Shown here: piece after piece, positions 1 through 64,000 of the stretch
How positions within the stretch are numbered: position 1 is the first letter of the stretch
Layout: every line of letters starts with the position of its first letter
Assembly: GCF_003709565.1 (NCBI RefSeq)
Contig: NZ_QNRC01000009.1
Coordinates: 62,001-126,000 of the forward strand
DNA length: 64,000 bases
Source: Paracoccus sigandri
GTDB taxonomy: Bacteria; Pseudomonadota; Alphaproteobacteria; Rhodobacterales; Rhodobacteraceae
Direction of reading: 5' to 3'
Translations under genes and position numbers: made by a program
Notes under the pieces: generated by a model
Seen by the model: the letters and a program-made list of their open reading frames with translations, nothing else
What the model was told of the DNA's origin: nothing
Database searches by the model: none

Positions 1-1221
1 GGGCGGACATCCGAGTTCTTCGACTTCTTCGTCTTCGCCATCGCCTCGGTGATCGTCTTCCCGCAGCGGATCTTTCCCTTCCTGGACCCGCTGACCGGGA
101 CGCTCTGTTCCTTCGCGCTGCTGGCGCTGGCCTTCGTCGCCCGCCCGATCGGCAGCCTCATCTTCATGAACATCGACCGCCGCCACGGCCGGGTGGCCAA
201 GCTGACCACGGCGCTGTTCCTGATGGGCACCGCCACCGTCGCCATGGGCCTGGTCCCCAGCCACGAGACGGCGGGCATCTGGGCCGCGGTCATCCTGGCG
301 GTGTTGCGCATCGGCCAGGGCCTGGCGCTTGGCGGGGCCTGGGACGGGATGCCCGCGCTTCTGGCGCTGAACGCGCCGGCCGGGCGGCGCGGGCGCTATG
401 CGATGGTGCCGCAGCTGGGCGCGCCGATCGGGCTGATCGTCGCCAGCCTGCTCTTCGCCTATCTGATCGCCAGCCTGACGGCCGAGGATTTCCTGTCCTG
501 GGGCTGGCGCTATCCCTTCTTCGTGGCCTTCGCGGTCAACGTGGTCGCGCTTTTCGCGCGGCTGCGGATCGTCGCCACCGACGAATTCGCCCAGCTCTAC
601 GAATCCCGCGAATTGCAGCCGACCCGCATCCGCACGACCCTGCGGCAGGACGGCCGGACCATCCTGCTGGGCATCTTCGTGCCGCTGGCGACCTTCGCGA
701 TGTTCCACATGGTGACGGTCTATCCGCTGTCCTGGATCTTCCTCTATACCGACGAGACGATGCTGCGCTTCCTGGTGATCGAGGCCGTGGCCGCCTGTTT
801 CGGCATCCTGGCCGTGCTGGCCTCGGGCTGGCTGGCCGACCGTTTCGGCCGACAGCGGCTGCTGTTCTGGACGGCGCTGATGATCGGCGGATTCGCGATC
901 CTGGCGCCCTTGCTGCTGTCGGCGGGCCATGGCGGCGAGATCGTCTACATGCTCAGCGGGTTCACCATCCTGGGGCTCAGCTTCGGCCAGTCCTCGGGCG
1001 CGGTCGGCTCGCTGTTCGAGCCGCGCAACCGCTATACCGGCTCGGCCATCGTGTCGGATCTGTCCTGGATGTTCGGCGCCGGCTTTGCGCCCCTGACGGC
1101 GCTGGTGCTGTCGACATGGCTGGGCCTGCCGGCCGCCGGGCTCTACCTGCTGTCGGGGGCGGTCTGCTCGGTCGTGGCGATCTGGCTGGCGGGGCGGCTG
1201 GACTTCAGGACCGGCGCCTGA
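1..1221 (+). CDS. MFS transporter, metabolite:H+ symporter type (5' end missing)
   Basis: An inner-membrane secondary transporter of the major facilitator superfamily. The reading frame is open from base 1: the first codons give a GRTSEFFDFFVF stretch that matches the first helix of metabolite:H+ symporters (usually GTxxEWYDFF), so the gene starts left of the window and the GTG at 49 is internal. About ten further hydrophobic segments follow. The cytoplasmic loop 2-3 motif is recognisable in the second half (GWLADRFGRQRL). The substrate cannot be told; relatives carry organic acids, proline/betaine or shikimate. It converges on the fatty-acid synthase gene, with 24 bases between the stops. 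Confidence 0.85.
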   Translation, partial: GRTSEFFDFFVFAIASVIVFPQRIFPFLDPLTGTLCSFALLALAFVARPIGSLIFMNIDRRHGRVAKLTTALFLMGTATVAMGLVPSHETAGIWAAVILAVLRIGQGLALGGAWDGMPALLALNAPAGRRGRYAMVPQLGAPIGLIVASLLFAYLIASLTAEDFLSWGWRYPFFVAFAVNVVALFARLRIVATDEFAQLYESRELQPTRIRTTLRQDGRTILLGIFVPLATFAMFHMVTVYPLSWIFLYTDETMLRFLVIEAVAACFGILAVLASGWLADRFGRQRLLFWTALMIGGFAILAPLLLSAGHGGEIVYMLSGFTILGLSFGQSSGAVGSLFEPRNRYTGSAIVSDLSWMFGAGFAPLTALVLSTWLGLPAAGLYLLSGAVCSVVAIWLAGRLDFRTGA

Positions 1222-1245
1222 GCCGGTCCCTCGTTTCGCCCCCCG

Positions 1246-2529
1246 TCAATCCGTCCCCGCATCGCGCGGGGCATAGATGTGGTCGCGCGTGAAGGGATAG
1301 TCGGCATGGGCGCCGGCCATGCCCGAGGGCGCGTCGGGAGCGTCCGGCCGGGTCATCAGGATCTGATAGAGCGAGGTCCAGTTCTCCTCGAAGGCCAGGG
1401 CGCAACCGGCCAGATACAGGCGGAAGGCGCGCAGGGTCCGGGCGGCGCGCTCGCGGTCGCTGCCGCGGCGCAGGACCTCCTCGGCCTCGGCCAGATGCGC
1501 CTCCAGCCCGTCCGACCAGGCCCAGAGCGTGCGCGCATAATGCGGGCGCAGGTTCTCGGTATCGACCATCTCCATCCCGGCCTGCGACAGCAGCCGGATC
1601 GCGTGGCTGACATGGACCAGCTCGCCGCCGGGGAAGATGAACTTCTCGATGAAATCGCCCAAGCCCCCGCCGACGATGGCCTCGTCCAGCCCGGTCAGGG
1701 TGATGCCGTGGTTCAGCGCCAACCCGCCCGGACGCAGCAGATCAAGCAGGGTGCGGAAATAGGCCGGCAGGTTGGCGCGGCCCACATGCTCGAACATGCC
1801 GACCGAGGCCAGCTTGTCGAAGGGCTGATCGGGCCGCAGGTCGCGATAGTCGCAAAGCTGGATACGGACCCGCCCCGACAGGCCCTTGCGGTCGATCATG
1901 CGCGAGACGTGGTCGAACTGGTTGCGCGACAGGGTGATGCCGATCGCATCGACCCCGTAATGTTCGGCCGCGTGGAACAGAAGCCCGCCCCAGCCCGCGC
2001 CGATATCCACGAAACGCTCGCCCGGCCGCAGGTCCAGCTTGCGGCAAATATGGTCCAGCTTGGCCAGCTGCGCCTGGGCCAGGTCCATGTCGGGATCGCG
2101 GAAATAGGCGCAGGAATAGACCCGCAGCGGGTCCAGCCAGATGGCATAGAAATCGTCCGAGATGTCATAGTGGAAGCGGATCTGCTCGGCATCCTTGCTG
2201 CGGCTGTGATGCAGGATCGAGCCGATGCTCCACCACAGGCGCTGCCAGGGCCGGGGCCGGATCGCCTGCCCGTCATCGGGCACCAGCGCCGCCACGACCC
2301 GCATCAGGTCGCGCATCCCGCCGCGGATCTCGACCCGGCCATGCACGATCTCGGCGGCCAAGGCGCCCAGGTCGCCCCGCGCCAGCGTGCCAAGCGCGGC
2401 GGTCTCGCGGAATTCGATCTCGGCCGGCGCCTGCGCGGCGCCCAGCACCTTGCCCGAGGGCAGCCGCACCCGCAGCGGCGCGGGCAGCCGCCCCAGCTTG
2501 GATGCGATGATCTGGTCAACAGCCGACAT
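1246..2529 (-). CDS. cfa: Cyclopropane-fatty-acyl-phospholipid synthase
   Basis: Transfers a methylene group from S-adenosylmethionine to the double bond of unsaturated acyl chains in membrane phospholipids, usually in stationary phase or under acid stress. The 427-residue product has an N-terminal lipid-binding part, then HYDISDDFY, and the SAM-binding glycine motif FVDIGAGWGGL at residues 174-184. The length fits the alphaproteobacterial branch (about 400-430). I chose the ATG at 2529 because GAGGTG lies 6 bases upstream; an upstream extension to 2610 in the same frame has no ribosome site. It is transcribed away from the acyl-CoA synthetase gene. Confidence 0.93.
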   Translation of the reverse strand: MSAVDQIIASKLGRLPAPLRVRLPSGKVLGAAQAPAEIEFRETAALGTLARGDLGALAAEIVHGRVEIRGGMRDLMRVVAALVPDDGQAIRPRPWQRLWWSIGSILHHSRSKDAEQIRFHYDISDDFYAIWLDPLRVYSCAYFRDPDMDLAQAQLAKLDHICRKLDLRPGERFVDIGAGWGGLLFHAAEHYGVDAIGITLSRNQFDHVSRMIDRKGLSGRVRIQLCDYRDLRPDQPFDKLASVGMFEHVGRANLPAYFRTLLDLLRPGGLALNHGITLTGLDEAIVGGGLGDFIEKFIFPGGELVHVSHAIRLLSQAGMEMVDTENLRPHYARTLWAWSDGLEAHLAEAEEVLRRGSDRERAARTLRAFRLYLAGCALAFEENWTSLYQILMTRPDAPDAPSGMAGAHADYPFTRDHIYAPRDAGTD

Positions 2530-2850
2530 GAAACACCTCATGCTTGCAAGTTGGACGTGACGCGAATTGCGGCTGCGACAGGTCATGCATGGCTGCTGCC
2601 GGCGCGGCAATTCGTCGATGCAATCGGAACCAGTGCCTCATGATGAAGGGCTTGGATCGGCAAAGGCAACCCGTCCGCCCGCCGATCGGGTTTGCAGATG
2701 ATGCATTTTGGCCGCATCGGCACGGATACGCTCATCATCGGGCGGGCGCGCCGGTCGCCCGTGGCGAACTGGGTGATTGACGCGGCCGGGGCCGCGATGT
2801 CTGTTGCGCAGGCAAGGGCGGACCAGCGCCGCACAAGGAGGACAGATCGC
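2530..2850. other. 321-base intergenic region between cfa and the acyl-CoA synthetase
   Basis: Holds the start regions of both divergent genes. Visible: the GAGGTG site of cfa, the AAGGAGGA site of the synthetase (2835-2842), and an inverted repeat GATCGGC/GCCGATC (2655-2661 and 2681-2687) with a 19-base loop. I see no convincing -35/-10 pair and no small gene. Confidence 0.5.
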
Positions 2851-4494
2851 ATGGCCGAGCGGAAAAGCATCTATGATTTCGGGCTGGATCCCAATCCGGC
2901 GAATTTCGTGCAGCTTTCGCCGCTGTCCTTCATCGCCCGCACGGCCGAGGTCTATCCCGACCTGCCCGCCGTGGTCTACGGCGATGTCCGCCGCGACTGG
3001 GCCGAAACCTATCGGCGCACGCGGGCGATGGCCTCGGCGCTGGCGCGGCGCGGGGTCGGGCGCGGCGACACGGTCTCGGTCATCGCCGCCAACATCCCCG
3101 AGATGTTCGAGCTGCATTTCGCCGTGCCGATGACGCAGGCGGTGCTGAACACGATCAACACGCGGCTGGACGCCGAGACGATCGCCTTCATCCTCAACCA
3201 TGCCGAGGCGGGCGTGCTGTTCGTCGATCCCGAATTCGCCGAGCTGGCCGAGCGCGCCGTGCGCATCGCCCACCGGCCCGACCTGCTGGTCGTCGACATC
3301 CAGGATCCCGGCTTCCAGGACGCCCGCCGCATCGGCCGCGCCACCTATGACGAATTGCTGGCCGAGGGCGACCCGGATTTCGCCTGGTCCCTGCCCGACA
3401 GCGAATGGGACGCGATCAGCCTGAACTATACCTCGGGCACGACGGGCGATCCGAAGGGCGTCGTCTATCACCATCGCGGCGCGGCGCTGAACGCGCTGAC
3501 CAACATCCTGACCTGGGACATGGGCCAGCACGCGCGCTATCTGTGGACGCTGCCGATGTTCCACTGCAACGGCTGGTGCTTTCCCTGGACCATCGCGGCC
3601 AATGCCGGGCTGTGCGTCTGCCTGCGCGCGGTCCGGGCCGAGCCGATCTTCCAGCTGATCCGGGACGAGAAGGTGACGCATTTCTGCGGCGCTCCGATCG
3701 TTCTGAACATGCTGGTCCATGCCCCTGACGAGCTTAAGGATTTCAGCCACGAGGTGAAGGTGATGACCGCCGGGGCGCCGCCCCCCGCCGCCGTCATCGC
3801 CAGGATGGAGGCGATGGGCGTCGAGGTCACGCAGGTCTACGGCCTGACCGAGACCTACGGCCCCTCGGTCGTCAGCGCCTGGCAGCCGAAATGGGAAGGC
3901 ATCGCGGGCGAGGAACGCGCCCGGCTGAAGGCGCGGCAGGGCGTGCGCTACCTGGCGCTGGAGGGGCTGATGGTCGCCGATCCCGACACGATGCAGCCGG
4001 TGCCCCCGGACGGCCGGACCATCGGCGAGATCTTCATGCGCGGCAACGTGGTGATGAAGGGCTATGTGAAGAACCCCAGCGCAACCGAAAGGGCGTTCCG
4101 CGGCGGCTGGTTCGCCTCGGGCGACCTGGCGGTGATGCATCCCGACGGCTATGTCGAGATCAAGGACCGCTCGAAGGACATCATCATCTCGGGCGGCGAG
4201 AACATCTCCTCGGTCGAGGTCGAGGACGTGCTGTATCGCCATCCCGCGATCATGGAGGCCGCCGTCGTCGCCCGCCCGGACGAGACCTGGGGCGAGACGC
4301 CCTGCGCCTTCGTCACGCCCAAACCCGGCGAGGCGCTGTCCGAGGAGGAGGTGATCGCCTTCTGCCGCGCCAACATGGCCCGCTTCAAGGTGCCGAAGAC
4401 CGTGGTCTTCACCGACCTGCCCAAGACCTCGACCGGCAAGGTGCAGAAATTCCTGTTGCGCGACCGCGCCCGCGAGCTGGGCGAGAAGGCCTGA
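2851..4494 (+). CDS. Acyl-CoA synthetase (AMP-forming)
   Basis: Activates a carboxylic acid with ATP to an acyl-adenylate and then to the CoA thioester in the cytoplasm. The 547-residue protein has the ATP-binding P-loop YTSGTTGDPKG (193-203), the YGLTETYGP motif, the hinge-region stretch GYVEIKDRSKDIIISGGENI and the C-terminal catalytic lysine in STGKVQKF (K530). It belongs to the medium/long-chain acyl-CoA ligase group common in Rhodobacteraceae; the acid is not predictable. The start at 2851 is supported by AAGGAGGA eight bases upstream; longer upstream starts lack such a site. It stands alone, converging on a cysteine hydrolase. Confidence 0.9.
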   Translation: MAERKSIYDFGLDPNPANFVQLSPLSFIARTAEVYPDLPAVVYGDVRRDWAETYRRTRAMASALARRGVGRGDTVSVIAANIPEMFELHFAVPMTQAVLNTINTRLDAETIAFILNHAEAGVLFVDPEFAELAERAVRIAHRPDLLVVDIQDPGFQDARRIGRATYDELLAEGDPDFAWSLPDSEWDAISLNYTSGTTGDPKGVVYHHRGAALNALTNILTWDMGQHARYLWTLPMFHCNGWCFPWTIAANAGLCVCLRAVRAEPIFQLIRDEKVTHFCGAPIVLNMLVHAPDELKDFSHEVKVMTAGAPPPAAVIARMEAMGVEVTQVYGLTETYGPSVVSAWQPKWEGIAGEERARLKARQGVRYLALEGLMVADPDTMQPVPPDGRTIGEIFMRGNVVMKGYVKNPSATERAFRGGWFASGDLAVMHPDGYVEIKDRSKDIIISGGENISSVEVEDVLYRHPAIMEAAVVARPDETWGETPCAFVTPKPGEALSEEEVIAFCRANMARFKVPKTVVFTDLPKTSTGKVQKFLLRDRARELGEKA

Positions 4495-4496
4495 GA

Positions 4497-4517
4497 GGGC
4501 GGCGGCGGGCGCCGCCC
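4497..4517. terminator. Hairpin between convergent genes
   Basis: GGGCGGCG pairs with CGCCGCCC across a 5-base loop just after the synthetase stop. The following run is C-rich with only CTT, so it is a weak candidate for an intrinsic terminator. Confidence 0.4.
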
Positions 4518-4524
4518 CCTTCGT

Positions 4525-5070
4525 TCAGCCGATATGGTCATGGGTCGGCACGACCTTCGCATAGGCGAAGGCCAGGGCCGACATCAGCGTCGCATGGGCC
4601 TGCTCGGCGGGCACCCTGGTATCGCCGAATTCCAGATCGCAGGTCGCGCAGGCGTCATGGACGACCGTCACCTCATAACCCAGGTCGGCGGCCGCGCGGG
4701 CGGTGGCGTCGATGCACATGTGGCTCATCGCGCCGACGATCACCACCTGGCCGACGCCGGCTTCCTCCAGCACCTGTTTCAGCGCGCTTTCCCGGAAGGA
4801 ATTGGGGAAATGCTTGGTGACGATCGCCTCGCCCTGCAGCGGCGCGACGTCGGGGATGATCTCGGCCCCCTCGGACCCGGCGGCGAAGAACGGCGCGTCG
4901 GGGCCGGTGAATTCATGGCGGACATGGACGACCGGCTCGCCCCGGTTGCGGCTGGCCTCGATGACGCGGGCGGCATTGGCCACCGCCGCGTCGATGCCGC
5001 TCAGCGGCATCCTTCCCGTGCCCAGATAGTCTCGTTGCAGATCGACCACGATGGTCGCGCGTTTGCTCAT
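4525..5070 (-). CDS. Cysteine hydrolase, isochorismatase/nicotinamidase superfamily
   Basis: A 181-residue cytoplasmic amidase-like hydrolase. The catalytic triad of the superfamily is visible: D10 (VVDLQRDY), K86 (TKHFPNSF) and C119 (SHMCIDATARAA). The presence of the cysteine argues for an amide or nitrile-type substrate and against a true isochorismatase of the EntB type, which lacks it, although a siderophore locus lies 22 kb away. The start at 5070 has a GGGAG site upstream. Substrate unknown. Confidence 0.85.
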   Translation of the reverse strand: MSKRATIVVDLQRDYLGTGRMPLSGIDAAVANAARVIEASRNRGEPVVHVRHEFTGPDAPFFAAGSEGAEIIPDVAPLQGEAIVTKHFPNSFRESALKQVLEEAGVGQVVIVGAMSHMCIDATARAAADLGYEVTVVHDACATCDLEFGDTRVPAEQAHATLMSALAFAYAKVVPTHDHIG

Positions 5071-5177
5071 GCGCCCTTCTCCCTTTCGATGACGAAGCCC
5101 CCGTTCCTTCCTGCCCCAGGGGCAGGCCGCTTGCCAACTGACAAAATCGGCACAGGCGGGCGGGGCCGCGCGAAAGG

Positions 5178-6224
5178 CTATCCGGCCGGGGCGTCGCCGG
5201 TATCGACCTCGACCACCACCGACAGGCCGGGGGCTAGGTACTGCGCCATCTCCTGCCCAGGATCGATCGAGATCCGCACCGGCAGGCGCTGCGCGATCTT
5301 GGTGAAGTTGCCGGTCGCGTTGTTGCCCGCCAGCAGGCTGTATTCCGAGGCCGTGGCGGGCGAGAAGGACTGGACCCGGCCGGTGAAGGCGCGGCCCTGC
5401 AGCGCATCGACGGTGAAACGCACCCTTTCGCCTTCGCGCAGCCCGTGCAGCCCGGTTTCCTTGAAATTCGCGATGATCCAGACATCGCTGCCGACATGGG
5501 AAACCAGCCCTGTGCCCGCCGCGACATATTGCCCGACCCGGACCGAGATCTGGCCCAGCCGCCCGTCGGCGGGGGCGCGGATCGCGGTATTGTCCAGGTC
5601 GATCCGGGCCAGCTGGACGGCGGCCTCGGCACCGGCGATCTCGGCCTTGCGGGCGGACAGGGCCACGCGGGCGGAATTGATGGTCTCGCGCTGCACATCC
5701 AGCCGGGACTGCGCCTGGGTGACGGCGGCCTGCGCCTGCTGCAGCGCGGTTTCGGACTGATCGGCGGCGCTTTGCGAGGCGACGCCCCGGTCGCGCAGCT
5801 GCGCCGCCCGGTCGCGGCTGGCGCGGGCGGTCGCAAGCGCGGATCGCGCGGCTCTCAGCGCCGCCTCGTCGGCGCGCGCCCCGGCCTCGGCCGAGACGAC
5901 ATCCTGCTGCGCCACCTCCAGCGCGGCGCGGGCGCCGGCCAGCCCGGCCTCGGCCTGCGCCAGTCTCTGGCGGAAGATCCGGTCGTCGAGGCGGGCGATC
6001 ACCTGGCCCTCGCGGACGCTCTGGAAATCCGCGACCTCGACGGCACTGACATGGCCCGACAGCTGCGGCGCGATGGTGGTGACATTGCCGCGGATATAGG
6101 CGTTCTCGGTCGTGGGCTGGGAAGGCGCGAAGGGCGGCAAATGCCAGGCGAAAAGCAGCAGCAGCACGCCCGCGATGCCGATTACGGCGGCGATGATGGT
6201 GGGAAGAAGGTTCTGTCTGGTCAT
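5178..6224 (-). CDS. HlyD/EmrA-type membrane fusion protein
   Basis: Periplasmic adaptor that links an inner-membrane pump to an outer-membrane channel. The 348-residue protein has one N-terminal membrane anchor (about residues 6-27), a lipoyl-like half motif (APQLSGHVSAVEVADFQSV), a long Ala/Gln/Arg-rich coiled coil (about 85-215) and a C-terminal beta-barrel part. It overlaps the pump gene by 4 bases (6221-6224) and is the last gene of the marR-emrB-emrA-type operon. Substrates of such pumps are usually hydrophobic drugs, uncouplers or fatty acids. Confidence 0.9.
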   Translation of the reverse strand: MTRQNLLPTIIAAVIGIAGVLLLLFAWHLPPFAPSQPTTENAYIRGNVTTIAPQLSGHVSAVEVADFQSVREGQVIARLDDRIFRQRLAQAEAGLAGARAALEVAQQDVVSAEAGARADEAALRAARSALATARASRDRAAQLRDRGVASQSAADQSETALQQAQAAVTQAQSRLDVQRETINSARVALSARKAEIAGAEAAVQLARIDLDNTAIRAPADGRLGQISVRVGQYVAAGTGLVSHVGSDVWIIANFKETGLHGLREGERVRFTVDALQGRAFTGRVQSFSPATASEYSLLAGNNATGNFTKIAQRLPVRISIDPGQEMAQYLAPGLSVVVEVDTGDAPAG

Positions 6225-7837
6225 GGTCGGATATCCGTTTGCGCCGCCCCGCCGCGCACCGCCAGCCAGTCGCGCAGGACATGGATCAGCAATGCGCAGG
6301 CGGCCAGCGCGGCGACGAGGAAGGTCAGGAAATAGGCGTCGTTATAGGCCATGACCCATGACTGGGTCGCGGCCTCCTGCGCGATGCGGGCAAGGCCTTC
6401 GGCCTTCAGCGCCGCGGGATCGGCGATCCCGGCCGCCAGCCCCGCCATCCGCGCCGCGATCGCGGCCGAGGTGGTGGCGCTGGTCGCGGTCAGCTGCTCG
6501 GCCAGCATCTGGTAATGCGCGGCCTGCCGGTCGTTTATCAGCGTGGTGAACAGGCCCGCCCCCAGCACGCCGCCGATGCTCTGGGTCGAGATGAAGACGA
6601 TCACGAAGGACAGGATGTATTGCGGCCCCCGGCGCAGCGCCGAGATCAGCCCCGCCATCATGGCGGGCGGCAGGAACAGCATCCCCGCGAAGCCGATCAT
6701 CGCCTGGCTCAGCACCATCTGATGGGGGCGCGTGTCCGGCGTCGCCTGGCTGTCCATCAGCGCGCCCGCCGCGATCAGGATCAGCGCGGCAAGGTGCAGC
6801 CAGGGCTCGCGTCCCGGCTTCATCCAGGCGATGCAGGCCAAGCCGCCAAGGACGCTGGCCATGACGATGATGGTAAACAGCGTCACCATCTGCGAGGGCG
6901 CCACGCCAAGCGCCGCGAACATGCGCGGGGCGCCGGTGCTCTGTTCCGACAGGATCAGCCGGAACAGCAGCAGGGCGCCGGTCAGGTGCAGCATGGCGGG
7001 GCTGACCAGCCAGCGGATGTCCAGGATCGGCGCCTTGCGGTTCAGCTCGATCATCACCGCGCCGGCCAGCGCGGCCGCCGCCCCCGCCATCAGCCAGCCG
7101 ATCCAGGGCGCGTCGCTCCAGAAATGGATCGGCCCCATGACGAAGCCGATGGTCAGCCCGGCAAAGCCGAAGGCGATCAGCGCGAAACTGGCGAAATCCA
7201 GCGGCTGGATGACCTTCTGATGCGGCACCGGCCGCAGCGGCAGCAGGAAGACCAGCGCCAGCGATACCATCGCCAGCCCCAGCGACACCAGGTGCAGCCA
7301 TGTCAGCCCGCCGTCCCCGATCAGCGCCGGAGAGACGACGCGGGCCAGCATGGGTCCGGTCATCAGCGCCGTCATCGCCGCGGGCAGGCCCAGCCGCATC
7401 TTGCCGTCCTGCGACAGCGGCTCCAGCATGTACATGAAGGCCAGCGTCGACAGCGGCGCCGAGGCCGCGCCCGACAGGAACTGCACCACCACCGCCGAGC
7501 GCAGGTCGCTGACCCAGACCGAGGCGAAGGCCACCGCGACATAGGCGACGATCCCGATCTCGGCAAAGCGGCGCAGGCCGAACTGGGTGCGGATCTTGAT
7601 CAGCATCAGCGGCAGCGCGGCGCGGGGGATCATGTAGGCGGCCATCAGCCAGCTGGCCTCGGTCGTGGTGATGCCCAGATCGCCCGCGAATTGCGGGATA
7701 TTCGCCGAAACGAAACCCTGCCCCAGCCCCTGCGACAGGCCCAGCACCACCGCCGCCGACATATAGGCCAGCGCCTGCGGCACGGGCAGCGGCGGCGGGG
7801 GTGGGGGCATGGCAGGGGCTTCGGCGGGCGCGCTCAT
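6221..7837 (-). CDS. DHA2-family MFS multidrug efflux pump (EmrB-like)
   Basis: Proton-driven exporter, 538 residues, with about 14 hydrophobic segments as in the DHA2 (14-helix) drug:H+ antiporters. An unusual proline run precedes the first helix. It overlaps marR upstream (7834-7837) and the adaptor gene downstream (6221-6224), both as ATGA, so the three proteins are translated from one message and should form a tripartite pump with an outer-membrane channel encoded elsewhere. Control is expected from the MarR protein through operators at 8274-8306. Confidence 0.9.
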   Translation of the reverse strand: MSAPAEAPAMPPPPPPLPVPQALAYMSAAVVLGLSQGLGQGFVSANIPQFAGDLGITTTEASWLMAAYMIPRAALPLMLIKIRTQFGLRRFAEIGIVAYVAVAFASVWVSDLRSAVVVQFLSGAASAPLSTLAFMYMLEPLSQDGKMRLGLPAAMTALMTGPMLARVVSPALIGDGGLTWLHLVSLGLAMVSLALVFLLPLRPVPHQKVIQPLDFASFALIAFGFAGLTIGFVMGPIHFWSDAPWIGWLMAGAAAALAGAVMIELNRKAPILDIRWLVSPAMLHLTGALLLFRLILSEQSTGAPRMFAALGVAPSQMVTLFTIIVMASVLGGLACIAWMKPGREPWLHLAALILIAAGALMDSQATPDTRPHQMVLSQAMIGFAGMLFLPPAMMAGLISALRRGPQYILSFVIVFISTQSIGGVLGAGLFTTLINDRQAAHYQMLAEQLTATSATTSAAIAARMAGLAAGIADPAALKAEGLARIAQEAATQSWVMAYNDAYFLTFLVAALAACALLIHVLRDWLAVRGGAAQTDIRP

Positions 7838-8262
7838 TTTCCCGACAGCCTCGCGATGTTGCCGGCGATCCGCCGCAGCGTGTCGCGGGTCCGCCGCAGA
7901 TCCTCGGCCTCGATCCCCTCAACCACGTCGGAACGCAGCTGGCGCCCGAAGGCGATGATCCCGCTGTCGCGCCCGCGCGGGGTCAGGAACAGCGCGTTCT
8001 TGCGGGCGTCGCCCTCCATCGGGCGGCGGGTGACGAAGCCGTCGGCCTCCAGCCCGTCCAGCAGCCGTTTCAGCGTCGGCGCCTCAATGTCCAGTTCAGT
8101 GGCGAGTTCTGCCTGAGAGGCGCCCTCGATCCGGGAAAGGGCCGAGATCACCCGCGCGCGCGACATGGTCAGCCCCATGCCGCGCGCGCGGTCGTCGTAA
8201 TGGCGGCGCAGGACGCGCATCGCGTCCAGCAAGGCGTCGATCGTGCCCTGATCGCGGGGCAT
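7834..8262 (-). CDS. MarR/SlyA-family transcriptional regulator
   Basis: A 142-residue winged-helix regulator: the recognition region ASQAELATELDIEAPTLKRLLDGLE is followed by the wing sequence VTRRPMEGDARKNALFLT. It heads the efflux operon and should repress it until a ligand binds. I chose the ATG at 8262 with AAGGA eight bases upstream. An ATG at 8295 in the same frame would put a perfect palindromic operator inside the coding region and has no ribosome site. Confidence 0.9.
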   Translation of the reverse strand: MPRDQGTIDALLDAMRVLRRHYDDRARGMGLTMSRARVISALSRIEGASQAELATELDIEAPTLKRLLDGLEADGFVTRRPMEGDARKNALFLTPRGRDSGIIAFGRQLRSDVVEGIEAEDLRRTRDTLRRIAGNIARLSGK

Positions 8263-8273
8263 GGGGTTATTCC

Positions 8274-8306
8274 TTAGCTTGCTAACAAATTTCATTAGCT
8301 AGCTAA
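8274..8306. promoter_or_regulatory. Two SlyA/MarR-type operators
   Basis: TTAGCTTGCTAA (8274-8285; on the other strand TTAGCAAGCTAA) and the perfect palindrome TTAGCTAGCTAA (8295-8306) lie just upstream of marR, 21 bases centre to centre, i.e. two helical turns. TTAGCAAGCTAA is the published SlyA consensus. Predicted autoregulation of the efflux operon. Confidence 0.75.
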
Positions 8307-8414
8307 GCAATCCCGCGCGAAACGTCAAGACCCGGCCGTCGTCACGCCGGGGACGGTTGTCCCGGCAGGGAAAGCGCCTAGATTGAGCCGCAGCACCGTC
8401 AAGGCGAAGGGCCG

Positions 8415-9269
8415 ATGCCGCAGATCCCCGCACCCGCCGTCACGCCGCCGCGCAACCCGCGCGAGGCGATGCGGCGCGACGAGATCCGCCGTTTCGTCGC
8501 CGCCCGCTATGGCCTGCGCGGAACGCTGAGCCTGCATCGCCGCGCCCTGGGGCCGGACCTGCTGCGCGCGCCGCTGAATGTCGCGCTGTCGCCGCTGTTC
8601 CTGCTGACGCGGCTGGTCGCGGGGCTGCTGTCGCTGGCGGGGCTGCGCCGGGCGGGCAGCTGGCTGGCCTCGCGGCGGATCTTTCTGGGCTCGGACGTGG
8701 CGCGGCAGGTCGAGGCGGATCTTGGCGCCTTCATCCACAAGCTGGACGACAAGGGCGCCGGGGTCGCCGCGCCGGCCGAGACCGTGGCGAAGGCGGTCGC
8801 CGATTACGCCGGAACCCGCAATGCCGTGGCCGAGATCACCACCTCGCTGCTGGTGCTGGCGGCGGGGCTGGCGCTGTTTCACGCCGCGACGCCGGGGGTG
8901 CTGTCGCTGGCGGGGCCGGTCGCCGACATGCGGGCGCAGGATCGGGCCATCGATGATTTCCTGCTGGGGCGCGGGCTGGGCCGGCTGTGGCACGGCGCCT
9001 TCCCGGCGCGCCATGACGGGCTGCAATTGCTGCTGACCGGCGCGGTGCTGGCGGTGATCGCCTCGGTCGTGACCACCTTCGCGGGGCTGGTGGCCGATCC
9101 GCTGCAGGTCTGGACCGGCACCCATCGCCGCCGGATCCGGCGGCTTCTGGCGCGGCTGGACGCCGCCGATCCCCGCACCGGCGCCCTGCCCGAGCGCGAG
9201 CATCTGCTGGCCCGGCTGGGCGATCTGAGCGATGCCGCCGTCATCCTGTGGCGCTACCTGCGCGGCTGA
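8415..9269 (+). CDS. Predicted membrane protein of unknown function
   Basis: A 284-residue protein I do not assign to a function; it resembles an uncharacterised alphaproteobacterial family (possibly DUF6635, not checked). It has three to four hydrophobic stretches (about 55-72, 140-165, 210-232), an Arg-rich N-terminus and a charged C-terminal tail. The start follows GAAGGG closely. It is divergent from the marR operon and precedes the phosphatase gene by 91 bases, so it may share that message. Confidence 0.6.
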   Translation: MPQIPAPAVTPPRNPREAMRRDEIRRFVAARYGLRGTLSLHRRALGPDLLRAPLNVALSPLFLLTRLVAGLLSLAGLRRAGSWLASRRIFLGSDVARQVEADLGAFIHKLDDKGAGVAAPAETVAKAVADYAGTRNAVAEITTSLLVLAAGLALFHAATPGVLSLAGPVADMRAQDRAIDDFLLGRGLGRLWHGAFPARHDGLQLLLTGAVLAVIASVVTTFAGLVADPLQVWTGTHRRRIRRLLARLDAADPRTGALPEREHLLARLGDLSDAAVILWRYLRG

Positions 9270-9360
9270 CCGCGCATCGCCCAAAAATCGCCCCGCCGGA
9301 TCTGGATATGGCCATCGCGCGTTCTATCTGTGCAAGGCGAGAATCATCGGCGAGGTTTCC

Positions 9361-10788
9361 TTGAACAGTTCCCCAAGCGCGGATCGTGCAGGTCCGATCC
9401 TGCATTTCCGCGGCCACGGCCCCGAGGGGCTGCGCCTTGCCGCGATCCTGATCCGTCCCCAGGACGATCCGCCCCCCGGCGCATTGCGGCTGCAAGCGGG
9501 CGATGTCGCCGCCGCCAGGCTGGCCGAAATCGACGGGCTGGTCCTGTGGCGCTATGATTTCACCCTTGGCCCCGAGGATGACGGCTATGAGCTGGAGGGC
9601 CGCCTGCATCCGGTCCGGACCGCGCTGGAGGGCGATCTGCGTATCGGCTTCGTGTCCTGCAACGGCGAGGAGAACGGCGATCTGGACCGCGACGCGGCCG
9701 AGCGCAACCTGATGTGGGACCGGCTGGTCGCCCAGCACGAGCACGAGCCGCTGGCGCTGCTGCTGCAGGGCGGCGACCAGATCTATGCCGACGAGGCGAC
9801 CCATGGCCATCCGCTCAGCGAGGACTGGCCCGACCGGGTGCCCAAGAACCCGACCGAGGCCGAACTGGCGGACCTGACCCGGCACCTGCGCCACCGTTTC
9901 GCGCGCCGCTACCTGTCGGTGCTGACCCCGGCCCCCTGCGCCCGGCTGATGGCCGAGGTGCCGACGCTGTCGGTCTGGGACGATCACGACATCTGCGACG
10001 GCTGGGGCTCGCTGAAGGACAGCCGCACCCGCTCGGCGGTGGGCCAGACGCTGTTCCGCGTCGCGCGCGAGACCTATCTGCTGTTCCAGCATGGCGCGAC
10101 CGAGGCCGACATCCCCGAGCTGTTCCTCGATCCGCAGGGCCGCAGCCTGGGCTGGTGCCGGCAGCTGCCCGGCCTGACCCTGCTGGCCCCCGACCTGCGA
10201 TCAGAGCGGCACCGCCGCCGGATCATGGGCGATGCCGGCTGGCAGGGCGTCGAGGCGGTCGATCCGCCGCCGGGCCAGACCTTCCTGGTCTCCAGCGTGC
10301 CGCTGCTGGGGCCGCGCCTGTCGGTGATCGAGGCAATCATGACGGCGATCCCGCGGATGCAGCATTACGAGGACGACCTGCGCGACCAGTGGCAAAGCCG
10401 CACCCATCGCGACGAATGGCGCCGGATGCTGCGCGAGGTGCTGCGGATGCGTGCCAGCGGCCCGGTCACGGCGATCTCGGGCGAGATCCACCTGGCCACG
10501 CGGGCGATCATGGACGGCGACGAGGGGCGCGTGCATCAGCTGGTCGCCTCGGGCATCTCGCATCGCGCGCCGCCCAGGGCCTATGCGCGCTGCCTGGGCC
10601 TTCTGGCGGGCCTGGGCGAGGCGCCCCTGCCCGGCCACCCGATCCGCATCCTGCCGCTGCCGGGCCAGGCGCACCGCTATACGGCCGAACGGAACTTCCT
10701 GCTGCTGGAGCGCCGGGACGGGCGCTGGCAGGCGATCTGGCACCTGGAAGACAGCGGCCGCAGCCCGGCGCTGGACATTTCCGACTGA
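9361..10788 (+). CDS. PhoD-like metallophosphatase
   Basis: A metal-dependent phosphatase of the PhoD/calcineurin-like superfamily, 475 residues. Metal-ligand motifs are visible in order: [17 protein letters not shown] (137-144), WDDHDI (206-211) and SGEIH (373-377). Unlike classical PhoD I see no Tat signal, so a cytoplasmic phosphodiesterase or phosphatase role is more likely. The start is uncertain: I use TTG at 9361 with CGAGG upstream; no ATG lies near the conserved N-terminus. It converges on copZ with a 4-base gap. Confidence 0.75.
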
Positions 10789-10792
10789 GCGG

Positions 10793-11008
10793 TCAGACCG
10801 GTTCGGCCCTGTATCCGGCCCCGGCGATGACGGCGCGGGCGGCCTTGGCATCGCCCGCCACCTCCAGCCGGTGGGCGGGCAGGTCGATCCGCACCCGCGC
10901 GCCGGGCATCGCGGCCTCGAACGCGGCGCGCAGCGTCTTTTCGCAATGGGTGCAGGTCATGTCCGGAACGGTGAAGACCGCGTTTCCGGTTGCCTCTGTA
11001 TCGCTCAT
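10793..11008 (-). CDS. copZ: Heavy-metal-associated domain protein, copper chaperone
   Basis: A 71-residue single HMA-domain protein with MTCTHC (17-22), whose two cysteines bind Cu(I) and hand it to a P-type ATPase. AAGGACC precedes the ATG at 11008; an upstream extension to 11125 has no site. It is divergent from the copper ATPase gene 193 bases away, so both likely answer to the same regulator. A mercury or zinc role is less likely given the neighbour. Confidence 0.85.
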
Positions 11009-11128
11009 CCGTGGTCCTTTCCGGTCCTGGGGCACCGTCGCGGCGCCCGGCATCGGTGCAGAAGGGACCCCACGCAACCCGAGGGCCAAGGGCCTTTCCC
11101 GCTCGGCCCGCAAATTTCCGGCCACCCC

Positions 11129-11159
11129 TTGACCCTCCAGCGACTGGAGCCTCTATCTG
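11129..11159 (+). promoter_or_regulatory. CueR-type copper-responsive promoter of copA
   Basis: TTGACC (11129-11134), a 19-base spacer and TATCTG (11154-11159). The overlong spacer carries the perfect inverted repeat CTCCAG-CGA-CTGGAG (11135-11149). A 19-base spacer with central dyad is the hallmark of MerR-family promoters and CCAG/CTGG half-sites are typical of CueR. It lies about 41 bases before the copA start. Confidence 0.8.
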
Positions 11160-11200
11160 GTCATCCGACAGGCCGAACGGACGAAAAGGAGGGCCGCCGG

Positions 11201-13708
<2,508 letters not shown>

Positions 13709-13717
13709 GGCGGCGCG

Positions 13718-13747
13718 CCCCGGCCATCGCGGAACGGATGGCCGGGG
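13718..13747. terminator. Hairpin between copA and the pyrophosphatase
   Basis: CCCCGGCCATC (13718-13728) pairs perfectly with GATGGCCGGGG (13737-13747) around an 8-base loop, between two convergent stops. There is no T-run, so it may act as a transcript end-stabilising hairpin or Rho-aided terminator. Confidence 0.55.
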
Positions 13748-13764
13748 GACTGCGGAAAACCGCG

Positions 13765-14379
13765 TCAGTTCGTGGCGGCGGTGCGGCCGTTTTCGGCGCG
13801 ATAGGCCTCGATCGCGCCGGCGACCATGTCGGCGGCCTCGTTGGCGCCGCCGAAGCCGTTCAGCTCGACCAGCTTGCGGCCCTCGGGCAGCTGCTTGTAG
13901 ACCCGGAAGAAGGCCTCGATCCGCTGGCGCTCGATCTCGGGCAGGTCCTCGATATTGCGAATGTCGTCATAGGTCGGGTCGATGTCCGAGGCCGGCACGG
14001 CGATGATCTTGCTGTCCTCCTCGCCGCCGTCGATCATGTGCAGCACGCCGATGGCGCGGACCTTGATGACGGCGCCCGGCACGATGGGCTCGCGCGTGAA
14101 GACCAGCCCGTCCAGCGGATCGCCGTCGCCCGCCAGGGTCGAGGGCAGCGAGCCGTAATTGGCCGGATAGACGACCGGCATCGACTGGAAGCGGTCCACC
14201 AGCACATAGCCATGCTCGGCATCCAGCTCGTATTTGGTGAAGCTGCCGGCCGGGATCTCGATGACGGTGAAGAATTCCGAAGGGTCCTCGGGCTGCGGAT
14301 AGGTGAAGGGATGCTGCATCTGCGCCAGCGCGGGCGTCGCCAGCAGGGCCAGGGAAAGGGCGGCAAGGGCGGTTTTCAT
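13765..14379 (-). CDS. Inorganic pyrophosphatase family I with signal peptide
   Basis: Hydrolyses pyrophosphate to phosphate. The 204-residue protein keeps the Mg-binding acids of family I: DGDPLD (D85, D87, D90) and D117/D122 in GVLHMIDGGEEDSK. The oddity is the N-terminus: MKTALAALSLALL then AQ at residue 20 looks like a cleavable Sec signal peptide, pointing to a periplasmic enzyme rather than the usual essential cytoplasmic one. The ATG at 14379 has CGGAGG upstream, so the signal is inside the translated region. Divergent from gdhA. Confidence 0.85.
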   Translation of the reverse strand: MKTALAALSLALLATPALAQMQHPFTYPQPEDPSEFFTVIEIPAGSFTKYELDAEHGYVLVDRFQSMPVVYPANYGSLPSTLAGDGDPLDGLVFTREPIVPGAVIKVRAIGVLHMIDGGEEDSKIIAVPASDIDPTYDDIRNIEDLPEIERQRIEAFFRVYKQLPEGRKLVELNGFGGANEAADMVAGAIEAYRAENGRTAATN

Positions 14380-14498
14380 CGGATCCTCCGTTGATGGATG
14401 CGCCCCTGTTAGTCGGCGGATGTGACGGCCGGGTGACGCCCCGCCCGGCAGCCGCACCGCATTCCGCCAATGATCCGGGCAAAACGCCCAAACCATAA

Positions 14499-15935
<1,437 letters not shown>

Positions 15936-15946
15936 CCGAAAACGGG

Positions 15947-15977
15947 GCGGCGGCGGGCAAGGCACGCCCGCCGCCGC
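15947..15977. terminator. Bidirectional hairpin between gdhA and cysW
   Basis: A perfect 12-bp GC stem (15947-15958 with 15966-15977) and 7-base loop AAGGCAC between convergent genes. On the minus strand a CGTTTTC run follows, so it should end the sulfate operon and possibly gdhA as well. Confidence 0.7.
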
Positions 15978-15979
15978 GT

Positions 15980-16810
15980 TCAGCGGCGCGCCTCCATCGC
16001 CGTCTTCAGCACCATCACGACCAGCGCGATGACCGTCAGGGTCGAGGCGGCGGCGAAGGCCCCGGCGATGTTGAGGTCGTTGAACAGCAGCTCGATCTGC
16101 AAGGGCAGCGTGTTGGTCTGCCCCCGGATCGAGCCCGAGACCACCGAGACCCCGCCGAATTCGCCGACCGCGCGCGCCGTGCACAGCACCGCCCCATAGA
16201 GCAGCGCCCACCGGATATTGGGCAGGGTCACGCGGCGGAAGACCTGCCAGCCCGAGGCCCCCAGCGTCACCGCCGCCTGTTCCTGTTCCGACCCCTGCGC
16301 CTGCATCAAGGGCAGCACCTCGCGCAGCACGAAGGGCGAGGTGACGAACATCGTCACCATCACGATCCCCGGCAGCGCGAACAGGATCTGGATGTCATGG
16401 GCCAGCAGCCACGAGCCCAAGAGCCCCTGCCGCCCGTAAAGCAGCAGATAGCAGATCCCAGCGATGATCGGGGAAATCGAGAAGGGGATCTCGATCAGCG
16501 TCAGCAGCGCCTTGCGGCCGCGGAACCGGAACCGGGCGATGGCCCAGGCGGCGGCGATGCCGAAGGCGATGTTGACGGGCACGGTCAGCAGCGCGACCAG
16601 CGCCGTCAGGGCGATGGCGTGCAGCGTGTTCGGCTCAAGGATATTGGCGGCAAAGACCTGGAAGCCCTGGGCGAAGGCGCGGTGGAAGATATAGGCCAGC
16701 GGCACCACCAGAACGGCGATGGTCAGCAGCACGGCGGCGGCGATCAGCGCCTTTGCCACCCGCTGGTCAGGGCGCGGCGCCAGGGCGCCGGGGGCGGCGG
16801 CGGGTCTCAT
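15980..16810 (-). CDS. cysW: Sulfate/thiosulfate ABC transporter permease
   Basis: One of the two membrane subunits of the sulfate importer, 276 residues, six hydrophobic segments. The EAA loop that docks on the ATPase is visible (EQAAVTLGASGWQVFRRVTLP), as is the sulfate-permease signature ARAVGEFGGVSVVSG. It overlaps cysT by ATGA (16807-16810) and is the last gene of the operon. Confidence 0.93.
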   Translation of the reverse strand: MRPAAAPGALAPRPDQRVAKALIAAAVLLTIAVLVVPLAYIFHRAFAQGFQVFAANILEPNTLHAIALTALVALLTVPVNIAFGIAAAWAIARFRFRGRKALLTLIEIPFSISPIIAGICYLLLYGRQGLLGSWLLAHDIQILFALPGIVMVTMFVTSPFVLREVLPLMQAQGSEQEQAAVTLGASGWQVFRRVTLPNIRWALLYGAVLCTARAVGEFGGVSVVSGSIRGQTNTLPLQIELLFNDLNIAGAFAAASTLTVIALVVMVLKTAMEARR

Positions 16811-17661
16811 GCCCCCTTCCCCTTGTAGCGCATCGCCCGCGCCTGCAGCAGGTTCGAGGCGACCAGCAGCACAAGCGCGATGAACAGCAGCACCAGCGCG
16901 ATGGCGGCGGCGCCGTTATAGTCGTATTCCTCCAGCCGGATGAAGGCCAGAAGCGAGGCGATCTCGGTCTTCATCGGCAGGTTGCCGGCGATGAAGACCA
17001 CCGCGCCGAATTCCCCCAGCGAACGGGCGAAGGACAGGGTGATGCCGACCAGCCAGGCGGGCAGGATCGCCGGCAGGATCACCCGGTAGAAGATCGTCCA
17101 GCGATGCGCGCCAAGCGTCACCGCGGCCTCCTCGTATTGCGGGTCCAGGTCCTCCAGCACCGGCTGGACCGAGCGCACGACGAAGGGGATCGAGGTGAAG
17201 GACATCGCCAGCGCCACGCCCCAGATCGTATAGACGACCTCGATCCCCAGCGGCTGCAGCAAGGCCCCATACCAGCCGTTGCCCGCGAAAAGCGCGGTCA
17301 GCGCCAGGCCGGCGACGGCGGTGGGCAGCGCGAAGGGCACGTCCATCAGCGCGTCCAGCAGCCGCTTGCCGGGAAAGTCGTAGCGCACCAGCACCCAGGC
17401 CATCAGCAGCCCGTAAAGCGCGTTGAAGATCGTGGCCATGGTGGCCGCGACCAGCGTCAGTTGCAGCGCCGCCCGCGTGCGCGGCGCGGTGATGATCTGC
17501 ACGAAGCGTTCGGGCCCGATCTCGGCCCCCTTCAGCACCAGCGCGATCACCGGCAGCAGGACGATGACGCCGACATAGGTCAGCGTCACGCCCATGGTCA
17601 GGCCGAAGCCCGGCAGCACCCGCTTGGCGCGGACCGGCGCGGCTGGTGCAATTGCCGTCAT
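16807..17661 (-). CDS. cysT: Sulfate/thiosulfate ABC transporter permease
   Basis: The partner membrane subunit of CysW, 284 residues, six hydrophobic segments, EAA loop EEAAVTLGAHRWTIFYRVILP and SLGEFGAVVFIAGN. Also named CysU. Overlaps sbp upstream (17658-17661) and cysW downstream (16807-16810), each by 4 bases, which fits a fixed 1:1 subunit ratio. Confidence 0.93.
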   Translation of the reverse strand: MTAIAPAAPVRAKRVLPGFGLTMGVTLTYVGVIVLLPVIALVLKGAEIGPERFVQIITAPRTRAALQLTLVAATMATIFNALYGLLMAWVLVRYDFPGKRLLDALMDVPFALPTAVAGLALTALFAGNGWYGALLQPLGIEVVYTIWGVALAMSFTSIPFVVRSVQPVLEDLDPQYEEAAVTLGAHRWTIFYRVILPAILPAWLVGITLSFARSLGEFGAVVFIAGNLPMKTEIASLLAFIRLEEYDYNGAAAIALVLLFIALVLLVASNLLQARAMRYKGKGA

Positions 17662-18650
17662 TGGTTGACGAACAGCCTGTCGAGGATCGCGCCCTCGGCC
17701 AGATGCTCCTCGCCGATCTGCTCCCAGCCGCCGAAGACATCCTCGGCCGTGACCAGCTTCAGCTCGGGGAAGCGATCAGCGAATTCGGCCTTCACCGTCT
17801 CGTCATGCACGCGATAGTCGTTCTCGGCCAGCAGGCGCTGACCCTCGGGGGAATAGAGGAAATCCAGGTAAGCCTTGGAAACTTCCTCGCTTCCGTTGCG
17901 CGCCGCGTTCTCGGACACGACCGCGACCGGGAATTCGGCCAGAAGGCTCAGCGAGGGCGTGACCTGCTCGAAGCCCTGGTCGGCATATTGCCTGGCGATC
18001 TGCGCGGTTTCGGCCTCGAAGGTGATAAGCACGTCGCCCAAGTTGCGCTCGGCGAAGGTGGCGGTGGCGGCGCGCCCGCCGGTGTCGAAGACCGGGACAT
18101 TGGCGAACAGCCTGCCCACGAAGTCCTGCGCCGCCTCGTGATCGCCGTCATTGACCTCCAGCGCATAGGCATAGGCGGCCAGATAGGTATAGCGCGCATT
18201 GCCGCTGGTCTTGGGATTGGGGAAGATCACCTGCACGTCCTCGGCCACCAGGTCGTCCCAGTCCTCGATCCCCTTCGGATTGCCCTCGCGGACCAGGAAC
18301 GACGGCAGCGAGTAATAGGGCGAGGCATCGTTGGGGAAGGCCTCGCGCCAGTTCTCGTCGACCAGCCCGGCATCGGCCAGGACCTGGATGTCGGTGGTCT
18401 GGTTGAAGGTCACGACATCGGCGGGCAGCCCCTCCAGGATCGCGCGCGCCTGGCGCGAGGATCCGCCATGCGACTGGTCGATGGAAACATCGCGGCCGGT
18501 CTCGGCCTTCCACTTCTCGGCGAAGACCGGGTTGATGGCGGCGAACAGCTCGCGCGCGATGTCGTAGGACACGTTGAGGATGGCGTCCTGGGCCGAGGCC
18601 GGCGCGGCAAGGCCGAGCGTCAGCGCGGCGGCAAGAAGGCGGGTTTTCAC
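17658..18650 (-). CDS. sbp: Periplasmic sulfate-binding protein
   Basis: Captures sulfate for the CysTWA importer. The 330-residue precursor starts with a Sec signal peptide (to about residue 20, ASA-Q). The family signature QSHGGSSRQARAILEG and the later NPKTSGNARY loop supply the main-chain and serine contacts to sulfate. Start is GTG at 18650 with AAGGAG eight bases upstream, overlapping the cysA stop as GTGA. The operon order cysA-sbp-cysT-cysW differs from the enteric cysPTWA order. Confidence 0.93.
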   Translation of the reverse strand: MKTRLLAAALTLGLAAPASAQDAILNVSYDIARELFAAINPVFAEKWKAETGRDVSIDQSHGGSSRQARAILEGLPADVVTFNQTTDIQVLADAGLVDENWREAFPNDASPYYSLPSFLVREGNPKGIEDWDDLVAEDVQVIFPNPKTSGNARYTYLAAYAYALEVNDGDHEAAQDFVGRLFANVPVFDTGGRAATATFAERNLGDVLITFEAETAQIARQYADQGFEQVTPSLSLLAEFPVAVVSENAARNGSEEVSKAYLDFLYSPEGQRLLAENDYRVHDETVKAEFADRFPELKLVTAEDVFGGWEQIGEEHLAEGAILDRLFVNQ

Positions 18651-19747
18651 AGTCGTTGCTCCTTGAAGGCGGGAAGGGGGGCGGGCGTGGCGGGCTGGTC
18701 GGAACGCGGCGCGGCGGGGAAGATGCGGCCGGCCTCGGGGCGCAGCAGCACGGGCTGGCCGGTCTCCAGCCCGGCGATGCGGCGGCGCGGCATCTCGGCC
18801 TCGATGCCGCACCCGTCGGGTCCGGTCAGCTGCAGCCGCAGCAGCGCCCCGGTCGAGACGATCTCGGCCACGCGGAAACAGCCCTCGGGATCGGGGCGGA
18901 CCGCGATGTCCGAAGGGCGCAGGAACAGCGTCGCCGGCCCGTCCGCCATGGCGCGGCGCGGCAGGGCGGTCAGGTCGATGCCCGGCGCCTCGGCCCGGCC
19001 CTGATGCATGGTGACCGGCAGTTCCACCGTCAGCCCGACGAAACGCGCGACGAAGGCAGAGGCCGGATGGTCGTAGATCTCGTCCGGGTGGCCGATCTGC
19101 TCGATCCGGCCCGCGCCCATCACCACGACGCGGTCGGCCAGCTCGAAGGCCTCTTCCTGGTCGTGGGTGACGAAGATCGTCGTGGTGCCGCTGGCTTCGT
19201 GGACCCCGCGCAGCCAGCGGCGCAGGTCGCGGCGGACCTGCGCGTCCAGCGCGCCGAAGGGCTCGTCCAGCAGCAGAAGCCGGGGCGAGATCGCCAGCGC
19301 CCGCCCCAGCGCGACCCGCTGGCGCTGGCCGCCCGAAAGCTCGGACGGATAGCGGTCGGCCAACGCGTCGATCTGCAGGAAATGCAGCAATTCCCTGACC
19401 CTGGCCTCGATCTGGGCCGAGGGCGGGCGCTGGCTGCGCGGCAGGACGGTCAGGCCGAAGGCGATGTTGTCGCGCACCTTCATATGCGGAAACAGCGCGT
19501 AATGCTGGAAGACGAAGCCGGTGCGCCGGGCCTGCGCGGTCCGGCCCAGCCAGTCCTGCCCGTCGACCGCCAGGCTGCCCGCATCGGGCCAGTCCAGCCC
19601 GGCGATGATGCGCAGAAGCGTCGTCTTGCCCGACCCCGAAGGCCCCAGCAGCGCGACCAGCTCGCCCTTGCCGATGTCGAGGTCGATGCCGCGCAGCACC
19701 TCGGTCTGGCCGAAGCGGCGGGTCATGTTGGCGATCGAAAGGCTCAT
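18647..19747 (-). CDS. cysA: Sulfate ABC transporter ATPase
   Basis: Energises sulfate uptake. 366 residues: Walker A GPSGSGKTT, signature LSGGQRQRVALGRAL, Walker B LLLLDEPFGALDAQ, switch histidine in VTHDQEEA, then a C-terminal TOBE-like regulatory domain. Start at 19747 has AGGAC upstream. First gene of the operon; the 180-base upstream region (19748-19927) contains an imperfect promoter region and the inverted repeat GGAAA-N7-TTTCC (19835-19851), a possible site for a LysR-type sulfur regulator. Confidence 0.93.
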   Translation of the reverse strand: MSLSIANMTRRFGQTEVLRGIDLDIGKGELVALLGPSGSGKTTLLRIIAGLDWPDAGSLAVDGQDWLGRTAQARRTGFVFQHYALFPHMKVRDNIAFGLTVLPRSQRPPSAQIEARVRELLHFLQIDALADRYPSELSGGQRQRVALGRALAISPRLLLLDEPFGALDAQVRRDLRRWLRGVHEASGTTTIFVTHDQEEAFELADRVVVMGAGRIEQIGHPDEIYDHPASAFVARFVGLTVELPVTMHQGRAEAPGIDLTALPRRAMADGPATLFLRPSDIAVRPDPEGCFRVAEIVSTGALLRLQLTGPDGCGIEAEMPRRRIAGLETGQPVLLRPEAGRIFPAAPRSDQPATPAPLPAFKEQRL

Positions 19748-19834
19748 GTTGGCGTCCTGTTCCCTTGCGGTGAAGCTAAGCAGCGCGCAGGACGAAGCCA
19801 AGGAAAGGAACCCTGTCATTTCGACGGCGGTTTT

Positions 19835-19851
19835 GGAAATATTTTCTTTCC
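19835..19851. promoter_or_regulatory. Inverted repeat upstream of cysA
   Basis: GGAAA-TATTTTC-TTTCC in an AT-rich island 88-104 bases before the cysA start, within an otherwise GC-rich region. AT-rich dyads of this size are typical LysR-type sites (CysB-like), but no regulator is encoded next to the operon. Confidence 0.35.
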
Positions 19852-19927
19852 GTGCAGATAAAACAGAACGAAAATTCTACCCGCCACGGCCGGCAGGCGG
19901 CGAAACGACCGGATCGTTCCCTGCCCC

Positions 19928-20401
19928 TCAGCGGGTGGTCGTGTCGATCGGATAGGCGGTGGTATAGGCCAGCCGCTCCATCGCGAAGTTCGAGGTGACG
20001 TTCTTGATCGGCAGCGCGTCGGTCAGCCGCTTGTAGAGCCGGTCGAAGGCGGCCATGTCGGGCACCGAGACGCGCAGCAGGTAATCCATCTGCCCGGCCA
20101 TGCGATAGACCTCCATGACCTCGGGGATGGCGGTCACCATCTCGGTGAAATGCTCGCGCCATTCGGCGCTGTGGTCGGGGGCCTCGATGCCGACGAAGAC
20201 GGTCAGCCCGAAGCCGATCCGGTTCGGGTCGGCGATGGCCACGCGCCGGGTCAGCACCCCGGTCGTCTCCAGCTTCTGGATGCGCTTCCAGCAGGGGGTC
20301 TGCGACAGGCCGACCCGGTCGGCGATCTGCGCCAGCGACAGCGTCGCGTCGCGCATCAGTTCGGAAACGATCTTGCGATCGATCAGGTCCAGCTCTTCCA
20401 T
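19928..20401 (-). CDS. Lrp/AsnC-family transcriptional regulator
   Basis: A 157-residue regulator with the AsnC-type helix-turn-helix (LSLAQIADRVGLSQTPCWKRIQKLE) and a C-terminal RAM ligand-binding domain (VYRMAGQMDYLLRVSVPD). Such proteins sense amino acids and often control the neighbouring gene, but here neighbours are a sulfate operon downstream and the lipid-like cluster upstream. The start at 20401 has GGGGA only 4 bases upstream; an ATG at 20422 is the alternative. Confidence 0.88.
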   Translation of the reverse strand: MEELDLIDRKIVSELMRDATLSLAQIADRVGLSQTPCWKRIQKLETTGVLTRRVAIADPNRIGFGLTVFVGIEAPDHSAEWREHFTEMVTAIPEVMEVYRMAGQMDYLLRVSVPDMAAFDRLYKRLTDALPIKNVTSNFAMERLAYTTAYPIDTTTR

Positions 20402-20470
20402 CGGGTCCCCGCCACTCTTCATGCTGCGCAGAATGCCGCGCGCGGCGCCGGATGCCAACCGTTTCGGCAA

Positions 20471-21724
20471 TCACGCCGGCAGGACGCGGACCCGGCGGCG
20501 CTTGGCGTCGGGCTCGGGCGGCAGGCCGGCATGCAGGCGCAATTCGGGCGGCGTGCAGTCCAGCCGGCGGCCCAGATCGGCCAGCGCGTCGCGCAGCGGG
20601 CGCTCGGCATCGCCCTCGGCGCCGTCCAGCCAGATCTCCAGCACATTGCCCCGCTGGATCGCCCGCCAGTCGCGCAGCCGCAGCGGCAGGCAGGCGATCA
20701 TGGTGCGGATCGCATCGGCCGGCACCAGCCGCAGCCCCGCGCGGCCGGGCCACCACAACATGTCGTCCTCGCGCCCCTCGATCCGGGCGATGCGCAGGCT
20801 GGCGCAGCCGCAGGGGCATGGCGCGGGATCGGGGACCAGCACGTCGTCCAGCCGATAGTTCAGGATCGGCAGGCTTTCGCGGGTAAAGTCGTGGATGATC
20901 GGGCAGAAGGCGCCGGTGGCCGGGTCGATCACGTCGCGTTCCACCCGCAGCCAGCCCTCGTTCAGATGCAGGCTGCCGGCGCGGCAGGTCATGGCCAGCA
21001 CGCCCTCGGTCGCCTGATAGACCTCGTCGACGGGCACGCCGAAGGCCGCGGTGATCGCCGCGCGATCCTCGGGCAGCAGGGTCTCGGCGACCGAGATCAG
21101 CCGCTGCGGCGCGATGCGCGGGCCGGCCAGCGCCAGCTGCCCCAGGATGCGGGCGGGCGCGATCACCACGGTCGGGTCCAGCGCCTCCAGCCGCGACAGG
21201 TGATCCTGCCAGGGCGTCAGCATGTCGAAGAACTGAAACCGCACCAGCGGGTTCGACAGGCGGCGATAGAGCGCGTTGTCGGCGCGCATGAAGAAGGCCA
21301 CGCGCTGACGCCGCGCCAGGCTTGGCCAGAAGCGGCCCAGCATGATCGCGGCCCACAGCGCGCGTTCGCGCGGCGTGGACAGGAACAGCCCGCGCTGGCC
21401 CGAGGTGCCGGTGGACAGCCCGACCGCGACCTTGCCGATCATCGGGCTGAAATCGCGGCTCTCCTCGGCGCGCAAGGCCACGTCCAGCGCCTGGTCGTAT
21501 CGAATGCCGCAGGTGTTGATGGCCGAGAAATTCTCCATCAGCCGCGCCTTCGACATGCGCGGCAGGGCAGCCAGGGGCACCTGCGCCAGGTCGCGATAGA
21601 AGGGCGAACGCGGCATGACCCGCTGGCGAAACAGCGCGAAGGCGCGGGCGTGATGGGCCTCGATCTGCGCGCGGTCGCGAAAGCCGCGGCCATAGCGGGC
21701 CGAGAGGAAGGCGGACAGGCTCAT
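20471..21724 (-). CDS. Adenylate-forming enzyme, PaaK/F390-synthetase-like
   Basis: A 417-residue AMP-forming ligase related to phenylacetate-CoA ligase (CapK/'F390 synthetase-related' group). The phosphate loop is STGTSGQRG (104-112); the adenine-side motif is VYQATEGVLA, and a CPCGC cluster (zinc-knuckle-like, usual in PaaK relatives) follows NYRLDDVLV. It should activate a carboxylate as the adenylate and pass it to CoA or a carrier. Last gene of the cluster, overlapping the metallo-hydrolase by 4 bases (21721-21724). The substrate is not known. Confidence 0.75.
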   Translation of the reverse strand: MSLSAFLSARYGRGFRDRAQIEAHHARAFALFRQRVMPRSPFYRDLAQVPLAALPRMSKARLMENFSAINTCGIRYDQALDVALRAEESRDFSPMIGKVAVGLSTGTSGQRGLFLSTPRERALWAAIMLGRFWPSLARRQRVAFFMRADNALYRRLSNPLVRFQFFDMLTPWQDHLSRLEALDPTVVIAPARILGQLALAGPRIAPQRLISVAETLLPEDRAAITAAFGVPVDEVYQATEGVLAMTCRAGSLHLNEGWLRVERDVIDPATGAFCPIIHDFTRESLPILNYRLDDVLVPDPAPCPCGCASLRIARIEGREDDMLWWPGRAGLRLVPADAIRTMIACLPLRLRDWRAIQRGNVLEIWLDGAEGDAERPLRDALADLGRRLDCTPPELRLHAGLPPEPDAKRRRVRVLPA

Positions 21725-22503
21725 GGCGCGGTCTCGGGGCAATGCGAGGGGTCGAGGGTGATCTCGGGCCGGACCGCCATCAGCGCGCGCAGCGCGGCGA
21801 AGGTCCGACGATAGGCCCGCGCGTCGCCCAGCCGCGCCAGCACCAGGCCCGGCGGCATCCGGCCGCTGCGCAGCGCCGCGCGGCCATAGGCGGCATCGGC
21901 GATCAGGAAGCGCGCGGCCTGCGGGATCCACAGCCCGGTCTGGCCGGTGCCGTGGCCCGGCAGCGGCACCGCGATCAGCTGCCCGTCGCCCAGCAGGTCA
22001 TGGCCCCCCGAAAAGCCCGGCAGGCCGGTATCGACGGCGGGGCGGTTCTCGATCAGCGTCAGCTTGCGCGACAGCACCATGTCGCGCAGCAGCGGCGGAC
22101 AGGCGGCGCGGGTGGCGCCCCAGTCCGAGAGGCCGCGCAGATGGGCGATGGCCCCGGCCGAGACGGCGACCGGGACATGGGCGGGCAGATCGGCCAGCCC
22201 GGCGACGTGATCGGCGTGCAGATGGGTCAGCATGACCAGGTCGGGCAGGCGCGGCAATTGCGGTGCCAGGCGCTCGGCCGGCGGCAGCTCCACCGGCGTC
22301 AGCCAGCGATAGAAGCGCGCGGGCAGCCGGGCGGTCGCCTGGAAGAAGGCCGGGCCATAGCCGCAATCGACCAGCACCGTGGCGGTTCCGGTTTCGATCA
22401 GCGTGGCCAGCGCGGGAAAGCGGACCGGCCGCAACCCGCCCTGCCCCGCGGCCCAGCCCGAGGCCCGGCAGGACCCGATCCGCAGCGTGGTCAGGCGAAG
22501 CAC
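21721..22503 (-). CDS. MBL-fold metallo-hydrolase
   Basis: A 260-residue metallo-beta-lactamase-fold hydrolase with the zinc motif THLHADH (H94, H96, D98, H99), further ligands in LPGHGTGQTG and IADAAYG, and DPSHCP near the C-terminus. The early VDCGYGPAF is typical of quorum-lactonase-like and thioesterase-like members. It overlaps the epimerase gene by 13 bases and starts with GTG, so translation is coupled. In this cluster it may hydrolyse a thioester or lactone. Confidence 0.8.
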   Translation of the reverse strand: MLRLTTLRIGSCRASGWAAGQGGLRPVRFPALATLIETGTATVLVDCGYGPAFFQATARLPARFYRWLTPVELPPAERLAPQLPRLPDLVMLTHLHADHVAGLADLPAHVPVAVSAGAIAHLRGLSDWGATRAACPPLLRDMVLSRKLTLIENRPAVDTGLPGFSGGHDLLGDGQLIAVPLPGHGTGQTGLWIPQAARFLIADAAYGRAALRSGRMPPGLVLARLGDARAYRRTFAALRALMAVRPEITLDPSHCPETAP

Positions 22504-23423
22504 TCGGCCAGTCCCTCCTCGAAGCTGACCAGGGGCCGATAGCCCAGGTCGCGCCGCGCGGCCGAGATGTCCAGCGTCAGGCTGCGCCCCAGCGAGGCGA
22601 CGGCCTGCCGGGTCAGGGCGGGCTCGGCGCCGCCGCGGCTGCGGGCGAAGGCTTCGGCCGCGGTGGCCAGCGACATGGCCAGCGAATAGGGGATCGGCAG
22701 GCGGCGGAAGCGCAGCCCGCTGCGGCGCCCGGCGATCTCGACCAGGTCGCGGAAGGCGAAGGCCCGGCCCGAGGTCACGTTCCAGACCCGCCCGCCCGGC
22801 GCCGAGGCCGCAAGGATCATCGCGCGGGCCGCGTCGCGCCGGTGGGTCACGTCGATCAGCGCCCGCCCGCCGCCGATCATCGGCACCGTCCCGCGCCGCA
22901 TCGCCCCGATCAGCCGCGGCAGCAGCGCGCGGTCGTGGCGGCCGTAGATGGCGCGCGGGCGGATGGCGTTGCAGCGCATCTGCCCGTCGGCGGCCAGCAC
23001 CATCTGTTCGGCCAGCCGCTTGGAATGGGCATAGGGCGTTACGCAGCGTCCGGGCAGGGGCGCGTCCTCGGCCACGTCCAGGCGGTCGGTGCCGTCGGCG
23101 TAAAGGCTGGGGGTCGAGGCGAAGACGAAGCGCATCACCCCGGCCCGTTCCGCCGCGTCCAGCAACCGGCGCGTGGCGGTGACATTGGCGGCGATGAATT
23201 CCGCCTCGGCCCCCCAGGCGGAACTGAGCGCGGCGCAGTGAAAGACCACGTCGACGCCGGCCAGCAGCGGGCGCAGGTCCGCGGTGACCAGGTCGGCGGC
23301 CATGAAATCGGGCAGCGCGGCAGGCATCCGCGCCGTCGTGCGCAGGTCCCAGCCATGCGCGGCAAGCTCCTCGACAAGGGCGCGGCCAAGGCAGCCCGAG
23401 GCTCCGGTGACAAGCGCGCGCAT
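22491..23423 (-). CDS. NAD(P)-dependent epimerase/dehydratase (extended SDR)
   Basis: 310-residue extended short-chain dehydrogenase: GASGCLG nucleotide loop (7-13), active-site S/T near 103-104 and YAHSK (Y131, K135). The family includes 3-beta-hydroxysteroid dehydrogenase-like and OleD-like beta-ketoacid reductases as well as sugar epimerases. Next to a KAS III, reduction of a beta-keto product is the more economical reading. Its ATG shares a base with the stop of the KAS III gene (TGATG). Confidence 0.8.
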   Translation of the reverse strand: MRALVTGASGCLGRALVEELAAHGWDLRTTARMPAALPDFMAADLVTADLRPLLAGVDVVFHCAALSSAWGAEAEFIAANVTATRRLLDAAERAGVMRFVFASTPSLYADGTDRLDVAEDAPLPGRCVTPYAHSKRLAEQMVLAADGQMRCNAIRPRAIYGRHDRALLPRLIGAMRRGTVPMIGGGRALIDVTHRRDAARAMILAASAPGGRVWNVTSGRAFAFRDLVEIAGRRSGLRFRRLPIPYSLAMSLATAAEAFARSRGGAEPALTRQAVASLGRSLTLDISAARRDLGYRPLVSFEEGLAECFA

Positions 23424-24412
23424 CAGAACCTCACCACCGCACCGCCGAGCGAGATGCCCGCCGAGGTTCCGATCAGCAGCGCATGGTCGCCGCGCTTCAG
23501 GCGCCCGCTGCGCACCGCATGGTCCAGCGCCGTCGGGATCGAGGCGGCGATCTGGTTGCCGGTGCGGGCGAAGATGTTGACCACCCGCTCCGCCCCCAGC
23601 AGCAGGTTCTGGATGGCGTGGTTCAGCGATTGCGCGCTGGCCTGGTGCGGAATGACGCAATCGAGCCCGTCCAGCCCGACCCCGGCCTTCAGCAGCAGCC
23701 GGCGCAGGAAGCGCGGCAGATGGCGCGAGGCGACGCGGAAGGCCTGCTGCCCGTCCATCCGGAAGCGGTCCTCGCCCTCGGCGATGCCGCGCGCCGGGTT
23801 CACGCGGGTGCCGCCCGCTGCCAGCACGCAGGCCTCGCGGCCCTGCCCGTAGGTCTCGAACCCCGAGGCCAGCAGCGCGCCCCCGCCCCTGCCCGCCTCC
23901 AGCACCGCCGCCGCGGCGCCGTCGCCGAAGATCGCCGCCGCATCGGGCCGGCGCCAGTCCAGCCCGACCGAGGCGATGTCCGAGGAAAAGACCAGCACCC
24001 GCTTCGCGCGGCCGGTCGCGATATGCAGCGCCGCCAGGTCCATCGCCTTCATGAAGCCCAGGCAGGTGGCGTTCACGTCCCAGGCGGGCGTGCCGCTGCG
24101 GCCAAGGCCCAGCCGATCCTGGACCAGCACCGCGGTCGAGGGGATCGGCTGCTCCATCACGCCGCAGGCGCCGATGATCAGGTCCAGGTCGCGCGGCGTG
24201 CATTCCGCCATCTCCATGGCCTCGCGCGCCGCCTCGGCCGCCATGGCGGAACTGGTCTCGTCCTCGTCCGCGACATGGCGCGACCGGATGCCGTAAAGCG
24301 CATGGCAGCTGCCCGGCCGCCAACCCAGCCGGGCGTCGATTTCTTCCGAAGTCAGGACGCGGCGGGGCTGATAGCTGCCGGTGCCGCGGATCGTCAGGGG
24401 AATCGGGAACAT
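23423..24412 (-). CDS. 3-oxoacyl-ACP synthase III-like enzyme (KAS III)
   Basis: A 329-residue FabH-fold condensing enzyme with the full Cys-His-Asn triad: C117 (NATCLGF), H256 (IPHQAS), N286 (ARTGNQIAASIP). It would condense an acyl-CoA with malonyl-ACP or a second acyl thioester. The location in a regulated cluster with an epimerase, a hydrolase and an adenylating enzyme shows it is not the housekeeping FabH. First gene of the minus-strand operon, divergent from tetR. Confidence 0.85.
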   Translation of the reverse strand: MFPIPLTIRGTGSYQPRRVLTSEEIDARLGWRPGSCHALYGIRSRHVADEDETSSAMAAEAAREAMEMAECTPRDLDLIIGACGVMEQPIPSTAVLVQDRLGLGRSGTPAWDVNATCLGFMKAMDLAALHIATGRAKRVLVFSSDIASVGLDWRRPDAAAIFGDGAAAAVLEAGRGGGALLASGFETYGQGREACVLAAGGTRVNPARGIAEGEDRFRMDGQQAFRVASRHLPRFLRRLLLKAGVGLDGLDCVIPHQASAQSLNHAIQNLLLGAERVVNIFARTGNQIAASIPTALDHAVRSGRLKRGDHALLIGTSAGISLGGAVVRF

Positions 24413-24428
24413 GGCTGATACCGTTATT

Positions 24429-24439
24429 GGACAGTGTTC
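24429..24439. promoter_or_regulatory. Predicted TetR operator, copy 1
   Basis: GGACAGTGTTC, 17-27 bases before the KAS III start: one mismatch from the perfect dyad GAACA-N-TGTTC found again at 24483. It would overlap the minus-strand promoter region. Confidence 0.6.
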
Positions 24440-24446
24440 ATTAACC

Positions 24447-24476
24447 TTGACAACGGTTGACCTTCACGTCAAGAAT
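24447..24476 (+). promoter_or_regulatory. Candidate promoter of tetR
   Basis: TTGACA (24447-24452), 18-base spacer, AAGAAT (24471-24476). The second operator begins seven bases downstream. Confidence 0.45.
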
Positions 24477-24482
24477 ATTTTT

Positions 24483-24493
24483 GAACATTGTTC
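24483..24493. promoter_or_regulatory. Predicted TetR operator, copy 2
   Basis: GAACATTGTTC is a perfect 5-1-5 dyad located between the tetR promoter and its ribosome site; the sister copy at 24429-24439 guards the opposite operon. Confidence 0.65.
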
Positions 24494-24517
24494 AGCAAGC
24501 CAATCGGAAAGGGAGCC

Positions 24518-25108
24518 ATGGCCCGCCCGCGCCAGTATGATCACGACGCCCTCAGGGCCTCGACCATCGAGGCCGCCCGCCGCCTTCTGGAGGAAGGCGG
24601 CCCCACCGCCCTGACCGCCCGCGCGCTGGCGCAGGCCGTGCGCACGACGCCGGGCACCATCTACAACCTGTTCAGCGGCATGAACGAGGTGCTGCTGGAG
24701 GTGAACCGGCAGGGCTTCATCGAACTGGCCCAGGCCGTCGATTCGATCAGGCCGGGCGATCCGCGCGACTGGCTGATCGCCATGGCCGATACCTATGTCG
24801 ATTTCATGGTCCAGCGCCCGGTCGTCTGGCGCGGGCTGTTCGAGGGGCCGCGCGTCACCGAGGAATTTCCGCGCTGGTATATCGGCCTGATCGACGCGCT
24901 GATCGACCGCGTGGCGGGCCCGATCGCGGCGTTGCAGCCGAAGACCTCGCCACGCCAGCTGGCCGAGGAGCTGCTGATCTCGGTCCATGGCGTGGTGGCG
25001 CTGGCGGCCAGTTCAAGGCTGGACCTTCTGACCCATCAGGAGCCGCACGAGCTGGCCCATCGCATGATCGACCGCATGATCGCGGCGATCGGCTCGGGGG
25101 TGGCCTGA
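24518..25108 (+). CDS. TetR-family transcriptional regulator
   Basis: 196 residues with an N-terminal TetR helix-turn-helix (LTARALAQAVRTTPGTIYNLFSGMNEVL) and an all-helical ligand domain. The ATG at 24518 follows AAAGGGA. Placed divergently to the KAS III cluster with a pair of dyads between, it is the likely repressor of both its own operon (with the sulfotransferase) and the biosynthetic cluster. The ligand is perhaps an acyl-CoA or the pathway product. Confidence 0.88.
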   Translation: MARPRQYDHDALRASTIEAARRLLEEGGPTALTARALAQAVRTTPGTIYNLFSGMNEVLLEVNRQGFIELAQAVDSIRPGDPRDWLIAMADTYVDFMVQRPVVWRGLFEGPRVTEEFPRWYIGLIDALIDRVAGPIAALQPKTSPRQLAEELLISVHGVVALAASSRLDLLTHQEPHELAHRMIDRMIAAIGSGVA

Positions 25109-25110
25109 AC

Positions 25111-26211
25111 ATGAACGCGCTGAACCCGATGCGGCCCGAGGGATCGCCGCTGCCGGCGGCAGGCGATGCGCCGATGCGCGGCGGGCTGGTCCTGGGTTCG
25201 GCGCGCTGCGGATCGACGCTGGTCTCGCAGGTCCTGCGACTGCATCCCGACGTGCTGTCGCTGTCGGAACTGTTCTCGACTGCCGGCCCCCATGCCTTTC
25301 GGCCCGCGCGTCCCGGCGCGACGATCAGCGGCGCGCGTTTCTGGCAGCGGCTGGCCACGCCCTCGCGCGCCCTGTCGCGGATGGGCAATCCGGCGCTGGC
25401 CCCGGCCGAGTTCCTCTATGGCCGCCAGCCCTCGCCCGCCTTCGATCCGTTCTTCTGCCCGCCGGTCCTGGCCGTGACCCTGCCGCATCTGAGCGACGAT
25501 CCCGACGCGCTGTTCCAGCGGATCGGGGCGCGGGCGGCGCTGCGGCCAGATCTGCCGCTGGCGGATCACTACCGCGCGCTGTTCGCGGATCTGGCGGGGG
25601 ATGCGGGCGGCAAGATCTGGGTCGAACGCTCGGGCGGGTCGCTGGCCGCGGCGGGCACATTGCGCGCGATGTTCCCCGAGGCGCGGCCGGTCCTGCTGCT
25701 GCGCGACGGCGCGGATACGGCGCTGTCGATGCGCGATTATCCGGCGGCGCGGCTGGCGATCTGGATGTGGCGCCGGTTGCGGCCACTTGGGATCGACCTG
25801 CTGGGCCCGCGCAGCCATTACGGGCGCGGCGCGCTGTGGCCGGCGATCTCGGCCATCGGCGGGCGGATCGGGGTGGGCGCCATCCTGTCGCGCCGGCCCA
25901 GCCTGAAGGATTGCGGCGCCTTCTGGTCGGCCGTCACCCTGGCCGGGCTGCGCGGGCTTGACGGCGCGAAGCCGCTGGTCCTGCATTACGAGGACCTGTG
26001 CCGCCAGCCCCGCAGCCAGCTTGTGCGGCTGGGCATCTACCTGACGGGCCGCGCGCCGGCCGGCTGGCTCGACGCCGCCTCGGCCCTGCCCCGGCCGCGC
26101 CCCTCGCGCGCGGCGACCCTGCCCGAGGCCGACCGCCGCGTGCTGCTCAATGCCTGCGAAAGGGGCGAATTCGCCCTGGCCGCCGTCGGCATGGCGCGGC
26201 GCGCGTCCTAG
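25111..26211 (+). CDS. Sulfotransferase family protein
   Basis: 366 residues with the 5'-phosphosulfate loop of PAPS-dependent sulfotransferases (GSARCGSTL, 29-37) and a downstream 3'-phosphate element (RPVLLLRDGADTALSMRDY). It would move sulfate from PAPS to a hydroxyl group of a lipid, sugar or small molecule. It starts 3 bases after the tetR stop, so it is cotranscribed with the regulator. The stop overlaps the convergent cytochrome gene in a shared CTAG. Confidence 0.75.
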   Translation: MNALNPMRPEGSPLPAAGDAPMRGGLVLGSARCGSTLVSQVLRLHPDVLSLSELFSTAGPHAFRPARPGATISGARFWQRLATPSRALSRMGNPALAPAEFLYGRQPSPAFDPFFCPPVLAVTLPHLSDDPDALFQRIGARAALRPDLPLADHYRALFADLAGDAGGKIWVERSGGSLAAAGTLRAMFPEARPVLLLRDGADTALSMRDYPAARLAIWMWRRLRPLGIDLLGPRSHYGRGALWPAISAIGGRIGVGAILSRRPSLKDCGAFWSAVTLAGLRGLDGAKPLVLHYEDLCRQPRSQLVRLGIYLTGRAPAGWLDAASALPRPRPSRAATLPEADRRVLLNACERGEFALAAVGMARRAS

Positions 26212-26789
26212 GAGGACCGCCGCCCCGCCATGCGGGCCAGCGTGCCGTCGCGCCACATCGCCTGATGCACGCCGACCATGACGACATGGCCCAGGATCAG
26301 CACGCCCATGACCCAGGCCAGCTCTCCGTGCAGGGCGCCGGCCAGCGTGCCGGTCCATTCGATCGCAGCCTCGCGGGCGGGGAAGATCTGGAAGCCGAAG
26401 GGCGCGAAGGCGCGCTCGGACCCCCAGGCCCGCAGCAGCGCCACGCCCGGAACGATCAGCATCAGCAGATACAGCGCCATATGGCCCAGCCGCGAGGCCA
26501 CGCCGACCGGCCCCGCGCCATGGGCGGGACGGTTGCGCCGGTTGGCCAGCGCCCAGACGATCCGCAGCGCGATCAGCACGAACAGCACCGTCCCGATCGG
26601 CTGGTGCAGGCGCACGAAGAAGGCCGCCATCGAATCGCGCCCCAGAAGCAGCCGCAGCCCCATGCCCAGGAACTGCCACAGGATCAGCAGGGCCATGGTC
26701 CAGTGCAGCAGCCGGGTGATCCGGCCGTAATGCCGGGGCGTGTCGCGGAACGGCAGGGTCGGGGCGGGCCGGCCTTGAACGGAATCCAT
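26208..26789 (-). CDS. Cytochrome b561
   Basis: A 193-residue four-helix membrane protein that binds two haems b and moves electrons between quinol and periplasmic partners. Histidines lie in LLHWTMALL, RLHQPIG, ALHGELAW and GHVVMVGVHQAM, as the family requires. The ATG at 26789 has GAGGTG five bases upstream, while a longer reading to 26864 has no site. Its TAG stop is the reverse complement of the sulfotransferase TAG (CTAG at 26208-26211). Confidence 0.9.
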   Translation of the reverse strand: MDSVQGRPAPTLPFRDTPRHYGRITRLLHWTMALLILWQFLGMGLRLLLGRDSMAAFFVRLHQPIGTVLFVLIALRIVWALANRRNRPAHGAGPVGVASRLGHMALYLLMLIVPGVALLRAWGSERAFAPFGFQIFPAREAAIEWTGTLAGALHGELAWVMGVLILGHVVMVGVHQAMWRDGTLARMAGRRSS

Positions 26790-26907
26790 CGCGTCACCTC
26801 GTTGCTTGACCGCCATCGCAGCCGGCATGAGGCCGGAAGACGGGGATTTCCTGCTGCTTGTCAAGGATCTGCATAATCGCCGCGACGCGGCACGGCAATC
26901 GCGGCCA

Positions 26908-26943
26908 CGAAAAGTTGACGATTTCGCTAAGGGTCTTTATTGC
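26908..26943 (+). promoter_or_regulatory. Promoter and dyad upstream of the siderophore synthesis genes
   Basis: TTGACG (26915-26920), 17-base spacer, TATTGC (26938-26943), 24 bases before the start. The inverted repeat CGAAA-N9-TTTCG (26908-26926) covers the -35 element and is a possible iron-repressor site, though it differs from the GACAA-N3-TTGTC dyad before the uptake genes. Confidence 0.5.
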
Positions 26944-26967
26944 CGGGCCTGATCCCGAAGTGCAGGT

Positions 26968-28614
26968 ATGCCCGTGTCCGTTCCCTCCCCCTCCGCCCCG
27001 CGCCAGGTCTGGCCCGAGGAATTCGCCACCCGCTATCGCGAGAAGGGCTATTGGCGGGGCGAGACCTTCGGGGATTTCCTGCGCGCGCGGGCGGCCGCGC
27101 ATCCCGACCGGCTGGCCGTGGTCGATGCCCGCCACCGCTGGAGCTATGGCGAATTGCTGGCCCGGTCCGAGCGGGCGGCGCAGGGCTGGCTGGGGCTGGG
27201 CCTGCGCCCCGGCGACCGGGTGATCGTGCAGATCCCCAACGTCGCCGGGTTCTTTCCCGCCGTGTTCGGCCTGTTCCTGGCCGGGCTGGTCCCGGTCTAT
27301 GCCCTGCCCGCCCATCGCCAGACCGAGCTTGCGCATTTCGCCGCGCGGTCCGGTGCGAAGGCGCTGGTGATCCTGGACCGGCACGAGGGTTTCGACTATC
27401 GCCCGCTGGCGGCAGAGGTGCAGGCGGGCGCGCCGGAGCTGCGCCATGTGGTCGTGATCGGCGATCCGGGCCCGCATCTGGGCTTCGACGCGCTGCCCGA
27501 TGGCGGGCAGGCGCTGCCGCAGGTCGATCCCGCCTCGGTCGCCTTCCTGCAGATCTCGGGTGGCTCGACGGGGCTCTCGAAGCTGATCCCGCGCACGCAT
27601 GACGATTACATCTACAGCTTCCGCGCCAGCGCCGAGATCTGCGGGCTGGGCGCGGACAGCGTCTACATGGCCGCCCTGCCCGTCGCGCATAATTTTCCGA
27701 TGAGCTCGCCGGGCGTGATGGGCGCGCTCTACGCCGGATCGCGGGTGGTGATGTGTCCCAATCCCAGCGCCGACACCGCCTTCCGGCTGATCGCGCAGGA
27801 AGGCGTGACGATCACCGGCGTGGTGCCGCCGGTGGCGCTGTTGTGGATGCAGGCGGCGGCGAAGACGCCGCATGACATCTCCAGCCTGCAGGTCCTGCAG
27901 GTCGGCGGTGCGAAATTCATCCCCGAGGCGGCGGCGCGGGTGCGGCCCACGCTGGGATGCCGGCTGCAGCAGGTCTTCGGCATGGCCGAGGGGCTGGTGA
28001 ACTATACCCGCCTCGACGACCCCGAGGAGATCGTCGTCACCACGCAGGGCCGCCCGATCAGCCCCGATGACGAGGTGCTGGTGCTGGACGATGACGGCCG
28101 ACCCGTCCCCGAGGGCCAGCCCGGCCACCTGCTGACCCGCGGCCCCTACACGATCCGCGCCTATCACGATGAGCCGGCGGCGAATGCCCGCAGCTTCACG
28201 CCCGACGGCTTCTACCGCACCGGCGACATCGTCCGGCGGCTGCCGAGCGGCCATCTGGTGGTGCAGGGGCGCGCGGGCGACCATATCAACCGCGCCGGCG
28301 AAAAGATCTCGGCCGAGGAGATCGAGGACCACCTGCTGGCCCATCCCGGCATCTTCGACGCCGCCGTGGTCTCGATCCCCGACGCCTTCCTGGGCGAACG
28401 CAGCTGCGCCTTCGTGATCCTGCAGCCCGGCGCGGCCCTGCGCGCGCCCGAGGTCAAGGCCTTCATGCGCGGACGCGGCCTGGCCGAGTTCAAGGTGCCC
28501 GACCAGGTCGTCTTCGTGGAGGAATTCCAGACCACCGCCGTCGGCAAGGTCAGCCGCAATGTTCTGCGCGCCCAGTTGCGCGCCCGTTTTCTGGACGAAG
28601 GAAAGACGCCATGA
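26968..28614 (+). CDS. entE: (2,3-dihydroxybenzoyl)adenylate synthase
   Basis: Activates 2,3-dihydroxybenzoate with ATP and loads it on an aryl carrier protein, the first step of catecholate siderophore assembly. 548 residues; P-loop SGGSTGLSK (197-205). The aryl-acid pocket HNFPMSSPG (241-249) has Asn242 and Ser247, equivalent to Asn235/Ser240 of DhbE; Ser at the latter site favours dihydroxybenzoate over salicylate, where Cys is usual. Overlaps the carrier gene by ATGA. The ribosome site (GCAGGT) is weak. Confidence 0.92.
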
Positions 28615-28847
28615 CCCTGACGCTCGACAAGATGCGCGCGGATGTCGCCGAACTGATCGACCTCGACCCGTCCGAGATCGGCGACGACGACATCCTGCCC
28701 GACCTGGGCCTGGATTCGCTGCGGCTGATGCGCCTGGTCCTGGCCTGGGAAGAGGCCGGGCTGAAGGCCGATTTCGGGCTGTTCGCGGAATATGCGACCC
28801 TTGGCGACTGGTGGCGCGAGGTCGTCCAGCCCGCCCAAGCCGCCTGA
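28611..28847 (+). CDS. Stand-alone aryl carrier protein
   Basis: A 78-residue phosphopantetheine-binding protein; the arm attaches to Ser36 in LGLDSLRLM. In E. coli the same domain is the C-terminal part of EntB, fused to isochorismatase; here it is free. Between EntE and the NRPS, it should carry dihydroxybenzoate to the condensation domain. It overlaps entE by 4 bases and the NRPS starts one base after its stop. Confidence 0.85.
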
Positions 28848-28848
28848 G

Positions 28849-31800
28849 ATGACCCTGACGGCCCCCATCCGGCCCGACCCCGCCGCATCCGCCGCATATC
28901 CGCTGACCGAGGCGCAGGAGGGCTTGTGGTATGCGCAGGCGCTGGATCCCGCCAATCCGATCCTGAACACCGGGCAATATCTGGACCTGCGCGGGCCGCT
29001 GGACCTGCCCGCCCTGCGCAAGGCGCTGGCGCGCACCATCGCCGAATCCGAGGCGCTGCACCTGCGTTTCCACAGCGGCCCGGACGGTCCCCGGCAATGG
29101 CTGTCGTCCGAAGGCATCGCGCCGCGCATCGTCGACCTGAAAACCCATCCCGCGCCGGAATCCGAGGCGCTGGCGCAGATGCAGGCCGACAGCCGCCGCG
29201 CGCTGGACCTGACCGCCGATCCGCTTGCCGCCTTCACCCTGTTCATCCTGTCGCCCGAGCGGCAACTGCTTTACGAGCGCATCCACCATCTGGCGATCGA
29301 CGGCTATGGCATGGTGCTGGTCACCAACCGCATCGCCGAGCATTACGCCGCCCTGACCGGCGCCGGCCCGGCCCCGACGCCCTTCCCGCCCTATCAGCGC
29401 GCCCATGACGAGGATGCCGCCTGGCGCGCATCCGACCGGCGCGCAGCGGCCGCCGCATGGTGGCGATCCGCGATGGCCGACCTGCCCGAGGTCGCCGGCC
29501 CCGCGCCGGGCCGCGCCGTCGGCGGCGACCGTTTCATCCGTGAAAGCATGTGGTTACCTGTAGATCTTGCGGCTTTGCTTGAGGATTTCTCGGACCGGCA
29601 CCGGCTTGGCTGGCCGGACGTGCTGACCGCGCTGGCCGGGGCCTATCTGGCGCGCTGGACAGGCGGCGAATGCGTGATCGGCCTGCCCTTCATGGCGCGG
29701 ATGGGCCGCAGGATCGCGCGCCTGCCCTGCATGGCGATGAACGTGCTGCCGCATCGGCTGCGCCCGGACGAGGACATGCCCCTTGCCGACTGGCTGGCAG
29801 CCCAGGCGCGCAGCTTCCGCGAGGCCCGCCGCCACGGGCTTTACCGCAGCGAATACCTGCGCCGCGACCTGGGGCTGATCGGCGGCTCGCGCCGGCTCTA
29901 CGGCCCGCTGGTCAATGTCCAGCCCTTCGACCGCCCGCCGGTCTTTCCGGGGCTGGAGGTCGGGCTGCACATCCTCGGCGCCGGCGCGGTGGACGACCTG
30001 ACCCTGACCTTCCGCGGCGATCCGCAGGCCGGGATCCTGTTCGAGGTGGACGCCAATCCCGCCCTCTACACGCCGAAGGACGTCGCCGGCCATTCCGCGC
30101 GCCTTGCGGCCTTCCTCTCCGCCGCGCTGAAGGCGCCCTCGCTGGCCCATGTTCCGACCGCCAGCCCCGCGGAAATCGCCGAAGCCGAGGCCGTGAACGC
30201 GACCGGCCATCCGGTCCCCGACACCACCCTGACCGCGCTGATCGAGGCGCGGATCAAGGCCAGCCCCGACGCGCCGGCCATCAGTTTCGGCGACCGCACC
30301 ATCAGCTTCGCCGAGCTGGACCGCCGCAGCGCCGCCCTGGCCGCGCGTCTTTCCGCGCTTGGCGCCGGGCCGGGCCGCATCGTCGCGGTCGCGCTGGAAC
30401 GCTCGCTGGAGCTGCCGGTCGCGCTGCTGGCCATCCTGCGCGCGGGCGCGGCCTGGCTGCCGCTGGACCCCGACCACCCGCCCCGGCGGATCGCGGCCAT
30501 CCTGTCGCGGGCGCGGCCCGCCGCCGTGCTGACCTCGCCCGAACTGGCCGGGCTGTTCCCCGGCGACGCGCCGCTGCTGTCGACCACCGACTGGCCCCTG
30601 GAGGGCGCTGCCCCCGCCACGCCGCCGGCGCCGGGCGACCTGGCCTATGTCATCTTCACCTCGGGCTCGACCGGCGAGCCCAAGGGCGTGATGATCGAAC
30701 ACCGCGCCATCGTGAACCGGCTGCTGTGGATGGCGGCGCAATACGGCATCGACGCCAGCGACCGGATCCTGCAGAAGACCCCGGCGACATTCGACGTCTC
30801 GGTCTGGGAGTTCATCCTGCCGATGATCGTCGGGGCGGAGCTGGTCATGGCCGCCCCCGGCGCGCATCGCGACCCCGCCGCCATCGCCGCCGCGATCCGC
30901 CGCCACGGAATCACCACGCTGCATTTCGTGCCCTCGATGCTGTCGGCCTTCCTGGCCTCGCCCGCGTCCCAAGGCTTGGCGCTGCGCCGCGTCTTCTGTT
31001 CGGGCGAGGAACTGACCGCCGATCAGCGCGCGCGTTTTCACAGCAGAATCAACGCGCAACTGCACAATCTTTACGGGCCGACCGAGGCCGCCGTCGATGT
31101 CAGCTTCTGGCCGGCCGCGCCCGATGACGACAGCAATCCCCTGCCGATCGGCTGGCCGGTCTGGAACACCCGGCTGGAGGTGCTGGACGACCGGATGCGC
31201 CCGCTGCCGCCGGGGCTGGCGGGGAACCTCTATCTGGGCGGGGTGCAGCTGGCGCGCGGCTATCTGGGCCGCGACGACCTGACGGCGGAACGCTTCATCC
31301 CCGACCCGACGCGGCCCGGCGAAAGGCTCTATGCCACCGGCGACCTGGCGCGGCGGCGGGCCGATGGCGCGGTGGTCTATCTGGGCCGCGACGACCATCA
31401 GGTGAAGATCCGGGGCCTGAGGATCGAGCTGGGCGAGATCGAGGCGGCGATCATGGCCAGCGGCCTTGCCCGCCAGGCCGTCGTGCTGGCGCGCGAGGAC
31501 CGGGCAGGCGACAGGCGGCTGGTCGCCTATCTGGTGCCCGCGCCGGGCTATGCCCCCGGCGCGCTGGCCCCGCGCCTCGCCGCCAGCCTGCCCGCCTATA
31601 TGGTTCCCTCGGCCGAGATCGCGCTGGACGCGCTGCCGGTCACCGCCAATGGCAAGCTGGACCGCAAGGCCCTGCCGGCGCCGGAATTCCGCGCCGCGGG
31701 CCGGGCCGCCGGAACCGAAACCGAGCGGCGGCTGGCCCGGCTGTTCGCCGAGATCCTGCACCTGCCCGAGCCCGCCCCGGCCGAGGCGGATTTCTTCGCG

Positions 31801-32727
31801 CTTGGCGGCGATTCGCTGTCGGCGGTGCGGCTGGCGCTGCGCATCGAGGAGGAGACCGGCCGCGATCCCGGCCTCGGCACGATCTTCGAACATCCCGTGC
31901 TGTCGGCGCTGGCACAGGCGATCGAGGCCGAGGCACAGGATGACGGGCTTGGTGCGCTGATCCTGCTGGCCGATGGCGATCCCGGCGCCCCACCGCTGTT
32001 CCTGGTCCATCCGGCGGGCGGCATCGGCTGGGGCTATCGCCACCTTGCGCGGCGGATCGCCCCCGCGCGGCGGGTCTGGGGGCTGCAGCATCCGGGGCTG
32101 GACCCGGACACCGCGCTGCCCGAAAACCTGGACGCGCTGGCCCGCGACTATGTGCGGCATGTGGTCGCGCTGCTGCCGCAGGGGCCGGTCCACCTGGCCG
32201 GCTGGTCGGTCGGCGGGATCATCGCCCAGGCGATGGCGGTGGAGCTGGCGGCGCGGGGCCGCGAGGCGGGGCTGGTCGCGCTTCTGGACAGCTATCCCGC
32301 CGATGCCTGGCGCGATGAGCCCGAGCCCGATCCGGTCGCCGCCCTGCGCGCGCTGCTGGCCATCGCCGGCCACGACCCGGACGCGCATCGCGACCTGGAC
32401 ACGCGCGCGAAGGTCGTGGCCTTCCTGCGCGCGGCCGGGACCACGCTCGGCGCGCTGCCCGAACCCGTGCTGGACGGCGTCGTCCGCCTTGTCACCGATA
32501 CCAACCGGCTTGTGCGCAGCCATCGCCATCGCCCGATGGCGGGGCGGCTGACCCATTTCCGCGCCGCGCTGGACCACAAGGATCGCGACCTGAGCGCGGC
32601 GATGTGGCGCCCCTATGCCGCAGAGATCGAGGTGCTGGAGGTGCCGTTCCTGCATTCGCAGATGACCTCGCCCGAGGCATCGGCGCTGATCGCGCCGGAA
32701 CTGGCCCGCCGGCTGGAGGGGTATTGA
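28849..32727 (+). CDS. entF: Serine-activating siderophore NRPS (C-A-PCP-TE)
   Basis: A 1292-residue one-module synthetase, almost the length of E. coli EntF (1293). Condensation domain with HHLAIDG (146-152); adenylation domain with TSGSTGEPKG (604-613); carrier with GGDSL (Ser989); thioesterase with GWSVGG (Ser1120), D1147 and H1269, the same Ser-Asp spacing as EntF. The specificity residues D649, V650, W653, H692, F716, S718, L741, V749, D750 and the invariant Lys read DVWHFSLVDK, the EntF serine code. Expected product: a dihydroxybenzoyl-serine oligomer, probably the cyclic trilactone. A short block of rare codons lies at 29530-29589. Confidence 0.93.
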   Translation: MTLTAPIRPDPAASAAYPLTEAQEGLWYAQALDPANPILNTGQYLDLRGPLDLPALRKALARTIAESEALHLRFHSGPDGPRQWLSSEGIAPRIVDLKTHPAPESEALAQMQADSRRALDLTADPLAAFTLFILSPERQLLYERIHHLAIDGYGMVLVTNRIAEHYAALTGAGPAPTPFPPYQRAHDEDAAWRASDRRAAAAAWWRSAMADLPEVAGPAPGRAVGGDRFIRESMWLPVDLAALLEDFSDRHRLGWPDVLTALAGAYLARWTGGECVIGLPFMARMGRRIARLPCMAMNVLPHRLRPDEDMPLADWLAAQARSFREARRHGLYRSEYLRRDLGLIGGSRRLYGPLVNVQPFDRPPVFPGLEVGLHILGAGAVDDLTLTFRGDPQAGILFEVDANPALYTPKDVAGHSARLAAFLSAALKAPSLAHVPTASPAEIAEAEAVNATGHPVPDTTLTALIEARIKASPDAPAISFGDRTISFAELDRRSAALAARLSALGAGPGRIVAVALERSLELPVALLAILRAGAAWLPLDPDHPPRRIAAILSRARPAAVLTSPELAGLFPGDAPLLSTTDWPLEGAAPATPPAPGDLAYVIFTSGSTGEPKGVMIEHRAIVNRLLWMAAQYGIDASDRILQKTPATFDVSVWEFILPMIVGAELVMAAPGAHRDPAAIAAAIRRHGITTLHFVPSMLSAFLASPASQGLALRRVFCSGEELTADQRARFHSRINAQLHNLYGPTEAAVDVSFWPAAPDDDSNPLPIGWPVWNTRLEVLDDRMRPLPPGLAGNLYLGGVQLARGYLGRDDLTAERFIPDPTRPGERLYATGDLARRRADGAVVYLGRDDHQVKIRGLRIELGEIEAAIMASGLARQAVVLAREDRAGDRRLVAYLVPAPGYAPGALAPRLAASLPAYMVPSAEIALDALPVTANGKLDRKALPAPEFRAAGRAAGTETERRLARLFAEILHLPEPAPAEADFFALGGDSLSAVRLALRIEEETGRDPGLGTIFEHPVLSALAQAIEAEAQDDGLGALILLADGDPGAPPLFLVHPAGGIGWGYRHLARRIAPARRVWGLQHPGLDPDTALPENLDALARDYVRHVVALLPQGPVHLAGWSVGGIIAQAMAVELAARGREAGLVALLDSYPADAWRDEPEPDPVAALRALLAIAGHDPDAHRDLDTRAKVVAFLRAAGTTLGALPEPVLDGVVRLVTDTNRLVRSHRHRPMAGRLTHFRAALDHKDRDLSAAMWRPYAAEIEVLEVPFLHSQMTSPEASALIAPELARRLEGY

Positions 32728-32739
32728 CGCCCCGCCCGG

Positions 32740-33576
32740 TCAGGCGGCGGCGAAGGGCAAGGCCAGCGGCAGCGATCCGGCGATGGTCTGGATATGGATC
32801 GCCCCCTCCAGCACATGGAGCTGCGGCGCCAGCCCCTGCCGGTCGCGCAGGTCCGCCGCGAACTGCATCGTCGCCGGGGCCGGCCCGTCCGGCGGCGGCC
32901 CGTCGCTGCCCGAGCGTTTCTCGCGATCCCCCAGCGCCATCAGCAGGGGCGGCGCGTCCTGCATCCGCCCGGCGGCATCGGCGATGCGGCGGATCAGCGG
33001 CTCGTCCCACCAGATCGAGGGGCTGATCGCCGCATAGCGCGCGAAGGCCCGCGGCCGCACCAGCAGCGCATAGAGCGTGAACAGCCCGCCGAAACTGTGC
33101 CCCCACAGGCTGCGGCGCGCGGGGTCGATCGCCAGCCCCTCCTCGGCCGCCGCGCGCAGCGGGCCGGTCAGGCGGTCCAGGAACAGCGCCGCGCCCCCGG
33201 CCATGCGCCCCGGATGGACCGGATCGGGGCGGATACCGTCGCCCGGCCCGTCGGGCGCGGTGAAATCCATCGTCCGCCGTTCCCGCGCGAACTGGCGGTC
33301 GGTGTCATAGCCGATGCCCGCCAGCACCAGGCCGGGCGCCATCGCCAGATGCTCGGGCGTCAGGAAATCGAAGGCGGCATTGCCGTCCAGCAGATAGAGG
33401 ACCGGCCAGCCCCCCTGCGGCGCATTACAGCGCGGCACGGCCAGGAACAGCCGGTGGCCCGGCCCGCAATCGACCACCTTCCGCGACAGCCGGTGCGTGG
33501 GCGGATCACCCTCGAAGATGCGCAGCTCGGCCCGATTGCGCGCGTGATCCGGCCCGACGCGACCCCTATGCGACAT
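32740..33576 (-). CDS. Siderophore esterase-like alpha/beta hydrolase (Fes/IroE type)
   Basis: 278 residues; nucleophile in GHSFGG (S161), and a C-terminal histidine in GAIHIQ. The layout VLYLLDGNAAFDFL near the start is that of the esterase-D/IroE group that opens ferric-enterobactin type trilactones to release iron. No signal peptide, so cytoplasmic. It converges on the NRPS (12-base gap) and its start faces the importer operon across an iron-type operator. Start ATG at 33576 follows AAGGGG; GTG at 33582 is possible. Confidence 0.8.
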   Translation of the reverse strand: MSHRGRVGPDHARNRAELRIFEGDPPTHRLSRKVVDCGPGHRLFLAVPRCNAPQGGWPVLYLLDGNAAFDFLTPEHLAMAPGLVLAGIGYDTDRQFARERRTMDFTAPDGPGDGIRPDPVHPGRMAGGAALFLDRLTGPLRAAAEEGLAIDPARRSLWGHSFGGLFTLYALLVRPRAFARYAAISPSIWWDEPLIRRIADAAGRMQDAPPLLMALGDREKRSGSDGPPPDGPAPATMQFAADLRDRQGLAPQLHVLEGAIHIQTIAGSLPLALPFAAA

Positions 33577-33625
33577 GTTCACACCCCTTCTTCCCGATCC
33601 CGGCCCCTTCCGGCCAGCAGATGGT

Positions 33626-33650
33626 TGACAACCCTTGTCAGGAATATACT
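33626..33650. promoter_or_regulatory. Iron-type operator and promoter of the siderophore importer operon
   Basis: Perfect dyad TGACAA-CCC-TTGTCA (33626-33640), which has the TGA-N9-TCA layout of the IRO box bound by RirA in rhizobia, directly followed by TATACT (33645-33650), a good -10 element. A repressor here would block the promoter, and could also control the divergent esterase. The core GACAA-N3-TTGTC recurs before fepA at 52555-52567. Confidence 0.65.
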
Positions 33651-33720
33651 GCTGCGCGGGATCGAAGCCAGACCGGATCTCCGGCCAAGCCTGAAACGAT
33701 CCTTATCCAAGGAGATCCGC

Positions 33721-35133
33721 ATGACCATGATTTCGCGTCATTCCATCCGCGCCCTGTGCGGCGCATCGATCCTTGCCCTGACCCTGGCCGCCGGCCCGGT
33801 CCTGGCCGACAGCATCTTCACGCCGACCTCGGACGTCTTCGAAGGCTCGGTCAATGCCGGCGCGGCCGAGCGCGGCGCGCCGGTCTATCCGGGATCCGAG
33901 GCGGTCCTTTCGGGCGAGGGGCTGACCCCGGGCCAGCAGATCACCCTGATGCGCGGCACTACCGTGCTGAACGCCGACGGCCCGCTGACCGTCGATGACG
34001 AGGGCAAGGTCAGCTTCGCGCTGACCGTGGACGACGAAGCCGCGACCGGCGTGCATCCGATCGTGGTCATCGCCGAGAACCCCGCCGCCGCGACCGTGGC
34101 CGAGCTGAAGGTCTCGCCGCAGGTCCCGCTGTCGGGCGAGGCGGATTTCGCCATCGAAAGCCAGCCGGTGACGCGCGGCCTCTATCAGGTCGCCCACAGC
34201 CCGGAATCGGGGGCGCTGTTCGTGACCGCCGCCGTGGGCCGTCCGCCGGTGACGGAATCGGCACTGGTCAAGATCGATCCCGACACGCTGGAAACCGTTG
34301 CCTCCGTCACGCCCGAAGCCGCGCCCGCCCGCCCCGACGGCAGCGATGGCGGCCTCTTCGCGGTCTATGGCGTCGATGTGGACGACGAGAACGGCAATGT
34401 CTGGGTGACGAATACCCGCCAGAACACCGCTTCGGTCTACAGTCAGGACGACCTGTCGCTGGTCAGGCAGTTCGAGCCGGGCGCCGTGCCGCATCCGCGC
34501 GACGTGGTGATCGATCAGGCCCGCGGCCGCGCTTACATGAGCACCAGCTTCGAGCCGCAGTTGGAGGTGTTCGACATCAACACGCTGGAGCAGCTGGACC
34601 CGATCGAGATCACCTCGACCATCCGTCGCAGCCAGTTCGGCGCCCGCAGCGCGGATCTGGACATCGAGTCGGGCAAGCTGTTCTCGGTCAGCATCAGCAC
34701 CCCGGAAGTGGCGGTGATCGACCTGGAAAGCGGCGATGTCCGCGTCCTGCAGGTCGGTCGGCTGCTGGCCGGGTCGGATTCGGCCTATGACCGCGAGGAA
34801 GGGCTGATCTTCGTCGTCGGACAGGGCAGCGACAACCTGCTGATCGTCGACGAGGAAAGCGGCGAGGTGCTGCATGACGTCCCGGTGGGCGCCAACCCGC
34901 TGAGCGTCACCTTCGACCCGGTCGGCCGGCTGGCCTATGTGGCCGTGCGCGGTGCGGACAGGCTGACGGTGGTGGATACCGACGGCCAGATCGTCGCCAA
35001 CCTGGACGGCGGCAGCTATCCCAACCAGATCCGCATCCTGGGCGACGGCGCCGTCTATGCGATCAACAAGTCGCGCGGCGAGGATGACGCGAGGGGCGAC
35101 CGCATCTCGCGCATCCGGCCCGCCGCTGAATAG
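33721..35133 (+). CDS. YncE-like periplasmic beta-propeller protein
   Basis: 470 residues with a Sec signal peptide (to about residue 29), a beta-sandwich-like N-terminal domain (about 30-140) and a series of propeller blades rich in VTN/VDx repeats (from about 155). E. coli YncE is a Fur-regulated periplasmic propeller next to a TonB receptor. Here the gene leads the siderophore ABC operon, 95 bases before the binding protein; it may help handle the ferri-siderophore in the periplasm. AAGGAG precedes the start. Confidence 0.75.
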   Translation: MTMISRHSIRALCGASILALTLAAGPVLADSIFTPTSDVFEGSVNAGAAERGAPVYPGSEAVLSGEGLTPGQQITLMRGTTVLNADGPLTVDDEGKVSFALTVDDEAATGVHPIVVIAENPAAATVAELKVSPQVPLSGEADFAIESQPVTRGLYQVAHSPESGALFVTAAVGRPPVTESALVKIDPDTLETVASVTPEAAPARPDGSDGGLFAVYGVDVDDENGNVWVTNTRQNTASVYSQDDLSLVRQFEPGAVPHPRDVVIDQARGRAYMSTSFEPQLEVFDINTLEQLDPIEITSTIRRSQFGARSADLDIESGKLFSVSISTPEVAVIDLESGDVRVLQVGRLLAGSDSAYDREEGLIFVVGQGSDNLLIVDEESGEVLHDVPVGANPLSVTFDPVGRLAYVAVRGADRLTVVDTDGQIVANLDGGSYPNQIRILGDGAVYAINKSRGEDDARGDRISRIRPAAE

Positions 35134-35227
35134 GCCGGGCCCGACCATGCCACGGCGCGGGCGGCATCTGGCCGCCCTCGCCATCTTCCAGCCACGGCCC
35201 CGGATGCGGCCCCCAAGGAGATCCAAG

Positions 35228-36343
35228 ATGCCGGGACTTCGCCCCATCGCCAGGCTGGCACTGGCCGTCCTGCTGCTGCCCCTGCTGCTGGCCGCCGCCC
35301 CCCTGCGGGCCGAGATCACCGTGACCGACCTGCTGGACCGCGAGGTCACGCTGCCGCGTCCGGCGCAGCGCATCGTGCTGGGCGAGGGGCGGCACATGAC
35401 GGTGCTGGCGCTGCTGCATGACGACCCGGTCGCACTGGTGGCGGGCTGGCGGCTGGACAAGGCGCTGGACGCGCCGACGCTGGCCGCCTATCGCGCGCGC
35501 TTCCCGCAGATCGACGCGATCCGGCCGGTGGGTTCGGGCAATCGCGACATCTCGGTCGAAAGCGTCATCGCGCTTCAGCCCGACCTCCTGGTCCTGTCGC
35601 TGATGGACCGGGGCGATCCCGGCATGGACCGCGCCCGCCAGCAGGTCGAGGCGGCGGGTATCCCTGTGGTCTATGTCGATTTCTTCTCGCATCCGCAGGA
35701 AAACTCGATCCCCAGCCTGACGATCCTGGGCCGGCTGACCGGGGCCGAGAAGCGTGCCGCCGATTTCGCCGAATTCTACAATTCGCGGCTGGAGCGCATC
35801 ACCGAAAGGCTGGCCGATCCGGCGATCACCCGCCCGCGGGTCTTCATCCACGCCCATGCCACGCCGCAGAACTGCTGCGCGACCGTGGGGGCGGGGGTCT
35901 TTCACGACTTCGTGACGACGGCGGGGGGCACGAATATCGGGGCCGAGGTGGTCAGGGGCGTGCTGGGCACGGTCAGCCTGGAATTCCTGATCGGCGCCGA
36001 TCCCGACATCTATCTGGCGACCGGCGGCGCGCATCTGGGCGATCGCAGCGGGCTGGTGCTGGGCTCGGAGATCCCGGCCGACACCGCCGCGGCCAGCTTC
36101 CGGGGGCTGCTGGGCGCGCCGGGCTTTTCCTCGCTGCGCGCCGTCGAGGAGGGCCGCGCGGCCGGGATCTGGCACCTGTTCAACGACACGCCCGTCCATA
36201 TCGCGCTGATCGAATACCTGGCCCGCAGCTTCCACCCGGACCTGTTCGCCGACCTGGACCCCGCCGAAACCCTGGCCGAGATCGACCGCCGCTTCCTGCC
36301 GGTCTCGGTCCCCGGCACCTGGTGGGTCGGGCCCGACGAATGA
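35228..36343 (+). CDS. Ferri-siderophore periplasmic binding protein
   Basis: 371 residues with a signal peptide (about 1-28), then two helical-backbone lobes typical of class III binding proteins (FepB/FhuD/BtuF): VTLPRPAQRIVLGEGRH, later PDLLVLSLMD and PDIYLATGG. The ATG at 35228 follows AAGGAG. It passes the siderophore to the permease gene it overlaps (ATGA at 36340-36343). An unusual CC pair (QNCCATVG) is present. Confidence 0.88.
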   Translation: MPGLRPIARLALAVLLLPLLLAAAPLRAEITVTDLLDREVTLPRPAQRIVLGEGRHMTVLALLHDDPVALVAGWRLDKALDAPTLAAYRARFPQIDAIRPVGSGNRDISVESVIALQPDLLVLSLMDRGDPGMDRARQQVEAAGIPVVYVDFFSHPQENSIPSLTILGRLTGAEKRAADFAEFYNSRLERITERLADPAITRPRVFIHAHATPQNCCATVGAGVFHDFVTTAGGTNIGAEVVRGVLGTVSLEFLIGADPDIYLATGGAHLGDRSGLVLGSEIPADTAAASFRGLLGAPGFSSLRAVEEGRAAGIWHLFNDTPVHIALIEYLARSFHPDLFADLDPAETLAEIDRRFLPVSVPGTWWVGPDE

Positions 36344-37380
36344 GCGCGCTGCTGCTGGAGCGATACCACCGCCAGAACCGGCGCCGCGCGCTGCTGGTGG
36401 GCGTCATGGCGCTGGTCGCGCTGCTGGGCGTGCTGCTGGACCTGGTGACCGGCCCGGCCGGGCTGCCGCTTGGCGACACGCTGCGGGCGCTGACCGGCAC
36501 GGGCGAGGTCGCGCGCGCCACCGAGGTGATCGTCTGGACCGTGCGCCTGCCGGTGGCGATCATGGCGCTGCTGGTCGGCGCGGCCCTGGCGCTGGCCGGG
36601 GCCGAGATGCAGACCGTGCTGGAAAACCCGCTGGCCGAGCCCTTCACGCTGGGGGTCTCCACCGCCGCCGCGCTGGGGGCGGCGACCGCGATCATCCTGG
36701 GGCTCAGCCTGCCCTTCCTGCCGGCCAGCTGGTCGGTCTCGGCCAATGCCTTCCTGTTCGCGCTTGGCGCGCTGGCGCTGCTGCAGCTGCTGGGCCGGCT
36801 GCGCGGCGGCGGCCCCGAGGTGCTGATCCTGTTCGGCATCGCGCTGAACTTCGCCGCCGGCGCCTTCCTGTCGCTGCTGCAATTCGTGGCCTCGGCCGAT
36901 GCGCTGCAGCAGCTGGTCTTCTGGACGATGGGCAGCCTTGCCGCCTCCAGCTGGCAGGGCGCGGCGATGCTGGCGGCGGTGCTTGCACTCTGCGCGCCGT
37001 TTTCCTTCCGCGCCGCCTGGCGGCTTACCGCGCTGCGCATGGGCGAGGACCAGGCCCGCAGCTTCGGCGTCAATGTCGAGTCGCTGCGCCGCTGGACCCT
37101 GCTGCGGGTCAGCCTGCTGGCCGCCACGGCGGTGTCGATGGTCGGCGTGATCGGCTTCGTGGGCCTTGCCGGGCCGCATATCGCGCGGCTTCTGGTGGGC
37201 GAGGATCACCGCTTCTTCCTGCCCGCCAGCCTCTTGACCGGGGCGCTGGTGATGTCGCTGGCCTCGACGCTGTCCAAGCTGGTGGTGCCGGGGGTGCTGC
37301 TGCCGGTGGGGCTGGTCACGTCGCTGATCGGGCTGCCGGTCTTCTTCGCGCTGATCCTGCGCGGCAGGGCGCGGCGATGA
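36340..37380 (+). CDS. FecCD-family siderophore ABC permease
   Basis: 346 residues with about nine hydrophobic segments and the FecCD signature GFVGLAGPHIARLLVGEDHR in the cytoplasmic coupling region. Only one permease gene is present, while E. coli has FepD and FepG; a homodimer as in BtuC is expected. Overlaps both neighbours by 4 bases. Confidence 0.9.
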   Translation: MSALLLERYHRQNRRRALLVGVMALVALLGVLLDLVTGPAGLPLGDTLRALTGTGEVARATEVIVWTVRLPVAIMALLVGAALALAGAEMQTVLENPLAEPFTLGVSTAAALGAATAIILGLSLPFLPASWSVSANAFLFALGALALLQLLGRLRGGGPEVLILFGIALNFAAGAFLSLLQFVASADALQQLVFWTMGSLAASSWQGAAMLAAVLALCAPFSFRAAWRLTALRMGEDQARSFGVNVESLRRWTLLRVSLLAATAVSMVGVIGFVGLAGPHIARLLVGEDHRFFLPASLLTGALVMSLASTLSKLVVPGVLLPVGLVTSLIGLPVFFALILRGRARR

Positions 37381-38156
37381 GCGGGCTGTCGATCCGCGAT
37401 GTCTCGATCCGCTACGGCAAGCGGGTGGTGATCCGCGACCTGACCCTGCCCGACCTGCCCGCCGGCCAGGTCACGGTGCTGGCCGGGCCGAACGCGGCGG
37501 GCAAGTCGACGCTGCTCCGCGCGGTGGCCCAGCTTGGCCCCCATGCCGGGCGGATCATGCTGGACGATGCCGATCTGGCCCGGCTGCCGGGGCCGCAGCG
37601 GGCGCGGCTGGTGGGCTTCATGCCGCAGAGCCTGCCCTCGGGGTCCTCGCTGATCGTCCTGGAAAGCATCATCGCGGCCCTGCGCGCGGCGGGCGAGACC
37701 CCGGCGGCGCAGGCCGATGCGCAGGCCATGGCGGTGCTGGACCGGCTGGGCATCGGCGCGCTGGCGCTGAACCCGCTGGACCAGTTGTCGGGCGGGCAGC
37801 GGCAGCTGGTCAGCCTGGCGCAGGCCATCGTGCGCAACCCGCGCCTGCTGCTGCTGGACGAGCCGACCAGCGCGCTGGACCTTGCCCGGCAGGTGCGGCT
37901 GCTGGCCGAGCTGCGCCGCCTGGCCGCCGAGGGCCGGGTGGTGGTCGCGGTGCTGCACGACCTGGCGCTGGCGGCGCAATGGGCCGACCGGATCGTGGTG
38001 CTGCACCAGGGCGGGATCCACAGCGACGGCCCGCCCGAAAAGGTGCTGACCCCCGCCATGCTGGCCGAGGTCTACGGCGTCGAGGCGCGGGTCGAGCGCT
38101 GTTCGCGCGGCAACCTGACGATCCTGATCGACCGCGAACTGGCGCCGGTTCCCTAG
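37377..38156 (+). CDS. Siderophore ABC transporter ATPase (FepC/FecE type)
   Basis: 259 residues: Walker A GPNAAGKST, signature LSGGQRQLVSLAQA, Walker B LLLLDEPTSALD, switch H in VLHDLALA. Powers import of the ferri-siderophore. Last gene of the four-gene operon; 80 bases separate it from cueR. Confidence 0.92.
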   Translation: MSGLSIRDVSIRYGKRVVIRDLTLPDLPAGQVTVLAGPNAAGKSTLLRAVAQLGPHAGRIMLDDADLARLPGPQRARLVGFMPQSLPSGSSLIVLESIIAALRAAGETPAAQADAQAMAVLDRLGIGALALNPLDQLSGGQRQLVSLAQAIVRNPRLLLLDEPTSALDLARQVRLLAELRRLAAEGRVVVAVLHDLALAAQWADRIVVLHQGGIHSDGPPEKVLTPAMLAEVYGVEARVERCSRGNLTILIDRELAPVP

Positions 38157-38236
38157 TTTTGCGTCTGCGCGGACAGGGTTGAACTTCGGCCCCCGCATGG
38201 CCAGATTCCGACAAACCCGCCGGAAAGGACCTTGCA

Positions 38237-38626
38237 ATGAACATCGGTCAGGCCGCCGAGACGACCGGGCTGCCGGTCAAGACGATCCGCTATTACGAGG
38301 ATATCGGCCTGATCGCGCCGGACCGGGGCCAGAACGGCTATCGCGATTTCGGCGACGAGGACGTGACGCGGCTGCGCTTTCTGGCCCGCGCCCGCAACCT
38401 GGGCTTCTCGCTGGAGGAGTGCCGGCGCCTGATCGGGCTTTACTGCGACAAGAGCCGCGCCAGCCGCGATGTCCGCGCGCTGGCCGTCACCCACCTGGCC
38501 GAGATCCGCGCCAAGATCGAGGAATTGCGCAGCCTGGAGACGACGTTGCAGCAGCTGATCGCCGAATGCCCCGGCAATGACGATCCGCATTGCGTCATCC
38601 TGGGCCAGCTTGCCGGGACGCGCTGA
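38237..38626 (+). CDS. cueR: MerR-family copper-responsive regulator
   Basis: 129 residues: MerR helix-turn-helix (MNIGQAAETTGLPVKTIRYYEDIGLI), long dimerisation helix and the Cu(I) loop CPGNDDPHC with C111 and C119, the same seven-residue spacing as C112/C120 of E. coli CueR. Dithiol ligand sets of this kind select monovalent Cu/Ag. The AAGGA site supports the ATG. It is 27 kb from copA, whose promoter has the matching 19-base spacer dyad. Confidence 0.9.
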   Translation: MNIGQAAETTGLPVKTIRYYEDIGLIAPDRGQNGYRDFGDEDVTRLRFLARARNLGFSLEECRRLIGLYCDKSRASRDVRALAVTHLAEIRAKIEELRSLETTLQQLIAECPGNDDPHCVILGQLAGTR

Positions 38627-38639
38627 GCGCCGCGTCCCT

Positions 38640-38990
38640 TCAGCAATCGCCGACGACGCGCCTGACCTTCAGGATATCGAAGTCGAAATGCCCCTCGACC
38701 AGGACGCAGCCGTGATCGGCATAGGCCTCGCGGATGCGGGCCAGATCGGCGGGCATGCCGCGCATCATGGGCGGCTCGGGCTGGTCGTGGATCGACAGCG
38801 GCCGGCCCCGCGTGCCCTCGGCGTCGACCGGAAAGACCCCGCGCCAGCCGCAGGGCGGCTGATAGCACAGCCAGGCGGTGGTGCCGACGCCCCAAAGCTG
38901 GTCCTCGGTCCCGGCATTCGCCTCATCGGCATGGGCGGGTGCCAGCAAGGCCCCCAGGACGCTTGCCGCAATCGTGAAACTGGCGCGCAT
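38640..38990 (-). CDS. Small exported protein of unknown function, four cysteines
   Basis: 116 residues with a clear signal peptide (ending near AHA, residue 21) and cysteines at 42, 47, 94 and 116, enough for two disulfides. I do not recognise the family. GGAGGAAG precedes the ATG at 38990. It converges on cueR 13 bases away; a periplasmic metal role is possible but not shown. Confidence 0.6.
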   Translation of the reverse strand: MRASFTIAASVLGALLAPAHADEANAGTEDQLWGVGTTAWLCYQPPCGWRGVFPVDAEGTRGRPLSIHDQPEPPMMRGMPADLARIREAYADHGCVLVEGHFDFDILKVRRVVGDC

Positions 38991-39128
38991 GACTTCCTCC
39001 CTCACCTCCCGGCGCGGCGGGACGGTCCGCTGTCCATGTTATCCCGAAAACGGCCCGGCCGGACCGAAATTCCCGCCCGATGGTTAATTCGTTCCCACCG
39101 CGAGGGAAACCCGCGCGGGCAGGCAGAA

Positions 39129-39161
39129 CTGGCCCCATATGGCATCCACATCTGGCCCTAT
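39129..39161 (+). promoter_or_regulatory. Direct repeats before tpa, predicted TauR sites
   Basis: CTGGCCCCAT (39129-39138) and CTGGCCCTAT (39152-39161), 23 bases apart. TauR of Rhodobacter capsulatus binds direct repeats of a CTGGAC-type sequence upstream of tpa; a MocR regulator of that type is encoded at 40655. Confidence 0.55.
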
Positions 39162-39213
39162 CGTTTTCCGCCCCGCAGGCGCAACCTTGCCAGAACCAGC
39201 CAGGAGCCTCGCG

Positions 39214-40593
39214 ATGACCCTCGATCTGAACCTCAACGACCTGACCCATGTGGTCGCCGCCGACCGCGAACATGTCTGGCACCACCTGAGCCAGCACAAG
39301 CAATACGAGACCACCGACCCGCGCGTCTTCGTCGAGGGCAAGGGCATGAAGCTGTGGGACGCAACCGGCAAGGAATTCCTGGATGCGGTCTCGGGCGGAG
39401 TCTGGACGGTGAATGTCGGCTATGGCCGCGAAAGCATCGCCAATGCGGTGCGCGACCAGCTGCTGAAGCTGAACTATTACGCCGGCGCCGCGGGCACCGT
39501 GCCCGGCGCGGTCTTCGCGCAGAGGCTGATCGAGAAGATGCCGGGGATGAGCCGGGTCTATTACTCGAACTCGGGTTCCGAGGCGAACGAGAAGGTCTAC
39601 AAGATGGTGCGCCAGATCGCGGCGCGCCACCATGGCGGGCGGAAATGGAAGATCCTCTATCGCGACCGCGACTATCACGGCACCACGCTGGGAACGCTGG
39701 CGACCTCGGGCCAGGGGCAGCGGGCGGCGCAATACGGCCCCTATCCCGACGGCTTCGTGATGGTGCCGCATTGCCTTGAATACCGCGCGCAATGGGACGT
39801 GGAAAACTATGGCCAGCGCGCCGCCGACGCCATCGAGGAGGTGATCCTGCGCGAGGGTCCCGACACCGTCGGCGCCCTCGTGCTGGAGCCGGTGACGGCA
39901 GGCGGCGGGGTCATTACGCCCCCCGAGGGCTATTGGCAGCGCGTTCAGGAAATCTGTCGCAAATACGATATCCTGCTGCATATCGATGAAGTGGTCTGCG
40001 GGCTGGGCCGCACCGGCACCTGGTTCGGCTACCAGCAATACGGGATCGAGCCGGATTTCGTGACCATGGCCAAGGGCGTCGCCTCGGGCTATGCGGCGAT
40101 CAGCTGCACCGTCGCGACCGAGCGCGTCTTCGAGATGTTCAAGGACGCGCCCGAGGACGGGATGAGCTATTTCCGCGACATCTCGACCTTCGGCGGCTGC
40201 ACCGCCGGCCCGGTCGCGGCGCTGGAGAACATGCGCATCATCGAGGAAGAGGGCCTGCTGGAGAACTGCACCCTCATGGGCGACCGGGTGATGGCCAACC
40301 TGAACGCGCTGATGGAGAAGCACGAGGTCATCGGCGATGTGCGCGGCAAGGGCCTCTTCTGCGGCGCCGAGCTGGTCGCGGACCGCAAGACCAGGGAGCC
40401 GATGGACGAGAAGAAAGTGCAGGCGGTGGTCGCCGACTGCCTGTCGCAGGGGGTCATCATCGGCGCCACCAACCGCTCGATCGAGGGGCTGAACAACACG
40501 CTGTGCCTGTCGCCCGCGCTGATCGCCACGGCAGACGATATCGACCGCATCACCGACGCCATCGACGGCGCGCTGAGCCGCGTCTTCGGCTGA
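39214..40593 (+). CDS. tpa: Taurine:pyruvate aminotransferase
   Basis: PLP-dependent class III aminotransferase moving the amino group of taurine to pyruvate, giving sulfoacetaldehyde and alanine. 459 residues; the N-terminal stretch HVWHHLSQHKQYE and NVGYGRESIANAVRDQL are characteristic of Tpa; PLP lysine in FVTMAKGVASGYAA and IDEVVCGLGRTG before it. AGGAG precedes the ATG at 39214. The usual partners (xsc, pta, taurine transporter) are not in the window. Other omega-amino acid transaminases are the alternative. Confidence 0.8.
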   Translation: MTLDLNLNDLTHVVAADREHVWHHLSQHKQYETTDPRVFVEGKGMKLWDATGKEFLDAVSGGVWTVNVGYGRESIANAVRDQLLKLNYYAGAAGTVPGAVFAQRLIEKMPGMSRVYYSNSGSEANEKVYKMVRQIAARHHGGRKWKILYRDRDYHGTTLGTLATSGQGQRAAQYGPYPDGFVMVPHCLEYRAQWDVENYGQRAADAIEEVILREGPDTVGALVLEPVTAGGGVITPPEGYWQRVQEICRKYDILLHIDEVVCGLGRTGTWFGYQQYGIEPDFVTMAKGVASGYAAISCTVATERVFEMFKDAPEDGMSYFRDISTFGGCTAGPVAALENMRIIEEEGLLENCTLMGDRVMANLNALMEKHEVIGDVRGKGLFCGAELVADRKTREPMDEKKVQAVVADCLSQGVIIGATNRSIEGLNNTLCLSPALIATADDIDRITDAIDGALSRVFG

Positions 40594-40654
40594 GGGCCTT
40601 GATCCGGGCCGCCGGCTGGGGCTTCATCGCCCCGGCAAGCCGCCCGGATCAGAC

Positions 40655-42115
40655 ATGCCTATACCGCCCGAAGCCTTCATCCTCGACCGCAGCGCGGCCA
40701 TCCCGCTGCAATTGCAGCTGCGCCGCCAGATCATCGGGGCGGTGATCGCGGGCCGCTTCCGTCCGGGCGAGAAGCTGCCCTCGATCCGCGCGCTGGCCGG
40801 GCATCTGGGCGTCGCCCGCGTCACCGTGGCCCAGGCCTTCGCCGAGCTGGTGGCGACCGATTACCTGACCAGCCGCGACCGCTCGGGCCATTACATCTCG
40901 GAGGGGATCGAGCTTGGCCCCGAGGCCGGCCCCCCTGCCCCGCAAGCGGCGCGCTTCGACTGGGGCCAGCGCCTGGACGGCCGCTTCGCGCAGGCGCAGC
41001 GGCGCGATCGGGTGCGCGACTGGCGCCGCTTCCGCTTTCCCTTCGTCTATGGCCAGGCCGATCCCGAGCTGGTCGATCACGCCGCCTGGCGCGACTGCGC
41101 GGTCCGGGCGCTGGGGCGGCGCGAATTCGCCAGCCTGACCGGCGACCTCTACGGCGAGGACGACCCCGAGCTGATCGACTATATCGCCCGCCACATCCTG
41201 ACCCGGCGCGGCATCCGCGCCCGCCCCGAGGGGATCCTGCTGACCCTTGGCGCGCAGAACGCGCTGTGGCTGATCTCGCAGGTGCTGCTGGGGCCGGGGC
41301 GGCGCTGCGCCATCGAGGATCCCTGCTATCCCGGCCTGCGCGAGATCCTGGCCCATAGCGGCGCGGCGGTCCATCCGGTCGCGGTCGACGCGCAGGGCCT
41401 GCCGCCCGACGCGATCCCGGCGGGCGTCTCGGCCGTCTTCACCACCGCCAGCCACCAATGCCCGACCAACACCACCATGCCCCTGCCCCGCCGCCGCGCG
41501 CTGCTGGCCCGCGCGCTGCAGGACGGCTTCGCGCTGATCGAGGACGATTACGAATTCGAGCTGTCCTTCGCCGGCGCGACCTCGCCCGCGCTGAAGGCCA
41601 TCGACCAGAGCGGCGCGGTGATCTATGTTGGCTCGTTTTCCAAATCGGTCTTTCCGGGGCTGCGGCTGGGCTATGTCGTGGCCGATCCCGGCTTCGTCGC
41701 CGAGGCGCGGGCGCTGCGCGGGCTGTCGCTGCGCCATCCGCCCGGCCACATGCAGCGGACGCTGGCGCATTTCCTGTCGCTTGGCCATCACGACGCGCAG
41801 ATGAAGCGGATGCGGCGCGGCTACGGCGAGCGGCGGGCGGTGATGCTGGAGGCGATCGGGCAGGAAGGGCTGGACCTGGCCCGCGACGGCGCCACCGGCG
41901 GCTCCAGCTTCTGGCTGGCCTCGCCCGTGCCCGCGCGCGCGCTGGCCCAGACGCTGAGGGCGCGCGACGTGCTGATCGAGCCGGGCTGGCCCTTCTTCGC
42001 CGATCCCGCGCGGGGCGACGGCTTCTTCCGGCTGGCCTATTCCTCGATCTCGGCCGCGCGCATCCCCGAGGGCATCCGCCGCATCGCCACGGCGATCCGC
42101 GAGGCGCGGGCCTGA
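40655..42115 (+). CDS. tauR: MocR/GntR-family regulator, TauR-like
   Basis: 486 residues: N-terminal GntR winged helix (GEKLPSIRALAGHLGVARVTVAQAF) fused to an aminotransferase-fold domain that keeps the PLP lysine in VGSFSKSVFPGLRLGY. The N-terminus MPIPPEAF is very like TauR, the taurine-utilisation activator of R. capsulatus. It follows tpa in the same direction after 61 bases, whereas in R. capsulatus the two are divergent. Confidence 0.8.
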   Translation: MPIPPEAFILDRSAAIPLQLQLRRQIIGAVIAGRFRPGEKLPSIRALAGHLGVARVTVAQAFAELVATDYLTSRDRSGHYISEGIELGPEAGPPAPQAARFDWGQRLDGRFAQAQRRDRVRDWRRFRFPFVYGQADPELVDHAAWRDCAVRALGRREFASLTGDLYGEDDPELIDYIARHILTRRGIRARPEGILLTLGAQNALWLISQVLLGPGRRCAIEDPCYPGLREILAHSGAAVHPVAVDAQGLPPDAIPAGVSAVFTTASHQCPTNTTMPLPRRRALLARALQDGFALIEDDYEFELSFAGATSPALKAIDQSGAVIYVGSFSKSVFPGLRLGYVVADPGFVAEARALRGLSLRHPPGHMQRTLAHFLSLGHHDAQMKRMRRGYGERRAVMLEAIGQEGLDLARDGATGGSSFWLASPVPARALAQTLRARDVLIEPGWPFFADPARGDGFFRLAYSSISAARIPEGIRRIATAIREARA

Positions 42116-42183
42116 CGGGCTTGCGCTTGGGGCGGAAATCCCCTGTCCTGCGGGGCGCAGGCAAAAGGCGACAGGAGCGGCGC

Positions 42184-43200
42184 ATGAAGGCGGTTTTCGA
42201 CGACAGGCAGACCCGGCACGACCCGCAGTTCCGGCTGCTAGACGGCAAGGTGATCCAGAACCCCGACCGGCCCCAGCGCGTCGCGGAACTGCTGCGGGGC
42301 GCACGGGCGGCGGGCTGCCGGGTCCTGCCGCCCGAGGATCGCGGCATGGCGCCGCTGGGGGCGATCCACACGCCGCGCTATCTGGATTTCCTGCGCAGCA
42401 TCCATGCCCGCCGCGCCGCCGAGGTCGCCGACCTGGCCGAGGTCGTGCCCTCGCGCTTCTGCCCCGGCCAGGGCCTGCATTATTCCGACATGACCGAGGC
42501 GCAGATCGGCTTTCACAACGCCGATACTTCCTGCCCGCTCTCGGCCGGCACATGGGATGCGGTCTACTGGTCGGCGCAGACCGCGCTTGGCGGCGCGGCG
42601 CTTCTGCTGGCGGGGGAAGGCGCGGCCTATGCGCTGTGCCGCCCCTCGGGCCATCACGCCTATCGCGAACTGGCGGGCGGCTTCTGCTTCCTGAACAATT
42701 CGGCCATCGCGGCGGAATACCTGCGCCGGAACGGCCATCGCCCGGCGATCCTGGACATCGACGTGCATCACGGCAACGGCACCCAGGGCATCTTTTATGA
42801 CCGCGACGACGTGCTGACGGTCTCGATCCATGTCGATCCGGCGGAGTTCTATCCCTTCTATGCCGGCGGCGCGCAGGAATGCGGCACGGGGCGCGGTCAC
42901 GGCTTCAACCTGAACCTGCCCCTGCCGCGCGGCACCGGGATCGAGGGCTATCTGGCCGCGCTGGACCGGGCGCTGCAGCGGATCGCCTGTTTCGGCGCCT
43001 CGGCCATCGTCGTGGCGCTGGGGCTGGATGCGCATGAGGGCGATCCGTTCCAGGGGATGACCATCACGACCCAAGGCTTCGGACACATCGCCGCGAATAT
43101 CGCCGCCGCCGGCCTGCCGGTCCTGAACGTGCAGGAGGGCGGCTACATGCAGCCGGCGCTGGGGGACAACCTGGCCGCCTATCTGGGCGGGCTGGGCTGA
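42184..43200 (+). CDS. Acetylpolyamine amidohydrolase-like deacetylase (HDAC superfamily)
   Basis: 338-residue zinc hydrolase of the arginase/deacetylase fold: PSGHHAYRELAGGFCFLNN, DIDVHHGNG (zinc-binding Asp and His) and LGLDAHEGDP. The motif set and length resemble bacterial acetylpolyamine amidohydrolases that deacetylate acetylputrescine or acetylspermidine. AGGAG precedes the ATG. It lies 68 bases after tauR in the same direction, so its expression may be linked. Confidence 0.82.
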   Translation: MKAVFDDRQTRHDPQFRLLDGKVIQNPDRPQRVAELLRGARAAGCRVLPPEDRGMAPLGAIHTPRYLDFLRSIHARRAAEVADLAEVVPSRFCPGQGLHYSDMTEAQIGFHNADTSCPLSAGTWDAVYWSAQTALGGAALLLAGEGAAYALCRPSGHHAYRELAGGFCFLNNSAIAAEYLRRNGHRPAILDIDVHHGNGTQGIFYDRDDVLTVSIHVDPAEFYPFYAGGAQECGTGRGHGFNLNLPLPRGTGIEGYLAALDRALQRIACFGASAIVVALGLDAHEGDPFQGMTITTQGFGHIAANIAAAGLPVLNVQEGGYMQPALGDNLAAYLGGLG

Positions 43201-43291
43201 GGACGGGTGCCGGAGGCCGAAACCAGAGCAATTTCCTAGGACAAATACGTCCGAGAATTTCTCTCAACTATTTGTTTTTCAATGTTTTTTA

Positions 43292-43320
43292 TTGACGCTT
43301 CGGGAAAACGCCCCTATATC
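43292..43320 (+). promoter_or_regulatory. Strong sigma-70-type promoter
   Basis: TTGACG (43292-43297), 17-base spacer, TATATC (43315-43320), preceded by a T-rich tract resembling an UP element (43270-43291), the most AT-rich stretch of this region. Drives the four-cysteine mini-protein. Confidence 0.75.
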
Positions 43321-43395
43321 GGTCCCAGGATAGCCAGCCAGCCCGTGCCAGCCAGCCGCCCGCCAGATGAAGTCAGCAAGTCAGGAGAGATTGAC

Positions 43396-43593
43396 ATGGC
43401 CCATGCCGCTTGCAGCGCCTGCGCGTTCTATGAAGATCACGTCGCCAATTCGGCCAGCAACCTGCCGGATTCCGGCCTGTGCCGCGCGAACCCGCCGATC
43501 ACCCAGAAGGATGCCGACACCCGCGGCTATTGGCCGGTGGTGCGTTCGTCCGACTGGTGCGGCCAATACGCGACCGCCTTCGCCGCCGAATAG
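43396..43593 (+). CDS. Small four-cysteine protein, probably metal-binding
   Basis: 65 residues: CSAC (6-9), then C29 followed by R-x-NPP, and C55 in DWCGQY. The pattern CxxC...CRxxPP...WPxV...DWCG recurs in small uncharacterised bacterial proteins and suggests a zinc or iron-sulfur site. AGGAGAG precedes the ATG. It is a monocistronic unit with its own strong promoter and a perfect intrinsic terminator, which implies abundant, separately regulated expression. Function unknown. Confidence 0.75.
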
Positions 43594-43626
43594 GCGGCCC
43601 GCGAAACGGATGCCGGCCGGACGGAT

Positions 43627-43651
43627 AAGGCAGCCCTCGGGCTGCCTTTTT
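43627..43651 (+). terminator. Intrinsic terminator after the four-cysteine protein
   Basis: AAGGCAGCCC (43627-43636) and GGGCTGCCTT (43639-43648) form a perfect stem with the T-run ending at 43651, 34 bases after the stop codon. Confidence 0.85.
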
Positions 43652-43655
43652 CATG

Positions 43656-44276
43656 TCAGGGCAGCATCCCGTCCATCAGCGTGGCGACGGTCGCCTCGAT
43701 CACCTGGTCCGCGCTGGCCGGGCCCGCCGGGTCGAACCAGTTGGCCAGCCCGTTCAGCGCCCCGGTCAGGGTGAAGGCCGCGATCCGCAAATCGCGGACC
43801 TCGAGCGACCCGTCCGCCGCGCCCTCGGCGATCACCTGCCGGATCAGCCCGTCGATTTCCCGCTTCAGCGCACGGAAGCGGGCGCTGCTTTCCGGTGACA
43901 GCTGGTGATCCTGCGTGCGCGCGACGCAGATGCCGTAATCGGCGACGATGACATGGGCATAGGCGGTCAGCATCTGCCGCAGCCGGTCGGCGCCCGAGCC
44001 GCCGCGCAGCGCCGCATCGCGGGCGGCACCGGCGATGTTGTCCAGCCCGCGCCGGGTGCATTCGAACAGGATTTCGTCCTTGCTGGCGAAGTAATGATAG
44101 ATCGTCGGCTTGGTCACGTTCAGCGCCGCCGCGACATCGTCCAATGATGTCGCGTGAAACCCCCGCGCATTGAAGAACTGCGCCGCGGTCCGCAGCACCG
44201 CCTCGCGCTTGGCCGCGCGTTCGCGGGCGCGGGCGTCGCGTCCGGCCCAGGGGGTGGCGTCTGCGGTCTGCTCCAC
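43656..44276 (-). CDS. TetR-family regulator of the acyl-CoA operon
   Basis: 206 residues with helix-turn-helix ATSLDDVAAALNVTKPTIYHYFASKDEIL and a C-terminal TetR ligand domain. It is divergent from the acyl-CoA dehydrogenase operon (96-base gap), the usual layout for fatty-acid or branched-chain catabolic repressors responding to acyl-CoA. The GTG start at 44276 has only a weak AAAGG upstream. A loose dyad GTAG-N8-CTAC (44313-44328) sits between the genes. Confidence 0.85.
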   Translation of the reverse strand: MEQTADATPWAGRDARARERAAKREAVLRTAAQFFNARGFHATSLDDVAAALNVTKPTIYHYFASKDEILFECTRRGLDNIAGAARDAALRGGSGADRLRQMLTAYAHVIVADYGICVARTQDHQLSPESSARFRALKREIDGLIRQVIAEGAADGSLEVRDLRIAAFTLTGALNGLANWFDPAGPASADQVIEATVATLMDGMLP

Positions 44277-44372
44277 GATACGGCCTTTACTGTTGCGTTG
44301 GCATGTTACCAGGTAGTATAGACGCTACTGACAGGAATATTCCGCGTCAAGACCGGCAAGGGAGGGGGAACC

Positions 44373-45506
44373 ATGCTGCTGACCGAGGAACAGGCGATGG
44401 TGCGCGACATGGCGCGCCGTTTCGCGGCCGACAGGCTGGCGCCCAACGCGGCCGACTGGGACCGGACGCATGAATTCCCGCGCGAGGTGATCGCCGAAAT
44501 GGGCGGGCTGGGCCTGATGGGGATGCTGGTCCCCGAGGAATGGGACGGCGCGCTGTCCGACAGCATCGCCTATGCGGCCGCCCTGGAAGAGATCGCGGCG
44601 GGCTGCGGCGCGATTTCCACCATCATGTCGGTGCACAACTCGGTCGGCTGCGTGCCGATCCTGCGCTTCGGCAACCACGCGCAGCGCGAGGAATTCCTGC
44701 GGCCGATGGCGCGCGGGCAGATGCTGGGCGCCTTCTGCCTGACCGAGCCGCAGGCGGGCTCGGACGCCTCGGCGCTGCGCACGCGGGCAAGGCGGACGAA
44801 TGGCGGCTGGGTGCTGAACGGGGTGAAGCAGTTCATCACCTCGGGGCGGAATGCCGACATCGCCATCGTTTTCGCCGTGACCGACCCGGAGGCGGGCAAG
44901 AAGGGCATCTCGGCCTTCATCGTGCCGACGGCGATGCCCGGCTGGCGGGTCGCCGCGATCGAGAAGAAGACTGGCCAGCACCTGTCCGACACCGCCCAGA
45001 TCGCGCTGGAGGACCTGGAAATTCCCGCCGGCAACCTGCTGGGCGAGGAAGGCCAGGGATACCGGATCGCGCTGTCGAACCTGGAGGGCGGGCGGATCGG
45101 CATCGCCGCGCAATCGGTCGGCATGGCACGCGCCGCGCTGGAGGCCGCGCTGGCCTATGCGCGGGAACGCGAAAGCATGGGCCGCAAGCTGATCGACCAC
45201 CAGGCGGTGGCTTTCCGGCTGGCCGACATGGCGACGCGCGTCGAGGCCGGGCGGCAGATGGTGCTGCATGCCGCGGCGCTGAAGGATGCCGGCCAGCCGG
45301 CGCTGCAGGCGGCCTCGATGGCCAAGCTGTTTGCCTCGGAAATGGCCGAGCGGGTGGCCTCGGACGCGATCCAGTGTTTCGGCGGTTATGGCTATACGCA
45401 GGATTTCCCGGTCGAGCGCATCTGGCGCGACGTCCGGGTCTGCCAGATCTACGAGGGCACCAGCGACATCCAGCGCATGGTGATCGCCCGGTCGCTGGCG
45501 GCATAG
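44373..45506 (+). CDS. Acyl-CoA dehydrogenase, short-chain type
   Basis: 377-residue FAD enzyme introducing the 2,3-double bond in an acyl-CoA. The FAD motif FCLTEPQAGSDASALRT and the catalytic glutamate in QIYEGTSDIQRMVI are present; this Glu position is that of short/branched-chain (butyryl/isobutyryl) members. GGGAGGGGGA precedes the start. First of three genes (dehydrogenase, hydroxyacyl-CoA dehydrogenase, thiolase) that lack only an enoyl-CoA hydratase for a full beta-oxidation round. Confidence 0.9.
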   Translation: MLLTEEQAMVRDMARRFAADRLAPNAADWDRTHEFPREVIAEMGGLGLMGMLVPEEWDGALSDSIAYAAALEEIAAGCGAISTIMSVHNSVGCVPILRFGNHAQREEFLRPMARGQMLGAFCLTEPQAGSDASALRTRARRTNGGWVLNGVKQFITSGRNADIAIVFAVTDPEAGKKGISAFIVPTAMPGWRVAAIEKKTGQHLSDTAQIALEDLEIPAGNLLGEEGQGYRIALSNLEGGRIGIAAQSVGMARAALEAALAYARERESMGRKLIDHQAVAFRLADMATRVEAGRQMVLHAAALKDAGQPALQAASMAKLFASEMAERVASDAIQCFGGYGYTQDFPVERIWRDVRVCQIYEGTSDIQRMVIARSLAA

Positions 45507-45524
45507 GATCAAACGGGGGAAGCA

Positions 45525-46283
45525 ATGCAGATCGAAGGACAAGGTTTCGTCGTCACCGGGGCCGCCTCGGGGCTGGGGCTGGCGACCGCGCGCGCGCTGG
45601 TCGCGGCGGGGGGCCGCGTGGCGCTGTGCGACATCGATGCGGAACGCGGCGCCAGCGTGGCCGGGGAACTGGGCGCGGCCGCGCGGTTCCTGCGCACCGA
45701 CATCACCAGCGCCCCCGAGGCCGAGGCCGCCATCGCGGCGGCGGCGGATTTCGCGCCGCTGCGGGGGCTGGTGAACTGCGCGGGCATCGCGACCGCCGCC
45801 AGGATCGTCGGCAAGTCCGGCCCGATGGATCTGGACAGCTATGCAAGCGTGATCGCGCTGAACCTGACCGGCACCTTCAACATGATGCGCCTTGCCGCCG
45901 CCGCCATCGCCCAGGCCGAGCCGCTGGAGACGGGCGAGCGCGGGGTGATCGTCAACACCGCCTCGGTCGCCGCCTTCGAGGGGCAGGTCGGGCAATCCGC
46001 CTATGCCTCGTCCAAGGGCGGCGTCGCCGCGCTGACCCTGCCCGCGGCGCGGGAATTCGCCCGCCACGGGATCCGCGTCATGTGCATCGCGCCGGGCATC
46101 TTCGAGACCCCGATGATGGCCGGGATGCCCCAGGAGGTGCGCGACAGCCTTGCCGCCGGCGTGCCCTTCCCGCACCGCCTGGGCCTGCCGGCGGAATATG
46201 CCGCGCTGGTCCGCCACATCATCGAGAACCCCTATCTGAACGGCGAGACCATCCGGCTGGATGGCGCGCTGCGCATGACCTGA
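45525..46283 (+). CDS. SDR-type 3-hydroxyacyl-CoA dehydrogenase
   Basis: 252 residues; NAD loop [12 protein letters not shown] at the acidic end of beta-2 (NAD preference), catalytic S in [10 protein letters not shown] and YASSK. The closing [13 protein letters not shown] is shared with mammalian HSD17B10-type 3-hydroxy-2-methylbutyryl-CoA dehydrogenases, pointing to isoleucine or branched short-chain acyl-CoA breakdown. 18 bases after the acyl-CoA dehydrogenase. Confidence 0.87.
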
Positions 46284-46295
46284 CAGGAGGCTGCC

Positions 46296-47477
46296 ATGGA
46301 AGACCCCATCGTCATCGTTTCCGCGAAACGCACGCCGCTCGGCGGCTTTCAGGGCGATTTCGCCAGCCTGACCGCGCCGCAGTTGGGCGCCGCCGCGATC
46401 CGCGCCGCGCTGTCCGAATCCGGGTTGCAGCCCGAGGACGTGGACAGCGTGCTGATGGGCTGCGTCCTGCCCGCCGGCCAGGGCCAGGCCCCGGCGCGCC
46501 AGGCGGCGCTGGGGGCGGGGCTGCCCCTGGGCACGGTCTGCACGACGCTGAACAAGATGTGCGGATCGGGGATGCAGGCGCTGATGCTGGCCCATGACCA
46601 GATCGCGGCGGGATCATCTGCCGTCACCGTCGCGGGCGGCATGGAATCCATGACCAACGCCCCCTATCTGCTGGCCAAGGCTCGCGGCGGCTTTCGCATG
46701 GGGCATGGCGAGGTCAAGGACCACATGTTCCTGGACGGGCTGGAGGACGCCTATGACAAGGGCCGGCTGATGGGCACCTTCGCCGAGGATTGCGCCGAGG
46801 CCTATCAGTTCACCCGCGAGGCGCAGGACGAATATGCGCTGGCCTCGCTGTCGCGCGCGCTTGAGGCGCAGTCGAGCGGGCAGGCCGCGGTCGAGATCAT
46901 CGGCATCGAGGCCCAGGCGGGCCGCGAGATCCGGCTGGTCGAGGCCGACGAACAGCCCGCCCGCGCCCGGCCCGACAAGATCCCCGGCCTGAAGCCCGCC
47001 TTCCGCCATGACGGCACGGTGACGGCCGCGAATTCCTCGTCGATCTCGGACGGCGCCGCCGCGCTGGTGGTGATGCGCCAGTCGCAGGCCGAGGCGCGCG
47101 GGCTGCATCCGCTGGCGCGGATCACCGGCCATGCCTCTTACGCGGGCAAGCCGGGGCTGTTCACCACCGCGCCGGTCTTCGCCATCCAGCGCCTGTTTCA
47201 GCGCACCGGCTGGCAGGCCGGCGATGTCGATCTGTTCGAAGTCAACGAGGCCTTCGCCGTCGTGCCGATGGTCGCGATGCGCGACCTGGACATCTCGCAT
47301 GACCGGATGAACGTGCTGGGCGGCGCCTGCGCCATCGGCCATCCGATCGGCGCCTCGGGCGCGCGGATCGTGGTGACGCTGCTGAACGCGCTGCGCCAGC
47401 GCGGGGCCAGGCGCGGCGTCGCCGGGGTCTGCATCGGCGGCGGCGAGGCCACGGCCGTCGGAATCGAACTGCTCTGA
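46296..47477 (+). CDS. Acetyl-CoA C-acyltransferase (thiolase)
   Basis: 393 residues with the full thiolase set: nucleophilic Cys in NKMCGSGMQ, NEAFA, GHPIGASG and the second Cys in VCIGGGEA. Cleaves 3-oxoacyl-CoA (or makes acetoacetyl-CoA). ACAGGAGG precedes the start; last gene of the acyl-CoA operon. Confidence 0.92.
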   Translation: MEDPIVIVSAKRTPLGGFQGDFASLTAPQLGAAAIRAALSESGLQPEDVDSVLMGCVLPAGQGQAPARQAALGAGLPLGTVCTTLNKMCGSGMQALMLAHDQIAAGSSAVTVAGGMESMTNAPYLLAKARGGFRMGHGEVKDHMFLDGLEDAYDKGRLMGTFAEDCAEAYQFTREAQDEYALASLSRALEAQSSGQAAVEIIGIEAQAGREIRLVEADEQPARARPDKIPGLKPAFRHDGTVTAANSSSISDGAAALVVMRQSQAEARGLHPLARITGHASYAGKPGLFTTAPVFAIQRLFQRTGWQAGDVDLFEVNEAFAVVPMVAMRDLDISHDRMNVLGGACAIGHPIGASGARIVVTLLNALRQRGARRGVAGVCIGGGEATAVGIELL

Positions 47478-47503
47478 CGCGCGCCCCTGCCCCGTCCCGC
47501 CGG

Positions 47504-47533
47504 TTGAATTCCGGCGCGCGGCCCGCCTATAAG
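47504..47533 (+). promoter_or_regulatory. Promoter of the bioMNY operon
   Basis: TTGAAT (47504-47509), 18-base spacer, TATAAG (47528-47533), 57 bases before bioM. I looked for the BioR palindrome (TTATMKATAA) reported for alphaproteobacterial biotin genes and do not see it. Confidence 0.6.
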
Positions 47534-47590
47534 GCGGCCAGCATTCCGCCCGGCGTCCCGCGCCCGCCGGAAGCCAAGGGGGACGCGCAG

Positions 47591-48331
47591 ATGCAGATGG
47601 CCAAGGCGGCCGACTTCACCATCCGGCTGGACGATCTGGGCTATGAGGCCGGGGGCCGTCCGGTCCTGTCCGGGCTGACGCTGCATTCCTCGGCCCGCCG
47701 CATCGGCGTGGTCGGGCGCAACGGATCGGGCAAGAGTACGCTGGCGCGGCTGCTGGCGGGGCTGCTTGCGCCCACCACCGGGCAGGTCAGGGTGGCGGGC
47801 ATCGACGTCTTCCGCGACCGCCGCGCGGCGCTGGAAACCGTGGGCATCCTGTTCCAGAACCCCGAGCACCAGATCATCTTCCCCCGCGTCTCCGAGGAGA
47901 TCGCCTTCGGCCTGCGCCAGCAGGGGCTGGACAAGGTGCAGGCCGCCGCGCGCTGCGAGGCGGTGCTGCGCTCCTTCGACAAGCCGCATTGGCGGGACGC
48001 ACCGATCTCGGCCCTGTCGCAGGGCCAGAAGCACCTGGTCTGCATGATGGCGGTGCTGGCCATGCGCCCGCGCCTGCTGATCCTGGACGAGCCCTATGCC
48101 GGGCTGGACATCCCCACCCGCCGCCAGCTTGGCCGCTATCTGAACCGGGCGGGCACGCACCTGTTCCACATCTCGCACGAGCCCGCCGACCTGGAGGGCT
48201 GCGATCAGCTGTTCTGGCTGGACCGCGGCCAGATCGTCGCGCAGGGCGCGCCCGCGCAGCTGCTGGCCGACTTCACCGCCGAGATGAACCGGCTGGGGGA
48301 CCTCGATGATATCGCTGACCTCGCCGGTTGA
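47591..48331 (+). CDS. bioM: Biotin ECF transporter ATPase
   Basis: 246 residues, CbiO-like: Walker A GRNGSGKST, signature ALSQGQKHLVCMMA (the LSQGQ variant common in BioM), Walker B LLILDEPYAGLD. Energises biotin uptake together with BioN and BioY. AAGGGGGA precedes the ATG at 47591; an ATG six bases later is possible. Overlaps bioN by 26 bases. Confidence 0.9.
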   Translation: MQMAKAADFTIRLDDLGYEAGGRPVLSGLTLHSSARRIGVVGRNGSGKSTLARLLAGLLAPTTGQVRVAGIDVFRDRRAALETVGILFQNPEHQIIFPRVSEEIAFGLRQQGLDKVQAAARCEAVLRSFDKPHWRDAPISALSQGQKHLVCMMAVLAMRPRLLILDEPYAGLDIPTRRQLGRYLNRAGTHLFHISHEPADLEGCDQLFWLDRGQIVAQGAPAQLLADFTAEMNRLGDLDDIADLAG

Positions 48332-48914
48332 GACGCGCGCCCATCGCTGGCCCGCCGGGGTCAAGCTGGGGGCGCTGTGCCTGGCCTCGACCGGGCTGTT
48401 CCTGACCGGCAGCGCCGCCGTCCATGTCGCGGCGCTGCTTCTGGTGCTGGCGCTCTATGCGGCGCCGGGGCGGGTCTTCCTGCAGGCCGGGCTGCGCAGC
48501 CTGCGCGTGGTGCTGCCCTTCGTCGCCATCCTGCTGGTCTGGCACGCCGTCACCGGCGAGCTGCGCGCGGGCGCGCTGATCGTCCTGCGCATGGTCACGC
48601 TGGTCGCGCTTGCCAATCTGGTGACGATGACCACCGGGCTGGGCGAGCTGGTCGACCTGATCCGCCGCCTGACCGCGCCGCTGCGCCGCCTGGGCCTGCC
48701 CACCCATCTGCTGGAGACCGCCATCCCGCTGGTCATCCGATTCACCCCGGTGCTGGTCGCCCGCGCCGAAAACCTGGCCGAGGCCTGGCGCGCCCGGTCG
48801 CGCCGCCGCCCCGGCTGGCGGCTGATCCTGCCGCTGACCCTGCAGGCACTGGACGACGCCGATCATGTCGGCGAAGCTCTGCGCGCGCGGGGCGGCCCCC
48901 TTGGACCGCAATGA
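48306..48914 (+). CDS. bioN: Biotin ECF transporter T-component
   Basis: 202-residue energy-coupling membrane protein with several hydrophobic segments and an Ala-Arg-Ser-Arg coupling motif (AWRARSRRRPGWR) that contacts the ATPase. Long overlap with bioM and ATGA-type contact with a possible upstream bioY start imply coupled translation. Confidence 0.9.
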   Translation: MISLTSPVETRAHRWPAGVKLGALCLASTGLFLTGSAAVHVAALLLVLALYAAPGRVFLQAGLRSLRVVLPFVAILLVWHAVTGELRAGALIVLRMVTLVALANLVTMTTGLGELVDLIRRLTAPLRRLGLPTHLLETAIPLVIRFTPVLVARAENLAEAWRARSRRRPGWRLILPLTLQALDDADHVGEALRARGGPLGPQ

Positions 48915-48928
48915 CAGGAGTTTACCCC

Positions 48929-49504
48929 ATGGAACGCAATATCGCCCATGTCGCCCTTTTCGCCGCGATGATCGCGGCCCTGGGCCTGGTGCCGCAGATC
49001 ACGCTTGGCTTCGGCGTGCCGATCACCGCCCAGACGCTTGGCGTCATGCTAGCCGGGGCCGTGCTTGGCGCACGGCGCGGCGCGGCGGCGGCGGGGCTGT
49101 TCCTGCTGCTGGTCGCGCTTGGCCTGCCGCTGCTGGCGGGCGGGCGCGGCGGGCTGGGCGTCTTCGTCTCGCCCACCGCGGGCTTCGCGCTCGGCTTCCC
49201 GGTCGCGGCCTTCGCCACCGGCCTTTTCGTGGAACATGTCCGGCTGCGCTCGGCCGGGCTGGCGGCGGGGTTGGGCGCGGTCTTCGGCGGGATCGTGGTC
49301 CTCTATATCCTCGGCGCGGCGGGGCTGGCCATCGTCCTGGACAAGAGCCTGGCCGAGGCCTTCACCCTGGTCGCGGTGTTCATTCCCGGCGACCTGCTGA
49401 AGGCGGGCATCACCGGGATGCTGGTCCAGGCGCTGGCCAGGGTCCGGCCGCAGACGCTGGCCTGGCATCGCGGCGCGGCCGGCGCGGGCGACCTGCGCCT
49501 GTGA
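48929..49504 (+). CDS. bioY: Biotin transporter S-component
   Basis: 191 residues, six hydrophobic segments; the family markers GVPITAQTLGVMLAGAVLGARRG and GRGGLGVFVSPTAGFALGFP form the biotin pocket. The start at 48929 has AGGAG eight bases upstream; an in-frame ATG at 48911 overlaps the bioN stop. The next gene starts inside its stop (GTGA). Confidence 0.93.
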   Translation: MERNIAHVALFAAMIAALGLVPQITLGFGVPITAQTLGVMLAGAVLGARRGAAAAGLFLLLVALGLPLLAGGRGGLGVFVSPTAGFALGFPVAAFATGLFVEHVRLRSAGLAAGLGAVFGGIVVLYILGAAGLAIVLDKSLAEAFTLVAVFIPGDLLKAGITGMLVQALARVRPQTLAWHRGAAGAGDLRL

Positions 49505-50661
49505 AGGACGCGGCCCGGCAGTGCTTCGCGCCCGCCCGGCCCGGCGCAGTGATCGGCTGCGGCGCGCGCAACCAGAACGCGGCCGCCCTGCGCGCGCTGC
49601 TGGACTGCCTGGCCCGCGGCCTGCCCATCCATGCCAGCCAGCAGGGCATCCGCCCCGCCACGCCCGATCCCGCGCCGTTCCTCTATTGCCAAAGCTCGGG
49701 CTCGGGCGGGCGGGTCAAGACGATCCGGCGCAGCCATGGCTCGTGGATCGCCAGTTTCGAGGTCAATCGCGACAGCTTCGGCCTCTCGGCCCATGACCGC
49801 TATGGCGTGCTGGGCAACCTGGGCCATTCGCTGTCGCTCTATGCCACGCTGGAGGCGCTGCATCTGGGCGCCGGGCTGCTGGTCCTTGCCGGAGACAGCC
49901 CGCGCAACCAGATGCGACAGCTGGCCCAGGCGGGCGTCAGCGTGCTCTACGCCACGCCGACGCAGCTGCGGCGGCTGCAACTGGCGGGCGGCCCTGGCCT
50001 GCCCGCCGTGAGCCATGTCTTCTGCGGCGGCGGCAAGCTGGACGACGCCTGCCGCGACGGCATGGCGGCGCTGTGCCCGAATGCGGCGATCCGGGAATTC
50101 TACGGCGCCTCGGAGACCAGCTTCATCACCATCGCCGATGCCGGAACCCCGGCGGGCTCGGTCGGGCGGGCCTATCCGGGGGTGCGGATCCGCCTGGGCG
50201 AGGCCGGGCGGATCTTCGTCGCCAGCCCCTATCTGTTCGACGGCTATCATGAGCCCGACCTGGCCCCGCCCCCGCGCGAGGGCAACCATATCGGCACCGG
50301 CGATATCGGCTGGCTGGATGCGGGTGGCCATCTGTTCCTGCGCGGCCGGGAAAGCCGGATGGTCACCGTCGCCGACCGCAACCTGTTCCTGGAGGATGTC
50401 GAGGCCGCGATGGCCGCGGCGGGCGCGGGCCCTTGTGCCGCCATCGCCCTGCCCGACCCGCAGCGCGGCCATGCGGTCATCGCCGCGGTCGAGGGCGCCC
50501 AGGACGACGCCCTTGCCGCCCGCCTGCGCCGCGCCTGCCGCGACGCCCTGGGCGATCATGCCGCGCCGCGCCGCGTCGTCTTCCTGCCGCGCCTGCCGCT
50601 GCTGGCCTCGGACAAGCCCGACCTGGCGGCGCTGGCGCGCCTGTTCGGCGCGGCGCCGTGA
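49501..50661 (+). CDS. Compact AMP-binding enzyme linked to bioY (YhfT-like)
   Basis: 386 residues; an adenylate-forming enzyme with shortened N-terminal region. The P-loop SSGSGGRVK (65-73) lacks the Thr-rich form and sits only about 64 residues from the start rather than about 170-190. REFYGASET, GTGDIGWLDAGG and a C-terminal lysine in ASDKPDLAAL are present. In B. subtilis a similar ligase (YhfT) and a thiolase (YhfS) lie next to a BioY gene and under biotin control. It may make an acyl-CoA used for the pimelate moiety. GTG start inside the bioY stop. Confidence 0.75.
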   Translation: MKDAARQCFAPARPGAVIGCGARNQNAAALRALLDCLARGLPIHASQQGIRPATPDPAPFLYCQSSGSGGRVKTIRRSHGSWIASFEVNRDSFGLSAHDRYGVLGNLGHSLSLYATLEALHLGAGLLVLAGDSPRNQMRQLAQAGVSVLYATPTQLRRLQLAGGPGLPAVSHVFCGGGKLDDACRDGMAALCPNAAIREFYGASETSFITIADAGTPAGSVGRAYPGVRIRLGEAGRIFVASPYLFDGYHEPDLAPPPREGNHIGTGDIGWLDAGGHLFLRGRESRMVTVADRNLFLEDVEAAMAAAGAGPCAAIALPDPQRGHAVIAAVEGAQDDALAARLRRACRDALGDHAAPRRVVFLPRLPLLASDKPDLAALARLFGAAP

Positions 50662-51770
50662 TCGATCCGGTCATCGTCGCCGCCCGCCGCAGCGCCGTCA
50701 CCCCGCGCGGCGGCGCCTTCCGGATGCTGGAGATCCACCAGCTTGCCGCCCCGGTCATGACCGATCTGCTGCGCGACGCGGGACTGCGCCCCGAGGACGT
50801 GGACGAGGTGATCCTGGGCAATGCGCTGGGGGCGGGCGGCAATCCGGCGCGAGTGGCCGCCCTGGCGGCGGGGCTGCCCGAGCGGGTGGCGGGCCTGTCC
50901 ATCGACCGGCAATGCTGCGGCGGCCTGGACGCGGTCCTGCTGGCCGATGCGCTGATCCGCGCGGGGCGGCACGAGGTCGTCATCGCCGGCGGCGCCGAAA
51001 GCTGGTCGCGCCGCCCGCTGCGGCTGCGCACCGACCCTGACGGTGGCCCGCCCGCCGCCTATGAACAGCCGCCCTTCACCCCCTGGCCCGAGCGCGATCC
51101 CGGCATGACCGAGGCCGCCGAGGCCATCGCCGCCCGGCTGGGCATCTCGCGCGCGGAACAGGACGAATGGACCATCGCCAGCCATGCAAGCGCCCTGGCT
51201 GCCCTGCCCCGCATCCGCAGCGAAATCACTGTCATTTCAGATATATGCGCCGACAGTTTCACGCGCCGCATGAATGCGCGGACCTGCGCCCGCGCGCCGG
51301 TGCTGGCGGGCAGCGTCACCGCCGCCAATACCGCCGTGGCCGCCGATGGCGCGGGCTTCTGCCTGCTGGTCTCGGGCCGGGTCGCGCGGCGCCTGTCCAC
51401 GCCCAGGCTGCGCATCCTCGCCGGCGCGACCCTTGGCGCCGATCCCGAACTGCCCGGCCTTGCGCCGGTTCCCGCCATCCGCGCGGTGCTGAAGGCCGCC
51501 GCGCTGACGCCCGACGCGCTAGATGCCATCGAGCTGATGGAGGCCTTCGCCGTCCAGGCCATCGCCTGCGCCCGGCTGGCCGGGCTGCCGGCGGACAGGA
51601 TCAATCGCGGCGGCGGGGCGCTGGCACGCGGCCATCCGATCGGCGCCTCGGGCGCGATCAACCTGGTGCGGCTGTTTCACGAACTGGAAGCCGGGGGCCG
51701 GACCGGGCTGGCCGCCATCGCCGCCGCGGGCGGGCTGGGCACCGCCGCCCTGCTGGAACGCCTGGCCTAG
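50658..51770 (+). CDS. Thiolase-like enzyme with altered active site (YhfS-like)
   Basis: 370 residues. Nucleophile Cys87 (DRQCCGGLDA) and H326 (GHPIGASG) are kept, but the NEAFA Asn is Met294 (LMEAFA) and the second catalytic Cys of CxGGG is Ala355 (AIAAAGGLG). Classical thiolytic activity is thus doubtful; a condensing or different acyl-transfer role is possible. Starts with GTG inside the preceding stop, so it is cotranslated with the AMP-binding enzyme and bioMNY. Stop shared with the convergent nitroreductase as CTAG. Confidence 0.8.
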   Translation: MIDPVIVAARRSAVTPRGGAFRMLEIHQLAAPVMTDLLRDAGLRPEDVDEVILGNALGAGGNPARVAALAAGLPERVAGLSIDRQCCGGLDAVLLADALIRAGRHEVVIAGGAESWSRRPLRLRTDPDGGPPAAYEQPPFTPWPERDPGMTEAAEAIAARLGISRAEQDEWTIASHASALAALPRIRSEITVISDICADSFTRRMNARTCARAPVLAGSVTAANTAVAADGAGFCLLVSGRVARRLSTPRLRILAGATLGADPELPGLAPVPAIRAVLKAAALTPDALDAIELMEAFAVQAIACARLAGLPADRINRGGGALARGHPIGASGAINLVRLFHELEAGGRTGLAAIAAAGGLGTAALLERLA

Positions 51771-52441
51771 AAGCCCCGAAAGCTGGTGAAGGCGGGCAGG
51801 TCCTCGCGCGCGGTGCGCAGGCCGTTTTCCGGCGCATCGGGATCGGGCCAGCCAAGCGCGATCCCGCAGACGACCATTTCCCGGTCCGGCAGGTCCAGCA
51901 GCCTGTGGACCGTCGGCCCGTAATTCGCCAGCGCGCCGATGCCGGTCGCGCCCAGCCCGCGATCCTCGGCCGCCAGCAGGAAGGCCATCAGGCTCATCCC
52001 CAGATCCATGAAGCCGCCCTTGCCCATGCCCCGGTCGATGGTCACGACCACGCCCACCGGCGCCCCGAAGAACGCATAGTTGCGCCGGAACTGCCGCCGC
52101 CGTCCCTCCAGGTCGCGCCGCTCGATCCCCAATTCCTGATAGAGCGCATGGCCCGCCGCCCGCTGCCGCGCCTTCAGCGCCGCGGGCATCGGATCGGGGA
52201 ACCAGGAATATTCGGGCGCCTCGGGCAGGCCCGCCGCGATCGCCGCCTCAAGCCCTGCGACAACATCGCGCAGGGGCGGGCCGGTCAGCACGTGGAAATG
52301 ACCGGGCTGCAGGTTGGCCCCGCTTGGCGCCATGCGCGCCAGCCGGCAGATCTCCTCGATCTCGGCGCGCGCGACCGGCCGGTCGCGATAGGCCCGAACC
52401 GAGCGCCGGCGCCGCATCAGGCTGCTGAAATCACGTTCCAT
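51767..52441 (-). CDS. Nitroreductase-family flavoprotein
   Basis: 224 residues with the FMN-binding pattern RRSVRAYRDRPV, APSGANLQPGHFHV and GLGATGIGALANYG of the NfsB/FRase group. Reduces nitro- or quinone-type compounds with NAD(P)H; the physiological substrate is unknown. Its upstream region is shared with fepA and contains the GACAA-N3-TTGTC dyad at 112 bases from its start, so iron control is possible. Confidence 0.85.
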   Translation of the reverse strand: MERDFSSLMRRRRSVRAYRDRPVARAEIEEICRLARMAPSGANLQPGHFHVLTGPPLRDVVAGLEAAIAAGLPEAPEYSWFPDPMPAALKARQRAAGHALYQELGIERRDLEGRRRQFRRNYAFFGAPVGVVVTIDRGMGKGGFMDLGMSLMAFLLAAEDRGLGATGIGALANYGPTVHRLLDLPDREMVVCGIALGWPDPDAPENGLRTAREDLPAFTSFRGF

Positions 52442-52784
52442 TTCCCGCCTTGCGCAAGGGGCCGATGCGAGGCCGCGGCGCTTGCCGCAACGGATCGCGA
52501 ACCCCGCGCAAATTGTCGGAGGCGACGCGGGGCGTCAAGCCGCGACCGATTCCCGACAATTGTTGTCGGAATACCACAGTCGCCGCGCCGGCCGATCACG
52601 GCTTCTTGACTTCGCGGCAGGGCTGGGGCCCCTGTCGCGCCCAAGGTGGTCTTTCGTTCCCCCGGTGCAGAATCCCCGTTTCCCGCGGATCGTGCCGGTG
52701 AAACGCCCGCACCGCTTCCATGCAGCTACGCCAGCTTCCCATGCCAGCAATGCCTCCTCTTTATCTGTAACCACGGAGTGAACA
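52442..52784. other. 343-base intergenic region between the nitroreductase and fepA
   Basis: Holds the dyad at 52553-52569, a separate half-site TTGTCGG at 52513-52519 and the ribosome site of fepA. A -35-like TTGACT occurs at 52606-52611 without a matching -10. No small gene is supported. Confidence 0.5.
52553..52569. promoter_or_regulatory. Iron-type dyad upstream of fepA
   Basis: CCGACAATTGTTGTCGG is a perfect 7-3-7 inverted repeat. Its core GACAA-N3-TTGTC is identical to that in the dyad before the siderophore importer (33627-33639). Confidence 0.65.
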
Positions 52785-55079
52785 ATGAGGTTCAAGGCGC
52801 AACGCTTGGCATCAAGCACCGCGATCGGACTGGCGCTGGCGATCCTGCCCGGCCAGCTTGCCGCGCAGGACACCGGCGAGACGCTGGTGCTGGACGATAT
52901 CGTCATCACCGCGCAGGAACAGGTCAAGCAGGCGCTCGGCGTCTCGCAGATCACCGAGGAGGATCTGGAGAAGACCCCGGTCGTCAACGACATTTCCGAG
53001 GTCGTCCGCAAGATGCCCGGCGTGAACCTGACCGGCGCCACCGCCTCGGGGCAGCGCGGCAACCAGCGCCAGATCGACATTCGCGGCATGGGACCGGAGA
53101 ACACGCTGATCCTGATCGACGGCAAGCCGGTCATGTCGCGCAACTCGATCCGCATGAGCCGCAACGGCGAACGCGACACGCGCGGCGATTCCAACTGGGT
53201 GCCCGCCGAGATGATCGAGCGGATCGAGGTCCTGCGCGGACCGGCTGCGGCGCGCTATGGCTCGGGTTCGTCGGGCGGCGTGGTCAACATCATCACCAAG
53301 CGCCCGGACACTTTCTCGGGCCAGGTCGGAATGCATTACAATTCGCCGGAAAGCCGCAAGGAAGGCGACACGGTGCGCTCGAATTTCATGCTGGCCGGCC
53401 CGGCGGGCGAGAATTTCACGTTCCGGCTGTTCGGAAACCATAACAAGACCGACGCCGACGCGCCCGACATCAACCTTGTCCCGGTGCTGGACGATGACGG
53501 CAATCCGGTTCTGGACGAGGAGGGCAACCCTACCTTCCGCAACCTGGCGGGACGCGAGGGTGTCGTCAACAAGGACCTTGGCGCGCTGCTGACCTGGCAC
53601 GTCGCCCCCGGCCATGAGATCGACTTCGAAGCCAATTTTTCGCGTCAGGGCAACATCTTCGCCGGCGACACCATGTTCGGTTCGGTCATCGAGGACGTGA
53701 ACGGCACCAACCTGATCGGCACCGAGACCAACCGGATGTATCGCCGGACGCTGGCCCTTACCCATCGGGGCGAATATGATTTCGGTGACTCGCTCAGCTA
53801 TCTGCAATGGGAAAACACCCGCAACACCCGTTTCTGCGAAGGCACGGCGGGCAGCGTAGAGGGCTCGATCACCGGCTGCGTCGATACGGATGGTGACGGT
53901 GAACACGATGCGCCCGGCTACAGTACCGCCAAGCTGGATAACGTAGCCGCTAAAACCGAATGGAACATGCCCATGGATCTGGGCACAAAGCGCAGCCGCG
54001 TGACCTTCGGTGCCGAATATCGGGGCGAATTCATGGAGGACTCGGTTTCGATCCGCGGAAACCTAAACAATCCGGACGGGACGCCCAACGAAGAACTGGG
54101 AGAAGAGTTTGATATCGATCCAGTTGGCGAGAACCGCGATCCGAAGGTCGACCAGCACACGATCGGTCTCTATGTCGAAAGCAATATCGAATGGAACGAC
54201 CGGCTGACGCTGACCCCGGCGCTGCGTTTCGACTATAACGACAATTTCGGCAGCGCGTGGTCGCCCAGCCTGAACGCCACCTATGCCTTCAATGACGAAT
54301 GGTCGATGAAGCTGGGCGTGGCGCGGGCCTTCAAGGCGCCGAACCTGTTCCAGCTGAACCCGAACTATGTCTACACGACCATGGGCAACGGCTGTCCCTA
54401 TGTCGATGGCGAACGCCTCAGCGGTCCCTGCTATGTTCTGGGCAACCCGGATCTGGAAGCGGAAACCAGCGTCAACAAGGAAATCGGCGTCGCCTATCAG
54501 GGCTTCAGCGGCATCGACGCCAGCCTGACCTACTTCCACAACGACTACAAGAACCGCATCGCCTCGGGCCAGATCCAGTACAACCCCGGCGCCGAGACCA
54601 ACCGCCTGTTCCGCTGGGACAACCAGGAAAAGGCCGTCATCTCGGGGCTGGAGGGCAATTTCTCGACCCCGCTGGGTGATCGCTTCGCCTTCAACGCGAA
54701 TTTCACCAAGATGATCAAGTCCGAGGACGGCGACGGCCAGCCGCTGAGCCTGGTGCCGGATCATACGATCAACGCCTCGCTGGACTGGTACGCGACCGAG
54801 GCGCTGACCCTGACGCTTTCGGCCACCCGCTATGGCGAGATCGAGGCGGCCACCGCGTCGAACACCACCGGCGGCGTCTACGAGGACCCGGAAAATCGCC
54901 CCGGCTATACGTTGGTCAATCTGGGCGCAAGCTGGGAGATCACCGATACCGCGCGGCTGTCGGCCGGGGTGACGAACCTGTTCGACAAGCAGATCCTGCG
55001 CACCAATACCAGCGACGGCGCCAACACCTTCAACGAACCGGGCCGGGCCTTCTATATCTCGCTCAACAAGTCCTTCTGA
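52785..55079 (+). CDS. fepA: TonB-dependent catecholate siderophore receptor
   Basis: 764 residues with a signal peptide (cleaved near AAQ, residues 26-28), TonB-box-like region (ETLVLDDIVITA), plug domain and 22-strand barrel ending in Phe (LNKSF). The plug closely follows E. coli FepA: MPGVNLTG, GQRGNQRQIDIRGMGPENT, RGERDTRGD-type stretch (NGERDTRGDSNWVP) and RIEVLRGPAAARYGSG. Imports ferric-enterobactin-like complexes, the product expected from the NRPS at 28.8 kb. CGGAGTG precedes the ATG. Confidence 0.95.
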   Translation: MRFKAQRLASSTAIGLALAILPGQLAAQDTGETLVLDDIVITAQEQVKQALGVSQITEEDLEKTPVVNDISEVVRKMPGVNLTGATASGQRGNQRQIDIRGMGPENTLILIDGKPVMSRNSIRMSRNGERDTRGDSNWVPAEMIERIEVLRGPAAARYGSGSSGGVVNIITKRPDTFSGQVGMHYNSPESRKEGDTVRSNFMLAGPAGENFTFRLFGNHNKTDADAPDINLVPVLDDDGNPVLDEEGNPTFRNLAGREGVVNKDLGALLTWHVAPGHEIDFEANFSRQGNIFAGDTMFGSVIEDVNGTNLIGTETNRMYRRTLALTHRGEYDFGDSLSYLQWENTRNTRFCEGTAGSVEGSITGCVDTDGDGEHDAPGYSTAKLDNVAAKTEWNMPMDLGTKRSRVTFGAEYRGEFMEDSVSIRGNLNNPDGTPNEELGEEFDIDPVGENRDPKVDQHTIGLYVESNIEWNDRLTLTPALRFDYNDNFGSAWSPSLNATYAFNDEWSMKLGVARAFKAPNLFQLNPNYVYTTMGNGCPYVDGERLSGPCYVLGNPDLEAETSVNKEIGVAYQGFSGIDASLTYFHNDYKNRIASGQIQYNPGAETNRLFRWDNQEKAVISGLEGNFSTPLGDRFAFNANFTKMIKSEDGDGQPLSLVPDHTINASLDWYATEALTLTLSATRYGEIEAATASNTTGGVYEDPENRPGYTLVNLGASWEITDTARLSAGVTNLFDKQILRTNTSDGANTFNEPGRAFYISLNKSF

Positions 55080-55102
55080 GCGGGCGGCCTGCCCGTTCCT
55101 TG

Positions 55103-55131
55103 CGCCGTCCCGGAAACGGGGCGGCGTTTTT
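55103..55131 (+). terminator. Intrinsic terminator of fepA
   Basis: A 10-bp stem (CGCCGTCCCG with CGGGGCGGCG, one G-U pair) capped by a GAAA tetraloop and followed by five T. It separates fepA from the downstream regulator gene. Confidence 0.85.
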
Positions 55132-55181
55132 CGTCGGAAGCAGCGATTGAACCATTCTGTTCTTGGCGCGACCGGGCTGCG

Positions 55182-57125
55182 GTGCTTAATGGAAATGCAG
55201 TAACGATCAGCCTGACGATGCCCCTGAACCGGACGCCTTCGACCTTTCTGGCGCTTTTGTCGTCACTCCGGCTGCGCCGCGCGCAGGCGCTGCTCTATTA
55301 CCTGCTGGCCGATTCCGACCGCGTCCACCGGGTCGAGAAGGTCGTGGACCTGTTCTGGCAGGACTCCGACGGCCAGCGCGCGGCGGCATCATATCGGCAG
55401 GTGGTGCGCCATATCCGCCGCGCCACCGGCGATGCCGGCGGGGTCGCGCTGGATACCGGCGGCGGGCAGATCGCGCTGCGGCTGGCCGAGCCCTTCAGCC
55501 TGTCTGATTATTTCCTTGCCGGCCTTTCCGCCAATCCCTGGGACGCGGCTGCGGCCGAGCGGATCCGGGAAATCGTCGGCTTCACCCTCCGGCTTCAGGG
55601 CATCAGCAGCTCTTTCGACAGCTGGCTGGCGATCACCCGCTCGACGCTGTTGTCGGTGGTGCGCCGGGCGCTGGACCGGCGGCTGGCCGTCGCGGGCGAG
55701 GACGCGGCGGGCGAGACCCGGCTGGCAGCGGAATTCGCGCTGGAGCTGGAGCCCGCCAACGAGGTCGCCGTCCGCTATCTGATGTCGCAGGACTGGCAGG
55801 CCGGGCACGCCACCCGCGCCATCGAGCGCTACAACACGCTCTATGCCCATCTGGCCGAGGAATTCGACCAGGAGCCCGAGGCCGAGACGATCGAATTGCT
55901 GGCCGCGATCAAGCTGGACCCGGTGGCACCGCCCCGGCGGCAGGCCGCGACCGACCGGCGGCCGCAGATCAGCCTTGCGGTCGCGCTGCTGCCCGCCCAG
56001 ACCGGGGACCGCGAGCTGGCCAGCTTTCACACGGTGCTGTTCGCGGACCTGCGGATGCGCATGGGGCGGTTCCGCGAATGGCGCGTGATCGAGGCCGAGG
56101 GCCCGGAACGGCCCAAGGCGCGCATCACCCTGCGGCCGGTCCTGGCCCAGGGCCTGCACCGGCTGTTCGTCGAGGTGCAGCGCGGAGAGGATGGCGATCT
56201 GCTGTGGTCAGAGGTGATCGACCAGCCCGAGGCGGATTGGGAGGCGAAGGTCCGGGTGCTGCTGGCCAATATCGCCAATGCGCTGTCGATCGTGGTCTCG
56301 GACCGCTCGCTGACCGATTTCGGTGCGGCGATCTATGACCGCTGGCTGAAGGCGCAGGCGCTCCTGGATGCCTGGTCGCCCGAGACCGAGGGCGAGGCGC
56401 TGGCCATGCTGCGCGAGATCACCGAGGAATCGCCGCGCTTCGGCCCCGCCCATGCGGAACTGGCCGGGGCGCTGAATGTGCGCCACGTCCTGCTGCCCGG
56501 CACCCGGCAGACCGAGGACGTCAAGCAGGACGCGCTGCATCACGCGATCATCGCCGTCTCGACCGATCCGATGGACACCCGCGCCCACCGGGTCCTGGGC
56601 TGGTGCTATTGCCACAAGGGGGAATTCGGGCTGGCGGGGTTCCATTTCGACCAGGCGCTGAACCTCAACCGCAGCAGCCCGCTGACGCTGGCCTCCTGCG
56701 CGCTGGGTTTCGCCTTCGCGGGCGAAGAGGCCCGCACCGCCGAGCTGGTGGCCGAGGCGCGGCGGCATTCGGCCGTGGTCGAGCCGTTCCACCTGATCTA
56801 CCTGGCCGCCGCCGACTATCTGCTGGGCGACTACGAAAGCGCGGCCGAACAATGCGGGCGCGGCGCCGGGCTGATGCCGACGGTCGGCGGCTGGCACAGC
56901 GCGGCGCTGTGGCAGCTGGGCCGCCGGGACGAGGCCGCGCGGCGCCTGGCCGCCTATCTGGACGAGATCCGGGCCGAATGGTGCGGCCCGCCCGCGCCCT
57001 GCGACGGCGACATCCTGGACTGGTTCACCTCGATCTTTCCGCTGCGCGACGAGCAGATCCGCCTGGACCTGCGCGCCACGCTGGAAGGGATCGCCCGCGC
57101 CGCGACGCCGCGCCGCGCCGGCTAG
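55182..57125 (+). CDS. BTAD/SARP-like regulator with C-terminal TPR region
   Basis: 647 residues. N-terminal OmpR-like winged helix (RRAQALLYYLLADSDRVHRVEKVVDLFWQ... then YRQVVRHIRRATG), followed by a bacterial transcriptional activator domain (about 120-235, ending YNTLYAHLAEEFDQEPE), a middle domain and TPR-like helices (about 400-600). No adenylate-cyclase or AAA domain is visible. Such activators often switch secondary-metabolite clusters. The start is uncertain: GTG 55182 or ATG 55218, neither with a clear ribosome site. It converges on the peroxidase operon, sharing the CTAG stop. Confidence 0.7.
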   Translation: MLNGNAVTISLTMPLNRTPSTFLALLSSLRLRRAQALLYYLLADSDRVHRVEKVVDLFWQDSDGQRAAASYRQVVRHIRRATGDAGGVALDTGGGQIALRLAEPFSLSDYFLAGLSANPWDAAAAERIREIVGFTLRLQGISSSFDSWLAITRSTLLSVVRRALDRRLAVAGEDAAGETRLAAEFALELEPANEVAVRYLMSQDWQAGHATRAIERYNTLYAHLAEEFDQEPEAETIELLAAIKLDPVAPPRRQAATDRRPQISLAVALLPAQTGDRELASFHTVLFADLRMRMGRFREWRVIEAEGPERPKARITLRPVLAQGLHRLFVEVQRGEDGDLLWSEVIDQPEADWEAKVRVLLANIANALSIVVSDRSLTDFGAAIYDRWLKAQALLDAWSPETEGEALAMLREITEESPRFGPAHAELAGALNVRHVLLPGTRQTEDVKQDALHHAIIAVSTDPMDTRAHRVLGWCYCHKGEFGLAGFHFDQALNLNRSSPLTLASCALGFAFAGEEARTAELVAEARRHSAVVEPFHLIYLAAADYLLGDYESAAEQCGRGAGLMPTVGGWHSAALWQLGRRDEAARRLAAYLDEIRAEWCGPPAPCDGDILDWFTSIFPLRDEQIRLDLRATLEGIARAATPRRAG

Positions 57126-57850
57126 CGGCACATGTTCGTCGCATAGATCCCGACCGAGCGGTGGAAGGCGCGCATCGGGCTGGTCATGATCTCGTTCTTG
57201 ACGTCGTCGGCGGGCAGCCCGCCGCCATCCTTGAAGACCGAGCGTTCGGCCACGGCCTCTGCCATATGCGTCTCCAGAGCGGCCTGCAGTTCCGGGGTCC
57301 ACTTGTCCGGCGGCGCCTTTCCGGCGAATTCGCGCACCATCGCGAGGATCTCGGATTTCAGGCTGGCCAGCATCAGCGACTTGTCCAGCTCGTAGGACAG
57401 CGGCGGGCGAAAGCCCTCGGCCTTGCCCTGCCGTTCCAGCATCTCCTGGGTGATCTCCAGCGTCTTGTCCGAAGGCACGACCAGGATGCGGCTGTTGCGG
57501 TCCGGGCCGCAGGCATCCCGGCTGCGGCTCTCGAACTCGATGCGGACGGTGGTCCGCTCCAGGATCGCGGCGCGTTCGGCATCGCTCAGACCCGCGCTGC
57601 CGTCCAGCGCCGAGAAATCCTGTACCATCAGCGCCGCCCTGACCTGCTCTTGCGCGCGGTCCAGTTCCTGCCTGGACAGCTGCGCCTTGCCGCGGATCGA
57701 CAGCTCGACCATCAGCCGGCCGATGAATTCCACGTTCAGCGGGATCGCCCCCGGCGCCGGCTGATCGGCGATCGTGCCATCGGGCAGCAGCCAGCGCTCG
57801 GTCTGGTCGACCTCGGCGCCCACGATCACATAATGCTTTTCGTCACTCAT
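57122..57850 (-). CDS. Unknown protein of the YcaO-peroxidase operon
   Basis: 242 residues, no signal peptide, no membrane segment and no family I recognise. The N-terminal part is acidic and beta-rich, the middle and C-terminal parts mainly helical; one cysteine at 114 and one next to last (C241, ending TNMCR). ATG at 57850 lies one base after the peroxidase stop with GGGAG upstream, so it is part of the operon. It could be a maturation partner or the protein substrate. Confidence 0.65.
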   Translation of the reverse strand: MSDEKHYVIVGAEVDQTERWLLPDGTIADQPAPGAIPLNVEFIGRLMVELSIRGKAQLSRQELDRAQEQVRAALMVQDFSALDGSAGLSDAERAAILERTTVRIEFESRSRDACGPDRNSRILVVPSDKTLEITQEMLERQGKAEGFRPPLSYELDKSLMLASLKSEILAMVREFAGKAPPDKWTPELQAALETHMAEAVAERSVFKDGGGLPADDVKNEIMTSPMRAFHRSVGIYATNMCR

Positions 57851-57851
57851 C

Positions 57852-59291
57852 TCACACTCCCTCTCGAACAAGATTGATCAGCTCCAGCATCGTTGCCGGC
57901 ACCGGCAGCGCGCGCGCCGCCTCGGGTTCGGGCGCAAGCCGCACGCGGCGCATGGATTCGGTGATCGAGCGGCGCAGAAGCGCGCTGCCCAGGGGGCCGA
58001 AACCGCCGGCCTGGCCATGCAGCTGCGCCTCGACCATCAGCGCCTGGAACAGCGGCCCCCATTCGATCACCGGACCGGTCAGGCGGACCGGCGCGTCGGG
58101 ATAGCGGGCGGCGAAGTCGCGGGCCATGGCCTCGGGGCGCAGCTGCCGGGGCCAGTCGTCGGGCAGCCTTGCCAGCGCGGCGCGCAGTTCGTCATTGCCC
58201 AGGCGCAGCGGCTTGGCCTGGATTTCCGTCTGATCGTCCATCTGGATCACGGCGGCGGCGCTGACCGGCGCGCGCAGTTCCGGCGCGACGCTGGCCGACA
58301 GCCCGCTTATCGGCCCGCCCGGCCTCTGGCCGAAGAACAGCGGCCAGTCGACATGCCAGTCGGTCTCGGCCTCGCTGGGGCCGAAGCCGGTCTTCAGCAG
58401 GGCCGACAGATTGTGCAGCCCCGAGCGGCCCAGCTGATAGGCGGCCAGCGGCATGGCGTGGAAGGCGCGGAACAGCCCCTGCAGCAGCGTCGCCTCGTCC
58501 AGGTGCCATTCGTCGGCCAGCGCCTCTTCGGGCAGGGCGGCGATCCGGGGATGCAGGAAGCGCGGCAGCACGTCGGTGCGGATGATGCCGTGCCAGACCC
58601 GCACCGCATGGCCGCGCGTGGCGACATAGGCGGCGAAGGGCGGCATTCCGCCCGCCATCAGCCGGCGCGCGCAGAGATTGTGGAACTGCATCCAGGCGAC
58701 GGCCAGCTCGTGCAGCATCAGCGTGTCGCGGTTGCGTTCGTCGTAAAGCGCGCGGAACGGCACCGGGTCCGGGTCGCGCCCGGCGCCGCGGCCATAGACC
58801 CGCGCCAGCCGCGCCCCCGGCGTCAGGCGGAACAGCATCGTCCCCGGATCGTAGAGATGCGACAGCATCATCGGGCCGGGGCCATAGACCGTCTCCAGCG
58901 TCAGCGGATTGTCGATCAGGTTGTAGTGATGTTCCCCCAGCAGCGCCGCCGCGCCGGTCGCATTGCCGCGCGTCACATGCGGCACGCTGTCCTGCGTCAC
59001 GCTGCTGCCGATGTCATGGCCCATCAGCTGGCCCAGATAGGTATAGCCCGCCGGCACATGCGAAACCTCGGCCAGGCAGGCGCGGCGCCAGGCGGGTGTC
59101 GTGCGCAGCAGGATCTCGGGCATCTGCCGCGCCCCTTCGACGCGGATGTCCGCGGCCGACGGCTGCACGGCGGCGTTCCCGCCCGCATCCGCGCCATTGA
59201 CGGCGACGGGCAGGGCCGTGTCGATCGGGCCGGGGCTGCAACCGAAACGACAGACGGGGGCGAAGCGTCGGGTGGCGGTCGTCTGTGGCAT
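57852..59291 (-). CDS. Animal-type haem peroxidase family protein
   Basis: 479 residues. The peroxidase-cyclooxygenase superfamily core is visible: distal region YLGQLMGHDIGSS (His92) and the proximal stretch YDERNRDTLMLHELAVAWMQFHNLCARRL, with His204 followed by Asn as in the animal enzymes' EHNR. No signal peptide is seen, so it is likely cytoplasmic. Oxidises halides or organic substrates with hydrogen peroxide. GGAGG supports the ATG at 59291. Sits between the YcaO-like gene and the unknown protein gene. Confidence 0.82.
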   Translation of the reverse strand: MPQTTATRRFAPVCRFGCSPGPIDTALPVAVNGADAGGNAAVQPSAADIRVEGARQMPEILLRTTPAWRRACLAEVSHVPAGYTYLGQLMGHDIGSSVTQDSVPHVTRGNATGAAALLGEHHYNLIDNPLTLETVYGPGPMMLSHLYDPGTMLFRLTPGARLARVYGRGAGRDPDPVPFRALYDERNRDTLMLHELAVAWMQFHNLCARRLMAGGMPPFAAYVATRGHAVRVWHGIIRTDVLPRFLHPRIAALPEEALADEWHLDEATLLQGLFRAFHAMPLAAYQLGRSGLHNLSALLKTGFGPSEAETDWHVDWPLFFGQRPGGPISGLSASVAPELRAPVSAAAVIQMDDQTEIQAKPLRLGNDELRAALARLPDDWPRQLRPEAMARDFAARYPDAPVRLTGPVIEWGPLFQALMVEAQLHGQAGGFGPLGSALLRRSITESMRRVRLAPEPEAARALPVPATMLELINLVREGV

Positions 59292-59315
59292 TGCATCCTC
59301 CATCTTGTTGCGGCC

Positions 59316-60224
59316 CTAGAGAAAGGGCAGGCCATGCGCCGCGTCCTCTGCGGGCGCCGGCAGGTCGGGACGGCACAGCCAGACGGCAAGCGGGCCGTCG
59401 GCGGGGGTAATGGCGTGAAGCGAAAGCCCGGTCCCGAACCATTCGCGCGGCGCGGGCAGCGCGGCGGGCTGGACCGGCGTCACCGGCGGGCTGGCCGGCA
59501 GAAGCTGCGGCCCGCGCCGCGCATAGGCCAGGATGCGGTCCTGCACATGCTGCAGTTCCGCCTCGCGCCCGGTGCGCCGCGCCGCCATCAGCTCCATCAG
59601 GTTCATCTCCATCAGGAACAGCTCGCGCAGCGCCTTGCGCGCGGCGCGCAGCGGATCGGGATCGGCGCCGAAGCCCAGGACCGGGTCCTGCCCCTCGGGG
59701 CTCATGCTGCGGCAGATCATCACCGTGGGCCCGGCGCTGCCCGCGATCCGCCACCAGCCCGTGCGCCGCCTCAGCGCCGCCCCCCAGCGCGCCGTCTCCA
59801 GGTGCGAGCCAAGCCCCTGCCCCGCCAGCCAGCGTTCCGACAGCGGCTGCGCCTCGGCCAGCCCGTGCCACCAGCGCAGCACCGCAAATCGTTCATAGGC
59901 CTCCAGCAGCGCGGCCTGGCGGGCGCGGTCGGCATCGGGATGGGCGGCGATCCCGTCGCGCCGGGCCGCGAAATCATTCGCCCCCACATGCGCGCGCGCG
60001 GCCAGCGCGTGAAGCTCGGCGGTCTCGCCCAGGCAGCGCAGGAAGGCCGCCTCGCGCGTGCGGCCGGCGCCGCTGGCGGTGCGGCCGTCCAGCGTCAGGG
60101 CCTGCAGGATGTGGATGCTGGGGGTAAAAAAGCTTTCGCGCCAATCATATCGTTGCCAATAGCCAACCAACTCGTTCGGCTTGCGCTGCAATTCGGTCAT
60201 TGTCGTTCTCACGTCGCGGGGCAT
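59316..60224 (-). CDS. YcaO-family protein
   Basis: 302 residues. The ATP/Mg-binding glutamates of YcaO proteins can be placed: GRTREAAFLRCLGETAE (E67, E70), then DGIAAHPDADRARQAALLEAYERFAVLRWW (E108, E111, R112, W118, W119), and DPLRAARKALRELFLMEM further on. YcaO enzymes phosphorylate peptide backbone amides to make azolines, thioamides or amidines in RiPPs. It is shorter than typical members (about 400) and no partner E1-like or precursor gene is evident. Start ATG 60224, or 60200 with GAGAA upstream. Confidence 0.75.
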   Translation of the reverse strand: MPRDVRTTMTELQRKPNELVGYWQRYDWRESFFTPSIHILQALTLDGRTASGAGRTREAAFLRCLGETAELHALAARAHVGANDFAARRDGIAAHPDADRARQAALLEAYERFAVLRWWHGLAEAQPLSERWLAGQGLGSHLETARWGAALRRRTGWWRIAGSAGPTVMICRSMSPEGQDPVLGFGADPDPLRAARKALRELFLMEMNLMELMAARRTGREAELQHVQDRILAYARRGPQLLPASPPVTPVQPAALPAPREWFGTGLSLHAITPADGPLAVWLCRPDLPAPAEDAAHGLPFL

Positions 60225-60497
60225 TTTCTGCTCATGTCAGCGATGTTCGAAACCGAACGTGATCTTTTCGTGATACACGCCCCTTGCGGTGAACCAAGCG
60301 GTTTCTTGCCTGACCCGCGAAATAGCCCCCGCCCCTCCGATATGTATGCACAATCAAGCCGTTGCGGCGCGCCCGGCCCGGCGAAAATCTTCACGATCTG
60401 CAACTCCGCGGGGCCATTTCCTGTCGCGGTCCGGTTGCAGCCGGGGCCGGAATTCTCCATACAGGGCGGGTTGCCGCTGTAAGAATGTGTAGGAAGT
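60225..60497. other. Divergent promoter region of the YcaO operon and the polysaccharide locus
   Basis: 273 bases between two divergent starts. It contains the inverted repeat GTTCG-AAAC-CGAAC (60245-60258) just upstream of the YcaO-like gene and the AGGA ribosome site of the sugar dehydrogenase. Codon composition of the open frames here is not that of a gene. Confidence 0.45.
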
Positions 60498-61763
60498 ATG
60501 GATCTGGAACGCGCCCGCATCGCGATCATCGGGCTGGGCTATGTCGGCCTGCCGCTGGCGGTAGAATTCGGAAAACAATATCAGACCGTTGGCTTCGACG
60601 TCTCGCGCAAGCGCGTGGACGAGCTGCGCCGGGGCGAGGACCGCACCGGCGAGGTCGAGGACCTGGGCGTCGCCCCGCATCTGCGCTACAGTTCGGATCT
60701 GGACGACATCCGCGACTGCAACGTCTATGTCATCGCCGTCCCGACGCCGATCGACGACAATCGCAAGCCGGACCTGACGCCGCTCGTCTCGGCCTCGGAA
60801 ACGGTCGGGCAGGTCATCGCGAAGGGCGATATCGTCATCTATGAATCGACCGTCTATCCCGGCGCGACCGAGGACGACTGCATCCCGGTGGTCGAGGCGC
60901 GCTCGGGCCTGCGCTTCAACCGCGACTTCTTCGCCGGATACAGCCCCGAGCGGATCAATCCCGGCGACAAGGCCCGGCCGATCACCAATATCGTCAAGGT
61001 CACATCCGGCTCGACCCCCAAGATCGCGGATTTCGTCGACGCCCTCTACGGCTCGATCATCCCGGCGGGCACCTTCAAGGCCAGCTCGATCCGCGTGGCC
61101 GAGGCCGCGAAGGTGATCGAGAACACCCAGCGCGACGTCAACATCGCGCTGATCAACGAGCTGTCGATGGTCTTCGCGCGGCTGGGCATCGACACCTCGG
61201 ACGTGATCGACGCGGCCTCGACCAAGTGGAACTTCATGCGCCTGAAACCGGGGCTGGTCGGCGGCCATTGTATCGGCGTCGATCCCTATTACCTGCTGCA
61301 CCGCTCCGAGAAGGCCGGGCATATTCCCGACATCATCCGCCTGTCGCGCGAGATCAATGACGGGATGCCGCGCGAGGTGGCGCGGCGGCTGGTCAGGGCG
61401 ATGATCGACAGGGACCTGCCGGTCAAGGATGCCCGCGTGATGATCCTGGGCGCGACCTTCAAGGAAAACTGCCCCGACGTGCGCAATACCAAGGTGGTCA
61501 ACCTGATCTCGGCCCTGCGGGAATGGGGGATCGAGGCCATGGTGGACGATCCCCATGCCGATCCCGAGGAACTGGCCCAGGAATATGGCGTGACGCTGTC
61601 GCCGGCCAGCGAAGCGGCCTATGATGCACTGGTCCTTGCCGTGCCGCATGACGACTATGTCCGGCAGGGGGCGGATCGGCTGCGGCGTTTCCTGCGGCCG
61701 GGCGGGGTCTTCTTCGACATGAAGGCGGCATTCGCGAAATCGGCCAGCGACCTGCGGCTCTAG
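60498..61763 (+). CDS. Nucleotide-sugar dehydrogenase, UDP-N-acetylhexosamine type
   Basis: 421 residues; oxidises UDP-GlcNAc/GalNAc (or UDP-ManNAc) at C6 to the uronate. NAD loop GLGYVG (12-17), catalytic Cys258 in GGHCIGVDPYYL, and ILGATFKENCPDVRNTKV. The sequence style (TviB/WbpO/VipA group) favours UDP-N-acetylgalactosaminuronate formation for capsule or O-antigen. TAGGAAG precedes the start. First gene of a glycan locus that runs out of the window. Confidence 0.87.
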   Translation: MDLERARIAIIGLGYVGLPLAVEFGKQYQTVGFDVSRKRVDELRRGEDRTGEVEDLGVAPHLRYSSDLDDIRDCNVYVIAVPTPIDDNRKPDLTPLVSASETVGQVIAKGDIVIYESTVYPGATEDDCIPVVEARSGLRFNRDFFAGYSPERINPGDKARPITNIVKVTSGSTPKIADFVDALYGSIIPAGTFKASSIRVAEAAKVIENTQRDVNIALINELSMVFARLGIDTSDVIDAASTKWNFMRLKPGLVGGHCIGVDPYYLLHRSEKAGHIPDIIRLSREINDGMPREVARRLVRAMIDRDLPVKDARVMILGATFKENCPDVRNTKVVNLISALREWGIEAMVDDPHADPEELAQEYGVTLSPASEAAYDALVLAVPHDDYVRQGADRLRRFLRPGGVFFDMKAAFAKSASDLRL

Positions 61764-61787
61764 TCATCGGCGCGAGGGGAGGCGGCC

Positions 61788-63188
61788 ATGGCGGCGATCG
61801 ACAAGACGGAACGGCTGCGCAAGGCGCTGCTGGCATCGGGCCTGTTCGATGCCGGCTGGTATGCCGCCGCCTATCCCGACGTGGCGCTGACCGGGATGGA
61901 CCCGCTGGAGCATTTCCTGCGCATCGGGCTGCTGACCCATCGCGATCCGGGCCCCGATTTCAGCGAGACCTTCTTTCGCATCGCCGCGCCCGGCATCGGC
62001 AATTCGGGCGGATCGGCGCTGATCCACCGGCTGGAGCACGGCCCGCTGCCGGTCCAGGCAAGCCGGGTGATGATGGCGGCCATGGCGCTGGCCCGGACCG
62101 GCCGCGACGGTGACGCGATGCGCCTTGCCCGCGCCCATCTGGGACCCGAGGCGGACCGGCCGCTGCAGCTGTTCCAGGCGAACAAGGCCGTCGCCGCGGG
62201 CGGCTGGAACGCGTGGCTGGCGCATCTGAACGCCTACCTGGCCCCCTACCGGATCGCACCCGTCGCGCTGCGGGACGGCGGCTCGCTGCTGCACCGGCTG
62301 ACCACCGCGCCCCTGCCCGCCGTCACCGGCGGCCCGAAGGTCAGCATCATCATGCCCGCCCATGACGCGGCCGCGACGGTCGGGGCCGCGGCGGGCTCGA
62401 TCCTGCGCCAGACCTGGACCAACCTGGAGCTGCTGATCGTCGACGACGCCAGCAGCGACGGCACCTGGCGGGTGCTTGAGGGGCTGGCCGCCGCCGATCC
62501 GCGGGTCAGGATCCGCCGCAATCCGCGCAATGTCGGCCCCTACGTGTCCAAGAACCTCGCCCTGCGCGAAGCCAGCGGCGACTGGATCACCGGCCATGAC
62601 GCCGACGACTGGGCCCATCCGCAGCGGATCGAGAACCACGTCGCGGCCGTGCTGCAGACGCAGGGCGCGATCCGGGCCGGGACGAATTTCATGCTGCGCG
62701 TCGCCTCCTCGGGCCGGTTCGGCAACGTGATCGGCACCAGCCCGCATCATTCTCCCGACGGGATCCGCAGGCGGGCCTTCATCTCGTGCCTGTTTCATCG
62801 TCAGACGATGGACAGGCAGCTGGGCTTCTGGGATTCGGTGCGCTTCGGCGCGGATGGAGAGATGCTGAACCGCGTGCAGCGGGTGCTGGGCCCGGCCTAT
62901 CGGGATTTCGACCTCTTCGCGATGCTCTGCCTGGACCTGACCGGCAGCCTGACCAACGACGCGGAGCACGGGCTGAACACCGCAAGCGGGGTCTCCGAGA
63001 CCCGCCGCAGCTACAACGCCGCCTATGAGGTCTGGCACGCAAGCGCCGATCCGGCAACGCTGAGGCTGGACTTCCCGCCCGCGGCGCGGCCCTTTCCGGT
63101 CCCGGAGGCCGTGACCGTCCCGGCCGCCGACATCGCCGCCTGCGAGGCGGACGAAACGGCGCGCCGCCAGCCATCCGCGGCCGGCTAG
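61788..63188 (+). CDS. Family 2 glycosyltransferase with N-terminal extension
   Basis: 466 residues. The N-terminal 180 residues start with the FDAGWYAAAYPDVA...DPLEHFLRIG motif often found at the front of bacterial polysaccharide transferases; the GT2 (A-fold) domain follows from about 184 (KVSIIMPAHDA) with VDDASSDGTW (D219, D220) and HDADDW. Transfers a sugar to a growing surface glycan in the cytoplasm. GGGAGG precedes the ATG. 24 bases after the dehydrogenase. Confidence 0.85.
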   Translation: MAAIDKTERLRKALLASGLFDAGWYAAAYPDVALTGMDPLEHFLRIGLLTHRDPGPDFSETFFRIAAPGIGNSGGSALIHRLEHGPLPVQASRVMMAAMALARTGRDGDAMRLARAHLGPEADRPLQLFQANKAVAAGGWNAWLAHLNAYLAPYRIAPVALRDGGSLLHRLTTAPLPAVTGGPKVSIIMPAHDAAATVGAAAGSILRQTWTNLELLIVDDASSDGTWRVLEGLAAADPRVRIRRNPRNVGPYVSKNLALREASGDWITGHDADDWAHPQRIENHVAAVLQTQGAIRAGTNFMLRVASSGRFGNVIGTSPHHSPDGIRRRAFISCLFHRQTMDRQLGFWDSVRFGADGEMLNRVQRVLGPAYRDFDLFAMLCLDLTGSLTNDAEHGLNTASGVSETRRSYNAAYEVWHASADPATLRLDFPPAARPFPVPEAVTVPAADIAACEADETARRQPSAAG

Positions 63189-63207
63189 CATATCGGGGGA
63201 GCAGAGA

Positions 63208-64000
63208 ATGGCAGACAAGACTTCCACCGCGATCGACTGGATCTTCTCCAGCCGCCAGTTCGATCCCGCATGGTATCGGGACGCCTTCCCCGACGTCGCC
63301 GCGCTGAAGATGGACCCGGCGCTGCATTACCGCCGCTATGGCAGCCGCATGGGCCGCGCGCCCAACGCCGCGCTGGCCGCCGACCCGGAACAGCTGCAGG
63401 CGCTGATGCTGCCGCCCCCGGCGAAGGGGCGCGAGCTGCTGAGGGCGCACGAGATCGCCCTCTCGGGCGCCCATGACCGCGCCATCCACTACGCCCGCCG
63501 GCATCTTCCGCCCGACCTGGCCCATACGCTGAGCGTCCTGCAGGCGAACCGCGCCCTGGCCCAGGGCGACATGGAGGGCTGGCTGGCGCATGTGAACGGT
63601 TATCTGCGTCACTTCGGGGTCGCGACGCTGCGGCTGGGCGAAGGCCCCCTGCTGATGGACCGGCTGATGACAGATCCGGCGCCGCAGACCGCCGACGGCC
63701 CGCTGATCTCGGTCATCATGTCAGCATGGAACGCCGAAAAGACCATCGGCTATGCAATACGCTCCGTTCTGATGCAGACTTGGCGCAACCTTGAACTGCT
63801 GATCGTGGATGATGTCAGCACTGACAGCACATGGGAGATTATCCAGAAATTTGCCGATAGCGATAGCCGCATCCGCACATTTCGCAACTCGGTAAATGTC
63901 GGGCCATATGTATCGAGAAACGTCGCAGTTTCACAGGCAAGGGGCGAGTGGATCACCGGCCACGACGCCGATGACTGGGCGCACCCGGAACGGCTCACGC
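63208..64000 (+). CDS. Family 2 glycosyltransferase, 3' end beyond the window
   Basis: 264 codons are visible with no stop. It is a paralogue of the preceding transferase: FDPAWYRDAFPDVA...DPALHYRRYG at the N-terminus, a helical middle and the GT2 domain from about residue 170 with VDDVSTDSTW (D201, D202), VGPYVSRN and ITGHDADDWAHPERL up to the edge. The ATG at 63208 follows GGGGGAGCAG. From about 63718 to 63945 the base composition drops sharply compared with both flanks. Confidence 0.82.
   Translation, partial: MADKTSTAIDWIFSSRQFDPAWYRDAFPDVAALKMDPALHYRRYGSRMGRAPNAALAADPEQLQALMLPPPAKGRELLRAHEIALSGAHDRAIHYARRHLPPDLAHTLSVLQANRALAQGDMEGWLAHVNGYLRHFGVATLRLGEGPLLMDRLMTDPAPQTADGPLISVIMSAWNAEKTIGYAIRSVLMQTWRNLELLIVDDVSTDSTWEIIQKFADSDSRIRTFRNSVNVGPYVSRNVAVSQARGEWITGHDADDWAHPERLT

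Follow-up and report, generated by a model that had tools for sequence, protein, structure and literature searches.

A conserved four-gene cassette in Paracoccus sigandri and distant bacteria that probably builds an undescribed lipid

The cassette and its surroundings in Paracoccus

The stretch of Paracoccus sigandri DNA analysed here (64,000 nucleotides; hereafter the window) comes from a 4.9 Mb genome and carries four overlapping genes on its minus strand. The first, at 23423..24412, encodes a KAS III-family ketosynthase (KAS) of 329 amino acids that falls in the chain-joining CorB/MxnB clade, and it is followed by a 310-residue extended SDR (Epimerase/3beta-HSD), an OleD-like reductase, at 22491..23423 with its ATG at 23423. 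The third gene, which has a GTG start (21721..22503), encodes a 260-residue hydrolase of the metallo-beta-lactamase fold (MBL), predicted to belong to the AHL-lactonase structural subfamily, and the fourth (20471..21724) encodes a 417-residue adenylate-forming ligase with a predicted PaaK fold, a member of TIGR02304, 'F390 synthetase-related'. These assignments rest on open reading frames and profiles, together with trees for the KAS and SDR and predicted folds for the MBL and ligase, and the families of all four proteins were confirmed by Pfam and NCBIfam domain searches.

The ORF coordinates reproduce the overlaps reported in the initial annotation: 1 base between the KAS stop and the SDR gene, 13 bases between SDR and MBL and 4 between MBL and ligase. 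Its statement that the catalytic residues are kept was likewise borne out, as the C-H-N triad is present in 79 of 79 cassette KAS proteins, the seven metal ligands (H94-H96-D98-H99-H184-D203-H254) are invariant in 36 cassette MBLs, the PaaK-type adenylation motifs and the C-terminal Lys408 are invariant in 35 cassette ligases, and the SDR retains YxxxK. Pairwise dN/dS values against P. alcaliphilus are 0.21, 0.24, 0.57 and 0.29 for the four genes, and those between the E. coli and Citrobacter cassettes are 0.05-0.10 where computable; all four genes are intact and under purifying selection.

A TetR-family regulator gene (Pfam; plus strand, 24518..25108, with its ATG at 24518 and the ORF listed from TTG 24488) diverges from the cassette and has the same place in P. 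alcaliphilus (locus L102). Two near-palindromes that conform to TGAACAnTGTTCA and are spaced by 54-55 bp lie in the gap between the KAS and tetR genes: one operator-like site, TGGACAGTGTTCA (24428..24440), lies just upstream of the KAS gene, and the other, TGAACATTGTTCA (24482..24494), upstream of tetR. Twin sites of the same type were also found in P. alcaliphilus and in P. methylarcula (L021). From this arrangement, we infer that the divergent TetR probably controls the window cassette through the two putative operators. Among the best 80 of at least 587 relatives, a TetR gene is not adjacent to the cassette in most lineages.

Beyond tetR lies a gene for a Sulfotransfer_3 family sulfotransferase (25111..26211, plus strand; Pfam), which, with homologues beside other cassettes, is a probable tailoring enzyme of the alphaproteobacterial version. 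Sulfate ABC transporter genes (a CysA-like ATPase, a binding protein and two permeases) occupy 15980-19819, near the cassette and the sulfotransferase gene, and P. alcaliphilus has such genes in this neighbourhood too; this transporter could feed a sulfated product. At 26968-33582, the window also holds a catecholate-siderophore-like cluster with an EntF-like NRPS, an oppositely oriented esterase-like gene and a homologue of the DHB-AMP ligase (TIGR02275, 698 bits, slightly below the cut-off); P. alcaliphilus has an NRPS and an AMP-binding gene at the same place.

Affiliation of the four enzymes

The first enzyme had been named a KAS III; the family stands, and the tree and signature residues refine it to the CorB/MxnB type, neither a generic FabH nor an OleA. 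Compared with solved structures, the window KAS scores 223 bits for CorB, 209 for MxnB, 176 for FabH and about 63 for OleA, and it is ~40% identical to CorB/MxnB. In a maximum-likelihood tree, 38 cassette KAS proteins and CorB/MxnB form a single clade (support 97/96) apart from FabH and OleA. Ser259 and Gly315 are shared with CorB in 100% of cassette KAS, whereas FabH has Asn/Ala. The column of Glu117, the catalytic glutamate that the partner subunit supplies in X. campestris OleA, holds Ile in 47 and Leu in 32 of the 79 cassette proteins; the controls have Glu (OleA, 3/3), Val (CorB/MxnB) or mostly Phe (FabH). Although FabH/KAS III profiles score 226-342 bits on the window KAS, the FabH model TIGR00747 gives 226 bits, under its cut-off of 292, and the same genome encodes a separate housekeeping FabH; with its place outside the FabH clade, this led us to reject the identification as FabH. 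An identification as OleA was also rejected: the protein has the C-H-N triad, but the glutamate is replaced in all 79 cases and the cassette KAS lie outside the OleA clade.

CorB and MxnB, of the corallopyronin and myxopyronin systems, thus share clade and signature residues with the cassette KAS, but they belong to multimodular PKS clusters, where their substrates are beta-ketoacyl carrier proteins; the cassette encodes neither a PKS nor a carrier protein and adds a reductase, a hydrolase and a ligase. In vitro, MxnB links two beta-ketoacyl chains, and CorB/MxnB make alpha-pyrones (PMC5724707). Kresovic et al. pointed out the Glu-to-Val difference and proposed that such a base may be dispensable when a beta-keto chain offers its doubly activated carbon (PMC4578411). 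The sequence comparison suggests that the cassette KAS may join an activated chain to another chain. Because the retained triad also serves decarboxylative malonyl condensation, the first step may nevertheless take either form.

For the second enzyme, the naming as an epimerase/SDR was correct. Its best NCBIfam match is OleD (NF042422), at 175 bits and far under the equivalog cut-off of 580, followed by a second OleD model and then HpnA, and in the tree the cassette SDRs form their own clade beside OleD but separate from it. Another group of OleD-like SDRs, scoring about 240 bits, occurs at two loci (L116, L118) in genomes with no TIGR02304 match (family f34).

The metallo-beta-lactamase fold was upheld by the predicted structure (pLDDT 95.9) and narrowed to the lactonase subfamily. 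Structurally, the model is matched best by AHL lactonases and 4-pyridoxolactonase, with Z 24-27 over 214-238 of its 260 residues, whereas GloB and beta-lactamases reach a Z of about 16-17. The AHL lactonases AiiA, AiiB and GcL and 4-pyridoxolactonase have the predicted fold and the full metal-ligand set in common with the cassette MBL, which differs in its identity of at most 22%, its biosynthetic operon context and its scores below the NCBIfam cut-offs. Since phosphotriesterases belong to the same structural subfamily, this predicted kinship with lactonases does not prove a lactone substrate. PqsE-type MBL thioesterases are absent among the top structural matches listed, which is no evidence against a thioesterase role. 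A cysteine near the N-terminus, Cys12 of a GxC motif, is invariant in the 36 cassette MBLs.

The fourth enzyme had been described as a PaaK-type ligase. The fold assignment was right, but the protein is a member of TIGR02304 (375.9 bits; curated cut-off 251.9) and distant from PaaK proper (TIGR02155, 20 bits; cut-off 646). It has no AMP-binding Pfam match, and sequence and structure matches of its model (pLDDT 90.2) place it nearest to the PaaK-like ligases BT_0428, NatL2, AjiA1 and PaaK1. TIGR02304 is an NCBIfam family with a PaaK fold and no known function, and its name points to no pathway; the cassette ties one of its members to a four-gene unit. A search of the open-licence literature for 'F390 synthetase-related' found nothing. 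In Pseudomonas syringae pv. actinidiae, a Tn5 mutant of IYO_RS29540, a gene annotated 'Coenzyme F390 synthetase' and a possible counterpart of the cassette ligase, showed reduced virulence on kiwifruit (PMC9823363).

Conservation, spread and genomic neighbours

A search with the TIGR02304 profile covered 299 genomes from the phylum and 61 from the genus and gave seven matches in each set, the source genome being counted in both; the distribution is therefore patchy, as for an accessory trait. SDR and MBL homologues adjoin the ligase in every locus taken from the other TIGR02304-positive genomes. A wider scan through the ligase, with one genome per species, gave at least 587 relatives, of which the best 80 loci were examined; 4 truncated by contig ends were set aside, leaving 76 testable. 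All four genes lie on the same strand within 7 kb in 73 of these 76, a set that spans Proteobacteria, Campylobacterota, Bacilli and Streptococcus; the four genes also occur together in Fusobacterium. The three exceptions (L030, L043, L069) have no adjacent KAS gene. The commonest order is KAS-SDR-MBL-ligase; it is SDR-MBL-ligase-KAS in Streptococcus and Fusobacterium, and in most Bacilli an ATP-grasp gene follows the KAS gene. Automatic starts were wrong for some GC-rich SDRs (spacings of -238 and about +1000), and the overlaps quoted are those of the window and of clear cases. At L105, on plasmid pBASL58 of Pseudomonas sp. Leaf58, the cassette is interrupted by other genes and departs from the tight order, the KAS gene being followed by an SDR gene and, ~5 kb farther on, by those for MBL and ligase. 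In Paenactinomyces (L057), a second, diverged TIGR02304-like ligase gene lies ~8.5 kb from the cassette on the opposite strand.

When pairwise distances at 38 diverse loci are compared between the four proteins, they correlate with r 0.82-0.90, a value reached in none of 2000 permutations, which indicates that the four genes travel as one unit. The initial annotation had staked its proposal of one coupled pathway on the genes being found together elsewhere; that synteny held, and with the distance correlation it supports such a pathway. The four-gene synteny and the low pairwise dN/dS exclude a chance arrangement. The copies of P. alcaliphilus, Paracoccus sp. MA and Ketogulonicigenium are plasmid-borne, and in the maximum-likelihood KAS tree the Thalassospira copy nests within those of Rhodobacterales; the cassette thus moves horizontally. 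A phage origin was rejected, as there were no relatives among viral contigs and phage records gave two weak partial matches.

The four genes are present in 672 of 5426 complete E. coli genomes (12%), in nearly every case on the chromosome; ABU 83972, LF82 and the probiotic Nissle 1917 are among these strains. By identity, the E. coli copies fall into a group near 100%, a group at about 98.9% and a single copy at 90.7%. In ABU 83972 (L103, 9001-15882), they belong to a seven-gene run directly after narGHJI, between narI and a tRNA-Tyr pair, in which KAS, SDR, MBL and ligase genes are joined by those for a PAP2 protein, a member of the sterol desaturase family (FA_hydroxylase) and an acyl-CoA desaturase, the names being taken from Pfam on homologues.

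We grouped the neighbouring ORFs around the cassette loci among the best 80 of at least 587 relatives. Fatty acid hydroxylases occur at 22 loci (19 on the cassette strand), fatty acid desaturases at 21 (mostly same strand), PAP2 proteins at 20 (18 same strand), ATP-grasp proteins at 19 (mostly same strand), GNAT-like proteins, so named from annotation, at 12, and MGT-type UGTs at 8 (7 same strand). Sulfotransfer_3 genes are found at 7 loci on the divergent strand, and a homologue also stands beside the P. alcaliphilus cassette (L102); Rieske oxygenases occur at 6 loci and GT21/HpnI-like proteins at 4. Apart from the sulfotransferase genes, these partners mostly share the strand of the cassette. 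Enzymes that work on lipids or attach polar groups make up most of these neighbours, in keeping with a hydroxylated lipid core whose decoration varies with the lineage. The set resembles the tailoring of sphingolipids, in which a PAP2-type IPC synthase, a GT21 ceramide glucosyltransferase, a hydroxylase, a desaturase and a sulfotransferase take part; this likeness is an analogy.

Proposed pathway, alternatives and significance

The cassette probably builds an as yet undescribed lipid. As the most economical reading, we tentatively favour, at somewhat less than an even chance, a self-contained lipid-biosynthesis unit that would condense, reduce, activate and lactonise or transfer, yielding a beta-hydroxy lipid core, probably with two chains, that is decorated differently in each lineage. 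We infer the individual chemical steps, their order and the product as follows. The KAS would join two thioester-bound chains, an acyl and a beta-ketoacyl or other activated acyl group (a malonyl partner is possible), into a beta-keto product, which the OleD-like SDR would reduce to a beta-hydroxy (2-alkyl-3-hydroxy) acid. The TIGR02304 ligase would then adenylate the carboxylate, which would lead to an ester, amide or thioester or, as with OleC in the ole pathway, to a lactone; the lactonase-fold MBL may hydrolyse an off-product or an intermediate of the lactone or thioester kind. Decoration may come from the sulfotransferase in Paracoccus and relatives, from the hydroxylase, desaturase and PAP2 protein in enterobacteria, from ATP-grasp and GNAT proteins in Bacilli and Shewanella, and from glycosyltransferases elsewhere.

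The main rival, which we regard as unlikely although not far-fetched, is a single-chain route in which a FabH-like decarboxylative KAS would extend an unusual acyl starter with malonyl-ACP/CoA; the SDR would give the beta-hydroxyacyl group, the MBL would free the acid as a thioesterase and the ligase would re-activate it for head-group transfer, so that the product would be a one-chain beta-hydroxy lipid or a lipopeptide-like conjugate. The intact triad, the FabH/KAS III profile scores, an operon without a carrier protein and Ile/Leu in the Glu117 column, nearer the Phe of FabH than the Glu of OleA, are all consistent with it; however, the strongly supported KAS clade includes the two-chain enzymes CorB/MxnB and excludes FabH, and the MBL is more like lactonases than other MBLs. 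That CorB/MxnB produce alpha-pyrones, and that the photopyrones of another KS class serve as signals (PMC4578411), brings to mind a diffusible lactone or pyrone signal with its own lactonase for turnover and TetR as a butyrolactone-type receptor. The predicted quorum-quenching lactonase fold of the MBL and, in three Paracoccus-type genomes, the divergent TetR gene with its paired operator-like sites point the same way, but pyrone formation requires neither ligase nor reductase, TetR is not adjacent in most lineages, and the genes that recur nearby encode membrane-lipid tailoring enzymes and not receptors, which makes this reading improbable. The initial annotation had thought a modified fatty acid, lactone or lipid signal plausible: a lipid product agrees with our results, but the neighbouring genes elsewhere suit a signal no better than a membrane lipid or glycolipid.

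The initial annotation had also recognised an ole-like logic while denying that the genes are ole, and both points hold. The succession of reaction types (condensation, reduction, adenylation, lactone processing) is like that of the OleABCD olefin and NltABCD beta-lactone pathways, and OleD is the closest counterpart of the SDR. In principle, four enzymes with matching roles could represent a true olefin/beta-lactone pathway with highly diverged parts; yet the KAS lacks the OleA Glu base and lies outside the OleA clade, the lactonase-fold MBL replaces the alpha/beta hydrolase OleB, the TIGR02304 ligase replaces the PF00501-type OleC, and genuine oleABCD-like loci (L121, L122) look different. 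We therefore rejected ole membership, and a diverged ole pathway is scarcely credible. Supply of an acyl part to the catecholate NRPS is very improbable too: cassette and NRPS adjoin in the window and in P. alcaliphilus, but no such cluster flanks the cassette at the annotated loci of E. coli and Paenibacillus.

Returning to the two-chain core, a bolder and doubtful extension is that it forms the backbone of an undescribed lipid class, analogous but unrelated to sphingolipids, in ~12% of complete E. coli genomes and in oral streptococci. By this analogy, PAP2, GT21 glycosyltransferase or sulfotransferase might add head groups, and the hydroxylase and desaturase might edit the chains.

As a kind, the cassette belongs with KAS III-based chain-coupling lipid pathways. 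Searches of the open-licence literature with gene-name combinations found no description of it, and other open-licence papers on F390/CoF do not appear to concern it. Against that literature, the gene combination, its wide distribution and the link to TIGR02304 appear new; each enzyme superfamily was already known. Since Nissle 1917 has the whole set of four and is readily manipulated, product and function are directly testable. A deeply conserved, mobile biosynthetic unit has apparently escaped description despite well-studied hosts, among them E. coli Nissle 1917 and ABU 83972, Streptococcus sanguinis, Serratia, Pectobacterium and Xenorhabdus; with it, TIGR02304, a family without known function, gains a genomic context, and the CorB/MxnB ketosynthases are placed in a much wider enzyme clade.

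Follow-up and report, generated by a model that had tools for sequence, protein, structure and literature searches.

What does a YcaO enzyme act on, and to what end, when its operon partner is a haem peroxidase? Substrates are known for only a few of the YcaO enzymes, which alter the protein backbone itself; where the literature that we found describes an oxidation partner for their products, it is a flavin dehydrogenase. The window analysed here, a 64,000-nucleotide stretch of DNA from Paracoccus sigandri, carries genes for a YcaO-family protein (Y), a haem peroxidase of animal type (X) and an orphan protein (U). The original prediction, made from these letters alone, had suggested that the set might modify a peptide or protein backbone and then oxidise the modification, or act in peroxide defence. 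Following the analyses described below, the cassette looks like a new two-enzyme system that chemically remodels the tail of U.

Organization and distribution of the cassette

The genes and sites are collected in Table 1. The three minus-strand genes lie at the positions originally given, with gaps of 24 and 1 bases, the first being counted from an inner, alternative ATG of X at 59291 (from the upstream ATG it is 12 bases) and the second from the ATG of U, whose mechanical ORF start is a TTG at 57871. The gene for R, which was missing from the gene list of the original prediction, belongs to the same cassette; its stop codon overlaps that of U in the palindrome CTAG (57122-57125).

Table 1. 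Genes and sites of the cassette, in coordinates of the window
Feature	Position	Strand	Description
Y	59316..60224	-	302-aa protein of the YcaO family; its gene leads the operon
X	57852..59303	-	haem peroxidase of animal type, 483 aa, without evident signal peptide
U	57122..57850	-	orphan protein, 242 aa; putative substrate, with an invariant C-terminal tail on a folded carrier
R	55182..57125	+	647-aa regulator of BTAD/TPR (SARP-like) type; gene convergent with that of U
U C-terminus codons (RSVGIYATNMCR)	57125..57160	-	proposed modification site; Cys241 penultimate
11-bp direct repeat ATCACG-AAAAG-ATCACG	60257..60275	-	upstream of Y; putative R binding site

About 35 loci in Rhodobacterales carry the trio together with a convergent R; the genera include Paracoccus, Phaeobacter, Shimia, Roseobacter, Pelagimonas and Primorskyibacter. 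Locus comparison showed that the order and strand of Y, X and U are kept well beyond the source strain, bearing out the conservation on which the original prediction depended. U is accompanied by Y and X in every fetched locus where the contig extends far enough, and R is adjacent to and convergent with U in nearly all of them. The distribution is patchy, the cassette is often plasmid-borne, and the neighbouring genes differ between loci. Shimia sp. CNT1-13L.2 has a single ORF of 800 aa (L034:5479-7881) that combines Y and X; given this fusion, the two enzymes very probably act together.

Beyond Y, X, U and R, no gene family recurred in more than a few of the flanks. This holds for tfuA beside Y and for the components of a TOMM/RiPP cluster, namely an E1-like or RRE partner, a small precursor peptide and an FMN dehydrogenase. 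Upstream of Y there was no conserved small precursor ORF, the only matches being trivial ones among close relatives. A nitroreductase-family gene at 51767-52441 was considered as the missing azoline dehydrogenase and rejected, being absent from all recurrent flank families. Around other haem peroxidase genes of bacteria (Microvirga, Spirosoma, Nostoc) no linked YcaO is annotated, and the Nonomuraea record has no annotation. In the literature that we consulted, no pairing of a YcaO with a haem peroxidase was described.

The two enzymes

Y matches the Pfam YcaO family PF02624 with 47.8 bits (E 1.7e-12; curated cut-off 25.7 bits), and its five ATP/Mg-binding glutamates Glu67, Glu70, Glu108, Glu111 and Glu201 are invariant in 21 sequences, so that the original assignment as a YcaO protein with the ATP-site glutamates in place stands. 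Glu108 and Glu111 align with E199 and E202 of E. coli YcaO, in an hhalign alignment that covers one motif; the E202A form of the E. coli enzyme is the mutant that was co-expressed for comparison (PMC13063428). The best profile matches of Y are TruD, MusD and LynD (1e-7 to 2e-6). Against the SagD-type TOMM cyclodehydratase model TIGR03604 it reached 31.1 bits, with a cut-off of 219.25, and neither an RRE in its 302 residues nor a partner protein for it could be recognised.

For X the evidence comes from the family and from the predicted structure. The window protein itself falls below detection against PF03098, but 17 of 21 scanned relatives match it (best 1.1e-8), and the profile of the family matches the peroxidase domain of DUOX1 (3e-5). 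The AlphaFold model (mean pLDDT 72.9) retrieved the TDX16 peroxidase (E 4.7e-6) and MPO (E 5.2e-6) with Foldseek, and VIA gave Z 17.0 with an rmsd of 3.8-4.2 over 352-360 residues; the top of the fold list is held exclusively by animal haem peroxidases and cyclooxygenases (COX). Gln92, His96, Asp97, Arg190 and His282 are invariant in 21 sequences. By motif, we take Gln92 and His96 to be the distal Gln/His, Arg190 the catalytic Arg and His282 the proximal His. On sequence and model together, X is a member of the animal haem peroxidase superfamily, as originally supposed, for which haem binding and peroxide turnover are predicted.

The C-terminal tail of U

U, which could not be assigned in the original prediction, keeps that status: none of 23 members matched Pfam, the leader profiles NHLP and Nif11 among them, and for the window protein neither Pfam nor NCBIfam, searched as far as E = 1, gave a match, again including these leader profiles. 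Sequences in the PDB, PDB folds (none with E < 0.9) and viral folds gave no match either. The model of U is confident (mean pLDDT 87.6), and the VIA rows, all with Z <= 6.1 and across the helical part, were taken as common helical arrangements. Outside Rhodobacterales, 385 genomes of the class and 398 of the phylum yielded no match apart from the own genome, and viral contigs yielded none.

What is new in the sequences is that the extreme C-terminus is the most conserved part of U, despite a divergent remainder in which identity falls to 23%. The consensus R[SA]VGIYx[TS]x[MA]C[RDNK]-stop is present in all loci, with the Cys penultimate every time, and this is the one invariant Cys of the protein; the last 12 residues average 4.0 bits per column, compared with a mean of 2.6. 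One of the two patterns used for the genome scan was AF[HY]R[SA]VGIY, and the locus set obtained with it is biased towards conserved tails, but loci recovered without a C-terminal search pattern have the same tail. Synonymous third positions of the tail codons vary across loci, and therefore the constraint is on the protein. Conservation as a by-product of the overlap with R was rejected, the tail being equally conserved where the overlap is 4 bp and where there is none. In the model the C-terminus forms a helix (225-239) with pLDDT of about 86 for residues 231-240 and about 54 for the final two; being helical there, the conserved tail may have a structural or docking role.

The regulator and the repeat upstream of Y

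R matches the BTAD domain PF03704 with 27.0 bits (cut-off 22.1), which places it with the SARP/BTAD proteins, and TPR repeats were also found; the match to the DNA-binding domain PF00486 (E 0.069) is under the cut-off. A direct repeat, TCAC-N7-TCAC, which resembles a SARP box, occurs in the 200 bp ahead of Y at 25 of 26 loci, where 0.005 would be expected. The longer form WTCACRN5WTCACR has only four sites in the whole own genome, and none of the other three is clearly ahead of a telling gene. We propose the repeat upstream of Y as a putative binding site of R.

Proposed mechanism and alternatives

The reading that we prefer, and hold with moderate confidence, is that the cassette is a system dedicated to post-translational modification whose gene-encoded substrate is U. 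U is proposed for this role because it has an invariant Cys-bearing tail, because there is no small precursor ORF, and because Y is nearest to the Cys-cyclodehydratases TruD, MusD and LynD. There are precedents for such a substrate: E. coli YcaO modifies folded uL16, requiring its tertiary structure and using no RRE (PMC13063428), and an azoline-forming YcaO recognises long structured leaders (PMC12455567). The idea of installing and then oxidising a backbone modification fits the fusion of Y and X, their travelling with U and the penultimate Cys of the tail; the original prediction had missed U as the probable substrate, the regulator and the putative box.

We infer where and how U is modified, in which order the steps run and what the product is for, as follows. 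U would be a folded carrier of about 230 residues ending RxVGIYxTxMCx. Y, with ATP, would activate the backbone amide that precedes the penultimate Cys; ring closure of Met240-Cys241 to a thiazoline is the likeliest outcome. X, with H2O2, would then oxidise the tail: it could turn the thiazoline into a thiazole, a step that usually falls to a flavin dehydrogenase, or act on the conserved Tyr236; we found no precedent in the literature for a haem peroxidase acting as an azoline oxidase. R would turn the operon on via the 11-bp repeats. The product would be a fixed one, such as a protein-bound or peptide-derived cofactor, which is favoured over a diversifying antibiotic by the nearly invariant core and by there being no transporter or protease gene. 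A further-reaching reading, which we consider rather doubtful, is a new class of built-in cofactor: a YcaO followed by an animal-type haem peroxidase may act on the GIYxTxMC tail of folded U to give a Cys-derived heterocycle, an oxidised or cross-linked Tyr, or both, kept on U or released, as a redox cofactor or signal.

Perhaps U is instead a scaffold, with its C-terminal helix docking Y and then X and the true substrate encoded elsewhere. TclI, the Ocin-ThiF/RRE scaffold of micrococcin, recruits cyclodehydratase and dehydrogenase by a single helix (PMC10634744); U is close to it in length and well folded, its conserved tail is modelled as a helix, and Y has no recognised RRE. We nevertheless consider this alternative rather doubtful, given that U does not match the PqqD/RRE and ThiF families, that a docking helix would not usually have its conservation peak, with an invariant penultimate Cys, at the very end of the chain, and that no other candidate substrate recurs near the cassette.

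A bioactive peptide released from an unusually long leader, with a host protease cutting the tail and a general transporter exporting it, would be in keeping with the typical RiPP setting of YcaO enzymes, with the patchy and often plasmid-located cassette and with the usual role of SARP-like regulators in secondary metabolism (PMC10972967). It appears improbable, however, as no protease, transporter or immunity gene recurs and the tail is nearly invariant across genera, while RiPP precursors tend to diverge fast (PMC13063428). Peroxide or redox defence, with X removing peroxide, U serving as a Cys-based sensor or client and Y as a repair or maturation factor, would suit the membership of X in the haem peroxidases and the single invariant Cys of U. 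We judge it very improbable: this second suggestion of the original prediction gained nothing from the follow-up, there being no recurrent catalase, peroxiredoxin, OxyR-type or other partner family, no recognised redox fold in U and no match of any of the four cassette proteins to the PADLOC anti-phage defence models. We also know of no part played by YcaO proteins in peroxide defence.

The coupling of a YcaO with an animal-type haem peroxidase in a cassette, and in one case in a natural fusion, would add an oxidation chemistry to the YcaO field, and the bacterial animal-type peroxidases would gain a candidate protein substrate. The genes for the putative substrate, the two enzymes and the regulator all fit into one 5-kb cassette of culturable Paracoccus species, which makes the hypothesis readily testable.

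Comparison with known systems

Y is most like the azoline-forming YcaO enzymes TruD, LynD and MusD, the D proteins of TOMM and cyanobactin systems, to which it is linked by its best profile matches, the Glu motifs and a Cys as likely target. In contrast to those proteins it has 302 residues, lacks the fused RRE/E1-like half and stays under the SagD cut-off, and its cassette has a haem peroxidase in place of the small precursor and flavin dehydrogenase of their systems. It shares with E. coli YcaO, whose activity is uL16 thioamidation (PMC13063428), a stand-alone form without RRE, and the substrate of the E. coli enzyme is likewise a folded protein; that substrate is, however, a ribosomal protein, the enzyme has no oxidase partner, and its sequence kinship to Y is remote. 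The nitrile hydratase-like leaders of MprC/MprE (PMC12455567) resemble the proposed substrate U in being long and structured, with recognition through protein/protein contacts and with a C-terminal core, although U is about three times longer, matches no family and has a nearly invariant core.

X shares with MPO, LPO, DUOX, COX and the cyanobacterial peroxidases the fold and the positions of the distal Gln/His, the Arg and the proximal His. It differs from these animal haem peroxidases in the lack of an evident signal peptide, in a Gly where MPO has its haem-ester Asp, and in its link to a YcaO by operon and fusion. MauG, a periplasmic, c-type di-haem enzyme, carries out the completion of TTQ, the cofactor of methylamine dehydrogenase. 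It parallels the role proposed for X as a haem enzyme that draws on peroxide equivalents to oxidise residues within a substrate protein, but its fold is unrelated and no YcaO is involved. Finally, although R is alphaproteobacterial, has no detected NB-ARC domain and goes with a repeat core of TCAC, it resembles the SARP/BTAD-TPR regulators (PMC10972967) in combining BTAD and TPR and in the direct repeats of 11-bp period upstream of its putative target operon.

Cassette layout and distribution

The minus strand encodes Y (a YcaO-family protein), X (an animal-type haem peroxidase) and U (an orphan 242-aa protein), spaced as given in the original prediction; a single base separates the X stop from the natural ATG start of U at 57850. 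The stop codons of U and of the SARP-like regulator R share the palindrome CTAG. The source genome measures 4.9 Mb, and a genome search gave Paracoccus as the closest relatives of the window, with one same-genus match having the coordinates of plasmid NZ_LN832562 of Paracoccus aminovorans. R is immediately preceded by a FepA-type TonB-dependent siderophore receptor gene in the same orientation; this gene does not accompany the cassette in other genomes. The window also encodes a nitroreductase-family protein (PF00881), weakly similar to BluB and NADPH nitroreductase models and of the fold class of azoline dehydrogenases, without linkage to the cassette in other genomes.

Coordinates of the features discussed
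Feature	Coordinates	Strand	Remark
Y	window 59316-60224	-	
X	window 57852-59303	-	
U	window 57122-57850	-	
R	window 55182-57125	+	fourth gene, convergent with U
TCAC-N7-TCAC repeat	within window 60257-60275		ATCACGAAAAGATCACG, upstream of Y
FepA-type receptor	window 52785-55079	+	
Nitroreductase-family protein	window 51767-52441	-	
R of Paracoccus SMMA_5	NZ_CP102356.1 28584-30482		L065 3585-5483
Y-X fusion, Shimia sp. CNT1-13L.2	L034 5479-7881		
Extra gene, same Shimia locus	L034 4459-5432		
Second box, same Shimia locus	L034 10659		near R start
Marine gene pair	L006 11140-12514	-	
Marine gene pair	L035 10765-12160	+	
Second repeat of one marine clade	about 6588-6616		Y-X intergenic gap; L040, L042, L046, L048
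Haem peroxidase domain, own genome	G000:C40:14180-16147		
YcaO domain, own genome	G000:C72:111251-112246		L060
Peroxidase row, Spirosoma plasmid	L051 5764-9163		

Using tblastn, Y and U were found in the same six plasmid records, five from Paracoccus and one from Phaeobacter inhibens, and X was matched in these records as well, with much weaker matches in six records that encode other haem peroxidases. Among 395 genomes of the family, a profile search detected U in the own genome and in five other genera; scanning 84,980 species yielded 26 loci, all Rhodobacterales by name or labelled Alphaproteobacteria. Wherever contigs are long enough, the predicted trio recurs complete in other Rhodobacterales genomes, accompanied with one exception by convergent R. 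In the exceptional locus, that of Paracoccus SMMA_5, R has moved to a site some 42 kb from Y-X-U within one plasmid, which retains the repeat that precedes Y. No other gene family recurs in the flanks beyond a few loci. These comparisons show a real, mobile cassette. Among the four proteins, pairwise distances correlate (r 0.91-0.97), which is evidence of co-inheritance but not of function.

A single uninterrupted 800-aa ORF encodes both Y and X in Shimia sp. CNT1-13L.2. This natural fusion is the strongest sequence evidence for Y and X acting together, and it locates X in the cytoplasm alongside an ATP-dependent enzyme.

The two enzymes

The X protein of the window taken alone had no significant Pfam match. 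Its place in the animal haem peroxidase superfamily, as originally proposed, was borne out by matches of 17 of the 21 family members scanned to PF03098, by a profile match to the DUOX1 peroxidase domain (3e-5) and by the fold of the AlphaFold model (mean pLDDT 72.9), for which Foldseek retrieved the cyanobacterial TDX16 peroxidase, myeloperoxidase, lactoperoxidase and cyclooxygenases (best 4.7e-6) and VIA gave Z 17.0 with rmsd 3.8-4.2 over 352-360 residues. The invariant residues are Gln92, His96, Asp97, Arg190 and His282, among which we assign, by the motifs of the family, the distal Gln/His, the catalytic Arg and the proximal His. A separate animal haem peroxidase domain is found in a 2211-aa open frame of the own genome. 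On a Spirosoma plasmid, the gene for another bacterial haem peroxidase is lined up with those for a YegP-family protein and a ThiF-type adenylyltransferase, a different possible peroxidase/activation pair.

The Pfam YcaO match of Y exceeds the family cut-off. Among solved structures, a profile of 12 Y sequences ranked the azoline-forming cyclodehydratases TruD, MusD and LynD first (1e-7 to 2e-6), with other YcaO proteins as weaker matches. Glu67, Glu70, Glu108, Glu111 and Glu201 are invariant in 21/21 sequences; in a short, weak hhalign match to one motif, Glu108/Glu111 align with Glu199/Glu202 of E. coli YcaO, whose E202A form is the comparison mutant in the uL16 study (PMC13063428). The own genome also holds a second, full-length YcaO domain inside a 714-aa open frame.

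An invariant C-terminus in U

None of the 23 U members had a Pfam match, and the confidently predicted structure (mean pLDDT 87.6) gave no fold match better than E 0.99. Identity between loci falls to 23%, and in every locus the last 12 residues read R[SA]VGIYx[TS]x[MA]C[RDNK]-stop, with Cys always penultimate. No other stretch of U is as conserved as this tail (4.0 bits/column versus a mean of 2.6), whose level is reached by 0 of 100,000 random 12-column sets, and the chain ends of X and Y have no comparable conservation. Some marine loci have U-R overlaps of up to 66 bp; an artefact of this overlap can be dismissed, because the tail is unchanged in loci with a 4-bp overlap or none, and its codons differ at third positions while the residues stay constant. 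One of the two patterns in the 84,980-species scan was part of the tail, a potential search artefact; the same tail appears in loci found through X, whole-profile or tblastn searches, and the final TxMCx was never in any pattern. The frozen C-terminus of an otherwise divergent protein is the key new observation here.

A possible substrate

The cassette combines an enzyme that uses ATP to activate the backbone, a haem enzyme that oxidises and a protein whose chain end is frozen around Cys/Tyr, with no other conserved ORF; on the simplest reading, U would be the substrate of Y and X. The main rival makes U a scaffold of the TclI type (PMC10634744), its C-terminal helix docking both enzymes; a helix is indeed predicted at 225-239. 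In that case the target of Y would be the amide preceding Cys241, and Y would close a thiazoline if U is modified, which we favour over thioamidation as in uL16, because the nearest relatives of Y do such chemistry and because Ala, which thiazoline chemistry tolerates, precedes Cys in two loci (L032 and L049). X would then either turn this product into a thiazole by oxidation or target Tyr236. E. coli YcaO modifies uL16 solely in its folded form (PMC13063428), and YcaO enzymes bind long structured leaders through protein/protein contacts (PMC12455567), so these enzymes are able to recognise folded partners. The almost invariant core and the lack of an exporter or protease suggest that the product may be cofactor-like or protein-bound.

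Each enzyme family is already known, as is YcaO-dependent modification; what we propose is the chemistry of the pairing. Searches of 5.39 million open-access papers, among which subscription papers are largely missing, brought up no description of a YcaO and (haem) peroxidase pair, and this is not proof of novelty.

Regulation

BTAD and TPR domains were identified in R. The 200 bp upstream of Y contain TCAC-N7-TCAC in 25/26 loci, where the background rate is about 0.005 per 200 bp, and each other spacing from 3 to 12 in at most two loci. In the Shimia locus 1 kb separates the repeat from the fusion downstream; the repeat precedes an extra gene (302 aa, with an SH3-like start) running into the fusion, and an identical 19-bp box recurs near the start of R. 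One marine clade has a second TCAC repeat between Y and X, and in this clade the repeat that precedes Y lies on the other strand.

Beside the cassette in four marine loci (L006, L035, L043, L045) is a gene pair: the first gene encodes a 94-aa protein, the second a secreted protein of roughly 365-400 aa that has an EF-hand-like DxDGDG motif and a possible outer-membrane barrel. In L006, L043 and L035 the pair has its own TCAC-N7-TCAC box and may therefore belong to the R regulon.

R is proposed to bind the repeat. Classical SARP sites have an 11-bp period (PMC10972967), the same as that of the repeat upstream of Y.
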